Shown here in pieces: positions 1-64,000 of a stretch of 64,000 nt of DNA; positions within the stretch are counted from its first letter, which is position 1; each line of letters opens with the position of its first letter. This DNA comes from Musa acuminata AAA Group (taxonomy: Eukaryota > Streptophyta > Magnoliopsida > Zingiberales > Musaceae): contig NC_088347.1 of NCBI RefSeq assembly GCF_036884655.1, positions 13,636,001 to 13,700,000 of the forward strand. The letters are read 5' to 3'. Under the pieces are notes generated by a model. That model worked only from the letters and a program-made list of their open reading frames with translations. It had not been told where the DNA came from and did not search any database. The position numbers and the translations under genes were made by a program.

Positions 1-523
1 CATTTATAACTGCAAACTGTCTTCTTTGCTTTTACAAATGAGTTTCTAAGTTCAGATCTTTCCAAAATTGCACAAACTGCGTTTAGACGTAAAACTGCGT
101 TTAGACGTAAAACTGCGTTTAGACGTAAAACTGCGTTTAGACGTAAACTGCGCAAACTGTGTTTAGACGCAAACTACGTTTAGATGTAAACTGAGTTTAG
201 ACGTAAACTGAGTTTAGATGTAAAACTGCGTTTAGACGCAAACTGCGTTTAGACGCAAACTGCGTTTAGACGTAAACTGTGTTTAGACGCAAACTGCGTT
301 TAGACGTAAACTGAGTTTAGACGTAAACTAAGTTTAGATGCAAACTGCGTTCAGACGCAAACTGCGTGCAGACGTAAACTGCGCTTAATCTTAAGTTATC
401 TTAGAATCGGCCTTTACATCGAAATCGTTTTTATTGAACAAACGCAGCTTTCGTTTTTTAATCGCTGAAAGATTTCCGCTGCACTAATTCACCCCCCCCC
501 TCTTAGTGCTCTCGATCCTAACA
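1..523 (+). mobile_element. N1 5' LTR, 3' portion only (alpha-type Sirevirus LTR)
   Basis: The left window edge falls inside this LTR. Its first bases match the N1 3' LTR near 23674, which identifies the pair. It holds the 17-18 bp tandem array, then the conserved LTR end: a GCACTAA / TTAGTGC inverted repeat (481-487, 503-509) around a C-run, and the terminal CTCTCGATCCTAACA. The element ends TG...CA, and a tRNA primer site follows directly. Confidence 0.9.
77..390 (+). repeat. 17-18 bp tandem array in N1 5' LTR
   Basis: About 17 copies of a TTTAGACGTAAA(A)CTGCG unit with point variants (GACGC, CTGAG, CTGTG). It lies downstream of the TATA position in the complete LTRs, so it would be transcribed into the leader RNA. 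ORFs reading through it are frame artefacts of the 18-bp unit. Confidence 0.9.
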
Positions 524-525
524 AT

Positions 526-537
526 TGGTATCAAAGC
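526..537 (+). other. N1 primer binding site (tRNA-iMet type)
   Basis: TGGTATCAAAGC starts 2 nt after the LTR end. It differs by one base (G to A) from TGGTATCAGAGC seen in S1, S2, N5 and, on the minus strand, N2-N4. Confidence 0.85.
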
Positions 538-573
538 CCAGTTTTTCTCATTTCGGATTTACATCCGAGAGAA

Positions 574-1593
574 ATGGCTCTTCATGGCTTTCAAGAGGGC
601 TTTTCGATCTTTCGTCCACTGTTGTTTAACGGATTGAACTACACTTATTGGAAAACTCGAATGAGAGTTTTCTTGAATTCTACGAATTTAGATTTATGGA
701 ATATCATTGAAAACAGTTTTCAACTTCCCTCTAAACCGATGAACGAATGGTCGGATTTGGAGAAGAAGTATTTTTCTTTAAACGCAAAGGCTATGAATGC
801 CTTATTTTGCGCTTTGGACAAAAATGAGTTCAATCGGATTTCTACGTGCGAAACGGCGTTTGACATTTGGCGAACACTTGAAATCACGCACGAGGGAACT
901 AGTAGAGTCAAAGACTCAAAAGTTAACTTTTTATTGCATGATTTTGAGCTTTTTCAAATGCAACCAAGCGAGACTATAGGCGACATGTACACCCGTTTCA
1001 CGGATGTCGTCAATAGTTTAAGAGCTCTTGGAAAATATTTTTCGGATTTTGAACTCGTAAACAAGATTTTGCGTTCTCTTTCTAAAAAGTGGGATTCAAA
1101 AGTAACTGCAATACAAGAAGCTAAAAACCTAAACAACTTACCACTTGAAGAACTAATTGGTTCATTGATGACATATGAAATGGTGCACAATGCACATGAT
1201 GAACATGTTGAACACAATCACCTTCTAAAGAACAGGAAGGATTTGGAACTCTGGACAAATGAATGCCACTTGAGCGATGACTCAAGTGATGAGGACAATG
1301 ATGAACAAAATAACCTTCCAAAGAACAGGAAGAATTTGGAACTTAGAACATTTGAAGACCACTCGAGCATAAGCTTAAGTGATGGTGAACTTAAACTACA
1401 AATGAAACGAAAATTAAAAAGCAAAAAAAATGGAACTACTTGCTTTAAACGCAAGAAGAAGAACGAAAATTGGGATGAATCAAGCTCCTCCGAAGACGAG
1501 AAAGTCAACAAAAGCGAGGCGGCAAACTACGCCTTACCAGCCTACGACGTTGAGGTAATTAAAATGCCTTTGGTTTATTTTGAAATTACTTGA
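574..1593 (+). CDS. gag: N1 truncated Sirevirus-type Gag without zinc knuckle
   Basis: An intact 339-aa ORF starting 36 nt after the PBS; the ATG is shared in position with the other copies. The N-terminal ~200 residues are the copia Gag core (NGLNYTYWKTRMRVFL, then LNAKAMNALFCALDKNEF, then PLEELIGSLMTYEM). Residues ~215-280 contain two versions of a module that begins PKNRK and is rich in acidic Ser. S1 Gag has a CX2CX4HX4C knuckle at the corresponding place; here there is only a Lys/Arg-rich stretch and an ESSSSEDE patch. The frame then ends in a short tail, ...VYFEIT, shared with N2-N5. Inferred role: a capsid-forming Gag that depends on partner elements for enzymes and possibly for nucleocapsid. 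No pol follows. Confidence 0.85.
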   Translation: MALHGFQEGFSIFRPLLFNGLNYTYWKTRMRVFLNSTNLDLWNIIENSFQLPSKPMNEWSDLEKKYFSLNAKAMNALFCALDKNEFNRISTCETAFDIWRTLEITHEGTSRVKDSKVNFLLHDFELFQMQPSETIGDMYTRFTDVVNSLRALGKYFSDFELVNKILRSLSKKWDSKVTAIQEAKNLNNLPLEELIGSLMTYEMVHNAHDEHVEHNHLLKNRKDLELWTNECHLSDDSSDEDNDEQNNLPKNRKNLELRTFEDHSSISLSDGELKLQMKRKLKSKKNGTTCFKRKKKNENWDESSSSEDEKVNKSEAANYALPAYDVEVIKMPLVYFEIT

Positions 1594-3113
1594 TGCTTTC
1601 ATGATGTATTTTCTTTTTTAGTTTAGAATTAATTTTCTTGAAAATTACATGTTTAAAAATAAAAATACAAAAATTATGATCATGCTGATAATTTCGAAAA
1701 TGATAATATTGCATATTTTATGATAAACAAACAAAATGATTTTGATTGAAAAAATGAACTTAACAATTGGTATCATAACAATCGGATTTTCTCATACACT
1801 TATGAAAAATATTTTTCTAAAATGGATTTGATGAAATGATTCCTGCTTATAAATTCCATCTTGAAATATGAATGATAGTGTTTTTGCTAAAGAGAATAAT
1901 TATTAAAATCATGATCTTGATAATTATAACATGAAGCTCTTTATAAATCAAGATCGTTCATTATGCTCCCTACATCTATCAAAAAGGAGTTCTTCAAATG
2001 AAATGCAACTTGTCTTTTGATTTCTTAGAATTCAATGAAGTGTCATATTGATATCTTGAAACTTGGAATATTTTAAAATGTGATCTTGATAAGAATGTTA
2101 TAAGTTGCTCTTTGTACTATATCTTTTCAAATGAATCATGAGCCTTGATATCATATATTTCATAATATAGAAATAACAAGATTTCTTCGTCTTATGTCTT
2201 GAACCTTCATGCTTATCTTAATTTGGCATATAAAGACTAAGGCATGCTTAGATGAAAAAGAATCTCTTAAAAAATGCTTTTCCCATCTGATCGAGATTAA
2301 TGATTTCATGATATTTTGTGAATCTCGAAATTAATTTTACTGACTTGATTATGAATTTCAAGTTAATGATTTGATTTGAATAAGTTTAATCTAAATCATA
2401 ATCTTGATCTTGCAAAATTGAAGTCACAAATAATATCTTGTGGTATTCATGAATTGATACTCACAATATGAATGCATTGATATTCATGACTTGAATTGGA
2501 TTGAAACATTGTATGCTTAAATTAATCATTCTCCTATGTTTCAAAAATTCCTTAAAAGCCTTATGTGACGATTGAAAACTAACTTGCTTTATGATGAATC
2601 GCGAATCATAACTTGATCTATGATATAAATGCCTTGAAATGATTGAAATATTTAACACTTTTATGCTCTTCCCCCTACTTCCTTCTTGTTTTCAATGATA
2701 AAATGGAGAGAAGTTTTGATCATGCATGGTAGGATATAATTTGACAAAATTGATACCATCATGATATGAAACATTTATGATGTGCAATTATGCATGCAAT
2801 ACTTGTGCTTTCTAATTATGATGTGATGTATTGCATATGATGTAAATCATGATTTAAAATGCTATGAGTGCTAAGTTACACATTTTGAGAAGAAATTGCT
2901 ATATTGAAACATTAATGTAATTATGAATGGTGATATGATATCATGCATGTAATACTTCAACTTATGATAATGATGCATGCAATGATAAAATATTCATGAT
3001 GAAAAATTGTCTTGACATTCATAACTTGATTATTCATCCTTTGTCATGATTTTGAAATCGTGTAAAAGAAAAAAAGAACTACAAAACTGTATTCTCTCTT
3101 TCTTTTTTACAAT
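1594..3113 (+). other. N1 AT-rich non-coding internal region
   Basis: No supported gene. Very AT-rich sequence rich in ATGAT/TCATGA words, which replaces pol. Segments match the non-coding 3' regions of S2 and N5 (for example the ATCGAGATTAATGATTTCAT segment near 2290, also near 55977). This supports origin from the 3' region of a coding element rather than foreign DNA. Confidence 0.75.
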
Positions 3114-3114
3114 G

Positions 3115-3127
3115 ACAAAGGGGGAGA
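3115..3127 (+). promoter_or_regulatory. N1 internal polypurine tract 1
   Basis: ACAAAGGGGGAGA within ATGACAAAGGGGGAGATAG. The same block recurs at the corresponding place in N5 (~56490) and, on the minus strand, in N2 (~14875), N4 (~45570) and N3 (~50373). Multiple PPTs are a known Sirevirus trait. Confidence 0.75.
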
Positions 3128-3760
3128 TAGCTAGCTTGTACAAGTCAAGAAGATGCAAAAACTTGATTGCAAGCTTGCCTATCTTAAGTAGCAAAGAATG
3201 CTAACTTGCTTATTTCAAGAAGAAAAATTGTCTTCTTGAACATCACTATCTTGAATATCTCAAGAAGCAAAACTTGCAATTTGCACATTGCAATAGGAAG
3301 CAAGAATCATGAGCTTACACAAGAAAGCTATCTTGCATTTGCTTTCGAAATTTTTGCTAGCTTATATATTGTGAAACTTGTATATCGTAAAAATTGCTAG
3401 CTTGTTGGTCTAATGAGAAGCAAAAAGTTGCTATCTCAAAAGAAGCAAATGTGCTATCTTGCCTATCTCAAGAGGCAAAAATGCTAACTTGCGCATCTAG
3501 CAAAGTGAATAAAATTTTCAAGAAGCAAGAGTTGCCTTCTTGAACATCTCTAATTTGCTAGCTTGCATGATGTAGAACTTGCTATCTTGAACATTACCAA
3601 AAGTGCTATCTTATATGATATAAAACTTGCATATCTAAAACTTGATAGCATGAATGTTCTAAGCATGATATAACACTTGCTAAATCTTCTAGCTCCAAGA
3701 TTGCATGATGATAAAACTTGATACTATGTTTTTCATGCAATGAGTTGAATCTATATCACA
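3128..3760 (+). repeat. Degenerate CTAGCTTG / CTATCTTG / CAAGAAGCAAAA array
   Basis: Dozens of short interspersed words (GCTAGCTTG, GCTATCTTG, CTAACTTGC, ATCTCAAGA, GAAGCAAAA) fill the interval between PPT 1 and PPT 2. The same style of array lies between the same PPTs in N2 (14335-14870), N3 (28245-28660 and 50212-50360), N4 (43080-43220 and 45450-45560) and N5 (56500-56710). Confidence 0.7.
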
Positions 3761-3796
3761 AACGATTGATTGTGATACTTCTCCTTTTTGTTGATG

Positions 3797-3809
3797 ACAA
3801 AGGGGGAGA
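3797..3809 (+). promoter_or_regulatory. N1 internal polypurine tract 2
   Basis: ACAAAGGGGGAGA preceded by TTTTTGTTGATG. A near-identical block is found in N5 (~57700), S1 (~20905) and, in reverse, N2-N4. Confidence 0.75.
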
Positions 3810-3913
3810 AGTATGTTGATGAAAGTATGTTGATGACATGACATGTGATGCATAAGTTTATGCATATGTTCATGTTGACGTGTTGCAAGTATTCATGATG
3901 AATATTGGAATTA

Positions 3914-4001
3914 CTTGAATTCAGTTTGAATTCAAGGTTCTATCAATATGGCATATTGATAGGGGGAGTTTGTTTAAACTTCGGGAGTTAAGTTTAACTC
4001 C
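3914..4001 (+). other. N1 chain of palindromes upstream of the terminal PPT
   Basis: Three inverted repeats in a row. 3914-3936: arms CTTGAATTC / GAATTCAAG, 5-nt loop. 3940-3962: 11-bp arms CTATCAATATG and its complement around one G, abutting GGGGGAG. 3984-4001: arms GGAGTTAA / TTAACTCC around GT. Between the last two lies a GGAGTTT...AAACTTC pair, which is perfect (GGAGTTT / AAACTCC) in N5. The order is kept in N5 and, reversed, in N2-N4. Confidence 0.8.
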
Positions 4002-4004
4002 GTC

Positions 4005-4075
4005 ATCAAGTGGTTGTCATCATCAAAAAGGGGGAGATTGTTGAATCTCGTATTTTGATGATGAAACTACTTGAT
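4005..4075 (+). other. N1 nested hairpin enclosing terminal PPT and 3' LTR start
   Basis: Perfect 12-bp arms TCATCATCAAAA / TTTTGATGATGA flank the PPT and LTR start. An inner perfect stem GAGATT / AATCTC has a GTTG loop, and the LTR boundary (TG) lies at its tip. A distal extension pairs ATCAAGTGG with CTACTTGAT (one G-T wobble). The PPT AAAAAGGGGGAGA is at 4025-4037. Confidence 0.8.
4025..4037 (+). promoter_or_regulatory. N1 terminal polypurine tract
   Basis: AAAAAGGGGGAGA one base upstream of the TGTTGAATCTCG start of the 3' LTR. This is the expected plus-strand primer position. Confidence 0.9.
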
Positions 4076-5302
4076 ATATGTTTATGATTTAATCTGCGTT
4101 TTGAGTGACGTAGGATGCTTCGATCAGGATGAGACAATTAAAGCAGGAAAATCATGTTGTGCCGAAGGAACATGTCAGAAGATTGGACGTCGGGCCGGTG
4201 GATCGGTCAACGTATCGACAGAAGGCTTCGGGCCGTGGACTCGGGCATTGGGCCAAGAAGAGCGGGTATTGTGCCAAGGATATCGGAGTTGCGGAGTCAA
4301 CTGGCCGATTGGGCAATAGGCTACAGGAGAGGACGATGCGCCGAAGAATCGGACGAAGCGTCGAAGGACCAATGACATGCCAAACAACTTGGTTAATTGC
4401 TTAGGATTAATTGTCTCGATCGAAGTTTTGTTTTAAGTGTGCAGGATTAACTACGATGAAAGTTAGACAAGCAGCAGGAGTTGCGCCGGAGTCAAGTTCA
4501 TGATCACGTTGGGAGTTCGAGAGTTCGACGGAAGTTCGAACGGTCGTCGGAGGTTCTGCGGGAACAGATCCGAGAAGTCCAGAAGCTTGCCAAGCGAAGC
4601 TCGTCGGAACTTGCCAAGTGGATCGTCGCAAGTCCAGGAGTTTGCCGGAAGTCCGCAGGAGGATCACCGAGGGTTCATCGGATGATCGACGGAAGTTCGC
4701 CGGAAACTCACCGGAAGAAGCGATTGACGCACCGAAGCAAAGCTGCAGAAATTGTCTTAGATTTAATCGTAGTTAGCACGTTGATTAAGTTGGAAATGGG
4801 AGGTGATCCCATTTCAGGGGCAATTGGGCCCCTGAAAAACTGAAAATGGGCCGAATGGAGCTAACCATTCGGACCCTGATTGCACCAGGAGGTGCAACCG
4901 CCCAAGCCAGGAGGTGGCACCGCCTAGGCTAAGTCTCCTAGGGAGACTGGGCGGTGCAACCGCTCCACCCAGGAGGTAGCACCGCCTAGGCTCAGTCTCC
5001 GAGCGAGACTGGGCGGTGCAACCTCCCCTGACAGAGGTAGCACCGCTTGAGCTCGGTCTTCGAGCTCTGGCAGGAGAGGTGCAACCACCTCAGTCAGGAG
5101 GTGGCACCGCCTGGGGCTCAGTCTCCGAGCCAGACTCAAGCGGTGCAACCGCCCCTGACAGAGAGGTGCAACCGCCTGGGCTCAGTCTCCGAGCTCTGCC
5201 AGGCGGTGCAACCTCTCCAGTCAGGAGGTGCAACCGCCTGATCCCGGAATTCCGAGATTTAATCGTTTTGAGCTCCAAATTTGAACTGGGTTGAGGCCTA
5301 TA
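4039..5302 (+). mobile_element. N1 3' LTR, first part (interrupted by S1)
   Basis: Starts TGTTGAATCTCG. It contains a CGGAAG/TTCG-rich stretch (4480-4720) and, at 4880-5240, an array of GGTGCAACCGCC/GGCGGTGCAACC modules whose arms GGCGGT...ACCGCC are self-complementary. It stops in GGCCTATA, where S1 has inserted inside the TATA box; the LTR resumes at 23181. Small ORFs here are compositional artefacts. Confidence 0.9.
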
Positions 5303-7116
5303 TGTTGAATCTCGGATTTTGATGATGAAGTCAATTGTCATTTGTTGTCTAATGTATGTGTTGAGATAAGTGTGCAGGATTAACTACGATGAAAGTAAGA
5401 CATGCAGCAGGAGTTGCGCCAGAGTCATGACAATGATCACGTTGGGAGTTTGAGAGCTCAACGGAAGTTCGGACAGTCGTCGGAGGTTCTGCGGGAACAA
5501 ATCCGAGAAGTCCAGAAGCTTGCCAAAGGAGCTCGTCGGAACTTGCCAAGTGGATCGTCGCAGTCCAGGAGTTTGCCGGAAGTCCGCAGGAGTATCACCG
5601 AGGGTTCATCGGATGATCGACGGAAGTTCGCCGGAAACTTGCCGGAAGAAGCGAGTGACGCACCAAAGCAAGTTGCAGAATATGTCTTAGGAAATAATCG
5701 TAGTTAGCACTTTGATTAAGTTAGAAATGGGAAGTGATCCCATTAGCTTAATCCTGGGGCAATTGGGCCCTTGAAGAACTCAAATTGGGTCGAATGGTTC
5801 AACCCATTCGGATCCAGGTTGCTGTGGGAGGTGCAACCGCCTAGGCAGGGAGGTAGCACCGCCCAGGCTATGTCTCCCAGCGAGACTGGGCGGTGCAACC
5901 GCCCCAGCCAAGAGGTGCAACCGCCCAAGGCTCAGTCTTCGAGCGAGACTAGGCGGTGCAACCTCTCCAGTCAGGAGGTGCAACCACCTGAGCTCAGTCT
6001 TCGAACTCTGGCAGAGAGGTGCAACCGCCTCTAACAGAGGTGGTACCGCCCAGAGGCTCAGTCTTCGAGCTCTGCCAGGCGGTGCAACCTCTCCAATCAG
6101 GAGGTGCAACCGCCTGATCCCGGAATTCCGGGATTTGATCGTTTTGAGCTCCAAATTTGAACTGGGTTGGGGCCTATAAATACCCCACCCATTCAGCACT
6201 GAAAAGATACAGATCCACACCGAATTCTTGATCTTTTCTGTGATTCTAAGAGCTCAAATTGGTGTAAAGTCCAAAAGTTCTCCTCTTTCTTTTCTTCAAG
6301 TCTTGAGTTGTAAAGAGAGGAGAGAAAGGATCTGTAAGGGTTGTCTCCTGAGCCTGTCAAAAGGAGAGAAATTGTAAAAGGGCAGTTGGCCTTCGCCTAT
6401 TGAAGGAAGGCCTCTAGTTGACGTCGGTGACCTCATCGGTGGAGGAAGCCAAAAGTGGAGTAGGTCAAGACTGACCGAACCACTCTAAATCTCTGGTTTG
6501 CGTTTATTTTGGGCATTTTATCATTACTGCAAACCTCCTACATAGCTACTGCCCTCTGCACTTTTACGGACGATTCTCTAAGTTCAGATCTTTCCGAATC
6601 TGCATTAAGACGTAAATCGGTGTTTTCGTACGATCTTCACATTGCAGTTTACGTTTACGTATTGATTCCATTTATAACTGCAAACTGCTTTCTGCGCATT
6701 CATAAAACACTTTTCAAAGTTCAGAATCTGCGTTTAGACGTAAAACTACGTTTAGACGCAAAACTACGTTTAGACGTAAAACTGGGTTTAGACGTAAAAC
6801 TGCGTTCAGACGTAAAACTGCGTTTAGATGTAAAACTGCGTTTAGACGTAAAATTGCGTTTAGACGTAAAACTGAGTTTAGACGTAAAACTGCGTTTAGA
6901 TGCAAACTACGTTTAGACGTAAACTGAGTTTAGACGTAAACTGAGTTTAGACGTAAATTGAGTTTAGACGCAAACTGCGCTTAAATACAAACTATGAATC
7001 GGCTTTTGCATCATAATAGATTTTATCGAACGAACGCACCTTTCGGTTTTAATCGCTGTAAGATTTCCGCTGCACTAATTCACCCCCCCCCCCTCTTAGT
7101 GCTCTCGATCCTAACA
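5303..7116 (+). mobile_element. S1 5' LTR (alpha type)
   Basis: 1,814 bp, TG...CA. It carries palindromic GGTGCAACCGCC modules at 5825-6120, a TATA box TATAAATA at 6175-6182 and the tandem array at 6728-6988. The terminal GCACTAA / C-run / TTAGTGC hairpin is at 7072-7102. Inferred promoter: the modules lie just upstream of TATA. Confidence 0.93.
6728..6988 (+). repeat. 17-18 bp tandem array in S1 5' LTR
   Basis: Repeated TTTAGACGTAAAACTGCG units, downstream of the TATA box. The ORFs spanning it (LRLDVK-type repeats) follow from the 18-bp period and are not proposed as genes. Confidence 0.9.
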
Positions 7117-7118
7117 AT

Positions 7119-7130
7119 TGGTATCAGAGC
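7119..7130 (+). other. S1 primer binding site
   Basis: TGGTATCAGAGC, 2 nt past the LTR end; complementary to the 3' end of initiator-Met tRNA as in most plant copia elements. Confidence 0.92.
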
Positions 7131-7166
7131 CCGGTTAACTCTCAAACGGATTAAAACCCAAGAGAG

Positions 7167-7782
7167 ATGGCTTACGCCGGAAACCAAGAGGGCCATTCCA
7201 TTACACGTCCACCCATGTTTAATGGGACAGACTACACCTATTGGAAGACCCGAACGAGGATCTTTCTTATTTCTATAGACGTTGAACTCTGGAATCTTGT
7301 CGAGAATGGTTTTTCAAAGTCTTCTCTTCCAATGATCGATTGGAACGATTCGGAGAAAAAGGCTTTCGCTCTTAATGCAAAGGCTATGAATGCCTTATTT
7401 TGCGCACTTGATAAAAACGAGTTTAATCGTATTTCGATTTGTGAAACTGCATTTGATATTTGGCACACACTCGAAGTGACTCATGAAGGCACAAGTAGAG
7501 TGAAAGAGTCAAAAATCAATCTTTTGTTACACTCTTTCAAACTTTTTCGGATGAAACCGAGTGAGACTATTGGCGACATGTTTACCCGTTTCACGGATGT
7601 TGTCAACGGTCTAAAAGGACTCGGAAAAAGTTTTTCGGATTTTGAGCTTGTAAATAAGATTCTAAGATCCCTTCCTAAGAGTTGGGATCCAAAAGTCACT
7701 ACTATTCAAGTGGCAAAAGATCTAAACAACTTCCCTCTTGAAGAACTAATTGGGTCATTAATGACCTACGAGATGACTTGCA
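7167..7782 (+). pseudogene. gag: S1 gag, N-terminal part (interrupted by solo-1)
   Basis: About 205 codons from ATG 7167, 36 nt after the PBS: NGTDYTYWKTRTRIFL, LNAKAMNALFCALDKNEFNR and PLEELIGSLMTYEMTC are the copia Gag core also seen in N1-N5. The frame runs without stops until solo-1 inserts just after EMTC; the next residues (MLNLGF) belong to the inserted LTR. Gag is the capsid/nucleocapsid precursor that packages element RNA in cytoplasmic virus-like particles. It resumes at 9981. Before interruption Gag was about 527 aa, which fits the large Sirevirus Gag class. Confidence 0.9.
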
Positions 7783-9975
7783 TGTTGAATCTCGGATTTT
7801 GATGATGAAGTCAATTGTCATTTGTTATCTAATCTATGTGTTGAGATAAGTGTGCAGGATTAACTATGATGAGAGTAAGACAAGCAGCAGGTGTTGCGCT
7901 GGAGTCAAGATCATGATCACGTTGGGAGTTCGAGAGTTCGACGGAAGTTCGGACGGTCGTCGGAGGTTCAGCGAGAAAAGATCCGAGAAGTCCAGAAGCT
8001 TGCCAAGCGAAGCTCGTCGGAACTCGCCAAGTGGATCGTCGCAAAGTCCAGGAGTATGCCGAATGTCCGCAGAAGGATCACCGAGGGTTTATCGGATGAT
8101 CGACGGAAGATGGCCGGAAACTCGCCGGAAGAAGCGATTGACGCATCGGAGCAAAGCTGCAGAAGTTGTCTTAGAATTAATCGTAGTTAGCATGATGATT
8201 AAGCTTGAAAATGGGAGGTGATCCCATTAGCTTAATCTTGGGGCAATTGGGCCCCTGAAAAGATTCAAATTTGGCCGAATGGAGCGAACCATTCGGACCC
8301 TGATTGCACCAGGCGGTGCAACCGCCTAGGCCAGGAGGTGCAACCGCCAGGGCTGCGAGGCTGGGCGGTGCAACCGCCCCAGCCAGGAGGTGCAACCGCC
8401 AGGGCTGCGAGGCTGGGCGGTGCAACCGCCCCAGCCAAGAGGTGCAACCGCCCAGAGCTCAGTCTTCGAGCTAGACTGGGCGGTGCAACCTCCTCTGTCA
8501 AGAGGTAGCACCGCCAGAGCTCAAGTTTCGAGCTCTGCCAGGCGGTGCAACCACCGAGCTCAGTCTTCGAGCTCTGGCAGAGAGGTGCATCAGCCTGAGC
8601 TCGGTCTCGAGCTCTGCCAGGTGATGCAACCACCGAGCTCAGTCTTCGAGCTCTGGCAGAGAGGTGCATCAGCCTGAGCTCAGTTTCGAGCTCTGCCAGG
8701 TGATGCAACCACCGAGCTCAGACTTCGAGCTCTGCCAGGCGGTGCAACCATCGAGCTCAGTCTTCGAGCTCTGGCAGAGAGGTGCAATCGCCTGAGCTCA
8801 GTCGTCGAGCTCTACCAGGCGGTGCCACCTCTCCAGTCAAGAGGTGCAACCGCCTGATCCCAGAATTCTGGGATTTGATCGATTTGATCGTTTTGAGCTC
8901 CAAATTTGAACTGGGTTGGGGCCTATAAATACCCCACCCATTCAGCACTGAAAAGATATAGATCCACACCGAATTCTTGATCTTTTCAGTGATTCTAAGA
9001 GCTCAAATTTGTGTAAAGTCCTAAAGTTCTCCTCCTTCTGTTCTTCAAGTTTTGAGTTGTAAAGAGAGGAGAGAAAGGATCTGTAAAGGTTGTCTCCTGA
9101 GCCTGTCAAAAGGAGAGAAACTGTAAAAGGGCAGTTAGCCTTCGCCCATTGAAGGAAGGCAGCTAGTTGACGTCGGTGACCTCGTCGGAGGAGGAAGCCA
9201 AAACTGGAGTAGGTCAAGACTGACCGAACCACTCTAAATCTCTGGTTTGCTTTTACCTTGAGCACTTTATCATTACTGCAAACCTCCTACATTGCTACTG
9301 CCCTCTGCGCCTTTACGAACGAGTTTCTAAGCTCTGATCTTTCAGAATCTGCATTCAAACGTAAATCGTGTTTTCGTACGATCTTCACACTGTGGTTTAC
9401 GCTTACATTCGGATTCCATTTATAACTGCAAATTGCTTTCTACGTAAAACGCTTTTCAAGGTTCAAAACTGCTTTTAGACGCAAAACTACATTTAGACGT
9501 AAAATTACGTTTAGATGTAAAACTGCGTTTAGACGCAAAACTGCGTTTAGACGTAAAACTGCGTTTAGACGTAAAACTGCGTTTAGACGCAAAACTACGT
9601 TTAGACGCAAAACTGCGTTTAGACGTAAAACTGCGTTTAGACGCAAAACTGCGTTTTGACGCAAAACTGCGTTTTGACGTAAAACTGCGTTTGAACGTAA
9701 AACTGCGTTTAGACGTAAAACTGCGTTTAGACGCAAACTGCGCTTAGACGCAAACTGTGCTTAGACGCAAACTGCGCTTAGACGCAAACTGTGTTTAGAC
9801 GCAAACTGCGCTTAGACGCAAAACTGCGCTTAGACACAAACTGCACTGTGATTCTGCTTTTATATCGAAATCATTTTTTATCGGACGAACGCAGCTTTAG
9901 CTTTTAAATTGCTGTAAGATTTCCGCTGCACTAATTCACCCCCCCCCCCCCCTCTTAGTGCTCTCGATCCTAACA
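7783..9975 (+). mobile_element. solo-1: solo LTR (alpha type) inside S1 gag
   Basis: 2,193 bp from TGTTGAATCTCG to GATCCTAACA with TSD TTGCA (7778-7782 / 9976-9980) and no internal region. It contains palindromic modules plus GAGCTC-bounded blocks (8300-8860), TATAAATA at 8924-8931 and the tandem array. It most resembles solo-2. It is probably what remains after LTR-LTR recombination of a full element, since gag sequence resumes immediately. Confidence 0.95.
9466..9845 (+). repeat. 17-18 bp tandem array in solo-1
   Basis: The longest array in the window, about 21 units, of TTTAGACG(T/C)AAAACTGCG, with a run of CTTAGACGCAAACTG(C/T)G variants at the 3' side. Confidence 0.9.
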
Positions 9976-9980
9976 TTGCA

Positions 9981-10948
9981 AAGCTCATGAAGAGCAAGAA
10001 GACATCCTTCCAAAGAACAGGAAGGATATGACACTTAAAACTTCTGAATGCCACTTGAGAGAAAACTCAAGTGATGAGGACTGTGATGATGACTTGGCAC
10101 TTCTGACAAGAAAGTTTAAAAAGTTCTTTAAAAGAAACAAGTTTAAGAATGATGCAAAAATTAAACTTGAACCCAAGAAGGACCAAGTGATCTGCTATGA
10201 ATGCAAAAAGTCAGGACACTACAAGAGTGATTGTCCCCAAGTCAAAAGGAGAACATCAAAGAAGAAGGCTCTTCAAGCAACATGGGATGACTCGAGCGCA
10301 TCTGAAGAAGAGGAGTCTAACACCGAGCAAGTTGCTCATTACGCCTTAATGGCCATTAGAGAGGAGGTAATGAATTTATTAGATGCTGATTTATCTTTCG
10401 ATGAATTATTAAATGCCTTCCATGACTTATTTGATGAATTGAAGATTATCAATAGAAAATACAAATTGCTGAAAAAGGAGCATGATAGTCTTACTTGTGA
10501 TTTTGATAAGTTAAAAATTGAATATCATGATAGTTTAAATACAAGTATCAAATGTCATGATCTAGAAACTCTCCAAAAAGAAAACTCGCTACTTAAGGAT
10601 ACCTTGAAGAAATTCGAGGTTGGTAGCAAGTCATTGAACATGATCCTTGCAAACAAGGGTCACGTTCCAAAAAGAAGTGGAATTGGATTTGTGAGAAGTC
10701 CTCACCTAAATCCAACCACCTTTATAAAAGGCCCCATCTTACATGTTCAACACCAAGCAAAATGTAACTTTTGTTGCAAAATTGGACACAAGACACATTA
10801 TTGTCCATTCAAGAAAATTAGTCCAAACAAATTGATTTGGGTTCCTAAAGGAACCATGACGAATTCTATGCAACATGATAGAAAATCTAGATCTATTTTT
10901 GAGGCACTCAAAAGCAAATGGGTACCTAAACATCATCCTTTCTTGTAG
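9981..10948 (+). pseudogene. gag: S1 gag, C-terminal part with two zinc knuckles
   Basis: Resumes in frame after the TSD copy (KAHEEQEDILPKNRKD...). It contains a first CX2CX4HX4C knuckle, CYECKKSGHYKSDC, then a Ser/acidic patch. A region of heptad-like Leu/Lys/Glu (FDELKIINRKYKLLKKEHDS) suggests a coiled coil. A second knuckle, CNFCCKIGHKTHYC, precedes a basic tail. The knuckles would bind RNA. The frame ends in TAG at 10946-10948, directly before the protease in the same frame; S2 has TAT there. Together with 7167-7782 this is one gag gene broken by solo-1. Confidence 0.9.
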
Positions 10949-12396
10949 AAACCCACACCATCACAAGCTAGGAGCAAGAGATGGTACCTTGATAGTGGAT
11001 GCTCAAGGCATATGACCGGAGATCCATCTCAATTCTCTAAGCTCACTAGCATAGACGAAGGCTATGTCACCTTCGGAGACAACAACAAGGGTAAAATCAT
11101 TGGCAAAGGAACCATAGGTAACAAATCCAACTTCTTTATTGAAGATGTTTTGTTAGTTGATGGTTTAAAACATAACCTCTTGAGCATTAGTCAATTATGT
11201 GATAAAGGATACGTTGTCAAATTCAAATCTAATGCTTGCATCATTGAAAAACCACATAAGAACATGTCTATGATTGCATTAAAACAAAATAACGTATACA
11301 CTATTGACATCAATGATTTGTGTGATGAAATGTGTTTTGCGGTTATGAATGAGGATGCTTGGCTATGGCACAGAAGATTAGGTCATGCTAGCATGAAACT
11401 AATCGATCAAATATCATCTAGAGAACTTGTAAGAGGAATTCCTCATATCAAGTTCATCAAAGATAATGTATGTGATGCTTGCCAATTAGGTAAACAAATT
11501 AAGGGTAGTTTCAAAGCTAAGAATCAAATAAGCACCTCTAGGCCCTTACAATTGATCCATATGGACTTATTCGGACCAATCTCTACTTCAAGTCTTGGAG
11601 GTAGCAAGTACGCCTTTGTCATTGTTGATGACTACAGCAGATATACATGGACCTACTTCTTAAAACAAAAAAATGAATGCTTTAAATATTTTACCAAGTT
11701 TTGTAAACTTGTTCAAAATCAGAAGGGTTCTATGATTTCGTCAATTAGAAGTGATCATGGTGGAGAATTTCAAAACCATGACTTCCAAGAATTCTGTGAA
11801 CTCTATGGATACAACCATAACTTCTCTACTCCAAGAAATCCTCAACAAAATGGGGTAGTAGAAAGAAAAAATCGAAATATACAAGAAATGGCAAGAACCA
11901 TGTTGAATGAACATAGCCTACCCAAATATTTTTGGGCCGAAGCCGTAAACACTGCATGCTATATTTTGAATAGAGTTCTAGTAAGACCCTTACTCACCAA
12001 AACTCCTTATGAGTTATGGAATAACAAAAAACCCAATGTTTCATATTTTAAAGTCTTTGGGTGTAAATGTTTCATCTTAAATGAAAAGGATAACTTAGGA
12101 AAATTCGATGCTAAATCTGATGAAGGAATCTTTCTTGGTTATTCTTCGGTTTCTAAAGCTTTTCGTATTTTCAATAAAAGAACTTTAATTATTGAAGAAT
12201 CCATCCATGTTGTTTTCAATGAGATTTCCGAAATTAGGAAAAATGATCTTGACGATGATGTTAATTTTGATTCTTTGAATTTAAACGAAACCCCGTCTCC
12301 AACTAGCAACTTGGATGCATCCACTTCTCAAATTTCCTTACCCAAGGATTGGAAGTATGTAGATGCTCATCCTCAGGAGCTAATCTTAGGAGACAT
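10949..12396 (+). pseudogene. pol: S1 pol, protease and integrase part (interrupted by N2)
   Basis: Reads on in the gag frame after the TAG. Protease: WYLDSGCSRHMTG, with the catalytic DSG. Integrase: zinc domain HRRLGH...CDACQLGK (H-X4-H...C-X2-C), then a DDE core with Asp in HMDLFGPI, Asp in IRSDHGGEF and Glu in NPQQNGVVERKN. It continues through VSYFKVFGCKCF and DEGIFLGYSS, typical of the copia integrase C-terminal side. About 482 codons without internal stops. N2 inserts after ILGDI; codons beyond 12396 belong to N2. These enzymes cleave Gag-Pol and integrate the cDNA. The catalytic residues look intact, so the damage is the insertion. Confidence 0.93.
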
Positions 12397-14029
12397 TGTT
12401 AGGATCGGAGCAGCACTAAGAGGGGGGGGTGAATTAGTGCAGTGGATTAAAACTTCGGTTTTAGAAAATCTTTCGTACGATAAGAACGGAACTTGAAAAG
12501 CTTAATCTTGAAAGCGTATTCTTAAATATGCACAGCAAAAGTAATAAGGAACTAAAGCATATAAGAAGGTTTGCAATAATGTAAATTGCAATAATGAAAT
12601 GCAAACCAAGGATCACGCCGATTTTAGAGTGGTTCGGTCAAATGACCTACTCCACTTGCGAGGCCCCTCTTCGATGAGGCTCCCACCTTCCACTAGCAAG
12701 TCTCTTGAAATGGAAGGGTAAATACCCCTCTTACAACTCTTTACAAGCGGTTCACTCTCTTACAAAGTTTTAGCAAAAAGAAGGAGGTGAACACTAGCAA
12801 ATTGAAAACAAGACTATCTAAGACTTTTCTAGGGCCTTTCTCTCAAACACTTGCTGCTCAAAAAGTTGTTTTCTCAACTGAGAATAGAGGGGTATTTATA
12901 GGCCTCAAGAGGATTCAAATTTGATCTCCAAAATTTGAATTCCCTTGAGTTCCCGAGGTTGGCGGTGCCACCGCTTGTCGACCGTTGCACTGGCGGTGCC
13001 ACCGCCTGTCCGTGTCAGGCGCTGACAATGCTTGGCGGTGCCACCGCCCAGCTCTTGGGCACTGGGCGGTGCCACCGCCCAGCTCAGGCAGTGCTACCGC
13101 CTATAGTGTTTTCAGCCCAACTACAGTGTTTTTAGCCCACTAGTTGGGCTTCAATCTTGCCCCAAACTAGTCCGAACTTGGGCCCAATTGGCCCCTACTT
13201 GGGTTATAGGATTAACACCTAATCCTAACCCTAATTAACATGCTAACTACGAATTTAAAGACATTTTCTAAGCTATTACAAAGTCCGTAAGTCAAGACTT
13301 CTTCCGGCGAGCTTCCGGCGAACTTCCGACGGTCTTCCGATAAACTCTCGGAAACCATTCTGCGGACTCCCGGCAAGCTCCTAGACTTCACGATTTGATC
13401 TTGGCGAGTTCCAACGAGCTTCTTTGGTAAGCTCCGATCTTTCTCGGTGAGCTCCGCGAACTTCCAACGAACCTTCCGGCGATCTTCCGAAAAACCCTTC
13501 GGCAAGCTCCCTACTCATTCTCAGCTAGTTCCGGCAGCATTCCCGACGAACCTTCGGACTTCCGTCGAACTCTCGAACTCCCAATGAATCCTTCGCGCTT
13601 GACTCCAGCACTTTGTATCGCTTTATGTCTTCATCGTTATCGTAGTTAATCCTGCACACACAATCCAAAACTCTACTTCGATCTAGACAGTTATTACAAC
13701 GCGAATCGACATTCCGTTGCCCGGCACGTCATTGGTTGGCACTTCGTCCAATTCTTCAGCGCATCGTCCTCTCTTGCAGCTTGTTGCCCAATCGGCGGTT
13801 GACCTCTGCAACCCCGATATCCTTGGCGCAATTCCGCTCTCCTTGGCCCGATGCCCAACGTCCGAAGCCTTCTGCCGTCCAATATCCTAACGTGATCTCC
13901 TCCGGCGCAACGTCAATTCCTCATGCGTCAACTGTCTAATCCTGATCGAGTAGACCTGCATCACTCAAAATGCAGTTAAACATCTAAACAGAATCAATTA
14001 GTTTCATCATCAAAATCCGAGATTCAACA
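12397..14029 (-). mobile_element. N2 3' LTR (beta type)
   Basis: 1,633 bp. In plus-strand reading it starts TGTTAGGATCG and ends GATTCAACA. GGCGGTGCCACCGCC palindromes lie at 12955-13105 and the TATA box (TATTTATA on plus) at 12893-12900. It has no 18-bp array. Confidence 0.92.
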
Positions 14030-14063
14030 ATCTCCCCCTTTTTGATGATGACAACTAATTGAT
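13993..14063 (-). other. N2 nested hairpin at terminal PPT / 3' LTR junction
   Basis: Same architecture as N1: 12-bp TCATCATCAAAA / TTTTGATGATGA arms, inner GAGATT / AATCTC stem and the PPT TCTCCCCCTTTTT (minus). The distal arms are AATTAG / CTAATT, different from N1 but still complementary. Confidence 0.8.
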
Positions 14064-16355
14064 GACTATTGGAGTTAACTTTAACTCCCCGGAGTTTAAC
14101 CAAACTCCCCCTATCAATATGCCATTGATAGAACACTTGGATTATCCCAAATCCAAGTAACATTCATCATATGTTATGAAAAACATTTAAACCATCATGC
14201 AAATATAAAATATTCAATTCAATGCATGAAGTCATCAATATACTTCTCCCCCTATGTCATCAACAAAAAGGAGAAGTACCTACTCTTATGTGTTGGTAAT
14301 ATAAATTCAACTCACTGCATGAAAACCATAATATTAAGTTTTATCATCATGCAGTTTTGAAGCTAGAAAATTTAGCAAGTAATGCATCATGCTTAGGACA
14401 TTCAAGCTATCAAGTTTTAGATATGCAAGTTTTACAGCATACAAGATAGCACTTTTGGTAATGTTCAAGATAGTAAGTTCTACATCATGCAAGCTAGCAA
14501 TATTGAGATGTTCAAGAAAGCAACTCTTGCTTCTTGAAATATGCAAATTTGTCAAGTTTTGCTAGATGTGCAAGTTAGCATTTTTGCCTCTTAAGATAGG
14601 AAAGATAGCACATTTGCTTCTTTTGAGATAGCAACTTTTTGCTTCTCTTTAGACTACAAGCTAGCAATTTTTACGATATGTAAGTTTCAATAATATACAA
14701 GCTAGCAAAAATGCCAAACTAGCAAGAGATAATGTTTTACATGAGGCAAGCAAACAATTTGGCAAATGTTACATTTGCATCTTCTCTTTTGAGAAATGCA
14801 ATTTTTGCTTTCATCTTGAATTGTGCAAGCTATTTAGTTTGCTTCTTTTCATGATGTCCACGCTAGAAATTCTTGCTCCCCCTTTGTCATTGTCAAAAAG
14901 AAGGGAAGACCCTTATATCAATTTTCATATTATGACAAAGGTAAGTATCATTCTTATTTGTGCATCATTATATATATTCAAAACATACACAATTTCAATA
15001 ACCTTATTTTTCATGCACGATACCGAAAAATAAATCAATCATCATTAATAAGCATATCATACATGATACTCAAACACTGAAATTTCCAAGCATTTCAATC
15101 ATTGTTTCAATCATCACTATAACTCATCATGCACAAAATGTAAAATCATCTAACATGATACAAACATTTATTTTCAAAATGTTTATCACTATTTTCATGT
15201 ATGATAATAAAATATTCATGATGCATATATCATCACAATACAAAGCAATTGCATGCATAATTTCAAATTATAAACATTTCAAATCATGAAGATATTAACT
15301 TGTCAAATTTCATCCGATCATTCATGATTATAACTTTTCATTTGTATATAAAATAATATCAAGAGTATTTCATGCATAATTTTAATCACCACATAAGGAA
15401 TATCAAGAAGAAAGTAATTGGGTGATGCGATAAACATTTCATGAATACAAGGAATTGTATAGAAATCATATCATGAAAGATTAGAACATATGAATACCAA
15501 AAGATAGGATTTTTTGAAAAACCTACTCATAAATAATCAAAAGAAAATCTTAGGAGATCGAATAATGAAAAAATCTTGATTCATAATAAATCTTAATTTG
15601 TAAATATCACGGAATCAAGATCATGATTTTGAATAAAACTCATTCAAATTCAAATCATCCAAATCATCAAAATCTCAACATTTCTTTCAAGAGATTCAAA
15701 ATGGCATAGATAGTTTTAATGGTCTCTTAGGTAGAAATCAATCAGATAGAGGATTACATTTCATTTTTATAAATTTCTATTCATGTGATTTGCTTCTTAT
15801 GAGCATGCCTTAGTCTTTATATGCCAAATCAATATAAGCATTAAAGTTCAAGATGTAAAGGCAAAATCTTATAAGACAACTCATTTATAAAATATTCATC
15901 ATGTTTATTTTCATGAGATTCATAAGATTGGTAAAATAAATTCATTAATCTCAATAGAATAGAAAATTCATTTCCATTTCATACAATTGATTTCATGTGA
16001 GAGTGTTCAAAGTCTTTTTGTGAAAACATTGTATCATCATTTAAAGTCAAAACATAAGTTTCGTCATAAAGTCGTCAAGACCAAACACATCAAAAATAAA
16101 ACATCATGATATCAAAATACACATGCATGGATTAATCCTAAGCATTATCACATATCATATAACTATAATCCATAATGTTGCATACATCATTCAACATTTC
16201 AAAAACATAACATGCATGAAACCTTATCAATATACTTTTCATGATCAATTTTTTTAATTTTTCAAAGATGCTAAAAAGAGAAACATGATATAATTTTTGA
16301 AAAATAATTTTTATTTTCTATTCCTACTATCTAAATTAGGCACTCATGAAAAACT
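14030..16355 (-). other. N2 non-coding 3' region
   Basis: No supported gene. Reading from the LTR: terminal PPT, palindromes, PPT copies at ~14100, ~14245 and ~14875, the degenerate CTAGCTTG-type array (14335-14870), then AT-rich sequence up to the gag stop. Confidence 0.8.
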
Positions 16356-17300
16356 TCAAGTAATTTCAAAACAATTCAAGAGAGTTGAGTTACTTACCTT
16401 GTAGTCGAAGCCCGTCAAAGCCCAATTCGCCGTTTCACATTTGGAAGTTCTTGATTCATCCTTGGGTGCCTTTCTTTTCTTTGGCCTTTTCCTCCGTTCA
16501 AGTTCATTGTTCATTTTAGATTTTTGTTTAATGAACTTATTAAGAGTTAGTGTTCGAAGTTCAAGTTCATCATTGTCCTCATCACTTGAGTCATCGCTCA
16601 AGTGGTATTCATTTGTCCGAAGTTCCAAATCCTTCCTATTCTTTGGAAGGTGGTTCAAGTGTTCATTGTGTTCATCATGTGCATTGCGCACCATTTCATA
16701 TGTCATCAATGAGCCGATAAGTTCTTCAAGTGGCAAAATATTTAAATCTTTTGTTTCTTGTATTGCCATAACTTTTGATTCCCAAACTTTAGAAAGTGAT
16801 CGTAAAACTTTACTAACAAGTTCAAAATTCGAGAAACATTTGCCAAGAGTTTGTAAACCATTGACGACATCCGTCAAACGGGTGTACATGTTAACAATGG
16901 TTTCGCTCGGCTTCATTTGAAAAAGCTCGAAATCATGCATTAAAATGTTAACTTTCGAGTCTTTGACTCTACTAGTTCCCTCGTGTGTGATTTCAAGTGT
17001 TCGCCAAATATCCAAAGCAGTTTCGCACGTAGAAATCCGATTAAACTCATTTTTATCCAAAGCGCAAAATAAGGCATTCATAGCCTTTGCGTTTAAAGAA
17101 AAATAATTCTTCTCCAAATCCGACCATTCGTTCATCGGTTTAGAGGGAAGTTGAAAACCATTTTCAACAATATTCCATAAATCCAAATTCATAGAAATCA
17201 AGAAAACTCTCATTCGAGTTTTCCAATAAGTGTAGTCCAATCCGTTAAACAACGGTGGACGAAAAACCGATAAGCCCTCTTGAAAGCCAGAAAGAGCCAT
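16356..17300 (-). CDS. gag: N2 truncated Sirevirus-type Gag without zinc knuckle
   Basis: Intact 314-aa ORF. Core motifs are NGLDYTYWKTRMRVFL, LNAKAMNALFCALDKNEF and PLEELIGSLMTYEMV. It has one PKNRKDLELRTNEYHLSDDS module (N1 and N5 have two), then a basic stretch with no Cys knuckle, and ends in the ...FEIT tail. The tail starts at AAGGTAAGTA (GT at 16397-16396), a good match to a plant 5' splice site, although the open frame simply reads through. The gag is nearly identical to that of N4. It was probably an expressed capsid protein of a non-autonomous element; enzymes would come from other copies. Confidence 0.85.
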   Translation of the reverse strand: MALSGFQEGLSVFRPPLFNGLDYTYWKTRMRVFLISMNLDLWNIVENGFQLPSKPMNEWSDLEKNYFSLNAKAMNALFCALDKNEFNRISTCETALDIWRTLEITHEGTSRVKDSKVNILMHDFELFQMKPSETIVNMYTRLTDVVNGLQTLGKCFSNFELVSKVLRSLSKVWESKVMAIQETKDLNILPLEELIGSLMTYEMVRNAHDEHNEHLNHLPKNRKDLELRTNEYHLSDDSSDEDNDELELRTLTLNKFIKQKSKMNNELERRKRPKKRKAPKDESRTSKCETANWALTGFDYKVSNSTLLNCFEIT

Positions 17301-17336
17301 TTCTCTCGGGTGTAAATCCGAAATGAGAAATACCGG

Positions 17337-17348
17337 GCTCTGATACCA
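17337..17348 (-). other. N2 primer binding site
   Basis: GCTCTGATACCA on plus, i.e. TGGTATCAGAGC on minus, 2 nt from the 5' LTR. Confidence 0.9.
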
Positions 17349-17350
17349 AT

Positions 17351-18911
17351 TGTTAGGATCGGAGCAGCACTAAGAGGGGGGGGTGAATTAGTGCAGTGGA
17401 TTAAAACTTCGGTTTTAGAAAATCTTTCGTACGATAAGAACGGAACTTGAAAAGCTTAATCTTGAAAGCGTATTCTTAAATATGCGCAGCAAAAGTAATA
17501 AGGAACTAAAGCATATAAGAAGGTTTGCAATAATGTAAATTGCAATAATGAAATGCAAACCAAGGATCACGCCGATTTTAGAGTGGTTCGGTCAAATGAC
17601 CTACTCCACTTGCGAGGCCCCTCTTCGATGAGGCTCCCACCTTCCACTAGCAAGTCTCTTGAAATGGAAGGGTAAATACCCCTCTTACAACTCTTTACAA
17701 GCGGTTCACTCTCTTACAAATTTTTAGCAAGAAAGAAGGAGGTGAACACTAGCAAATTGAAAACAAGACTATCTAAGACTTTTCTAGGGCCTTTCTCTCA
17801 AACACTTGCTGCTCAAAAAGTTGTTTTCTCAGCTGAGAATAGAGGGGTATTTATAGGCCTCAAGAGGATTCAAATTTGATCTCCAAAATTTGAATTCCCT
17901 TGAGTTCCCGAGGCTGGCGGTGCCACCGCTTGTCGACCGTTGCACTGGCGGTGCCACCGCCCAGCTCAGGCGGTGCTACCGCCTATAGTGTTTTCAGCCC
18001 AACTACAGTGTTTTCAGCCCACTAGTTGGGCTTCAATCTTGCCCCAAACTAGTCCGAACTTGGGCCCAATTGGCCCCTACTTGGGTTATAGGATTAACAC
18101 CTAATCCTAACCCTAATTAACATGCTAACTACGAATTTAAAGACATTTTCTAAGCTATTACAAAGTCCGTAAGTCAAGACTTCTTCCGGCGAGCTTCCGG
18201 CGAACTTCCGACGGTCTTCCGATAAACTCTCGGAAACCATTCTGCGGACTCCCGGCAAGCTCCTAGACTTCACGATTTGATCTTGGCGAGTTCCAACGAG
18301 CTTCTTTGGTAAGCTCCGATCTTTCTCGGTGAGCTCCGCGAACTTCCAACGAACCTTCCGGCGATCTTCCGAAAAACCCTTCGGCAAGCTCCCTACTCAT
18401 TCTCGGCTAGTTCCGGCAGCATTCCCGACGAACCTTCGGACTTCCGTCGAACTCTCGAACTCCCAATGAATCCTTCGCGCTTGACTCCAGCACTTTGTAT
18501 CGCTTTATGTCTTCATCGTTATCGTAGTTAATCCTACACACACAATCCAAAACTCTACTTCGATCTAGACAGTTATTACAACACGAATCGACATTCCGTT
18601 GCCCGGCACGTCATTGGTTGGCACTTCGTCCGATTCTTCAGCGCATCGTCCTCTCTTGCAGCTTGTTGCCCAATCGGCGGTTGACCTCCGCAACCCCGAT
18701 ATCCTTGGCGCAATTCCGCTCTCCTTGGCCCGATGCCCGACGTCCGAAGCCTTCTGCCGTCCAATATCCTAACGTGATCTCCTCCGGCGCAACGTCAATT
18801 CATCATGCGTCAACTGTCTAATCCTGATCAAGTAGACCTGCATCACTCAAAATGCAGTTAAACATCTAAACACAATCAATTAGTTTCATCATCAAAATCC
18901 GAGATTCAACA
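17351..18911 (-). mobile_element. N2 5' LTR (beta type)
   Basis: 1,561 bp, the partner of 12397-14029. It has fewer GGCGGTGCCACCGCC modules (17910-17985), which explains the length difference. It supplies the promoter for N2 gag; the TATA box is intact (TATTTATA on plus, near 17848). Confidence 0.92.
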
Positions 18912-18916
18912 GACAC

Positions 18917-20519
18917 ATCAAAGGGGGTTCAAACACGATCTTCTTTTAAAAATTTTTGTGCCAACGCCGCCTTTCTCTCCCAAATTGAACCCAAATGTGT
19001 TGATGAAGCCATGAAAGATGATTCATGGATTATCGCAATGCAAGATGAATTGAATCAATTTGAGAGAAATGAGGTGTGGACGCTTGTTCCTAGGCCAAAT
19101 GACCATTTAGTTATTGGTACTAAATGGGTCTTTAGAAACAAGCAAGATGAAAATGGTATCGTGGTTAGAAACAAGGCTAGGTTAGTGGCCAAAGGTTTCA
19201 ACCAAGAAGAAGGTATCGACTATGAAGAAACCTTCGCTCCTGTGGCTCGATTAGAAGCCATAAGAATGCTCCTTGCCTACGCTAGCAGTATTAATTTTAA
19301 ATTATTTCAAATGGACGTTAAAAGCGCTTTTCTTAATGGCTTTATTTCCGAAGAAGTCTATGTTGAACAACCTCCTGGATTTGAAAATAATAGCCTCCCT
19401 AATCATGTGTTTAAGTTGACTAAAGCTCTCTATGGTTTAAAACAAGCTCCAAGGGCTTGGTATGAGAGACTTAGTTCCTTTCTTATTGAAAATAATTTCA
19501 TAAAAGGCAAGGTTGATACTACATTATTCATCAAGAACTTTGAAAATAATTTTCTCATTGTTCAAATTTATGTTGATGATATTATCTTTGGTTCTACGAA
19601 TGAATCTCTTTGTGAGTCCTTTGCTAAAACTATGAGTCTTGAATTCGAAATGAGTCTAATGGGAGAATTAACATTCTTCTTAGGTCTACAAATCAAACAA
19701 CTAAGCAATTGCATCTTTATTAGTCAAACTAAATATGCTATGAGTTTACTAAAGAAGTTTAATATGAATAACTCAAAAACTATTAACACTCCTATGAGCA
19801 CCTCCACTAAGTTAGATATTGATGAAAGTGGAGAAAGCTTCGATTAAAAAACCTATAGGGGTATGATAGGAAGTTTACTTTACCTCACTGCAACTAGACC
19901 AGACATAATGTTTAGTGTAGGACTTTGTGCTAGATTTCAATCAAACCCTAAGATATCTCATCTCAAAGCAGTTAAAAGAATACTCAGATATCTTAATGGT
20001 ACCACAAATCTAGGATTATGGTACCCAAAATCAGAGAAGTTTGAGTTAATTGCTTATGCTGATGCGGACTTCGCTGGCTGTAGATTAGATAGAAAAAGCA
20101 CATCAGGAACATGTCAATTCTTAGGGCATGCCCTTGTTTCCTAGTCATCTAAGAAACAAAACTCGGTTGCACTATCAACAACCGAAGCTGAATATATTGC
20201 AGCAAGTGCATGTTGTGCACAAGTTATTTGGATGAAAAATACCTTAGAAGATTATAAAGTTCATCTTAAAAATATTCCCATTAAATGTGATAACACAAGT
20301 GTAATATGCCTAACAAAAAACCCTATACAACACTCGAGAACAAAACATATTGATATCAGACATCACTTTATACGAGATCATGTTACGAATCATGATGTAA
20401 TCATAGAATTCATTGATACGAAACATCAACTAGCTGATATCTTTACAAAACCTCTAAGTGAAGAACAATTTGATTTCATAAGAAGAGAATTAGGAATGTT
20501 AATATGTTCGAATACTTAA
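18917..20519 (+). pseudogene. pol: S1 pol, reverse transcriptase and RNase H part
   Basis: Resumes after N2. [81 protein letters not shown] and the catalytic YVDDI near 19570. RNase H: ADADFAG, LSTTEAEYIA, KCDNTSVICL, TKHIDIRHHFIRD; the product ends near MLICSNT, the usual copia C-terminus. Two in-frame nonsense changes break it: TAA at 19845-19847 and TAG at 20142-20144 (a Trp codon in the family). The frame continues correctly after each, so these are point lesions in a recently competent gene. RT/RNase H convert element RNA to cDNA. Confidence 0.93.
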
Positions 20520-21345
20520 ACTAGTTAAGATTATTTTTCGGACGTTATTGATTACTATTACATGCCTTGGTATCACTTGATCAGATAACATGTTGGAAAT
20601 TATGTGACAAATGTTTTTGAAAATCAGTAGCTTACTCATATCCGAATGCATGTAAGAAGCTCATTTTCGGTTTGAATGCAAAAAAAAAAAAAAAAAAAAA
20701 AAGGGGGGGTGATTTTCCTGTACACTCTTAAGAAAACCTTTTGAAAAATGAGTTTCCTCCTTCAAGCAACAAACTATAACATAACAAGAGGAAGAGATAT
20801 TCAAAGTATTATATGTGCCATGCCTTCCTTTATATGCTTGATAACCTACTGGAATCACATCTACCATACTTTTTAATAATGCTACCATGCTTTTTGTTGA
20901 TGACAAAGGGGGAGAAACATATGAATTGATTTGGTTGCTATTACTGATGTTGATATAATTGCTATCGCTGATACTATAATTAGGCCATACTTGCATCACC
21001 AAGAAATATATGATTACCATATGCCCTGTATCAAGATATCAAACAAAAATTTGAATCATACGAACTGATATCTTACCATGTGATGCAATGCTACACTTGC
21101 TAAAATATTCGAAATGTGTACATCATATGCTACACTTACAATATGATGAATTGCTACAATAACCATCATTCAAATTTGTTAAATTTGAAAATGTATGTCA
21201 AGCCTTGACATCATGATAGGAATCATGATGAGAATATGTCTCTTGAATTTATAAAGTTTTAAATTCAAGAAGTATGGCATATAGACAGGGGGAGTTAAGG
21301 TTAACTCCATTATCAATTGATTGTCATCATCAAAAAGGGGGAGAT
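20520..21345 (+). other. S1 3' non-coding region
   Basis: No gene seen. It contains an A(20+)G7 tract at 20680-20709, a PPT copy (GATGACAAAGGGGGAGAA) near 20905, and an imperfect CTTGAATTT / AAATTCAAG hairpin near 21242. An AGGGGGAG tract near 21290 is followed by a GGAGTTAA / TTAACTCC palindrome. The first ~80 bp match N5 near 56790, showing that N5 keeps the post-pol segment. Confidence 0.8.
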
Positions 21346-21380
21346 TGTTGAATCTCGGATTTTGATGATGAAGTCAATTG
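21312..21380 (+). other. S1 nested hairpin with terminal PPT and 3' LTR start
   Basis: TCATCATCAAAA / TTTTGATGATGA arms, inner GAGATT-GTTG-AATCTC, and PPT AAAAAGGGGGAGA at 21332-21344. The distal arms here are CAATTGA / TCAATTG, a third complementary pair. Confidence 0.8.
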
Positions 21381-23175
21381 TCATTTGTTGTCTAATGTAT
21401 GTGTTGAGATAAGTGTGCAGGATTAACTACGATGAAAGTAAGACATGCAGTAGGAGTTGCGCCGGAGTCATGACAATGATCACGTTGGGAGTTCGAGAGC
21501 TCGACGGAAGTTCGGACAGTCGTCGGAGGTTCTGCGGGAACAAATCCGAGAAGTCCAGAAGCTTGCCAAAGGAGCTCGTTGAAACTTGCCAAGTGGATCG
21601 TCGCAGTCCAGGAGTTTGCCGAAAGTCCGTAGGAGTATCACCGAGGGTTCATCGGATGATCGACGGAAGTTCGCCGGAAACTCGCCGAAAGAAGCGAGTG
21701 ACGCACCAAAGCAAGCTGCAGAATATGTCTTAGGAAATAATCGTACTTAGCACTTTGATTAAGTTAGAAATGGAAAGTGATCCCATTAGCTTAATCCTAG
21801 GGCAATTGGGCCCCTGAAGAACTCAAATTGGGTCGAATGGTTCAACCCATTCGGACCCAGGTTGCTGTGGGAGGTGCAACCGCCCAAGCAGGGAGGTAGC
21901 ACCGCCCAGGCTATGTCTCCCAGCGAGACTGGGTGGTGCAACCACCCCAGCCAAGAGGTGCAACCGCCCAGGGCTCAGTCTTCGAGCGAGACTGGGCGGT
22001 GCAACCTCTCCAGTCAGGAGGTGCAACCGCTTAAGCTCGGTCTTCGAGCTCTGGCAGAGAGGTGCAACCGCCTCTGACAGAGGTGGCACCGCCCAGAGGC
22101 TCAGTCTTCGAGCTCTGCCAGGCGGTGCAACCTCTCCAGTCAGGAGGTGCAACCGCTTGATCCCGGAATTCCGGGATTTGATCGTTTTGAGCTCCAAATT
22201 TGAACTGGGTTGGGGCCTATAAATACCCCTTCCATTCAGCACTGAAAAGATACAGATCCACACCGAATTCTTGATCTTTTCTGTGATTCTAAGAGCTCAA
22301 ATTTGTGTAAAGTCCAAAAGTTCTCCTCTTTCTGTTCTTCAAGTCTTGAGTTGTAAAGAGAGGAGAGAAATGATCTGTAAGGGTTGTCTCCTGAGCCTGT
22401 CAAAAGGAGAGAAACTGTAAAAGGGCAGTTGGCCTTCGCCTATTGAAGGAAGGCCTCTAGTTGACGTCGGTGACCTCATCGGTGGAGGAAGCCAAAAGTG
22501 GAGTAGGTCAAGACTGACCGAACCATTCTAAATCTCTGGTTTGCGTTTATTTTGAGCATTTTATCATTACTGCAAACCTCCTACATAGCTACTGCCCTCT
22601 GCGCTTTTACGAACGATTCTCTAAGTTCAGATCTTTCCGAATCTGCATTAAGACGTAAATCGATGTTTTCGTACGATCTTCACATTGCAGTTTACGTTTA
22701 CGTATTGATTCCATTTATAATTGCAAAGTGCTTTTTACGCATTCATAAAACGCTTTTCAAAGTTCAGAATCTGCGTTTAGACGTAAAACTGCGTTTAGAC
22801 GCAAAACTGCGTTTAGACGTAAAACTGCGTTTAGACGTAAAATTGCGTTCAGACGCAAAACTGCGTTTAGACGTAAAATTGCGTTTAGACGTAAAACTGC
22901 GTTTAGACGTAAAATTGAGTTTAGACGTAAAACTACGTTTAGACGCAAACTGCGTTTAGACGTAAACTGAGTTTAGACATAAACTGAGTTTAGACGCAAA
23001 CTGCTCTTAGATGCAATCTGCGCTTAGACGCAAACTGCGCTTAAATACAAACTGTGAATCAGCTTTTGCATCATAATAGATTTTATCGAACGAATGGACC
23101 TTTCGGTTTTAATCGCTGTAAGATTTCCGCTGCACTAATTCACCCCCCCCCCTCTTAGTGCTCTCGATCCTAACA
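21346..23175 (+). mobile_element. S1 3' LTR (alpha type)
   Basis: 1,830 bp, the partner of 5303-7116. Palindromic modules lie at 21860-22160, TATAAATA at 22218-22225 and the array at 22771-23053. It is followed at once by the TSD copy CTATA (23176-23180) and the resumed N1 LTR. Confidence 0.93.
22771..23053 (+). repeat. 17-18 bp tandem array in S1 3' LTR
   Basis: Same unit as in the 5' LTR array at 6728-6988; the copies differ by scattered substitutions. Confidence 0.9.
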
Positions 23176-23180
23176 CTATA

Positions 23181-24178
23181 AATACCCCACCCATTCAGCA
23201 CAGAAAGAGCAAGAGACCTACACCGAAATCTTGATCTTCTCAGTGATTCTTGAGCTCAAAATTGTTGAAAAGCTTTTAAGTTCTCCTCCTTCTGTTCTTC
23301 AAAGTCTTGAGTTGTAAAGAGAGGAGAGAAAGGTTCTGTAAGGGTTGTCTCCTAATCCCGTCAAAAGGAGTGAAACTGTAAAAGGGCAGTTGGCCTTCGC
23401 CTATTGAAGGAAGGCCTCTAGTTGACGTCGGTGACCTCGTCGGTGGAGGAAGCCAAAAGTGGAGTAGGTCAAGACTGACCGAACCACTCTAAATCTCTGG
23501 TTTGCTTTTACTTTGAGCACTTTATCATTACTGCAAACCTCCTACATAGCTACTGCCCTATGCGCTTTTATAAACAAGTCTCTAAGTTCTGATTTTTCCG
23601 AATCTGCATTCAGACGTAAATCGGTGTTTTCGTACGAACTTTACATTGCAGTTTACGTTTACGTTCTGATTCCATTTATAACTGCAAACTATCTTATGTG
23701 CTTTTACAAACGGGTTTCTAAGTTCAGATCTTTCCAAAATTGCACAAACTACGTTTAGACGTAAAACTGCGTTTAGACGTAAAACTGCGTTTAGACGTAA
23801 ACTGCGCAAACTGTGTTTAGACGCAAACTACATTTAGACGTAAATTGAGTTTAGACGTAAACTGAGTTTAGACGTAAAACTACGTTTAGACGCAAACTGC
23901 GTTTAGATGCAAACTGCGTTTAGACGTAAACTGTGTTTAGACACAAACTGTGTTTAGACGTAAACTGAGTTTAGACGTAATCTAAGTTTAGACGCAAACT
24001 GCGTTCAGACGCAAACTGCGTGCAGACGTAAACTGCGCTTAATCTTAAGTTATCTTAGAATCGGCTTTTACATCGAAATCGTTTTTATTGAACAAACGTA
24101 GCTTTCGTTTTTTAATCGCTGAAAGATTTTCGCTGCACTAATTCACCCCCCCCCCTCTTAGTGCTCTCGATCCTAACA
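23181..24178 (+). mobile_element. N1 3' LTR, second part
   Basis: Continues the LTR cut at 5302, beginning within the TATA box (CTATAAATA counting the TSD copy). It ends GATCCTAACA at 24178 after the C-run hairpin. The next bases, AAGGG (24179-24183), are the predicted right TSD of N1; the left copy is outside the window. Confidence 0.9.
23748..24041 (+). repeat. 17-18 bp tandem array in N1 3' LTR
   Basis: Same variant order as the array at 77-390 (first units in A-run context, a CGCAAACTGTG unit, then GAGTTTAGACG variants), confirming the LTR pair. Confidence 0.9.
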
Positions 24179-25245
24179 AAGGGCTCCGTCGGATATCTCA
24201 TATCCAAACCTCTATTCATCGCAATGCTTACCATATGTGTGTGACCCTCTAAGCCCAATATCGAGCTGGCCGTGAGTCATACCTGTCAGAACTCCTTCTA
24301 ACTCAATGAATTATTATCTCTGTAATAATTCACTCGACTCATCGACTACGGACGTACTAGGCCACTACGCCGTAGTCCCCAGACGATACAGGGGAATCCA
24401 ATCCATTGGACCTGTCTGTCCTCAATTACCGTGTACCTATAGTCCCTCATCCATCTAATATACCAGAGACCGTATATCGAGCATGGTATTGTCAGACCCA
24501 CACGGTTTCTTCTCGAGTCTCGCTCTAATCGGATTCTCCCGGAGAACTCTTTCTCTCTCAACCCGAATGACCCTGGCCTAGGATTTGTCTTAGCAAGAAC
24601 ACATGGGATATTCCTCTCATGACGCCGAGAGTGGATGATCCTCTATCGACACTCAATAGCCCTCGTAAGGTCGACTACCACTCCTAATGACCAGCTATAC
24701 TAGATCTGGGATAGCCAAACCTATAAGTCTGGTATCAAAGAGTGGAGCACTCATACAGGACATCCTTGGTGTCTCAAGTCTAAGGACTAGATACACCACT
24801 AGGACTACGGAATCGCTGTCTGACAATAAGGCATCATCAACCATCCAGCATTCCGTAAGCGGATCAATCAGTGAACTCATTCTCCAATGAGCACCTGTAC
24901 TGTATCCCTAGTGTCCCTACACAAGCAACTATGAGACCAACTGCATCCATTATATGGACTGGTATACAGCACACCAGTCTGTCCGGTTATCACGATATCC
25001 CTCTCGAGTAACCTATGACTGGGATTATTTAGGATATATGTTTAAAGGTGAATCGATCTCACTATCGTGATCTCATCACGATCCGATTCCCATTGCACAA
25101 ATCCAAGGACATCACAATATATGTATGCATTTATGCAATAGTTATAAAGTGATATATGCCAAAATATAATACACAAAAAGATTCTATATTAAGTCACACA
25201 TGCCATCACTCACGTGATTGGCTTGCTAGGCACCTATGACTAGCA
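24179..25245. repeat. Unclassified dispersed repeat, copy 1
   Basis: No coding sequence recognised. About 500 bp are homologous to 26200-26683 (shared blocks include TACCATATGTGTGTGACCCTCTA and AATAATTCACTCGACTCATCGACTACGGA, quoted in part). It is GC-richer than its neighbours. The right end, ...ACTAGCA at 25245, is an abrupt junction with a gamma LTR fragment and ends in CA, so it may be an LTR end. The left end is cut by N1. Family not identified. Confidence 0.6.
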
Positions 25246-25940
25246 TTCGGGAGTCCGTCGGAACATTGCCAAGAGATCATCGGAAGTTCACCGGAAGATC
25301 ACCAAAAGCTCGTTGGAAGAAACCTAGACTTACGGACTTTGTTTAGCTTAGTAAATATCTTAAAATTTGTAGTTAAAACAAAATTGAGATTAGAATTAGG
25401 CCAATCTAATTAGGGGATAGTTGGGCTCAAGTTTGAGCTGTGTTGGGCCAAGAGAAAGGCCCAAATAGTGACCAAACAAGTGAAACCGTCGTGGCACATT
25501 CTTCGAGATAGTGTCAGGCGGTGGTACCACTAGTCTGGCTGGTGGTATCACCTACACAGTCTTCTAGGCAGTGGTACCACCAGACTGGGCGGTGGTACCA
25601 CCCAGTGTCAGGCTGCAGGTGGTGGTACCGCCCAATGCAGTCAGTGGTACCGCTCGTACCCTGAAATTTCAAGGGATTTTAATTTTGGCTCCATTTTTAA
25701 AGCCATTTGGGGTCTATAAATACCCTAGATATTCTTGCATGGAGAAGCAAAAAAATGAACAAAAACTCTATGTTTCTAGAGTTGAAAACCCTTGTAAAGT
25801 ATAGAGTCCCTCCTAAAAGTTAGAGACCATTCTAAGGGAGAGTGAGGGAAGCTTTATAAAAGGGGGGTATAAAGGTTCTCTCCTGAGCCTGCAAAAGGAG
25901 AATAGAGTTGCAAGAAGGAGGTTGATCTTCGCCTATTTAT
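25246..25940 (+). repeat. Gamma-type LTR fragment
   Basis: Starts mid-LTR at CGGGAGTCCGTCGG, matching S2 LTR near 29007. It runs through GGCGGTGGTACC modules (25510-25660) and TATAAATA (25715-25722) into the leader, stopping at about CTTCGCCTATT. Neither LTR end is present. 25895-25990 contains a local duplication of GGAGAATAGAGTTGCAAGAA. Confidence 0.75.
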
Positions 25941-26683
25941 AGAGGTCTCCTCTCATATTTATAGAGGAGAATAGAGTTGCAAGAAGGAGTTGCAAGAAGC
26001 TTAACTTATGGCCCTTTGGTTCTCTCATATTTATAGAGGTCTCATCTCAACTTAACCCTAATGGATCATGCCCTATTGGGTATTGGATCTCCATCCAACT
26101 ACCCAACCCTCTTAGATTAGTGGATCTCTATCCAATAATCTCTCATTTGCCCTTATTCGATCTTATCTATAGGATCCAATAATTCAAGGGCTTATTGAAT
26201 ATCCAATAAAATTGAGGCTCTAATGGATATCGCATATCTGAACCTCTACTCATCACAACACCTACCATATGTGTGTGACCCTCTAGGCCCAATATCGAGC
26301 TAGCTATGAGTCATACTTATCAGAACTCCTTTTGTCTCAGTGAATTATTTTCTCCATAATAATTCACTCGACTCATCGACTACGGATGTATTAGGCCACT
26401 ACGCCACAATCCCTAGACGATAAAAGGGAATCCAATTCTTTGGACCTATTTGGCCTCAGTTATCATGTACTTATAATCCCTCATCCATGTAATATCTTAG
26501 AGACAATATATCGGACATCGTGCTATCAGGCCCATATGGTTTCTCCTCGAGTTTCACTCTAATCGGATTCTTCCGGAGAACTCTTTCTCTCTTAATCTAA
26601 ATGATCTTAGTCAAGGATTTGTTTAAGCAAGAACACATTGGATATTCCTCTCATGATACCAAGAGCAGATGATCCTCTATCGA
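25941..26683. repeat. Unclassified dispersed repeat, copy 2
   Basis: Homologous to 24179-25245 over its right ~480 bp but clearly diverged. The left ~260 bp (TATTTATAGAGG..., ATTGGATCTCCATCCAAC) extends beyond what copy 1 retains. It is cut at the right by the N3 LTR at 26684. No gene seen. Confidence 0.6.
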
Positions 26684-27947
26684 TATTAGAAATGAGTCGG
26701 CACTAAGAGGGGTGGGTGAATTAGTGCAATGGTAAAAACGTCATCGGTTCAAAAATCTTTCATTCGTTGAAACCGATTTCAAAAAGATGTTAACTTGAAA
26801 TACATTCACAAGGGTGTGCAGAAAAAGTAATAAGGAAGTAAAGTTGTTTGCAATAAAGATAAGCAATAAAATAGAAATGCAAATTGTTTTATAATGGTTC
26901 GGTTGTCGTGACCTACATCCACTCCACCGATTCCTCTTCCGTCGAGGCCACCGGCATCCACTAACGATCTTCCTTCAATAGGCGAAGATCAACTACCCTT
27001 ATAACTCAATTTTCCTTTTGACAGGTTCAGGAGAGAACCTTTACAACCCTCTTTTACAAAGCTTCCCTCACACTCTCTATTAGAATGGTCTCTAAACTTT
27101 AGGAGGAGGGACTTTACACTTTACAAGGGTTTTCAACTTTAGAAACATAGAGTTTTTGATCACTTTTCTTACTACTCCATGTAGGAATAGCTAGGGTATT
27201 TATAGACCCCAAATGACTTCAAAACTTAGACTCAAAATTCAAATCCATAAGATTTCGAGGTACGGGCGATACCACCACTTGCACTAGGTGGTACCACCAC
27301 CTCCAGCCTAACACTGGGTGGTACTACCACCTAGTCTAGTAGTACCACCATCTAGGAGACTGTGTTTGGGTGGTACCACCACCTAGACTAGCGATACCAT
27401 CACCTGACATAGTCTTGGAGACTATGCCATTTAGATTGAGCCACTAGTAGTGCCATCGCCTGACCCAAATTTTGGGTTGCTGAATAGGCCTTTCTCTTGA
27501 CCCAAAATAGCCCCATTTTGGGCTTAGTTGGCCCTAATTGAGTTGGCTTAATTATATTCTAAACTAACTTAATTAAACTCTAAACTAACTCGATTTAGAT
27601 ATAATTGATTACAAGTAAATCCTTGTTGTCCTGCATGTCATTCATCTAGGGCTTCGTCCGATACTTGGGTGTATCGTCCTCTCCTTTAGTGTATTGCTCA
27701 ATCGGCATGTTGTCCTCTCGCAACATCCGATCTTCTTGATGCAATGATAGAACTTCTTGGCCCGATGCCCGAATTCACGGCCCGAAGCCTTATACCGATA
27801 CGTCGATCGTTCCTCCAGCCCAACGTTCGATTCCTCTTGCTTTAATCGATTTGTCTTTTCTGATTGAAACTAGTCCTACATCACTTAAACACACATTAGA
27901 TGACAAACAAATCAATTGATTTCATCATCAAAATCCAAGATTCAATA
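26684..27947 (-). mobile_element. N3 3' LTR (gamma type)
   Basis: 1,264 bp. GGTGGTACCACC-type palindromes at 27260-27430, many CpG sites decayed to CpA/TpG. The C-run hairpin is weakened to GAGGGGTGGG. It pairs with 61439-62193. Confidence 0.85.
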
Positions 27948-27981
27948 ATCTCCCTCTTTTTTATGATGACAACCAATTGAT
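27911..27981 (-). other. N3 decayed PPT / LTR-junction hairpin
   Basis: Same layout as N1: TCATCATCAAAA arm, PPT TCTCCCTCTTTTTT (one base off) and distal CAATTGA-type arms. The inner stem is AGATT/AATCT only. Consistent with an old copy. Confidence 0.65.
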
Positions 27982-28677
27982 GACGGAGTTAACCTTAACT
28001 CCCCCTATCAATGTGCCATATTAATAGAACTCTTGAATTCAAATTGAATTCAAGTCAAAGCAAATTTAATCATTAATATTTACAACACGTCATTATAAAA
28101 TCATGCATAATCAAATCATTCAATATATCATTTCATGGATGATTGTCATCAGAACTTCTCCCCCTTTGTCATCAACAAAAAGGAGAAGTCAACTAGTAAG
28201 TGTTCAGACATTATTTCAAATCATTGCATAATAAACATAATCTTAAGTTTTATCATCATGCAAGTTAGCAAGTTTTAGAGATGTGCAGAGTTTAGTATGT
28301 TTATTTTTCTTTACAATGTTTAAGCTAGCAAGTTTTCGAAAAAGAATGTAAGATAGCATTTTTGCCTCTTGTTGAAGTGTGCAAGCTAGCAATTCTTGCT
28401 TTCTTTTACAATGTGCAAGTTGCAAGTTTTGCCTCTTGAGATAGGCAACAGAGCACTTTTGCTTCTCTTGAGATTGCAAGATAGTAATTCTTGATGATGT
28501 TCAAGATAGCAAATTCTACATCATGCAAGCTAGTGAATTTTACAACATTTTAGAACATGCAAGCTAGCAATTTTGAGATGTTTAAGAAAGCAACTTTTGC
28601 TTCTTGAAATATGCAAGTTAGCAATCTTTGCTTCTCTTTTGAGATGAATAAGCTAGCATGTTTTTGTATTTTCTTGA
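27948..28677 (-). other. N3 internal region, part 1 (non-coding)
   Basis: No gene. PPT copies at ~28000 (CTCCCCCTATC) and ~28158 (CTTCTCCCCCTTTGTCATC), a CTTGAATTC / GAATTCAAG palindrome near 28035, and the degenerate CTAGCTTG-type array 28245-28660. It ends at TSD CTTGA (28673-28677) where S2 enters. Confidence 0.75.
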
Positions 28678-30071
28678 TGTTAAATCTCGGATTTTGACGA
28701 TGAAGTTAATTTATATGTTGAAAAAAGTTTGATCTAAATTGTTTGTACGATGAAATAAATTGTACGATGAAATAAATTGTTTGATCTAATCTATATGTTG
28801 AAAAAAGTGTGCAGGATTAACTACAATAGTAGTAAGACATAAAGCAGGTGTTGTGTTGGAGTCAAGATTGAGATCTCATTGGGAGTTCAAGAGTTCATCG
28901 GAAGTCTAGACGTTCGTCAAAAGTTCTACCGAAACCAACTGAGAAGTTCAAGAGCTTGCCAAAGAAGCTCATCGGGACTCGCCAAGAAGATCGTCGTAAA
29001 GTCTAGGAGCTTGCCGGGAGTCCATCGGAACATTACCGAGAGTTCGTCGGATGTTCACCAAAAGTTCATCGAAAGCTCACCGGAAGAGTAATTGACGCAC
29101 TAGAATAAGAAGTGATATGATTATGTCTTAATTATCGTAATTAGATTATAAATTAAGTTAGGATTGTGAGATAATCCCACTAACTTAATTAGAGGCTAAC
29201 TGGGCCCTTAACAGGGTTGAATTGGTCCGAATTGAGTAGCCCATTTAGCACTTGAAATATTGGCCGACGGTGGCACTACCAGGGCCGATGGTGGCATCGC
29301 TCGAGAGACCTGTTCTCCCAGGTGGTCTGAGCGGTGGTACTGCCCCGACTAGGCAGTGGCACCACTAGCAGTTAATGCTGCCTACAGTGGTACTGCCCCT
29401 GTCAGGCGGTGGTACTGCCAGAGCTCGATCTCCGAGCTCTGTTAGGCGGTGGTATGGCCCAGTGTCAGGTGTCAAGCGATGGTACCGCCAATAACCCAGA
29501 AATCCAAGATGAGACACTTTTTTGTTCCAATTTTGAAGTCATTAGGGTCTATAAAAACCTCACCCTTTTTTGCATAAAAGGACACGAAAGTATTTAACAT
29601 ATTCTTAAATCTTTTGGGTGTTAAGTATTGTAAAAGTTAGAAAGAGTCCTCCCCTCCCTCTCTTAGCTTTGTAAGCATCCAAGAAAGAGGAGTGTGGCTT
29701 GTAATGGTTATATCCTAAACTCGAGAAAAGGAGAAAGCACTGTAAAGAGATGTTTGGTCTTCACCTATTGAAGGAAGGCCTTTAGTGGATGTCGGTGCCC
29801 TCAACGGAGGAGGAATCCGAAAGTGGATGTAAGTCACATCGACCGAACCACTCTAAATTCTGGTTTTCTTTCATTTATGCAATTTACATTACTACAAACC
29901 TCTTTAATATTTTTCTTGCACTTTTATGAAAGCTTTTAAATTCAATTCCTCTCTGCAATGGATTGTATCGAAATAATTTTCGTCGGAATCGAAACAAAGA
30001 CTTTTGAAATCGAGAAAGTTTTTCACTACATTAATTCACCCCCCCTCTTAATGCCGCTCTTGATCCTAACA
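28678..30071 (+). mobile_element. S2 5' LTR (gamma type)
   Basis: 1,394 bp, TGTTAAATCTCGG...TCCTAACA. Palindromic modules with GGT core (GGCGGTGGTACTGCC type) at 29260-29490; TATAAAA at 29550-29556; C-run hairpin before the end; no 18-bp array. Confidence 0.9.
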
Positions 30072-30073
30072 AT

Positions 30074-30085
30074 TGGTATCAGAGC
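30074..30085 (+). other. S2 primer binding site
   Basis: TGGTATCAGAGC, intact, 2 nt after the LTR. Confidence 0.9.
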
Positions 30086-30121
30086 AAGGTTTACTCTCAT
30101 TTGGTTTAAAACCCAAGAGAG

Positions 30122-31694
30122 ATGACATTTGCCGGCAACCAAGAGGGTCATTCAAGTACACGTCCGCCCTTTTTCAATAGGATGAATTACATATATTGGA
30201 AGACTAGAATGAGGATCTTCCTAATTTCAATGGATTTCGAATTATGAAATACTATAGAAAATGGGTTTCAAAAGTCTTCTCTTCCAATGAACGATTAGAA
30301 TAAGTTGGAGAAGAAGACTTTCACCTTAAACGCTAAGGCTATGAATACCTTGTTTTGTGCTTTAGATAAAAACGAGTTCAATCATGTGTCTATTTATGAA
30401 TCGACTTTTGACATTTGGCATACGTACGAAGTGACTCATGAAGGCACTAGTAGAGTGAATGAGTCAAAAATTAATCTTTTAGTGCACACTTATGAGTTGT
30501 TTCGAATGAAACCGAGGGAGATTATTGGAGACATATACATCCAATTTACAGATGTCATCAATGGTCTAAAAGGACTTGATAAAGGTTTCTCGGATTTTGA
30601 ACTTGTTAATAAAATTTTAAGATCTCTTCTAAAGAATTGGGACCCTAAAGTCACAACCATTCAAGAGGCCAAAGATTTAAATAATTTTCCTCTCAAAAAA
30701 CTAATTGGGTCACTAATAACCTACAAGATGACTTGTAAAGCTCATAAAGAGCTTGAGGACACCCTTCCAAAGAATAGGAAGGATATGACACTAAGAACTC
30801 AATAAGACCACTTGAACGAAAACTCAAATGATGAGGACCTTGATGAAGACTTGGTACTCTTAATAAGAAAATTCAAAAAATTCATAAAAAAAGAATAAAT
30901 TTAAAAATTACACTAAAAATAAATTTGAACCCAAAAATGATCAAATAATATGCTACGAATACAAGAAGTCAGGACATTACAAGAGTGAATATCCTCGAAG
31001 AGGCAACCAAAGAAAAAGGCTCTTAAAGCAATATAGGACGACTCAAGTGCATTCGAAGAAGAGGAGTCAACCAACACCGAGCAAGTTGCTCACTATACAC
31101 TAATGGCTATTGGAGATGAGGTGAGTAGTTCATTTGATACAAATTTATCCTTTGATGAACTATTAAATATCTTTCATGATTTATTTGATAATACAAATTA
31201 ATTAGTAAAAAATATAAATTGTTGAAAAAAGAGCACGCTTCTCTTGTTGTGATTTCGATAGATTAAAAGTTGAGCACAATGATAGTTTAGCTCCATGTAC
31301 GAAATGTGATGAATTAGAAACACTTAAAAAGGAAAACTTGCTATTCAAAGAAACCTTAGAAAAATTTGAGGTTAGTAGCAAGTCCTTGAACATGATCCTT
31401 GCCAACAAGGGTCATGTTCATAGAAAAGGCAAAATCGGATTTGTAAGTAGCTCTCACCAAAATCCAACCACCTTTGTTAAAGGTTATACATTGCATGTTT
31501 CACCCCAAAACAAATGTAACTTTTGTTGTAAATTTGGGCATATAGCTTATCATTGTCCATTTAAGAAATGTAGTCCACACAAATTGATTTGGGTTCCTAA
31601 AGGATCCATAAATAACTCTATATAAAATGATAAGTTAAGCCGATCGATTTTTTAGGCACCCAAGGTCAAATGAGTACCTAAAAATCATCTTTTT
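30122..31694 (+). pseudogene. gag: S2 gag pseudogene
   Basis: Begins MTFAGNQEGHS, close to S1. Stops at 30245-30247 (TGA) and 30296-30298 (TAG) replace Trp codons. A readable block at 30305-30805 holds LNAKAMN...CALDKNEFN and the copia Gag core, followed by frameshifts. In the first zinc knuckle two Cys are now Tyr (CYEYKKSGHYKSEY); the second, CNFCCKFGHIAYHC, is intact. In full it resembled S1 Gag, about 520 aa, with both knuckles, so it is the coding type and not the truncated N type. It cannot now be translated. Confidence 0.88.
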
Positions 31695-33204
31695 TTGTAT
31701 AAACGTATACTATCACATGCTAGAAGCAAGAGATGGTATCTTGATAGTGGATGCTCAAAGCATATGACCAGAGATCCATCTAAATTCTCTAAGCTCACTA
31801 GCATAGACGAAGGATATGTCACCTTCGGAGACAACAACAAGGGTAAAATCATTGGCAAAGGTACCATAGGTAACAAATCCACTTTTTTTATTGAGGATGT
31901 GTTGTTAGTTGATGGCTTAAAGAATAACCTTTTGAGCATTAGTCAATTGTGTGATAAAGGATACATCATTAGATTTGAATCCAATGCTTGTATTATTGAA
32001 AAACCATACAAAAACACATCTATAATTGCTTTAAAACAAAACAATGTATACATTAATGATCTTTGTAATGAAATATATTTTTCGACTTTGAATGACAATG
32101 CTTGGCTTTGGCATAGGAAGTTAGGTCATGCAACCATGAAACTAATCTTTCAAATTTCATCTAAAAAACTTATGAGAGGAATTCCTCATATTAAGTTCAT
32201 CAAAGACCATGTGTGTGATGCATGTCAACTAGGAAAGCAAATAAAACGTAGTTTCAAACTAAAGAACCAAATAAGCACCTCTAGGCCATTGCAATTAATC
32301 TATATGGACTTATTCGGACCAATTGTTACATTAAGCTTAGGAGGTAGCAAATACGCATTTGTCATCATAGATGATTATAGTAGATACGCATAGACTTACT
32401 TTTTGACACACAAAAGTGATTGCTTTAAGTATTTCTCTAAGTTTTGTAAACTTGTTCAAAATAAAAAGGGTTTTATGATTTCATCAATTCGAAGTGATCA
32501 CGGTGGTGAATTTCAAAACCATAATTTCCAAAACTTTTGTGAATCTAATGGATACAACTATAATTTCTCTACTCCAAGAAATCCTCAACAAAATGGAGTA
32601 GTAGAAAGAAAAAATAAAAACTTACAAGAAATAGCTAGAACCATGTTAAACGAACATAACCTACCCAAATATTTTTAGGTCGAAGCCGTAAATACGGTAT
32701 GCTATATCATGAATAGAGTTCTAGTAAGACCATTACTCTCCAAAACTCCTTATAAGTTGTGGAACAATGAAAAACCCAATGTTTCATATTTTAAAGTTTT
32801 TGGGTGTAAGTGTTTTATCTTAAATGAAAAAGATACCTTAGGAAAATTTGATGCAAAATCCGATGAAGGGATTTTTCTTAGCTATTCTTCTATTTTTAAA
32901 GCATTTCATATCTTTAACAAAAGAACTTTGATTATAGAAGAGTCTATTCATGTTGTTTTCAATGAAGTTTCCGAAGTTAAGAAAAATGATTTTGATGATG
33001 ATGTTGATTTTGATTTTGATGCTTTGAATTTAAATGAAACCCCTTCTCTATCTAGTAACTTGGATGCATCTTCTTCCGAAACATCCTTACCTAAGGAATG
33101 GAAGTATATAGATGCTCATCCTAAGGAGCTAATCATAAGAGACATATCAAAAGGGGTTCAAACTCATTCTTCTCTTAAGAATTTTTGTGCTAACACCATT
33201 TTTC
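31695..33204 (+). pseudogene. pol: S2 pol pseudogene, protease and integrase
   Basis: Protease RWYLDSGCSKHMT with intact DSG. Integrase zinc residues HRKLGH...CDACQLGK, Asp in YMDLFGPI, Asp in IRSDHGGEF and Glu in GVVERKN are all still present. TAG codons at 32391-32393 and 32676-32678 each replace a Trp; otherwise the frame is long and readable (blocks 31695-32393, 32403-32678, 32709-33212). At the gag-pol junction the codon aligned with S1's TAG is TAT. Function was processing and integration; now inactive. Confidence 0.9.
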
Positions 33205-34726
33205 TCTCCTAAATTGAACCTAAATGCATTGATGAGGCCTTCAAAGATAATTCAAAAGTCATCGCAATACAAAAAGAGTTAAATCAATTTGAGAGAAATT
33301 AGGTGTAGAAGCTTATTCCTAGGCTAAATGACCATTTAGTTATTAGTACTAAATAGGTCTTTAGAAACAAGCAAGACGAATTTGGTATCGTGATTCGAAA
33401 CAAGCCTAGATTAATGGCCAAGGGTTTCAACCAAGAAGAAGGTATCAATTATGAAGAAACCTTCGCTCTTATGGCACGATTAGAAGCCATAAGGATGCTC
33501 CTTGTCTATGCTAGTAGTAACAATTTTAAGTGATTTCAAATAGATGTTAAAAGTGTTTTTCTTAATGGCTTTATTTTTTAAGAAGTTTATATTGAACAAC
33601 CTCCCAGATTTGAGAACGATAATCTCCCTAATCATATGTTTAAATTGACTAAAGCTCTTTATGGATTGAAACAAGCCCTAAGGGCTTGGTATGAGAGATT
33701 TAGCTCATTTCTTATCGAAAATAATTTCTCTAAAGGCAAGGTCGATACTACATTGTTTATCAAAAATTTTAAAAATAATTTTCTTATTGTTCAAATTTAT
33801 ATTGATGATATTATTTTTAGTTCCACGAATGAATCTCTATGTGAATCATTTGCTAAAAGTATGAGTCTTGAATTTGAAATGAGTTTGATGGGAGAATTAA
33901 CTTTCTTTTTAGGCTTACAAATCAAACAACCAAGTAATGATATTTTTCTTAGTCAAACAAAATATGCTTTAGATTTGCTAAAAAGGTTTAATATGGATAG
34001 CTCAAAGGCTATCAATACTCCTATGAGTACCTCCACTAAGTTAGACATAGATAAAAGTGAAGAAAGCTTTGATCAAAAAGCTATGAGTACCTCACTGCAA
34101 CTAGACCGGATATCATGTTTAGTGTAGGACTTTGTACTAGGTTTCAATCTAATCCTAAGATATCTCATCTTAAAGCAGTTAAAAGAATTCTTAGATATCT
34201 TAAAGGTACCACTAATATGGGATTATGGTATCCAAAATCTGAGAACTTTAAACTAATTACTTATGCTGATGCGGATTTTGTTGGATGTAGATTAGATAGA
34301 AAAAGCATATCCAGAACATGTCAATTTTTAGGACACACACTTATTTTTTGGTCTTCCAATAAACAAAACTCGGTTGCACTATCTACGACCGAAGTTGAGT
34401 ACATTGTAGCTAGTGCATGTTGTACACAAGTTGTGTGGATGAAAAACACTTTAAAGGATTATAAGATTCATCTTAAAAATATTCTCATAAAATGTGATAA
34501 TGCAAGTGCAATATGTTTAACAAAAAATCTCATTCAACACTCTAGAACTAAACATATTGATATTAGGTATCACTTTATACAATATCAAGTTAATAATCAT
34601 GATGTAATCTTAGAGTTTATTGACACAAAACATCAATTAATCGATATTTTTATAAAGCCTTTAAGTGAAGAATAATTTGATTTTATTAGAAGAGAATTAT
34701 GAATGTTAATTTGTCCGAATACATGA
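33205..34726 (+). pseudogene. pol: S2 pol pseudogene, reverse transcriptase and RNase H
   Basis: RT blocks [33 protein letters not shown] and YIDDI (the family has YVDDI). RNase H: ADADFVG, LSTTEVEYI, TKHIDIRYHFI. Stops include TAG 33306-33308 and 33354-33356 at Trp positions. A ~22-bp deletion near 34085 shifts the frame between RT and RNase H relative to S1 (MSTSLQLDR is out-of-frame reading). The end is ...LICPNT then TGA at 34724-34726, matching S1. Confidence 0.9.
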
Positions 34727-35748
34727 ATTTGTTAAATTTTATTTTCGGACTTTCTTGATTCCTTGGATCACTCACTTAAATCATGATCTTATAGTATGTG
34801 CAATGAGTCATATGCAGTTTCCCATACAAGTTTTATATGAAGTTTGAGTATGAATCTTCTCCTCTTATGATGTGAATTTTACATAATGATGTAAATAAGA
34901 TGCTTACTTAGATGTTATAACTCTTACTTTGATGTCAAAACTCTGTGCTGAAAATTTTATGATGTTGTGATCTATTTATCATACAAATGATGCATTATCG
35001 GATTCTTAATATTGTGAACTTTTGAATGCTACAATATAATAATAATGATATTTCATGCAAAGAGTAATGAAAGGCTATGTCGAAATATTTTATCATGTAT
35101 AAAGTGATTGTGCATTTAAATATCTTGATGTTTGATACATGAAAGTCATTGACAAATGTATCTCTCACGAATTTCACTCTTATGAAATTTTTTTATGAGA
35201 AATGGATTTGATGTAATGCTCCTCACTATGAAGTTTTATTCATGAATTTCTCCTTCATGTGATACTCCTCTCCCATGAATTCTTCCTTATTCTTCTCATG
35301 AAAAATGAAGGAATTCCAATGGATATCTTAATCTTTGAAAGATGAATTTTTGTATGTGATAATTATTTACAAGATTGGGGATTTTATTTCATATGGATAT
35401 CTCAATTATTTTCATGAATCTCTTTTCTTTGTCAATTGATATCTTGCTCTAAAATGATAAAATGCTATCTTTGTCATCTTTCATATTTGAAATATCATAC
35501 TTGAAAATGGATGTCATGCCTTGACATCATTTTTATAAATACTTGGCATCCTATTCTGAGAATGTTAGATCATGATAGGAATCATGATGTGCATGTTGAT
35601 AAGTTTAATGTACTTAACTTATCAGTTTGATTCTTCAATTCAAAGGCCTTGAATTCAAGAATATCTTTTCTCAAGTAAGGCATATAGATAGAGGGAGTTA
35701 AGGTTAACTCTGTCATCAATTGATTATCATCATCAAAAAGGGGGAGAT
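34727..35748 (+). other. S2 3' non-coding region and PPT
   Basis: No gene. AT-rich, with segments homologous to N1 and N5 (AAATGGATTTGATG near 35200). A GGAGTTAAGGTTAACTC palindrome lies near 35695 and the terminal PPT AAAAAGGGGGAGA is at 35735-35747. Confidence 0.8.
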
Positions 35749-35782
35749 TGTTGAATCTCGAATTTTGATGATTAAGTCAATT
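35715..35782 (+). other. S2 nested hairpin at PPT / LTR junction
   Basis: TCATCATCAAAA / TTTTGATGATTA arms (one change), inner GAGATT-GTTG-AATCTC intact, distal CAATTGA / GTCAATT arms as in S1. Confidence 0.7.
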
Positions 35783-35922
35783 ATAAATTGTTTGATCTAA
35801 TCTATATATTAAGAAAAGTGTGCAGGATTAACTACAATAGTTGTAAGACATAAAGTAGGTGTTGTGTCGGAGTCAAGATCAATATCTTATTGGGAGTTCA
35901 AGAGTTCATCGGAAGTTCGAAC
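35749..35922 (+). mobile_element. S2 3' LTR, segment 1
   Basis: First 174 bp of the LTR (TGTTGAATCTCGAATTTTG...), cut by L1 at AAGTTCGAAC. Confidence 0.9.
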
Positions 35923-36368
35923 TATCACGGGCTTAGCTGGTTTTGCCTAAGTCGTGTGGCACCCTTGCGTGTCCGTCCGCAAAGGTCAGCCTCCCCGAAG
36001 CCCCCCATGGTCCCTTAGGACCCACAAAAAAGAAAATGAGTTAGAGAAAATACCTCACTCGGGATCCACAAGCAAACATTCTAGGAAACACTTCATAGAT
36101 AATGCAAATTACAAACAGACTTTACAAGCTCTGAATAGTTGCACAACAAAGGGTCAAAATGGTCCATTACAAACTGAAAATCTCTCACACATGTCCACAT
36201 GACACAATCTTTATTTACAAGCCTAAAGTGGCCACCAACCTAACTAAAATAAGACTATTAAGCCTTCAACTATCCCTCTATATGTTGTACAAAGCATAAA
36301 CATACCAAAAGACACGAACATACATAAGCATTACATCAAACATTATGTTTAGAAGTTTATCCGTGATA
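35923..36368 (-). mobile_element. L1 3' LTR
   Basis: 446 bp, TATCACGGGCTTAGC...TTATCCGTGATA; paired with 40006-40442. The terminal TATCACGGAC / GTCCGTGATA sequences are mutually inverted. Confidence 0.85.
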
Positions 36369-39300
36369 GTCTCCCCCACTTATTCCTTCGACGTCCTCGT
36401 CGAAGCCTTTGCTGACACTGCAACTCCTTGCCTTTGTTGAGTCTTCAATCTTCTGCTCTAGTTGCAATACGCCTCCTAGCTACCAGTTGCTCTCCATTGC
36501 TATTTTTGAGTAGTCGAACCTTTGATCCGCCATGCTGCTTCAACTCGCCAATAACTCTGACTCTAGTATGGGGTTGGCTGATTTGTGTTGATCCCTGTTG
36601 GTTCCTGCGGATTCTCTAGATGAAGGAAAAAGACCATCCTTACTACGCCAATATCTCAAATGCCACATGTTGCTTGAACTGGGTGGATGCTTGTTGGAGC
36701 TTTAACGAACATCGTCTCGCAAACTTCTGAAGTTTTGGGTCCTTCCTCCATAAAATTTGCCCATTGACTCTTCTTTCACTTAGTTGTCACTTCCAAGTAG
36801 GTTTGCATCACTTCCGCTTTCGATTGGCCTTTCATTGGGAAATGAAGCGGACAATGTACTCTTAGTAGCACTGATCACCGTAGGTGAGGATTTGACAACC
36901 ATTATCTTCCAATATCTTCGAAGGGTCTTTGAATTTGTGTAGAGCTCCTCTACTGGATAGATAAGAGAATTGGGGTACTCAGTTTCGCCTATTCTCTTAA
37001 GGGTTGAGAAGGCAAAGGTTACTTGACTTCGCCCGCCTCTGCGAGGTTGTACTCCATGCATCGAGCTGGTTACTGGCCTTCACCTGCTCTTTGCTCACAC
37101 TTCTGAAGCACTTAAAGTGTTTGCACTCCTTGCGTTGAGTTAGCTATTGTGGTTCACCTTCTCAATGCCATCGAACTTTTGGAATGCAAAAAGTTTTCAC
37201 ACTAACTTGGAGTAATTCTCTAATAGATTTGGTCGCCTCTGGGATTGTACCGTCTTCTCCATCAACCCTGTCGCCTACTCCCTTGAGTAGCAAAGGTACA
37301 ACACCGCGTACTGCCTACTTCGTTCCTTGGTCGTGCACTCTTGCATGACCCGAAGTCCTTCACTTTCGGCTATCTTGATTAGAAACTCGTTGACACCGGC
37401 CTTACGAAGTTCCTTAGCCTCTGCCCTTCAGCCTTATCACGGTACTTGGAGTTTGCCTCTATATGCTCCACCTCCTCGGCCCCTTTCACGACCAAGCACT
37501 CTCCCTCCATGAGAGTAAGGGATCAATGACCTTCACGGAAGTCCCACCTCTATAGTACCATGGTGCTGCCATGCCCATGGCACTACTATCCGTCACCTCG
37601 CATCTGCATCCCTTTTCTTCACAATCAGTAGATATGCCTCTGTGGCACTCCTCCGAGTCCACCTCCATTCTAACTGATGCTTGATCTTGGGTAGCTAAGT
37701 CCGTCTAGACTCGTCATCGCTTCCTCGCCCCTTTCGACCCCCTGCTTCAACACCTCGGTGTTCTCCAAGCAGATCCCTTTGGTCGATGGAAAGACAGACT
37801 GCAATTCCCATGTATGGCCTCTACTATCACATTGTAGGGTTTGCACCGATTCTATTCTCCTTAGCTTCCTTCGTAGCAACGTTCGCTTACTCAACCTTGT
37901 CCTCTGACTTATCGGGCTCCCTTAAGCGAATATGGGCTCTGGAGCAGTCCAACTCTCCAGCTGCTTCAAACATACCTCTGCATAATCAAGTCCCTCCCAT
38001 GGGACTCACTAGTACTTGCATTCGAACATTTCCCTTGGTGGAACACAGCCCTCATATGCTGATGACCAAGGCTTTCACCCGATGCAAAATTCGATGCACG
38101 CACGGAAGACCCGCCTCTGCGTTACCATGGCCTTCACTCCTTGAATCCATAGCCCTTCTTGTCGTCGTGTTGTTCACCGAAGTGGAGCTTCCAGTAGCTC
38201 CTGATTATACCTCCATATGATCTAGTCCCTCACGGGACTATGTCGTGTGTATCGCATTGCCATGAACTGTTCCACCATGTTCCGCTATACCATGTCGCCT
38301 CCTAATGACATCTCTATTACATTATGATCCTTGTGAGATGAACTCCAATTGTGAACTCTTCATGTGTGGCCTTTGCCAATACATCGTAGGGTCTCTTCCA
38401 CCTTCGATTTTGTTTGTTTCTTTGGCAATCGACCTTCATCCACCCACTCTTGGGTCATACCTAGATGAAGCACCGCTCTAGGACAGTCCACCGCCTAGTA
38501 GCTCCCGAAGTCCCCTGACTTCGCTGCAATTAGTGCACCATTATCTAGATCCTAGGCCTCTACCCCTACTAGCACAATCTTCACTGCGCACCGCTTCCTT
38601 CATGGTCACTTGAATGGCAACACTGTGGCATATTCTTCAAGAGTACCCGCCTCTACGTCCTCTTGCCCCATGCTAAGGCCTTCTGAACCCAACTTCGCCT
38701 CCGCAAATTGAATCACCTTAGTTCCTTCATCAAATGCTCCTCCGAGATAAGGTGCATGTGCCCAGAAGCTCCCTTCATCTTTGGCACCATGCAAGATGAG
38801 TCTGCTCCGTCAGAATAATGACCCATGGAATAACATGATCCTGCTCTTGCCTCTGCAAGAGTTCATATCCTTGACCTCTATCCAAGGAAAGCACTATGCC
38901 TCCGCTCCATATTCCATCTTCTATGCTAGCTCCCTTCATGCGGCTTGGGTACTTCGCCAAGTTACACCCAAGTTGCTCCGCTCCTCATTTTTGCATTGAG
39001 TTGATGGTGGCCCTCGCGCCCACCATTCCATGGGTCAGCCCTCCCTTGAGTTCGATCTCCATATCGACTTCAAGTGTGCCTTCATTTGTGTTGCTTTGGA
39101 TCGCTTCCCCACTTGATCTCGCAATGCATCTACCAATGCATTCTCTCGAGCGAGATCATGCGACGATTCCTCGCCGCTTGCTCAGTCCATTGAGCTTCGT
39201 GGAGTTGTTGTTTGTTGAGGTACTCCTCCTCAACTTGTGAGGTCCATCCCACGTTATTCTTCCTCTAGAGAGCCGGGACTTATCCCTCTTGGATAACTGT

Positions 39301-40005
39301 CCCGTTGGAGCAACATCTCTCTTCATTTCGGAGACCATCATCCTCTTGGACTACTCCGATCTGCTGAACAAACTATGCATTGTTCTGCCTCCTGTAAACA
39401 CATTTGCTAGATTGTGACTCCACGTCAATACAGCCCCCACTGCACCACTCAAGGCCTAGCATTATGCTGAACTCGTTGCACACTTCAGCCTCCTACAGAC
39501 GTATCCTTCACATGCCGAAGAAAAAGTTTTAATGCTCTATGGCGCCGAGTTTCGGTCGCCTTGCGATGGCCGCGAACATTCTATCGTCCGCATACAAGCC
39601 CATGCATTAGTACCGAATTCTTTGAGTTAGCAATTCCCCTCACCTCTGTGAGCTTTACACAACTCTTTCGGTTGCTGAGCAACTCATTCCACCTTGGATG
39701 GGTCTCATCCTTTACCAAGCGCCTCGCTTGCCTTGAGCACCATCAAGTATAGTTGTCAACGTTGAGCCGTAGCTCAAACTCAGCCATCCCAACTTTTGTG
39801 CGCTTCGCATTCTTCTAAGCTTGTCTGTTCTCGTTGTGCCTCTTGCGCGAAGGGTTGGCCATTCCTCTGAATGCCAATCTCAGATGCTCGCTCCTCCGAG
39901 CGACTCTTTTCCCTACATCTTCATGCCCATTTTCCCCCAAAACGGTCGTGCGTGTGCTAACTGCTAAGTGTTTCTATGAGTGCTTATCTCGCTCTAATAC
40001 CATCT
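36369..40005 (-). other. L1 internal region
   Basis: GC-richer than surrounding DNA, pyrimidine-rich on plus. Several short ORFs occur on both strands (largest 144 aa at 37786-38220, plus, i.e. antisense to the element). None shows a Gag, protease, integrase, RT or RNase H motif, nor a host domain I recognise. Related phrases recur (for example AAGTCCCTCCCATGGGACT near 37990 and TAGTCCCTCACGGGACTATG near 38223), suggesting old internal duplication. No function proposed. Confidence 0.6.
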
Positions 40006-40442
40006 TGTCATGGACTTAGCTGGTTTTGCCTAAGTCATGCGGCGCCGTTGCGTGTCTATCCATAAAGGTCAGCCTCCCCGAAGCCTCCCATGGTCCCTTA
40101 GGACCCAAAAAAGAGAAAATGGGTTAAAGAAAACGCCTCACTCGGGATCCACAAGCAAATATTCCAGGAAACACTTCATAGATAATGCAAATTATAAACA
40201 TACTTTACAAGCTCTGAACAGTTGCACAACAAAGGGTCCATTACAGACCGAAAATCTCTCACACGTGTCCACATGACACGACCTTTATTTACAAGCCTAA
40301 AGCGGCCACCAACCTAACTAAAATGGTACTATTAAGCCTTCGGTCGTCCCTCTACATGTTGTACAAAGCATGAACATACCAAAACCTACGAACATACATA
40401 AGCATTACATCAAACATCATGTTTAGAAATTTGTCCGTGATA
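40006..40442 (-). mobile_element. L1 5' LTR
   Basis: 437 bp, TGTCATGGACTTAGC...TTGTCCGTGATA; a few substitutions and a ~9-bp length difference from its partner. Confidence 0.85.
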
Positions 40443-40446
40443 GGAC

Positions 40447-41174
40447 GTTCGTCGGAAGTTCTATCGAAACCAACCGAGAAGTCTAGGAGCTTGCTAATGA
40501 AGCTCGTCGGAACTTGCCAAGAAGATCATCGTAAGGTCCCGAAGCTTACCGGGAGTCCGCCGAAACATTGCCGAGAGTTCGTCGAATGTTCACCGGAAGT
40601 TCGTCGAAAGCTTGTTGGAAGTTCGTTGGAAGCTCGCCGGAGGAGCAATTGACGCACCGGAACAAGAAGTGCTATGATTATGTCTTAATTATCATAGTTA
40701 GATCATAAATTAAGTTAGGATTGGAAGGTAATCCCACTAATTTAATTAGGGGCCAATTGGGCCCTTAATAGGACTAAATTAGCCCTAATTGAGCAGCCCA
40801 TTTAGCACCTGAAATCTTGGCTAGCGGTGGCACCACCCGGGAGACCCATTCTCCCAAGTGGTCTAGGTGATGGTACCGCCCAGACTGGGCGGTGGTATTG
40901 CTGGCAGTTAATGCTACCAGTAGTGGTATCGCCCTTGTTAGGTGGTGCTACCACCAGAGCTCGGTCTCCGAGCTCTATCAAGCGATGGTACTGCCCAGAC
41001 TGGGCAGTGGTACCATCCAATGTCAGGTGTCAAGCGGTGGTACCACCCAGTAATGGCGATGGTACTGCCAGTACCCAGAAATCCAGGAGGAGACACTTTT
41101 TTGCTCTAATTTTGAAGTCATTGGGGCCTATAAAAACCTCACCCTTTTCTGCATGAAAGAGCACGAAAGTGTTT
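40447..41174 (+). mobile_element. S2 3' LTR, segment 2
   Basis: Continues segment 1 (GTTCGTCGGAAG...). It includes GGT-core palindromic modules at 40820-41070 and TATAAAA near 41129. It is cut by N4 at TSD TGTTT (41170-41174). Confidence 0.9.
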
Positions 41175-42749
41175 TGTTAGGATCAGAGTGGCACTAAGAG
41201 GGAGGGGTGAATTAGTGCAGTGGATTAAAACGTTGGTTTCAACAAATCTTTCGTACGATAAAAATTGGAATCGGAAATGCTTAACTTGAAAGTGTATTTG
41301 CAAAGTTGTGCAGCAAAGGTAATGATGAAATAAAGCAAGTAAGAAGGTTTGCAGTAATGTATATAGTAGTAATGAAATGCAAACCAGAGATTACGCTGTT
41401 TTTAAAGTGGTTCGGTCAATTGACCTACATCCACTTGCGAGGCCCCTCTTCGATGAGGCTCCCACCTTCCACTAGCAAATCTCTTGAAAGGGAAGGGTGA
41501 ATACCCCTCTTACAACTTTTTACAAGCGGTTCACTCTCTTACATATTTTCAGCAAGAAAGAAGGAGGTGAACAGTAGCAAATTAAAAACAAGAATAGCTA
41601 AGACTTTTCTAAAGCCTTTCTCTCAAACAATTGCTGCTTAAAAAGTTGTAATCTCAACTGAGATTTGAGGGGTATTTATAGGCCTTAAGAGGATTCAAAT
41701 TTGGGCTCCAAATTTGAATTCTCTTGGAGTTCCCGATGCTGGCAGTGCCACCGCTTGTCAGTGGCGGTGCCACCGCCTGTTAGTGGCGGTGCCACCGCCT
41801 GTTAGTTTCTGACCCTGACAGTGCTAGGCGGTGCCACTGCCTACAGTGTTTTCAGCCCACTAGTTGGGCTTCAATCTTGGCCCAAACTAGTCCGAACTCG
41901 GGCCCAATTGGCCCCTAAATGGGTTATAGGATTAATACCTAATCCTAACCCTAATTAACATGCTAACTACGAATTTAAAGACATTTTATAAGCTATTACA
42001 AAGTCCATAAGAAAAGATATCTTCCGGTGAGCTTCCGGCGAACTTTCGGCGATCTTCCGATAAACTCTCGGAAACCATTCTGCGGACTCCCGGCAAGCTC
42101 TTAAACTTCACGATTTGATCTTGGCGAGTTCCAACGAGCTTCTTCGGCAAGCTTCGATCTCTCTCGGCGAGCTCCGCAAACTTCCCACGAACCTTTCGGT
42201 GAGCTTCCAAAAAACCCTTCGGCAAGCTCCCTACTCATTCTCGGCTAGTTTCGGCAGCATTCCCGACGAACCTTCGGACTTCCATCAAACTCTCGAACTC
42301 CCAATGAATCCTTCACGCTTGACTCCGCACTTTGTTTTGCTTTATGTCTTTCTCATTATCATAGTTATTCCTGCACACACAAACTAAAACTCTACTCCGA
42401 TCTAGACAATTATTACAACGCGAATCGACATTTCGTTGCCCGGCACGTCATTGGTTGGCGCTTCGTCCGATTCTTCAGCGCATCGTCCTCTCTTGCGGCT
42501 TGTTGCCCAATCGGCGGTTGACCTCCGCAACCCCGATATCCTTGGCGCAATTCCGCTCTCCTTAGCCCGATGCCCGACGTCCGAAGCCTTCTGCCGTCCA
42601 ATATCTTGACGTGATCTCCTCCGGCGCAACGTCAATTCCTCCTGCGTTAACTGTCTAATCCTGATCGAGTAGACCTGCATCACTCAAAATGCAGTTTAAA
42701 TTATAAACACATATCAAGTGGTTTCATCATCAAAATACGAGATTCAACA
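41175..42749 (-). mobile_element. N4 3' LTR (beta type)
   Basis: 1,575 bp. GGCGGTGCCACCGCC modules at 41760-41810; TATA (TATTTATA on plus) at 41673-41680. Confidence 0.92.
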
Positions 42750-42783
42750 ATCTCCCCCTTTTTGATGATGACAACCACTTGAT
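42713..42783 (-). other. N4 nested hairpin at PPT / LTR junction
   Basis: 12-bp TCATCATCAAAA / TTTTGATGATGA arms, inner stem intact, distal arms AAGTGG / CCACTT perfectly paired apart from a one-base bulge. Confidence 0.8.
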
Positions 42784-43221
42784 GACGGAGTTAACCTTAA
42801 CTCCCGGAGTTTAAACAAACTCCCCCTATCAATATGTCATATTGATAGAACCTTGAATTCAAGCAGAATTCAAGTCATTGCAATATTCATCATGAATACT
42901 CGCAACACATCATCATGAACATATGCATAAAACTTATGCATCACATGTCATTTCATCAACATACTTCACCCCCTTTGTCATCAACAAAAAGGAGAAGTAC
43001 CACAATCAAGTATTTGTTATATCGGTTCAACTCATTGCATGAAAAACATAATATCAAGTTTTATCATAATGCAATCTAATGATTAAAGATGTGTAAGTTT
43101 AGCATGTTTGGTCTTCTTGAGATAGCTATTGATTGCTTCTCTTTAGACTATAAGCTAGCAATTTTTACGATATACAAGTTTTACTACATACAAGCTAGCA
43201 AAAAATTACGAAAGCAAATAC
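42750..43221 (-). other. N4 3' non-coding region before solo-2
   Basis: Terminal PPT (TCTCCCCCTTTTT), palindromes GGAGTTAA...TTAACTCC, GGAGTTT...AAACTCC and CTATCAATATG...CATATTGATAG, and a PPT copy at ~42963. The array starts near 43080. Ends with TSD AATAC. Confidence 0.75.
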
Positions 43222-45444
43222 TGTTGAATCTCGGATTTTGATGATGAAGTCAATTGTCATTTGTTATCTAATCTATGTGTTGAGATAAGTGTGCAGGATT
43301 AACTACGATAAGAGTAAGACAAGCAGCAGGTGTTGCGCCGGAGTCAAGATCATGATCACGTTGGGAGTTCGAGAGTTCGACGGAAGTTCGGACGGTCGTC
43401 GGAGGTTCAGAGAGAACAGATCCGAGAAGTCCAGAAGCTTGCCAAGCGAAGCTCGTCGGAACTCGCCAAGTGGATCGTCGCAAAGTCCAGGAGTATGCCG
43501 GATGTCCGCAGAAGGATCACCGAGGGTTATCGGTTGATCGACGGAAGTTAGCCGGAAACTCGCCGGAAGAAGCGATTGACGCATCGGAGCAAAGCTGCAG
43601 AAGTTGTCTTAGAGTTAATCGTAGTTAGCATGATGATTAAGCATGAAAATGGGAGGTGATCCCATTAGCTTAATCTTGGGGCAATTGGGCCCCTGAAAAG
43701 ATTCAAAGTGGGCCGAATGGAGTGAACCATTCGGACCCAGATTGCACCAGGAGGTGCAACCGCCCCAGCCAGGAGGTGCAACCGCCTGGGCTGTGGGGTT
43801 GGGAGGTGCAACCGCCCCAGCCAGGAGGTGCAACCGCCTGGGCTGTGGGGTTGGGAGGTGCAACCGCCCCAGCCAAGAGGTTGCACCGCCAGAGCTCAAG
43901 TTCCGAGCTCTGCCAGGCGATGCAACCACCGAGCTCAGTCTTCGAGCTCTGGCAGAGAGGTGCATCAGCCTGAGCTAAGTCTCGAGCTCTGCCAGGTGAT
44001 GCATTCACCAAGCTCAGTCTTCGAGCTCTGGCAGAGAGGTGCATCAGCCTGAGCTCAGTTTCGAGCTCTCCCAGGTGATGCAACCACCGAGCTCAGATTT
44101 CGAGCTCTGCCAGGTGATGCAACCACCAAGCTCAGTCTTCGAGCTCTGCCAGGTGATGCAACCATCGAGCTCAGTCTTCGAGCTCTAGCAGAGAAGAGCA
44201 ATCGGCTGAGCTCAGTCTTCGAGCTCTGCCAGGCGGTGCCACCTCTCCAGTTGAGAGGTGCAACCGCCTGATCCCAGAATTCTGGGATTTGATCGATTTG
44301 ATCGTTTTGAGCTCGAATTTTGAATTGGGTTGGGGCCTATAAATACCCCACCCATTCAGCACTGAAAAGAGACAGACCAATACCGAAATCTTGATCTTTT
44401 CTGTGATTCTAAGAGCTCAAAAGTGTTGTAAAGCCTTTAAGTCTCCTCCTTCTGTTCTTCAAGTTTTCAATTGTAAAGTGAGGAGAGAAAGGTCTATAAA
44501 GGTTGTCTCCTAAGCCTGTCAAAAGGAGAGAAATTGTAAGAGGGAAGTTTGGCCTTCGCCCATTGAAGGAAGGCACCTAGTTGACGTCGGCAACCTCATC
44601 GGTGGAGGAAGCCAAAAGTGGAGTAGGTCAAGGCTGACCTAACCACTCTAAATCTCTGGTTTGCGTTTATTTTCGAGCACTTTATCATTACTGCAAACCT
44701 CCCTCATCACTACTGCTCTCTGCGCTTTCACGAACAAATTCTAAGTGCTGTTCTTCCAAATCTGCATTCAGACGTAAATTCGTATTTTCATACATTACAG
44801 TTTACGTTTACGTTTGATTCTGCAGAACTGTTTTCCGTGCTTTTACGAACGAGCTTCTTTGCAGTTTACGCTTACATTTTAATCCTATTAATAACTGCAA
44901 TCTGTCCTCTATGATTTTACGAACGAGTTTCAACATTTAGACGCAAAACTGCATTCAGACGTAAATCGGTTTTCCTCGCTCAATCGTCAGATTTCAGTTC
45001 ACGTTTACGTCTTGATTTCAACTGCATACTGCCTTCTGCGAGTATACAAACGAGTTTCAAAGTTTAGACGTAAATCTGCGTTTAGACGTAAATCTGCGTT
45101 TAGACGTAAAACTACGTTTAGACGTAAATCTGCGTTTAGACGTAAAACTGCGTTTAGACGTAAAACTGCGTTTAGACGTAAAACTGCGTTTAGACGTAAA
45201 TCTGCGTTTAGACGTAAATCTGCGTTTAGACGTAAATCTGAGTTTAGACGCAAAACTGCGCTTAGACGCAAAACTGCGCTTAAACGCAATCAGCGCTTAG
45301 ACGCAAACTGCACCTAGATACAAACTGAGAATTTGCTTTTGCATCATAATAGTTTTTGAACGAACGCAGCTTTTGGTTTTTAAATTAATATAAGATTTCC
45401 GCTGCACTAATTCACCCCCCCCCTTAGTGCTCTCGATCCTAACA
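43222..45444 (+). mobile_element. solo-2: solo LTR (alpha type) inside N4
   Basis: 2,223 bp TGTTGAATCTCGG...TCCTAACA with TSD AATAC (43217-43221 / 45445-45449). Palindromic and GAGCTC-bounded modules at 43745-44260, TATAAATA at 44338-44345, tandem array at 45060-45318. Same subfamily as solo-1. No internal sequence. Confidence 0.95.
45060..45318 (+). repeat. 18 bp tandem array in solo-2
   Basis: Mostly exact 18-bp units TTTAGACGTAAATCTGCG and TTTAGACGTAAAACTGCG, more regular than the S1 and N1 arrays. Long ORFs on both strands here are artefacts of the period. Confidence 0.9.
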
Positions 45445-45449
45445 AATAC

Positions 45450-47197
45450 ATGATAGCTTTCTTGTGTAAGCTCACGATTCTTGCTTCCTATTGCAATGTG
45501 CAAGTTGCAAGTTTTTCTTCTTTTGCAATGTGCAAGTTTTCAAATTTTGCATCTTGAGCGAGCAATATTTCTCCCCCTTTGTCATTGTCAAAAAGAAGGA
45601 AAGATCATTTACATCAATTATGACAAAGGTAAGTATCAATCTCATTTGTGCTTCATTATATTTTCAAATTGAAACATGCACTATTTCAAAAACCTTATAT
45701 TTCATTCATGCACGATATTGAATAAATCAATCAACATTATGAGCATATCATACATGATACATCATTTTGGTAATAAATCATAGCATTTATCAATATTTTG
45801 ATTATGATACCAAGCATTCATTATTTAGATAATTTATGATGCACATTATACATATATCATCACAATAAAAAGTAATTGCATACATAATTTCAAATCATAA
45901 ATGTTTCAAATCATGATGGTATTAACTTGTCAAATTTCATCTGACCATTCATGATCATAACTTTTCATTTGTATGTATCAAAATAATATCAAGAGTATTT
46001 CATGCATAATTTTATATCACCACATAAGGAATATCAAGAAAAAGTAGTTGGGTGATGCGATAAACATTTCATAAATATAAGGAATATAAAAATCATATCA
46101 TGAAATATTAGAATATGTGAATACCAAAATGCATAATTTTTTGAAAAACCTACTCATAAATAATCAAAAAAAATCTTGGGAGATCGATAAATGAAAAAAA
46201 AATCTTGATTCATAATAAATCTTAATTTATAAATATCACGGAATCAAGATCACGATTTTGGATAAAACTCATTCAAATTCAAATCGTCCAAATCATCAAA
46301 ATCTTAATATTATTTTCAAGAGATTCAAAATGATATACATAGATTTATCATAAAGTAAATTAATTTTCAATCATCACATAAGGCATTTAAAGAATTTTTG
46401 AAACATAAGAGAATGATTAATTTAAGCATACAATGTTTCAATCAAATTCAAGTCATGAATAACAATACTTTCATATTGTGAGTATCAATTCATGAATACT
46501 AAAAGACATTATTTGGGATTCCAATTTTGCAAGATCAAGATTATGATTTAGATAAAACTCATTTAAATCAAATCGTTAACTTGAAATTCATAATCAAGTC
46601 ATCAAAATCAATTTCGAGATTCACAAAATTAGTAAAATAAATTCATTAATTTCAATAGGATAGAAAATTTATTTCCATTTCATACAATTAATTTCATGTG
46701 AGTGTATTCAAGTCTTTTGTGAAAACATGTATCATCATCGAAACATAAGTTTCGTCATGAAGCCGTTAAGACCAAACACATCATGATATGACATCTATCA
46801 TCAAAAGACTATCAAGAAATTCATACATAGATGTACATGCACTATGTCATCTTAATATGTCATAAAAAACGATTAGTCTAAAAACATGTTAATCTAAAAT
46901 GAGAGTTTCAAATCAACATTTACATCAAAAAAACTCATGTATGTCATAAAATCATCAAGATACACATGTCTGGATTAATCCTAAGCATTATCACATATCA
47001 TATAATTATCATTCCTAATGTTACATATATCATTCAACATTTCAAAACATAACATACAAGAACCTTAGCAATATACTTTTCATTATCAATTTTTTAATTT
47101 TTCAAAGATGCTAAAAAGAGAAACATTATATAATTTTTGAAAAATATTTTTTTTATTTTCTATTCCTACTATCTAAATTAAGCACTCATGAAAAACT
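45450..47197 (-). other. N4 non-coding region after solo-2
   Basis: No gene. PPT 1 equivalent at ~45570 (CTCCCCCTTTGTCATTG), then AT-rich sequence homologous to 14880-16355 in N2. Confidence 0.75.
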
Positions 47198-48142
47198 TCA
47201 AGTAATTTCAAAATAATTCAAGAGAGTTGAGTTACTTACCTTGTAGTCGAAGCCCATCAAAGCCCAATTCGTCGTTTTACCTTTGAAAGTTCTTGATTCA
47301 TCCTTGGGTGCCTTCCTTTTCTTTGGCCTCTTCCTCCGTTCAAGTTCATTGTTCATTTTAGATTTTTGTTTAATGAACTTATTAAGAGTTAGTGTTCGAA
47401 GTTCAAGTTCATCATTGTCCTCATCACTTGAGTCATCGCTCAAGTGGTATTCATTTGTCCGGAGTTCCAAATCCTTCCTATTCTTTGGAAGGTGGTTCAA
47501 GTGTTCATTGTGTTCATCATGTGCATTGTGCACCATTTTATATGTCATCAATGAGCCGATAAGTTCTTCAAGTGGAAAAATATTTAAATCTTTTGTTTCT
47601 TGTATTGCCGTAACTTTTGATTCCCAAACTTTAGAAAGTGATCGTAAAACTTTACTAACAAGTTCAAAATTCGAGAAACATTTGCCAAGAGTTTGTAAAC
47701 CATTGACGACATCCGTAAAACGGGTGTATATGTCAACAATGGTTTCGCTCGGCTTTATTTGAAAAAGCTTGAAATCATGCATTAAAATGTTAACTTTCGA
47801 GTCTTCGACTCTACTAGTTCCCTCGTGTGTGATTTCAAGTGTTCGTCAAATATCAAAAGTCGTTTCGCACGTAGAAATCCGATTGAACTCTTTTTTGTCT
47901 AAAGCGTAAAATAAGGCATTCATAGCCTTTGCGTTTAAAGAAAAATACTTCTTCTCCAAATCCGACCATTCGTTCATCGGTTTAGAGGGAAGTTGAAAAC
48001 CGTTTTCAACGATATTCCATAAATCCAAATTCATAGAAATCAAGAAAACTCTCATTCGAGTTTTCCAATAAGTGTAGTCCAATCCGTTAAACAACGGTGG
48101 ACGAACAACCGATAAGCCCTCTTGAAAGCCATGAAGAGCCAT
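47198..48142 (-). pseudogene. gag: N4 truncated Gag, one nonsense codon
   Basis: Same length and product as N2 gag: NGLDYTYWKTRMRVFL, LNAKAMNALF, PLEELIGSLMTYKMV, single PKNRKDLELRTNEYHLSDDS module, KR-rich stretch without knuckle, tail ...NYFEIT. One in-frame TGA at 47846-47848 replaces the Trp of the IWRTLEITHEG motif kept in N1, N2 and N5. The rest of the frame is open. The tail begins at AAGGTAAGTA as in N2. Recently coding, now probably inactive unless read through. Confidence 0.87.
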
Positions 48143-48178
48143 TTCTCTCGAGTGTAAATCCGAAATGAGAAATACCGA

Positions 48179-48190
48179 GCTCTGATACCA
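48179..48190 (-). other. N4 primer binding site
   Basis: GCTCTGATACCA on plus (TGGTATCAGAGC on minus), intact. Confidence 0.9.
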
Positions 48191-48192
48191 AT

Positions 48193-49716
48193 TGTTAGTA
48201 TCGGAGCGGCACTAAGAGGGGGGGGTGAATTAGTGCAGCGGATTAAAATGTTGGTTTCAACAAATCTTTCGTACGATAAAAATCGGAATCGGAAATGCTT
48301 AACTTGAAAGTGTATTCGCAAAGTTGTGCAGCAAAGGTAATGATGAAATAAAGCAAGTAAGAAGGTTTGCAGTAATGTAAATAGCAGTAATGAAATGCAA
48401 ACCAGAGATTACGCTATTTTTAAAGTGGTTCGGTCAATTGACCTACATCCACTTGCGAGGCCCCTCTTCGATGAGGCTCCCACCTTCCACTAGCAAATCT
48501 CTTGAAAGGGAAGGGTGAATACCCCTCTTACAGCTTTTTACAAGCGGTTCACTCTCTTACAGATTCTCAGCAAGAAAGAAGGAGGTGAACACTAGCAAAT
48601 TAAAAACAAGACTAACTAAGACTTTTCTAAAGCCTTTCTCTCAAACAATTGCTGCTAAAAAAGTTGTAATCTCAGCTGAGATTTGAGGGGTATTTCTAGG
48701 CCTCAAGAGGATTCAAATTTGGGCTCCAAATTTGAATTCTCTTGGAGTTCCCGATGCTGGCAGTGCCACCGCCTGTTAGTGGCGGTGACAAGCGGCGGTG
48801 CCACCGCCTACAATGTTTTCAGCCCACTAGTTGGGCTTCAATCTTGGCCCAAACTAGTCCGAACTCGAGCCCAATTGGCCCCTACTTGGGTTATAGGATT
48901 AATACCTAATCCTAACCCTAATTAACATGCTAACTACGAATTTAAAGACATTTTATAAGCTATTACAAAGTCCATAAGTCAAGACTTCTTCCGGTGAGCT
49001 TCCGGCGAACTTTCGACGGTCTTTCGATAAACTCTCGGAAACCATTCTGCGGACTCCCGGCAAGCTCTTAAACTTCACGATTTGATCTTGGCGAGTTCCA
49101 ATGAGCTTCTTCGGCAAGCTCCGATCTCTCTCGGCGAGCTCCGCGAACTTCCCACGAACCTTTCGGTGAGCTTCCAAAAAACGCTTCGGCAAGCTCCCTA
49201 CTCATTCTCGGCTAGTTCCGGCAGTATTCCCGACGAACCTTCGGACTTCCGTCGAACTCTCGAACTCCCAATGAATCCTTCACGCTTGACTCTGCACTTT
49301 GTTTCGCTTTATGTCTTTCTCATTATCATAGTTATTCCTGCACACACAAACTAAAACTCTACTCCGATCTAGACAATTATTACAACGCGAATCGACATTC
49401 CGTTGCCCGGCACGTCATTGGTTGGCGCTTCGTCTGATTCTTCAGCGCATCGTCCTCTCTTGCGACTTGTTGCCCAATCGGCGGTTGACCTCCGCAACCC
49501 CGATATCCTTGGTGCAATTCTGCTCTCCTTGGCCCGATGCCTGACGTCCGAAGCCTTCTGCCGTCCAATATCCTGACGTGATCTCCTCCAGCGCAACGTC
49601 AATTCCTCCTGCGTTAACTGTCTAATCCTGATCGAGTAGACCTGCATCACTCAAAATGCAGTTTAAATTATAAACACATATCAAGTGGTTTCATCATCAA
49701 AATACGAGATTCAACA
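48193..49716 (-). mobile_element. N4 5' LTR (beta type), altered TATA
   Basis: 1,524 bp. The TATA position reads TATTTCTA on plus (48691-48698), so TAGAAATA instead of TATAAATA in the promoter-bearing LTR. The palindromic block is short (48765-48810). Confidence 0.9.
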
Positions 49717-49721
49717 TGTTT

Positions 49722-50206
49722 AACATATTCTTGAATCTCTGGGGTGTTAAGTGTTGTAAAAGTTAGAAAGAGTCCTCCCCTCCCTCTCTTAGGTTTGTAA
49801 ATATCCAAGAAAGAGGAGTGAGGCTTATAAGGGTTATCTCCTAAACCCAAGAAAAGGAGAAAGCACTATAAAGAAGTGTTTGATCTTCACCTATTGAAGG
49901 AAGGCCTTCAGTGGACGCCGGTAACCTCAACAGAGGAGGAATCCGAAAGTGGATGTAGGTCACATCGACCGAACCACTCTAAATTCTGGTTTGCTTTCAT
50001 TTGTGTAATTTACATTATTGTAAACCTCCTTAATCTTCTTCATGCACTTTTACGAAAGCTTTTAAATTCAATTTCTCTCTAAAACGGATTGTATTGAAAT
50101 AATTTTCGTCCGAGTCGGTTTTAATCGAAACAAAGACTTATAAAATCGGAAAAGTTTTCCGCTGCACTAATTGACCCCCCTCTTAGTGCTGCTCTTGATC
50201 CTAACA
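49722..50206 (+). mobile_element. S2 3' LTR, segment 3
   Basis: Completes the LTR after N4 (AACATATTCTTGAATC...CCTAACA), followed by the S2 TSD CTTGA. Confidence 0.92.
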
Positions 50207-50211
50207 CTTGA

Positions 50212-51743
50212 CTTGTGCAAGATAGCAAATTTAGTATATTTTACATAATTTTGGAATATACAAGCTAGCAAATTTTACACATATGAAAGTTGTTAAAGTT
50301 TTACATCTTTTGAGATGAGCAAGTTTTTTGTTTCTCTTTATGATGTGCAAATTAGCAACTTTTTTTCTCCCCCTTTGTCATTATCAAAAAGAGGGGAATA
50401 ATAAAACAATGGTGTAATTCATTTCCTTTTATATCAATTTTTAAATTATGACAAAGATAAAGTGTCATTTAATAAAATAATAGTGCAATTCATTTCCTTT
50501 TATATCAATTTTTAAATTATGACAAAGATAAAGTGTCATTATGTAATATGTCATAATTGAGATAAACCTTGAATTCAGATTGAATTTAAGTCAAAGTAAT
50601 TTTAATCATGACTCACATCATATGCAATACATCTTATCATCATAATAAAATCATAAGTATTGCATGCATCATTTCAAATCATAAATATTTCACATCATGA
50701 TGGTATCAATTTGTCAAATTATATTACATCCTACCAAGTATGATCATAATTTCTCATTTGCATGCATCAACATAATATCATGAGTATTGCATAATTTCAT
50801 ATCATTACATAAAGGATAACAAGAAAAATTTGGTGATGAGATATACTTCATGAATACAAGGAATTATAAAAATCATATCATAAAAGATAAGATTAATGTA
50901 AATACCAAAAGACATAATTCATTTTAATAAATATTCTCTTTAGTGAATAGCAAAAAAATATATATAAGATCAAATGATATAATATCTTGATTCAAGAAAT
51001 CTCAACTTATAAATCTCAAAAAATCAATATAAAGCTCATTCAAATTCAAATCGTCAAATCAAAATCATTTTCAAGAGATTCATAAAAAAAGACATAAATA
51101 GATTCATTAATCTCTCTTTTTGAAAAATCGATAAGATAGAGAATAAGAAATTTTTTAAGGAGAAATCATTTCTCTTTTTACGTGTTTCAATTTATGCGAT
51201 TTACGTGTTTCAATATCACATGATTTTTCACATAAGCATACCTAATTTTTTATGCCAAATAAAAACATGCATCAATGTTTAAAACAAAAAAAAGTAACTT
51301 TCATTACGACAAAGATCAATAAGCCATAAATCATCAAGCATAATTTCAAAATAAAACTCATTAAGCATGATTATTATGTATTATTACTTTGGGCATGATA
51401 CCAAAACATGGTTTCAAGTTTTCAAGGTATAATATGCACAATTTTAAACTATAAACTCATTAAGCATGATGTCAAGCCTCTTAACGTTTTCATTAAAACA
51501 TCAAGCATGGTTTCATTGAACTTAATATTGAATGATTATTAAAGGTATCTAAACTTCTTTAGTTTCAATTTTGGTGATTGACTTTATATTAGCATGCCCA
51601 AAATTTTATTCTTATGCCAAAACCAAGCATCATATTTAAAATTGAAAACCAAAGACAAGATTCATCATAAAAATCATCAAGCCATACAAAAGTCATGCAT
51701 CATCATCGAAAAGCAATATGGAAATCATCAAGATACTCATTAT
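50212..51743 (-). other. N3 internal region, part 2 (non-coding)
   Basis: Array remainder, PPT 1 equivalent at ~50373 and AT-rich sequence. A ~70-bp direct duplication (TTCATTTCCTTTTATATCAA... near 50420 and 50490) is visible. Ends at TSD ATTAT where N5 enters. No gene. Confidence 0.7.
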
Positions 51744-54222
51744 TGTTGAATCTCGTATTTTGATGATGAAACTACTTGATATATGTTTATGATTAATCTG
51801 CGTTTTGAGTGACGCAGGATGCTTCGATCAGGATGAGACAATTAAAGCAGGAAAATCATATTGTGCCGAAGGAACATGTCAGAAGATTGGACGTCGGGCC
51901 GGTGGATCGGTCGGCGTATCGACAGAAGGCTTCGGGCCGTGGACTCGGGCATCGGGCCAAGAAGAGCGGGTATTGTGCCAAGGATATCGGAGTTGCGGAG
52001 TCAACTGGCCGATTGGGCAATAGGCTGCACGAGAGGACGATGCGCCGAAGAATCGGACGAAGCGTCGAGGGACCAATGACATGTCGGACAACTTGGTTAA
52101 TTGCTTAGGATTAATTGTCTCGATTGAAGTTTTGTTTTGTTGTGCAGGATTAACTATGATAACGATGAAGACATAAAGCGAAACAAAGTGTCGGAGTCAA
52201 GCGCGAAGGATTTGTTGCGAGTTCGAGAGTTCGACGGAAGTCCGAAGATTCGTTGGGAGTTCGCGGAGCTCGCCGAGAAAGATCGGAGCTTGCCGAAGAA
52301 GCTCGTTGGAACTCGCTAAGAACAAATCGTGAAGTCTAGGAGCTTGCCGGGAGTCCGCAGAATGGTTTCCGAGAGTTCATCGGAAGACCGCCGGAAGTTT
52401 GCCGGAAGCTCGCTAGAAGAAGTCTTGACTTGCGGACTTTGTAATAGCTTAGAAAATGTCTTTAAATTCATAGTTAGCACGTTAATTAGGGTTAGGATTA
52501 GGTGTTAATCTTATAACCCAAGTAGGGGCCAATTAGGCCCAAGTTCGGACTGGTTTGGACCAAGTTTGGAGCCAAACCAAGTGAGCTGGAATAGTGAAGA
52601 GGTGCCACCTCTCCAGCTTGGAGGTAGCACCGCCCAGGCTATGTCTTCCTGCGAGGTTGGGAGGTGCAACCGCCCCAGCCAGGAGGTGCAACCGCCTGGG
52701 CTGTGGGGTTGAGAGGTGCAACCGCCCCAGCCAGGAGGTGCAACCGCCAGGGTTGCAAGGCTGGGAGGTGCAACCGCTCCAGCCAAGAGGTTGCACCGCC
52801 AGAGCTCAAGTTCCGAGCTCTGCCAGGCGATGCAACCACCGAGCTCAGTCTTCGAGCTCTGGCAGAGTGGTGCATCAGCCTGAGCTCAGTCTCGAGCTTT
52901 GCCAGGTGATGCATTCACCAAGCTCAGTCTTCGAGCTCTGGCAGAATGGTGCATCAGCTTGAGCTCAGTTTGGAGCTCTGCCAAGTGATGCAACCACCAA
53001 GCTCAGATTTCGAGCTCTGCCAGGTGATGCAACCACCAAGCTCAGTCTTCGAGCTCTGCCAGGTGATGCAACCATCGAGCTCAGTCTTCGAGCTCTGGCA
53101 GAGAGAAGCAATCGGCAAAGCTCAGTCTTCGAGCTCTGCCAGGCGGTGCCACCTCTCCAGTCGAGAGGTGCAACCGCCTGATCCCAGAATTCTGGGATTT
53201 GATCGATTTGATCGTTTTGAGCTCGAATTTTGAATTGGGTTGGGGGCCTATAAATACCCCACCCATTCAGCACTGAAAAGATACAGACCTACACCGAAAT
53301 CTTGATCTTTTCTGTGATTCTAAGAGCTCAAAAGTGTTGTAAATCCTTTAAGTCTCCTCCTTCTGTTCTTCAAGTTTTCAGTTGTAAAGTGAGGAGAGAA
53401 AGGTCTGTAAAGGTTGTCTCCTGAGCCTGTCAAAAGGAGAGAAACTGTAAAAGGGCAGTTAGCCTTCGCCCATTGAAGGAAGGCACCTAGTTGACGTCGG
53501 CAACCTCGTCGGTGGAGGGAGCCAAAAGTGGAGTAGGTCAAGGCTGACCGAACCACTCTAAATCTCTGGTTTGCGTTTATTTTCGAGCACTTTATCATTA
53601 CTGCAAACCTCCTCCATTGCTACTGCTCTCTGCGCTTTCACGAACAAGTTCTAAGTGCTGTTCTTCCGAATCTGCATTCAGACGTAAATCGGCTTTCCTC
53701 GCTCAATCATCAGATTTCAGTTCACGTTTACGTCTTGATTTCAACTGCATACTGCCGTCTGCGAGTATACAAACAAGTTTCAAAGTTTAAGACGTAAATT
53801 TGAGTTTAGACGTAAATCTGCGTTTAGACGTAAAACTGCGTTTAGACGTAAATCTGCGTTTAGACGTAAATCTGCGTTTAGACGTAAATCTGCGTTTAGA
53901 CGTAAATCTGCGTTTAGACGTAAATCTGAGTTTAGACGTAAATCTGCGTTTAGACGTAAATCTGCGTTTAGACGTAAATCTGCGTTTAGACGTAAAACTG
54001 CGTTTAGACGTAAATCTGAGTTTAGACGTAAACTGCGCTTAGACGCAAAACTGCGCTTAGACGCAATCTGCGCTTAGACGCAAACTGCACTTAGATACAA
54101 ACTGAGAATTTGCTTTTGCATCATAATAGTTTCTTAACAAACGCAGCTTTTGGTTTTTAATCGCTGTAAGATTTCCGCTGCACTAATTCACCCCCCCCCT
54201 CTTAGTGCTCTCGATCCTAACA
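51744..54222 (+). mobile_element. N5 5' LTR (beta/alpha mosaic)
   Basis: 2,479 bp. The first ~840 bp match beta LTRs (N2, N4 in reverse), through ATTAGGGTTAGGATTAGG. From about 52590 the sequence is alpha type with GGTGCAACCGCC and GAGCTC modules (to 53180), TATAAATA at 53249-53256 and the 18-bp array. Confidence 0.93.
53784..54098 (+). repeat. 18 bp tandem array in N5 5' LTR
   Basis: Highly regular TTTAGACGTAAATCTGCG units; one unit longer than its 3' LTR partner. Confidence 0.92.
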
Positions 54223-54224
54223 AT

Positions 54225-54236
54225 TGGTATCAGAGC
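54225..54236 (+). other. N5 primer binding site
   Basis: TGGTATCAGAGC, intact, 2 nt past the LTR. Confidence 0.93.
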
Positions 54237-54272
54237 GGGGTATTTCTCATTTCGGATTTACACCCGAGAGAA

Positions 54273-55271
54273 ATGACTTTTCAAGAGGGCTGTTCGGTCT
54301 TTCGTCCACCGTTCTTTAACGGATTGGACTACACTTATTGGAAAACTCGAATGAGAGTTTTCTTAATTTCTCTAAATCTGGATTTATGGAATATCATTGA
54401 AAACGGTTTTCAACTTCCCTCCAAACCGATGAACGAATGGTCGGTTTTGGAGAAGAAGAATTTTTCTTTAAACGCAAAGGCTATGAATGCCTTATTTTGC
54501 GCATTGGACAAAAATGAGTTCAATCGGATTTCTACGTGTGAAACGGCTTTCGATATTTGGCGCACTCTTGAAATCACGCACGAGGGAACTAGTAGAGTCA
54601 AAGACTCGAAAGTTAATATTCTACTGCTTGATTTCGAGCTTTTTCATATGAAACCAAGCGAAACCGTTGTTGACATGTACACCCGTTTTACGGATGTCGT
54701 CAATGGTTTAAAATCACTTGGTAAAAGCTTTTCGGATTTTGAACTCGTTAACAAAGTTTTGCGCTCACTTTCTAAAACTTGGGATTCAAAAGTAACTGCT
54801 ATTCAAGAATCAAAAAACTTGAACCATTTTCCACTTGAAGAACTAATTGGTTCATTGATCACATATGAAATGACGTGCAATGCACGTGAAGAACTTGAGA
54901 ACCACCTTCCAAAGAACAGGAAGGATTTGGAACTCTGGACAAATGAATGCCACTTGAGCGATGACTCAAGTGATGAGGACAATGATGAACAAACCAACCT
55001 TCCAAAGAACAGGAAGGATTTGGGACATAGAACATTTGAAGACCACTCGAGCATAAGCTCAAGTGATGGTGAACTTAAAATGAAACGAAAATTAAAAAGC
55101 AAAAAGAATGGAACTACTTGCTTTAAACGCAAGAAGAAGAACAAAAATTGGGATGAATCGAGCTCCTCCGAAGAAGAGAAAGTCAACAAAAGCAAGGCGG
55201 CAAACTACGCCTTAACAGCCTACAATGATGAGGTAATCAAAATCCCCCTAATTTACTTCGAAATTACATGA
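54273..55271 (+). CDS. gag: N5 truncated Sirevirus-type Gag without zinc knuckle
   Basis: Intact 332-aa ORF. Start chosen at MTFQEGCSVF (36 nt after the PBS, same context as N1); an upstream in-frame ATG at 54150 lies in the LTR and is not favoured. Core: NGLDYTYWKTRMRVFL, LNAKAMNALFCALDKNEF, FPLEELIGSLITYEM. Two PKNRKD-type modules as in N1, a KR-rich stretch where the knuckle should be, a SSSSEEE patch, and the tail IPLIYFEIT. Compared with N1, the 12 tail codons differ mostly at synonymous positions, which suggests selection on the protein. Presumed structural Gag of a very young non-autonomous element. Confidence 0.88.
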   Translation: MTFQEGCSVFRPPFFNGLDYTYWKTRMRVFLISLNLDLWNIIENGFQLPSKPMNEWSVLEKKNFSLNAKAMNALFCALDKNEFNRISTCETAFDIWRTLEITHEGTSRVKDSKVNILLLDFELFHMKPSETVVDMYTRFTDVVNGLKSLGKSFSDFELVNKVLRSLSKTWDSKVTAIQESKNLNHFPLEELIGSLITYEMTCNAREELENHLPKNRKDLELWTNECHLSDDSSDEDNDEQTNLPKNRKDLGHRTFEDHSSISSSDGELKMKRKLKSKKNGTTCFKRKKKNKNWDESSSSEEEKVNKSKAANYALTAYNDEVIKIPLIYFEIT

Positions 55272-57890
55272 TGCTTTTGATGATGCACTTTTCTTTTCTT
55301 TTTTTTTTAAAAAAAAAATTTTGTTGAAAATTATATTTTTAATAATTTAACAATGAAAATGCAAAAATATGATCATGCTTGTAATCTCGAAAATGATAAT
55401 GAAAATTGCATGTCTCATGTTAATGCAAGATAGAAATCTAATGATTTTACACCTAGTGAGATTAATCTTATATGCTTGAGAAGCAAGAATATATATTTTG
55501 ATCATTTTCATATTGCTTTTCAATAACGATACATGGCTTTTGTCTGGAAGGCTTGATATTTTTCATTGTCTTTGTTTATTAAATATAATGTATGGTTTTG
55601 ACATAAGAATAAAGATTTGAGCATGCTATTATAAAGTCAATCATAAATTAAAATTAAAGAAGTTTTAGGCATTTATAAGAATCATTCAAAATTATCTTCA
55701 ATGAAACCTTGCTTAATGTTGCAATGAAAATATTAAAGTTATACTTGATGATTTCAGATTTGACAAATGCTACACTTTAAATATGAATCATTCTTCAATC
55801 AGATTAAATGCTTCAATCATTTTTCTAACTCTAGAGTTCTCGATTTTGGTGAAATACAAGTGATAAATTCATTTATGATATCTTGTAAATCACTTGAATT
55901 ATGAATGAGTTTTTCTTTTTTATGATGTGTTAAAAGAATCACTTAAAAAGAAAATGTTTTTCCCATTTTATCGAGATTAATGATTTCATGATATTATGTG
56001 AATCTCGAAACTAATTTTGATGAAATAGTAATAACGTTATTCATGTTATGAATCTTAAAAATGATAATATGCTTCATGTGATAATATGAATACATGAAAC
56101 ACTTATGATATTCTGTGTATTCATAAAATATTTATCTCATCATCCAATAACTCTTCTTGATATTCCTTATGAGATGAAATGAAATAATGCATGAAATTCA
56201 AATGAGGAGTTAATGATCATGCATAATAAGATGTAATGAATTCTAGATACCATCGTTTGAATATCTATGATCATGCTGCCAAAATGATGTATCATGAATG
56301 CTTGAATATCATGTTTGATATGCTCATGATGATGATTGATTTTTCGGTATCATGCATAAATTTTTTGAAATGTAATGTTAATAAACTTGTGCATTGAAAC
56401 TATAATGATGCACAAATAAGAATGATTACTTACCTTTGTCATGATTTAGAAATTGATGTAAAGGGTTTTTCCCTTGTTGACAATGACAAAGGGGGAGATA
56501 GCTAGCTTGTACAAGTCAAGAAGATGAAAAAACTTGATTGCTAGCTTGCCTATCTCAAGAGGCAAAAATGCTAACTTGCACATCTAGCAAAACTTGACAA
56601 ATTTGCATATATCAAGAAGCAAGAGTTGCTTTCTTGAACATCTCAAAATTGCTAGCTTGCGGGCCTTAAAATGTACAAACTTTTTGCTAGCTTGTATATG
56701 GTAAACCTGCTATCATACTATCATGATGATGAGTATGTCTTATCTTTATGATTAAATTTGAAAAACAATGGCAAAAATACGTCTTAATGATTGAACGTGT
56801 TAAAATTATTTTTCGAACCTTCTTGATTGAATGATTGAATCACTTGACTGGCATAATGATTTTACACAATTACATGTTGAAAATTATGTGCTTGAATACA
56901 AAACTTCCATGATAACAAGCATGCTTTACCTTCATGATTGTAATTGAATATCTATAGCAAAACCTTGTTCGAATGGAAGAAAGACTCAAATTTCATTTTC
57001 GGATTCTCTTGAGTCTAACATATCAAGTTCACTCTCTTCCAAACTTAACAAGCATATGCCATATCAAGTTTAGTTCATATCATTGATTTTTGACATATGT
57101 AATTGACTAGCAAATACATCTCTCATACACACATCATGTGAAAAATATTTTTTTGAGAAATGGATTTGATGAATATGGATGAAAGTGTTTTTACTTGCAA
57201 GGATTTATTTCACATACATAACAACAAGCACTTATGCTTAAAATTTGCTTATATCGTTCTCCGTTTTGTTGATGACAAAGGGGGAGAAATATATGAATTG
57301 ATGCCATGAACACTGATGCTAGGCTTGCATCATCAAGAGATATATGAATTGATATGATTGCCATATTTGCAATGCTTGCATCATTAAGAGATATATGAAT
57401 TGATGCTATGATTGCCAAACTTGTATTATGCCATGTTTTCATCATGCGTTAAGATATCAAGAACTTGTATCGTAATTTTACGCGTTGATATCCTACCATG
57501 TGATGAAATGCTATAATTGATAAACACTTGAAATGTTTGCATTATGATATCAAAAGCCTACATCGCAATTTTTTCATGTTGGTATTTGATATTAGCAAAC
57601 TTGCATGATGATAAAACTTGATATTATGATTTTCATGCAATGAGTTGAACCAATATCACACACACTTGATTGTAGTACTTCTCCTTTTTGTTGATGACAA
57701 AGGGGGAGAAGTATGTTGATGACATGACATGTGATGCATAAGTTTATGCATAAGTTCATGTTGACGTGTTGCAAGTATTCATGATGAATATTGCAATGAC
57801 TTGAATTCAGTTTGAATTCAAGTTTCTATCAATATGGCATATTGATAGGGGGAGTTTGTTTAAACTCCGGGAGTTAAGTTTAACTCCGTC
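55272..57890 (+). other. N5 non-coding region
   Basis: No gene. A T-run followed by an A-run near 55300-55318; AT-rich sequence shared with N1; PPT copies near 56490, 57283 and 57703; degenerate array 56500-56710. A segment from ~56790 matches S1 just after the pol stop. The palindrome chain at ~57800-57890 includes CTATCAATATG / CATATTGATAG and a perfect GGAGTTT / AAACTCC. Confidence 0.8.
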
Positions 57891-57961
57891 ATCAAGTGGT
57901 TGTCATCATCAAAAAGGGGGAGATTGTTGAATCTCGTATTTTGATGATGAAACTACTTGAT
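57891..57961 (+). other. N5 nested hairpin with terminal PPT and 3' LTR start
   Basis: As in N1, all arms intact. PPT AAAAAGGGGGAGA at 57911-57923; the LTR begins at 57925 in the hairpin tip. Confidence 0.82.
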
Positions 57962-60386
57962 ATATGTTTATGATTTAATCTGCGTTTTGAGTGACGCAGG
58001 ATGCTTCGATCAGGATGAGACAATTAAAGCAGGAAAATCATATTGTGCCGAAGGAACATGTCAGAAGATTGGACGTCGGGCCGGTGGATCGGTCGGCGTA
58101 TCGACAGAAGGCTTCGGGCCGTGGACTCGGGCATCGGGCCAAGAAGAGCGGGTATTGTGCCAAGGATATCGGAGTTGCGGAGTCAACTGGCCGATTGGGC
58201 AATAGGCTGCACGAGAGGACGATGCGCCGAAGAATCGGACGAAGCGTCGAGGGACCAATGACATGTCGGACAACTTGGTTAATTGCTTAGGATTAATTGT
58301 CTCGATTGAAGTTTTGTTTTGTTGTGCAGGATTAACTATGATAACGATGAAGACATAAAGCGAAACAAAGTGTCGGAGTCAAGCGCGAAGGATTTGTTGC
58401 GAGTTCGAGAGTTCGACGGAAGTCCGAAGATTCGTTGGGAGTTCGCGGAGCTCGCCGAGAAAGATCGGAGCTTGCCGAAGAAGCTCGTTGGAACTCGCTA
58501 AGAACAAATCGTGAAGTCTAGGAGCTTGCCGGGAGTCCGCAGAATGGTTTCCGAGAGTTCATCGGAAGACCGCCGGAAGTTTGCCGGAAGCTCGCTAGAA
58601 GAAGTCTTGACTTGCGGACTTTGTAATAGCTTAGAAAATGTCTTTAAATTCATAGTTAGCACGTTAATTAGGGTTAGGATTAGGTGTTAATCCTATAACC
58701 CAAGTAGGGGCCAATTAGGCCCAAGTTCGGACTGGTTTGGACCAAGTTTGGAGCCAAACCAAGTGAGCTGGAATAGTGAAGAGGTGCCACCTCTCCAGCT
58801 TGGAGGTAGCACCGCCCAGGCTATGTCTTCCTGCGAGGTTGGGAGGTGCAACCGCCCCAGCCAGGAGGTGCAACCGCCTGGGCTGTGGGGTTGAGAGGTG
58901 CAACCGCCCCAGCCAGGAGGTGCAACCGCCAGGGTTGCAAGGCTGGGAGGTGCAACCGCTCCAGCCAAGAGGTTGCACCGCCAGAGCTCAAGTTCCGAGC
59001 TCTGCCAGGCGATGCAACCACCGAGCTCAGTCTTCGAGCTCTGGCAGAGTGGTGCATCAGCCTGAGCTCAGTCTCGAGCTTTGCCAGGTGATGCATTCAC
59101 CAAGCTCAGTCTTCGAGCTCTGGCAGAATGGTGCATCAGCTTGAGCTCAGTTTGGAGCTCTGCCAAGTGATGCAACCACCAAGCTCAGATTTCGAGCTCT
59201 GCCAGGTGATGCAACCACCAAGCTCAGTCTTCGAGCTCTGCCAGGTGATGCAACCATCGAGCTCAGTCTTCGAGCTCTGGCAGAGAGAAGCAATCGGCAG
59301 AGCTCAGTCTTCGAGCTCTGCCAGGCGGTGCCACCTCTCCAGTCGAGAGGTGCAACCGCCTGATCCCAGAATTCTGGGATTTGATCGATTTGATCGTTTT
59401 GAGCTCGAATTTTGAATTGGGTTGGGGGCCTATAAATACCCCACCCATTCAGCACTGAAAAGATACAGACCTACACCGAAATCTTGATCTTTTCTGTGAT
59501 TCTAAGAGCTCAAAAGTGTTGTAAATCCTTTAAGTCTCCTCCTTCTGTTCTTCAAGTTTTCAGTTGTAAAGTGAGGAGAGAAAGGTCTGTAAAGGTTGTC
59601 TCCTGAGCCTGTCAAAAGGAGAGAAACTGTAAAAGGGCAGTTAGCCTTCGCCCATTGAAGGAAGGCACCTAGTTGACGTCGGCAACCTCGTCGGTGGAGG
59701 GAGCCAAAAGTGGAGTAGGTCAAGGCTGACCGAACCACTCTAAATCTCTGGTTTGCGTTTATTTTCGAGCACTTTATCATTACTGCAAACCTCCTCCATT
59801 GCTACTGCTCTCTGCGCTTTCACGAACAAGTTCTAAGTGCTGTTCTTCCGAATCTGCATTCAGACGTAAATCGGCTTTCCTCGCTCAATCATCAGATTTC
59901 AGTTCACGTTTACGTCTTGATTTCAACTGCATACTGCCTTCTGCGAGTATACAAACAAGTTTCAAAGTTTAAGACGTAAATCTGAGTTTAGACGTAAATC
60001 TGCGTTTAGACGTAAAACTGCGTTTAGACGTAAATCTGCGTTTAGACGTAAATCTGCGTTTAGACGTAAATCTGCGTTTAGACGTAAATCTGAGTTTAGA
60101 CGTAAATCTGCGTTTAGACGTAAATCTGCGTTTAGACGTAAATCTGCGTTTAGACGTAAAACTGCGTTTAGACGTAAATCTGAGTTTAGACGTAAACTGC
60201 GCTTAGACGCAAAACTGCGCTTAGACGCAATCTGCGCTTAGACGCAAACTGCACTTAGATACAAACTGAGAATTTGCTTTTGCATCATAATAGTTTCTTA
60301 ACAAACGCAGCTTTTGGTTTTTAATCGCTGTAAGATTTCCGCTGCACTAATTCACCCCCCCCCTCTTAGTGCTCTCGATCCTAACA
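57925..60386 (+). mobile_element. N5 3' LTR (beta/alpha mosaic)
   Basis: 2,462 bp, near-identical partner of 51744-54222. TATAAATA at 59431-59438. Confidence 0.94.
59966..60262 (+). repeat. 18 bp tandem array in N5 3' LTR
   Basis: 297 bp against 315 bp in the partner LTR: exactly one 18-bp unit fewer. Confidence 0.92.
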
Positions 60387-60391
60387 ATTAT

Positions 60392-60627
60392 TGCTTCTTT
60401 AAAACATATATAGAATTTATCCTTTTAGGTGTACAAGCATTATGTTTATATCTAACATTTTATTACATTATCATAAACTATGCAATTGTCATGATCTTTT
60501 TCAAAATTACTAGAAATATAAGCATGGTCCTAAAACTTTGAACATTTTTATTATATTATTAAACATACAATTTAAAAAAAATTATATAATTTTTCTAAAC
60601 TAAATTAAAAATAACTCATGAAAAACA
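60392..60627 (-). other. N3 internal region, part 3 (non-coding)
   Basis: AT-rich sequence between the N5 TSD and the N3 gag stop. Nothing else seen. Confidence 0.65.
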
Positions 60628-61388
60628 TCAAGTAATTTCGAAATAAGGCAAAGGGGTTTTAGTTATCTTGTCGTTGAAAGTCGTTAAGGCATAGTTTACC
60701 ATCTCATCTTTGTTGGTTTGTTCTCAAATCCTTCTTGTTCTTTGGAAGGTTATTCTCAAGCTTTTCATAAGCGTTGTAAGTCATCTCATATGTCATTAAT
60801 GATCCGATAAGTTCTTCAAGTGGAAAATAGTTCAAATTCTTGGCCTCTTGAATGGTCGTTACTTTAGGGTCCCAACTCTTTGGAAGGGATCTCAATATTT
60901 TATTAACGAGTTCAAAATTCAAAAAATATTTGCCAAGTGTTTTTAGACGATTGACAATATCTGTAAACCAAGTATACATGTCTCCAATAGTCTCACTTAG
61001 TTCTATTCGAAACAACTCAAAATCATGTATCAAAAGATTTATTCTAGACTCTTTTACTTTATCTGTGCCTTCGTGTGATTTCGAGTATGTGCCAAATGTC
61101 AAAAGTTATTTCACAAAATAACACTCAATTGAACTCATTTTTATTTAAAACATAAAATAAGACATTCATAGCCTTTGCATTTAAAGATAAAGACTTCTTC
61201 TCCAACTCATTCCAATCGTTCATTGGAAGAGAAGACTTTTGAAAGCCAAATTCAACTATATTCTATAAATTGAGATTCAACGAAAACAAGAAAACTCTCA
61301 TACGAGTTTTCCAATAAGTGTAGTCCGTCCCATTGAACATAGGAGGATGAATGATAGAAAAGCCCTCTTGAAATCCGAAAAGAGTCAT
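60628..61388 (-). pseudogene. gag: N3 truncated Gag pseudogene
   Basis: ATG at 61388 (MTLFGFQEG...), then the YTYWKTRMRVFL core. Stops and shifts occur (for example in the SLNL region near 61265 and after NKNEFN near 61125). A readable block at 60704-61102 has FELVNKILRSLPKSWDPKVTTIQEA and PLEELIGSLMTYEM. A frame restart after the RTNQQ region reaches the tail ...PYFEIT, with TGA at 60628. There is no knuckle or pol downstream before the non-coding region. Hence the truncated-Gag layout existed in the gamma lineage too. Too decayed to be functional. Confidence 0.78.
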
Positions 61389-61424
61389 TTCTCTTGGGTG
61401 TTAAACCAGTTGAGAAATAATAAG

Positions 61425-61436
61425 GCTCTGATACCA
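61425..61436 (-). other. N3 primer binding site
   Basis: GCTCTGATACCA on plus (TGGTATCAGAGC on minus), intact, next to the 5' LTR. Confidence 0.88.
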
Positions 61437-61438
61437 AC

Positions 61439-62193
61439 TGTTAGGAATAAGTCAGCACTAAGAGGGGGGGTGAATTAGTACAGCGGTAAAAATATCATCG
61501 GTTCAAAAATATTTTATTCGTTGAAACTAATTTCGAAAAGATGTTAATTTAAAATATATTTGAAAGGGTGTGCAGCAAAAGTAATAAGGAAGTAAAGTGG
61601 TTTGCAATATAGATAAGCAATAAAACATAAATGTAACCGTTTTACAGTGGTTCGATCGTCGTGACCTACATTGACTCCACTTATTCCTCTTCCGTCGAGG
61701 CCACCGGCATCCACTAATGATCTTCCTTCAATGGGCGAAGATCAACTACCCTTACAACTCGATTCTCCTTTTGACAGATTTAGGAGAGAACCTTTATGAC
61801 CCCTTTTTACAAAGCTTCCCTCACACTCTTCGTTAGAATTGTCTTTGAACTTTAGGAGGGACTCTACACTTTATAATGGTTTTCAACTTTAGAAACATAG
61901 GGTTTTTTATCACTTTTCTTACTACTCTATGCAAGAATAGCTAGGGTATTCATAGACACCAAATGGCTTCAAAACTTGGAGCCAAAATTTAAATCCCCAA
62001 GATTTCGATGTACGGGCGGTACTACTGCCTACATTGGACACTACCACACTAGCGGTACCACCACCTGACACATTCTCAGAGATTGCCTCGTAGACTGAGC
62101 CACCGACGATGCCACTACCTAACTCAACTTTTGAGTCACTGAATGAGCCTTTCTCTTGGCCCCTAATTGAATTAGCTTAATTACATTCTAAAC
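61439..62193 (-). mobile_element. N3 5' LTR, portion (cut by T1)
   Basis: Pairs with the first part of 26684-27947 (CAGCACTAAGAGGGG...TTACATTCTAAAC). T1 inserts after TAAAC (62189-62193), the predicted TSD; the rest lies beyond the window. Confidence 0.85.
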
Positions 62194-62878
62194 TGTTGGG
62201 AAGAAACCTGTTAAAGCGGAATAATTCTTTCCCCTCTTTGTGTATCAAAATGAGTTCCTCATCAAAATACCAACTTGATATCCAAATGAAAATATCAACC
62301 ATCACAGCATAAACAATAGAGCAAAAATCAATCACATAGTGAGACCAAATCTTTTAACGTGAAAAACCCAATGTGGGAAAAACCACGGGACCGTAGTCCA
62401 CCTCAAACTTCCACTATCAATGATAACAGGTTTACAGTAGGTCTTCTCTAGAATAACTAGAGGATCAGAATAACATCAAGATCATAGATCTTGGCTCAAG
62501 AATAACATATCTTCATCATGTACGATGGATCTCCTCAAAAGAGAATTCTAAGTCTCACAGAGTGGATATCACATGAAAGTATGTTAGAGAGGGTAAACTG
62601 TAGATCAACACCGTTAGGATTGTAGAGTTTACTGCAAGGATTCTCCACATAAAATTTGGGCCAAAATTGACAACATTTGGCCACCGATCGTCAAGCAGAA
62701 ATCTCAGAAACCTAATCTTTCTCTCTCTATTTTTCTCTACACGTCGCTGCATGCTACAATCTGCACACACCCTGCGCACGCTACCATCTCACTCAATTTT
62801 GCCCTTTCTCTCTTGATTTCTTTGATTTGGGCTGATGGCCCAAATTTGTCCAAGCCCACATATGGGCTGGACCCAACA
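62194..62878 (-). mobile_element. T1 3' LTR
   Basis: TG...CA termini and the PPT directly adjacent. It includes a pyrimidine-rich stretch (62719-62740). Confidence 0.85.
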
Positions 62879-62894
62879 ATTCTCCCCCTCCAGC

Positions 62895-63341
62895 TCATAT
62901 GGTGGGCTGTACCAAGCCCGCTCTTCGCCTACATGCTTCAAGCTTCTCCTTAGGCAAAGACTTTATCAATATATCTGAACCATTCTCATTGGTATGCACC
63001 TTTTCCAACTGTAATTCTTTCATCTCAAGCACATCACGAATCCAGTGATATCTCACATCAATATGCTTGGATCTAGAATGGTATGTTGAATTCTTGGAGA
63101 GGTGAATGGCGCTCTGACTATCACAGTAAACAGTATATACTTCCTGTTTCAAGCCCAATTCCTGTAGAAACTTTTTCATCCATAAAGTTTCCTTACAAGC
63201 TTCAGTAACTGCTATGTATTCTGCTTCTGTGGTTGATAGAGCAACACACTTCTGTAACTTAGACTGCCAAGAGACTGCTCCTCCTGCAAATATCATCAAG
63301 AATCCCAAAATGGACTTCCTGGAATCAGTATCAAAATACAA
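62895..63341 (-). pseudogene. pol: T1 pol remnant: RNase H domain
   Basis: 148 readable codons: ALSTTEAEYIAVTEACKE (catalytic Glu), YCDSQSAIHLSKN (catalytic Asp), SKHIDVRYHWIRD, ending GLVQPTI one base before the PPT, the usual place for a Tork-type pol stop. The first RNase H Asp motif upstream (DADYAGD type) is not readable; the frame is disrupted just before YFDTDSRKS. RT is absent. Non-functional alone. Confidence 0.88.
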
Positions 63342-63396
63342 TCAAACCTGTATAAAAGGAAGGAGGATATGTTAATAACAATCAACTACTTCTACA

Positions 63397-64000
63397 ACTT
63401 GTTTATCTATTTATTTTCTAACAAAAGATCTATACTTTCACCTTTTTGAATTGCATTAATCTCTCCTTTGTGTAGCTTAGCTTCCATGACATAAAAAGAG
63501 TTAATCTTCTTTCCTTTTGCCACAATTAGAGAACCTTTAGTGAGTTTCCATTTACTATCACCAAAATAATGTGCAAAGCCCTCATCATCAAGTCTACCTG
63601 TAATATCAAGTTAAGACGAATATCTGGAACATGCCTTACATCTTTGAGTATTAATTTGCTCCCAATACTGGTCTCCAAGCAAATATCTCCAATACCCACA
63701 ATCTTATATGTACCACTGTTTCCCATTATGACATTACCAAAATCACCAGCAGTGTAAGATCTAAAGAAATCACCATGAGAAGTGACATGAAATGAAGCAC
63801 CAGAGTCAATTACCCAATTACTGTCTTGAGCTACAAGGCTAACACAACCTTCATCACAGACAATAGTGATATTACCTTCAGCAGCAATTGTATTAGTCTC
63901 TTTCTCATTTTTCTTCATTTCATTCTGTTCTCGCTTCCAAAACCTACACTCTTTCTTCATGTGACCTGGCCTATTACAGTGAAAACATTTGATATCTCTT
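63397..64000 (-). pseudogene. T1 gag C-terminus, protease and start of integrase linker
   Basis: Gag knuckle CFHCNRPGHMKKEC (CX2CX4HX4C) at the right edge, then a KR/E-rich linker, protease SNWVIDSGASFHVT with the DSG triad, DVRHVPDIRLNL, and a frameshift near 63600. After the shift KWKLTKGSLIVAKG can be read, the segment before the integrase zinc domain, ending in a stop near 63397. The integrase core should follow and does not. The ORF is open through 63526-64000 and continues past the window. Confidence 0.85.

Follow-up and report, generated by a model that had tools for sequence, protein, structure and literature searches.

Sireviruses carry several identical PPTs near the 3'LTR, and in the sections of Bousios et al. 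(2010; PMC2829016) available to us the choice of the right one is left as a proposal. In the same sections, an inverted repeat is described that flanks the terminal PPT and the start of the 3'LTR in all but three of the Sireviruses studied, and in almost half of the classic copia elements. Its arms average 28 bp and are 89% identical, with a less conserved periphery. A role in PPT marking was proposed, in which the repeat would expose the terminal PPT to RNase H, and the upstream PPTs were said to be without an inverted repeat. High conservation of the PPT/LTR junction has likewise been published, as far as the accessible text goes. Benachenhou et al. (2013; PMC3601003) bring up a PPT hairpin as a discussion remark with no test in the part of the article consulted. 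In the Ty3 genomic RNA, SHAPE-MaP shows the PPT of this retrotransposon as base-paired, in a region of lower probability (PMC11381356); this is a different element, and the excerpted text mentions no PPT-flanking internal/LTR hairpin. Maize Sirevirus LTRs, as described in the consulted portion of PMC10760457, possess palindromic, small-RNA-rich regions with strong predicted secondary structure, which differ in that they reside in the LTR regulatory region and not at the PPT junction. No covariation test of a PPT/3'LTR hairpin was recognised in the literature searched (open-licence papers, mostly by listing), and the two literature matches to the junction 14-mer are unrelated by title.

The outer structure analysed here is the published Sirevirus inverted repeat. 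As in the available description by Bousios et al. (2010), the left arm borders the terminal AGGGGGAG, the right arm lies inside the 3'LTR, and the loop holds the PPT, AT-TG (the hyphen marks the LTR boundary) and the LTR start. The outer repeat and its proposed PPT-marking role have thus been known since 2010. Added here are the lineage covariation of the outer arms, an inner stem over the LTR boundary, the contrast between an open terminal and folded upstream octamers, and the same layout with different arms in an unrelated copia junction at 62889 on the minus strand. In contrast to this, neither the inner stem nor covariation or compensatory change is named in the text of PMC2829016 at hand.

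Elements carrying the junction hairpin

Judged by their sequence, the elements in the window (the whole 64,000-nt stretch of Musa acuminata DNA analysed) are copia elements of Sirevirus-like type. The domains Retrotran_gag_2, rve, gag_pre-integrs and RVT_2 occur in the ORFs, as read window-wide and not element by element. The terminal PPT AGGGGGAG followed by AT-TG is exact in six of the seven quoted junctions, with AGAGGGAG in N3, and exact AGGGGGAG octamers are clustered upstream at six of the seven, none being listed for S2. With respect to the PBS, TATCAGAGC was found after CA-ATTGG; LTRs end in ..AACA-ATTGGTATCAGAGC at N5, N4 and others, and the PBS is TGGTATCAGAGC following AACA-AT. The C-rich 'integrase signal' known from publications was also present near the LTR end: 29 distinct ends match the C-run motif, in 10 of which the PBS follows within 60 bases. 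In gag/integrase/RT, PPT, PBS, C-run and clustered octamers, these elements agree with the Sireviruses of PMC2829016 as far as its text was consulted.

The 27-base junction core has 16,852 exact copies in the 1.53-Gb genome (8,391 and 8,461 per strand), which makes a natural mutagenesis set within one genome. Some exact junctions form runs about 6 kb apart on one strand (C1:20543981-20562369, C5:26975584-26987370 and C2:6309522-6322492) and look like tandem elements sharing LTRs. A search of Rfam returned no match at gathering score. Exact searches of viral contigs (3 stretches) and prokaryote contigs (13 stretches) led to 16 places, none with Sirevirus-like junction arms, and all comparisons therefore come from one genome. 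Four of the 16 (L075, L078, L079 and L085) were rejected as relatives since they have other hairpins, with the G-run itself as an arm.

Layout of the hairpin across the LTR boundary

The hairpin at the seven junctions is real; its parts are listed in Table 1. In the predicted fold the helix extends up to 23 bp and is flush with the 5' side of the terminal PPT. At N1, G4016 stays unpaired between the left outer and the left inner arm, a position occupied across junctions by an unpaired G or sometimes A. Within the N1 terminal PPT, AGGGG is predicted to be open and GAG to be paired in the inner stem. LTR starts were placed by comparison with the PPT-less copies at 51744, 49716(-), 18911(-), 5303, 7783 and 43222, and also from aligned LTR pairs of N5, N4 and N2. 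As the LTR start T4039 is the last base of the 5' strand of the inner stem, the LTR boundary lies inside this stem. The original prediction had the LTR begin at the GTTG loop and is corrected here, the real start being one base before the loop. Its other statements on the layout were borne out: the coordinates and folding at all seven junctions (7/7), the named pairings of outer arms, inner stem and distal extensions, and the origin of one arm from internal sequence and of the other from the LTR. The further statement that the distal arms are lineage-specific and yet complementary stands for the presence of the pairing but is too strict for S1, where the distal helix contains one U.G pair and the two outermost pairs are broken.

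Table 1. Positions of the junction hairpins and related features in the window (N2, N3 and N4 belong to minus-strand elements)
Feature	Position	Strand	Sequence or remark
N1 left outer (distal) arm	4005..4015	+	ATCAAGTGGTT; internal sequence
N1 left inner arm	4017..4028	+	TCATCATCAAAA; abuts PPT
N1 terminal PPT	4029..4036	+	AGGGGGAG; followed by AT and LTR start T4039
N1 inner stem	4034..4049	+	GAGATT/AATCTC (4034-4039 with 4044-4049), loop GTTG; spans PPT/LTR boundary
N1 right inner arm	4053..4064	+	TTTTGATGATGA; in 3'LTR
N1 right outer arm	4065..4075	+	AACTACTTGAT; in 3'LTR, one G.U pair
N2 junction hairpin	13993..14063	-	distal arms AATTAG/CTAATT
S1 junction hairpin	21312..21380	+	distal arms CAATTGA/TCAATTG
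N3 junction hairpin	27911..27981	-	inner-arm mismatches
S2 junction hairpin	35715..35782	+	
N4 junction hairpin	42713..42783	-	distal arms AAGTGG/CCACTT
N5 junction hairpin	57891..57961	+	arms identical to N1
Hairpin with upstream PPT copy	3775..3814	+	ATACTTCTCC/GGAGAAGTAT; AGGGGGAG copy 3801-3808 as 3' arm
Small hairpins beside upstream PPT copy	3940..4001	+	AGGGGGAG copy 3961-3968; include GGAGTTAA..TTAACTCC (3984-4001)
N5 5'LTR end	54180..54208	+	C-run between GCACTAA and TTAGTGC; PBS at 54225
Independent copia junction	62853..62908	-	left arm 62908-62890, right arm 62870-62853
PPT of independent copia junction	62889-62882	-	AGGGGGAG; LTR start 62878 inferred

Folding of the sense strand yielded MFE values (kcal/mol, z in brackets) of -34.5 (-8.28) for N1 and N5, -36.8 (-8.12) for N4, -31.6 (-7.68) for N2, -28.7 (-6.13) for S1, -20.7 (-4.04) for S2 and -22.9 (-3.91) for N3, and at each of the seven junctions none of 200 dinucleotide shuffles folded as well as the real sequence. 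Among 64 distinct LTR starts from the window and the loci L001-L050, the 42 that follow a PPT had a mean arm duplex energy of -23.4 kcal/mol compared to -7.5 kcal/mol for the 22 without a PPT, where the hairpin is absent. The pairing is hence confined to the internal/3'LTR junction, as had been proposed. Strong local folding as such is a property shared with other places: over N1 and S1, 15% of 224 folding windows had a z below -3, many of them in the LTR, and the lowest value (-7.0) was that of the junction.

Covariation of the outer arms

The junction sample consisted of 70 distinct sequences from 77 matches, 49 from contig C1, at loci surrounding exact matches to the core, and 21 from the window and the neighbouring 200 kb; one candidate that was not a junction had been dropped. 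N3 was missed by the matcher and stands outside the 70, so that it was judged only in the coordinate check and by sense-strand folding. The sample is thin in the divergent families of the genome, whose LTR does not start with TGTTGA or whose left arm is altered. The outer arms comprise 770 cells, of which 661 are Watson-Crick, 41 G.U, 27 A.C and 41 other pairs. The 840 inner-arm cells include one G.U and 22 A.C, with most left inner arms fixed by the search pattern. Own arms paired at -11.36 kcal/mol and permuted arms at -8.26 kcal/mol, the value of the own arms being reached in 0 of 10000 permutations (63 junctions, kinship ignored), and the excess pairing in the true register exceeded all 20000 column permutations of the 70 junctions.

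A tree was calculated from the flanks outside the hairpin for 64 junctions, six having been left out for too short a flank. When independent columns were simulated along this tree, the observed sum of 0.631 was reached in none of 1000 runs (null 0.001, sd 0.093, maximum 0.360). Thus, the outer arms covary beyond phylogeny in these 64 junctions as a sum over pairs. Taken singly, O03 was reached in 0, O08 in 5, O05 and O07 each in 6 and O01 in 21 of 1000 runs; the other six outer pairs were not significant against the tree simulations of the 64 junctions. Phylogenetic linkage, i.e., few lineages with arm pairs fixed by chance, would offer another source of the apparent covariation. The flank tree has a poor resolution (of its 61 inner branches, 7 are starred and 40 open), the sign tests on independent pairs had too few contrasts, O07 behaves independently genome-wide (see below), and ranking by duplex energy puts a lineage's own right arm first in just 6 of the 10 lineages tabulated. 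However, the null of the tree simulations and the column permutations both fall short of the observed pairing, and we regard linkage as a very unlikely explanation.

Genome-wide counts of junctions, which are numbers of copies and not of events, distinguish O05, whose two sides stay together, from O07, whose sides do not. For O05, exact 67-base junctions with CAAGTGG/CCACTTG occur 576 times and those with CAATTGG/CCAATTG 259 times, and the swapped arms 4 and 8 times, a strong association that may nevertheless rest on few events. For O07 in the AAGT background, 576 G-C, 2158 G.U, 503 A-U and 167 A.C copies were counted. With regard to selection at the RNA level, G.U is far above A.C, yet A.C is not below the expectation under independence (about 146 copies); the two sides of O07 are therefore independent genome-wide and do not covary, contrary to the result from the junction sample. 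The covariation predicted for the distal arms accordingly stands for the sum over pairs, but not for O07 genome-wide or for the inner arm and the inner stem.

Neither of these inner parts covaried in the 70 junctions. The inner 12-bp arm is nearly invariant except at I01, where 15 of the 70 junctions, many from a single clade, have a C.A mismatch, and the inner stem lacks covariation because its PPT side hardly changes. A U.G pair is found at O09 in 18 of the 70. The outer helix is thus kept as a whole, with single mismatches tolerated. In the CAATTG lineages, pairing is expected anyway, since the core common to the two arms is complementary to itself. More informative are AAGTGG, AATTAG and GATTAG, in which the own partner pairs at 11 of 11 positions; several foreign arm combinations also reach 10 or 11 pairs if G.U is allowed.

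Complementary arms could also arise without any function of the hairpin if one arm was copied from the other in reverse transcription or replication by fold-back template switching (quasipalindrome correction). Such copying would give paired changes, including the double transversion at O05, with few unpaired intermediates (4 and 8 versus 576 and 259), and for E. coli the consulted source portions document mutation by template switching at quasipalindromes. Mismatches nevertheless persist and multiply (U.G at O09, C.A at I01, and the 167 A.C and 2158 G.U copies at O07), and the process leaves the placement at the PPT and LTR unexplained in an unrelated copia element (see below) and in most Sireviruses, so that we consider it improbable. 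A somewhat smaller chance is given to the reading that the LTR side is kept for integrase (att site, inner terminal contacts) and that the internal arm follows otherwise or as a DNA cruciform. The LTR start and AT-TG are very constant among the sampled junctions and conservation of the junction is published, but the internal arm falls outside the integrated end and still differs together with the LTR arm.

Predicted exposure of the terminal PPT

RNA folding predictions with 150-nt flanks gave the first five PPT bases an unpaired probability of 0.89 at the terminal site (39 distinct sites) and of 0.18 at upstream sites (78), and the contrast was alike with 50- and 250-nt flanks. The suggestion that the hairpin marks the correct PPT fits this predicted exposure. 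The mean unpaired probability of the whole octamer was 0.57 at the terminal site versus 0.48 with shuffled flanks, 0.16 versus 0.36 at near upstream sites and 0.15 versus 0.32 at far upstream sites. Both the terminal and the upstream octamers therefore deviate from chance, and the deviation is larger upstream. In minus-strand DNA, pairing of the terminal octamer exceeded that with shuffled flanks (0.63 versus 0.83 unpaired), although it was lower than at the upstream copies (0.40 and 0.49 unpaired).

At the upstream octamers, no long arms enclosing the PPT in a loop were observed; these octamers are instead predicted to be paired in other hairpins. This predicted pairing, by which upstream octamers would form arms of their own hairpins, differs from and would qualify the 2010 statement that upstream PPTs are without an inverted repeat, as it reads in the available part of PMC2829016. 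Among the 77 distinct upstream octamers, 41 come after a T-rich motif such as TTTTTGTTGATGACAA. A small hairpin, GGAGTTA..TAACTCC with up to two mismatches, is located ahead of 63 of 64 junctions, with all seven outer pairs present in 48 of the 63. Permutation of the upstream PPT hairpins gave 5/10000 with GGAG included; since the outer parts alone reach 1107/10000, no covariation is claimed for them. In N1, the region 3900-4001 just 5' of the junction hairpin holds adjacent, near-perfect small hairpins at 3914-3936, 3940-3962 and 3984-4001. The predicted pattern of an open terminal and folded upstream octamers bears on how Sireviruses choose among identical PPTs.

The same layout in an unrelated copia junction

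A scan of 523 PPT-like junctions, 461 of them labelled as non-family although some of these are family copies read in another frame, produced one judged convincing, at 62889(-). Here, the last residues of a copia pol ORF are ...LVQPTI, and AGGGGGAG, AAT and TGTTGGG come next. The arms AGCCCACCATATGAGCTGG/CCAGCCCATATGTGGGCT do not resemble those of the Sirevirus junctions, but here too the helix runs up to the PPT and GGGG is predicted to stay open. The end of the pol ORF reaches into the left arm, as in some classic elements of PMC2829016 in the portion consulted. No second copy of this LTR start was found in the analysed sequence. The stretch 62853-63341 (-) is a deleted element of the classic copia type, whose PPT is flanked by an inverted repeat of unrelated sequence.

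This placement also bears on whether the hairpin might be a 3' structural element of the genomic RNA, acting in packaging, dimerisation, stability or end joining and unrelated to PPT choice. In genomic RNA the hairpin would exist at the 3' end only, because the 5' end lacks U3, and it is one of several hairpins predicted in the region. However, in two unrelated groups of elements its arms directly border the PPT and extend across the LTR start, a place that a packaging element does not need. We therefore consider such a role unlikely, although less so than fold-back copying.

A possible role in plus-strand priming

We tentatively propose, giving it slightly less than an even chance, that the PPT/3'LTR inverted repeat of Sireviruses acts in cis in plus-strand priming by presenting the terminal one of several identical PPTs. 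In the predicted structure, the helix abuts the 5' side of the terminal PPT and leaves AGGGG in an internal loop, and the fold is closed by the 6-bp stem, which contains GAG, AT and the first base of the LTR. Only the terminal octamer would then be presented open and in a defined frame among identical copies, RT/RNase H would make the correct LTR end from it, and priming at the folded upstream copies would be discouraged. The reasoning on PPT marking in PMC2829016 runs likewise, as far as it could be consulted.

The presentation of the terminal PPT is favoured by the hairpin in 7 of 7 junctions and its absence at the 22 PPT-less LTR starts, by the covariation of the outer arms, by the predicted exposure, by the layout at 62889(-) and by the published occurrence of the repeat across Sireviruses and in almost half of the classic copia elements. 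The independence of O07, the C.A mismatch at I01, the lack of covariation in the inner stem and in the outer parts of the upstream hairpins, and the stronger pairing of the terminal octamer in minus-strand DNA than with shuffled flanks speak against it, and all counts are from one genome. In addition, RNase H works on an RNA/DNA hybrid, in which the RNA fold of the junction is open, and the timing of presentation is therefore unexplained. Alternatively, the actor may be the minus strand, which could fold likewise once the RNA is cut.

The LTR ends point to a possible extension. The C-run near the LTR 3' end is flanked by GCACTAA/TTAGTGC in 23 of 29 LTR ends, where the search motif fixed part of the stem. 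Double stem changes occur in two ends (CATTAA/TTAATG at 30038 and ACACTAA/TTAGTGT), and three have A.C or G.U at the outermost stem pair. The stem appears in the MFE fold of 4 of 7 LTR ends, the N5 end in Table 1 not being among them, and the C-run is predicted to be unpaired at 0.66 to 1.00. It is complementary to the PPT G-run and could pair with the open AGGGG, which as a free duplex amounts to -7.8 kcal/mol. The 3' linker as a whole may be a PPT-presentation device, in which octamers are folded in their own hairpins and the terminal AGGGG is held open between two helices straddling the LTR boundary; the open G-run would possibly dock on the C-rich loop and so bring the two termini of the genomic RNA into contact ahead of strand transfer. 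We hold this wider model to be rather improbable. At the 5'LTR/PBS boundary of N4 (48155-48265, minus strand), a hairpin GCTC.GATAC../..GTATC.GAGC is predicted, and both LTR boundaries may therefore be structured.
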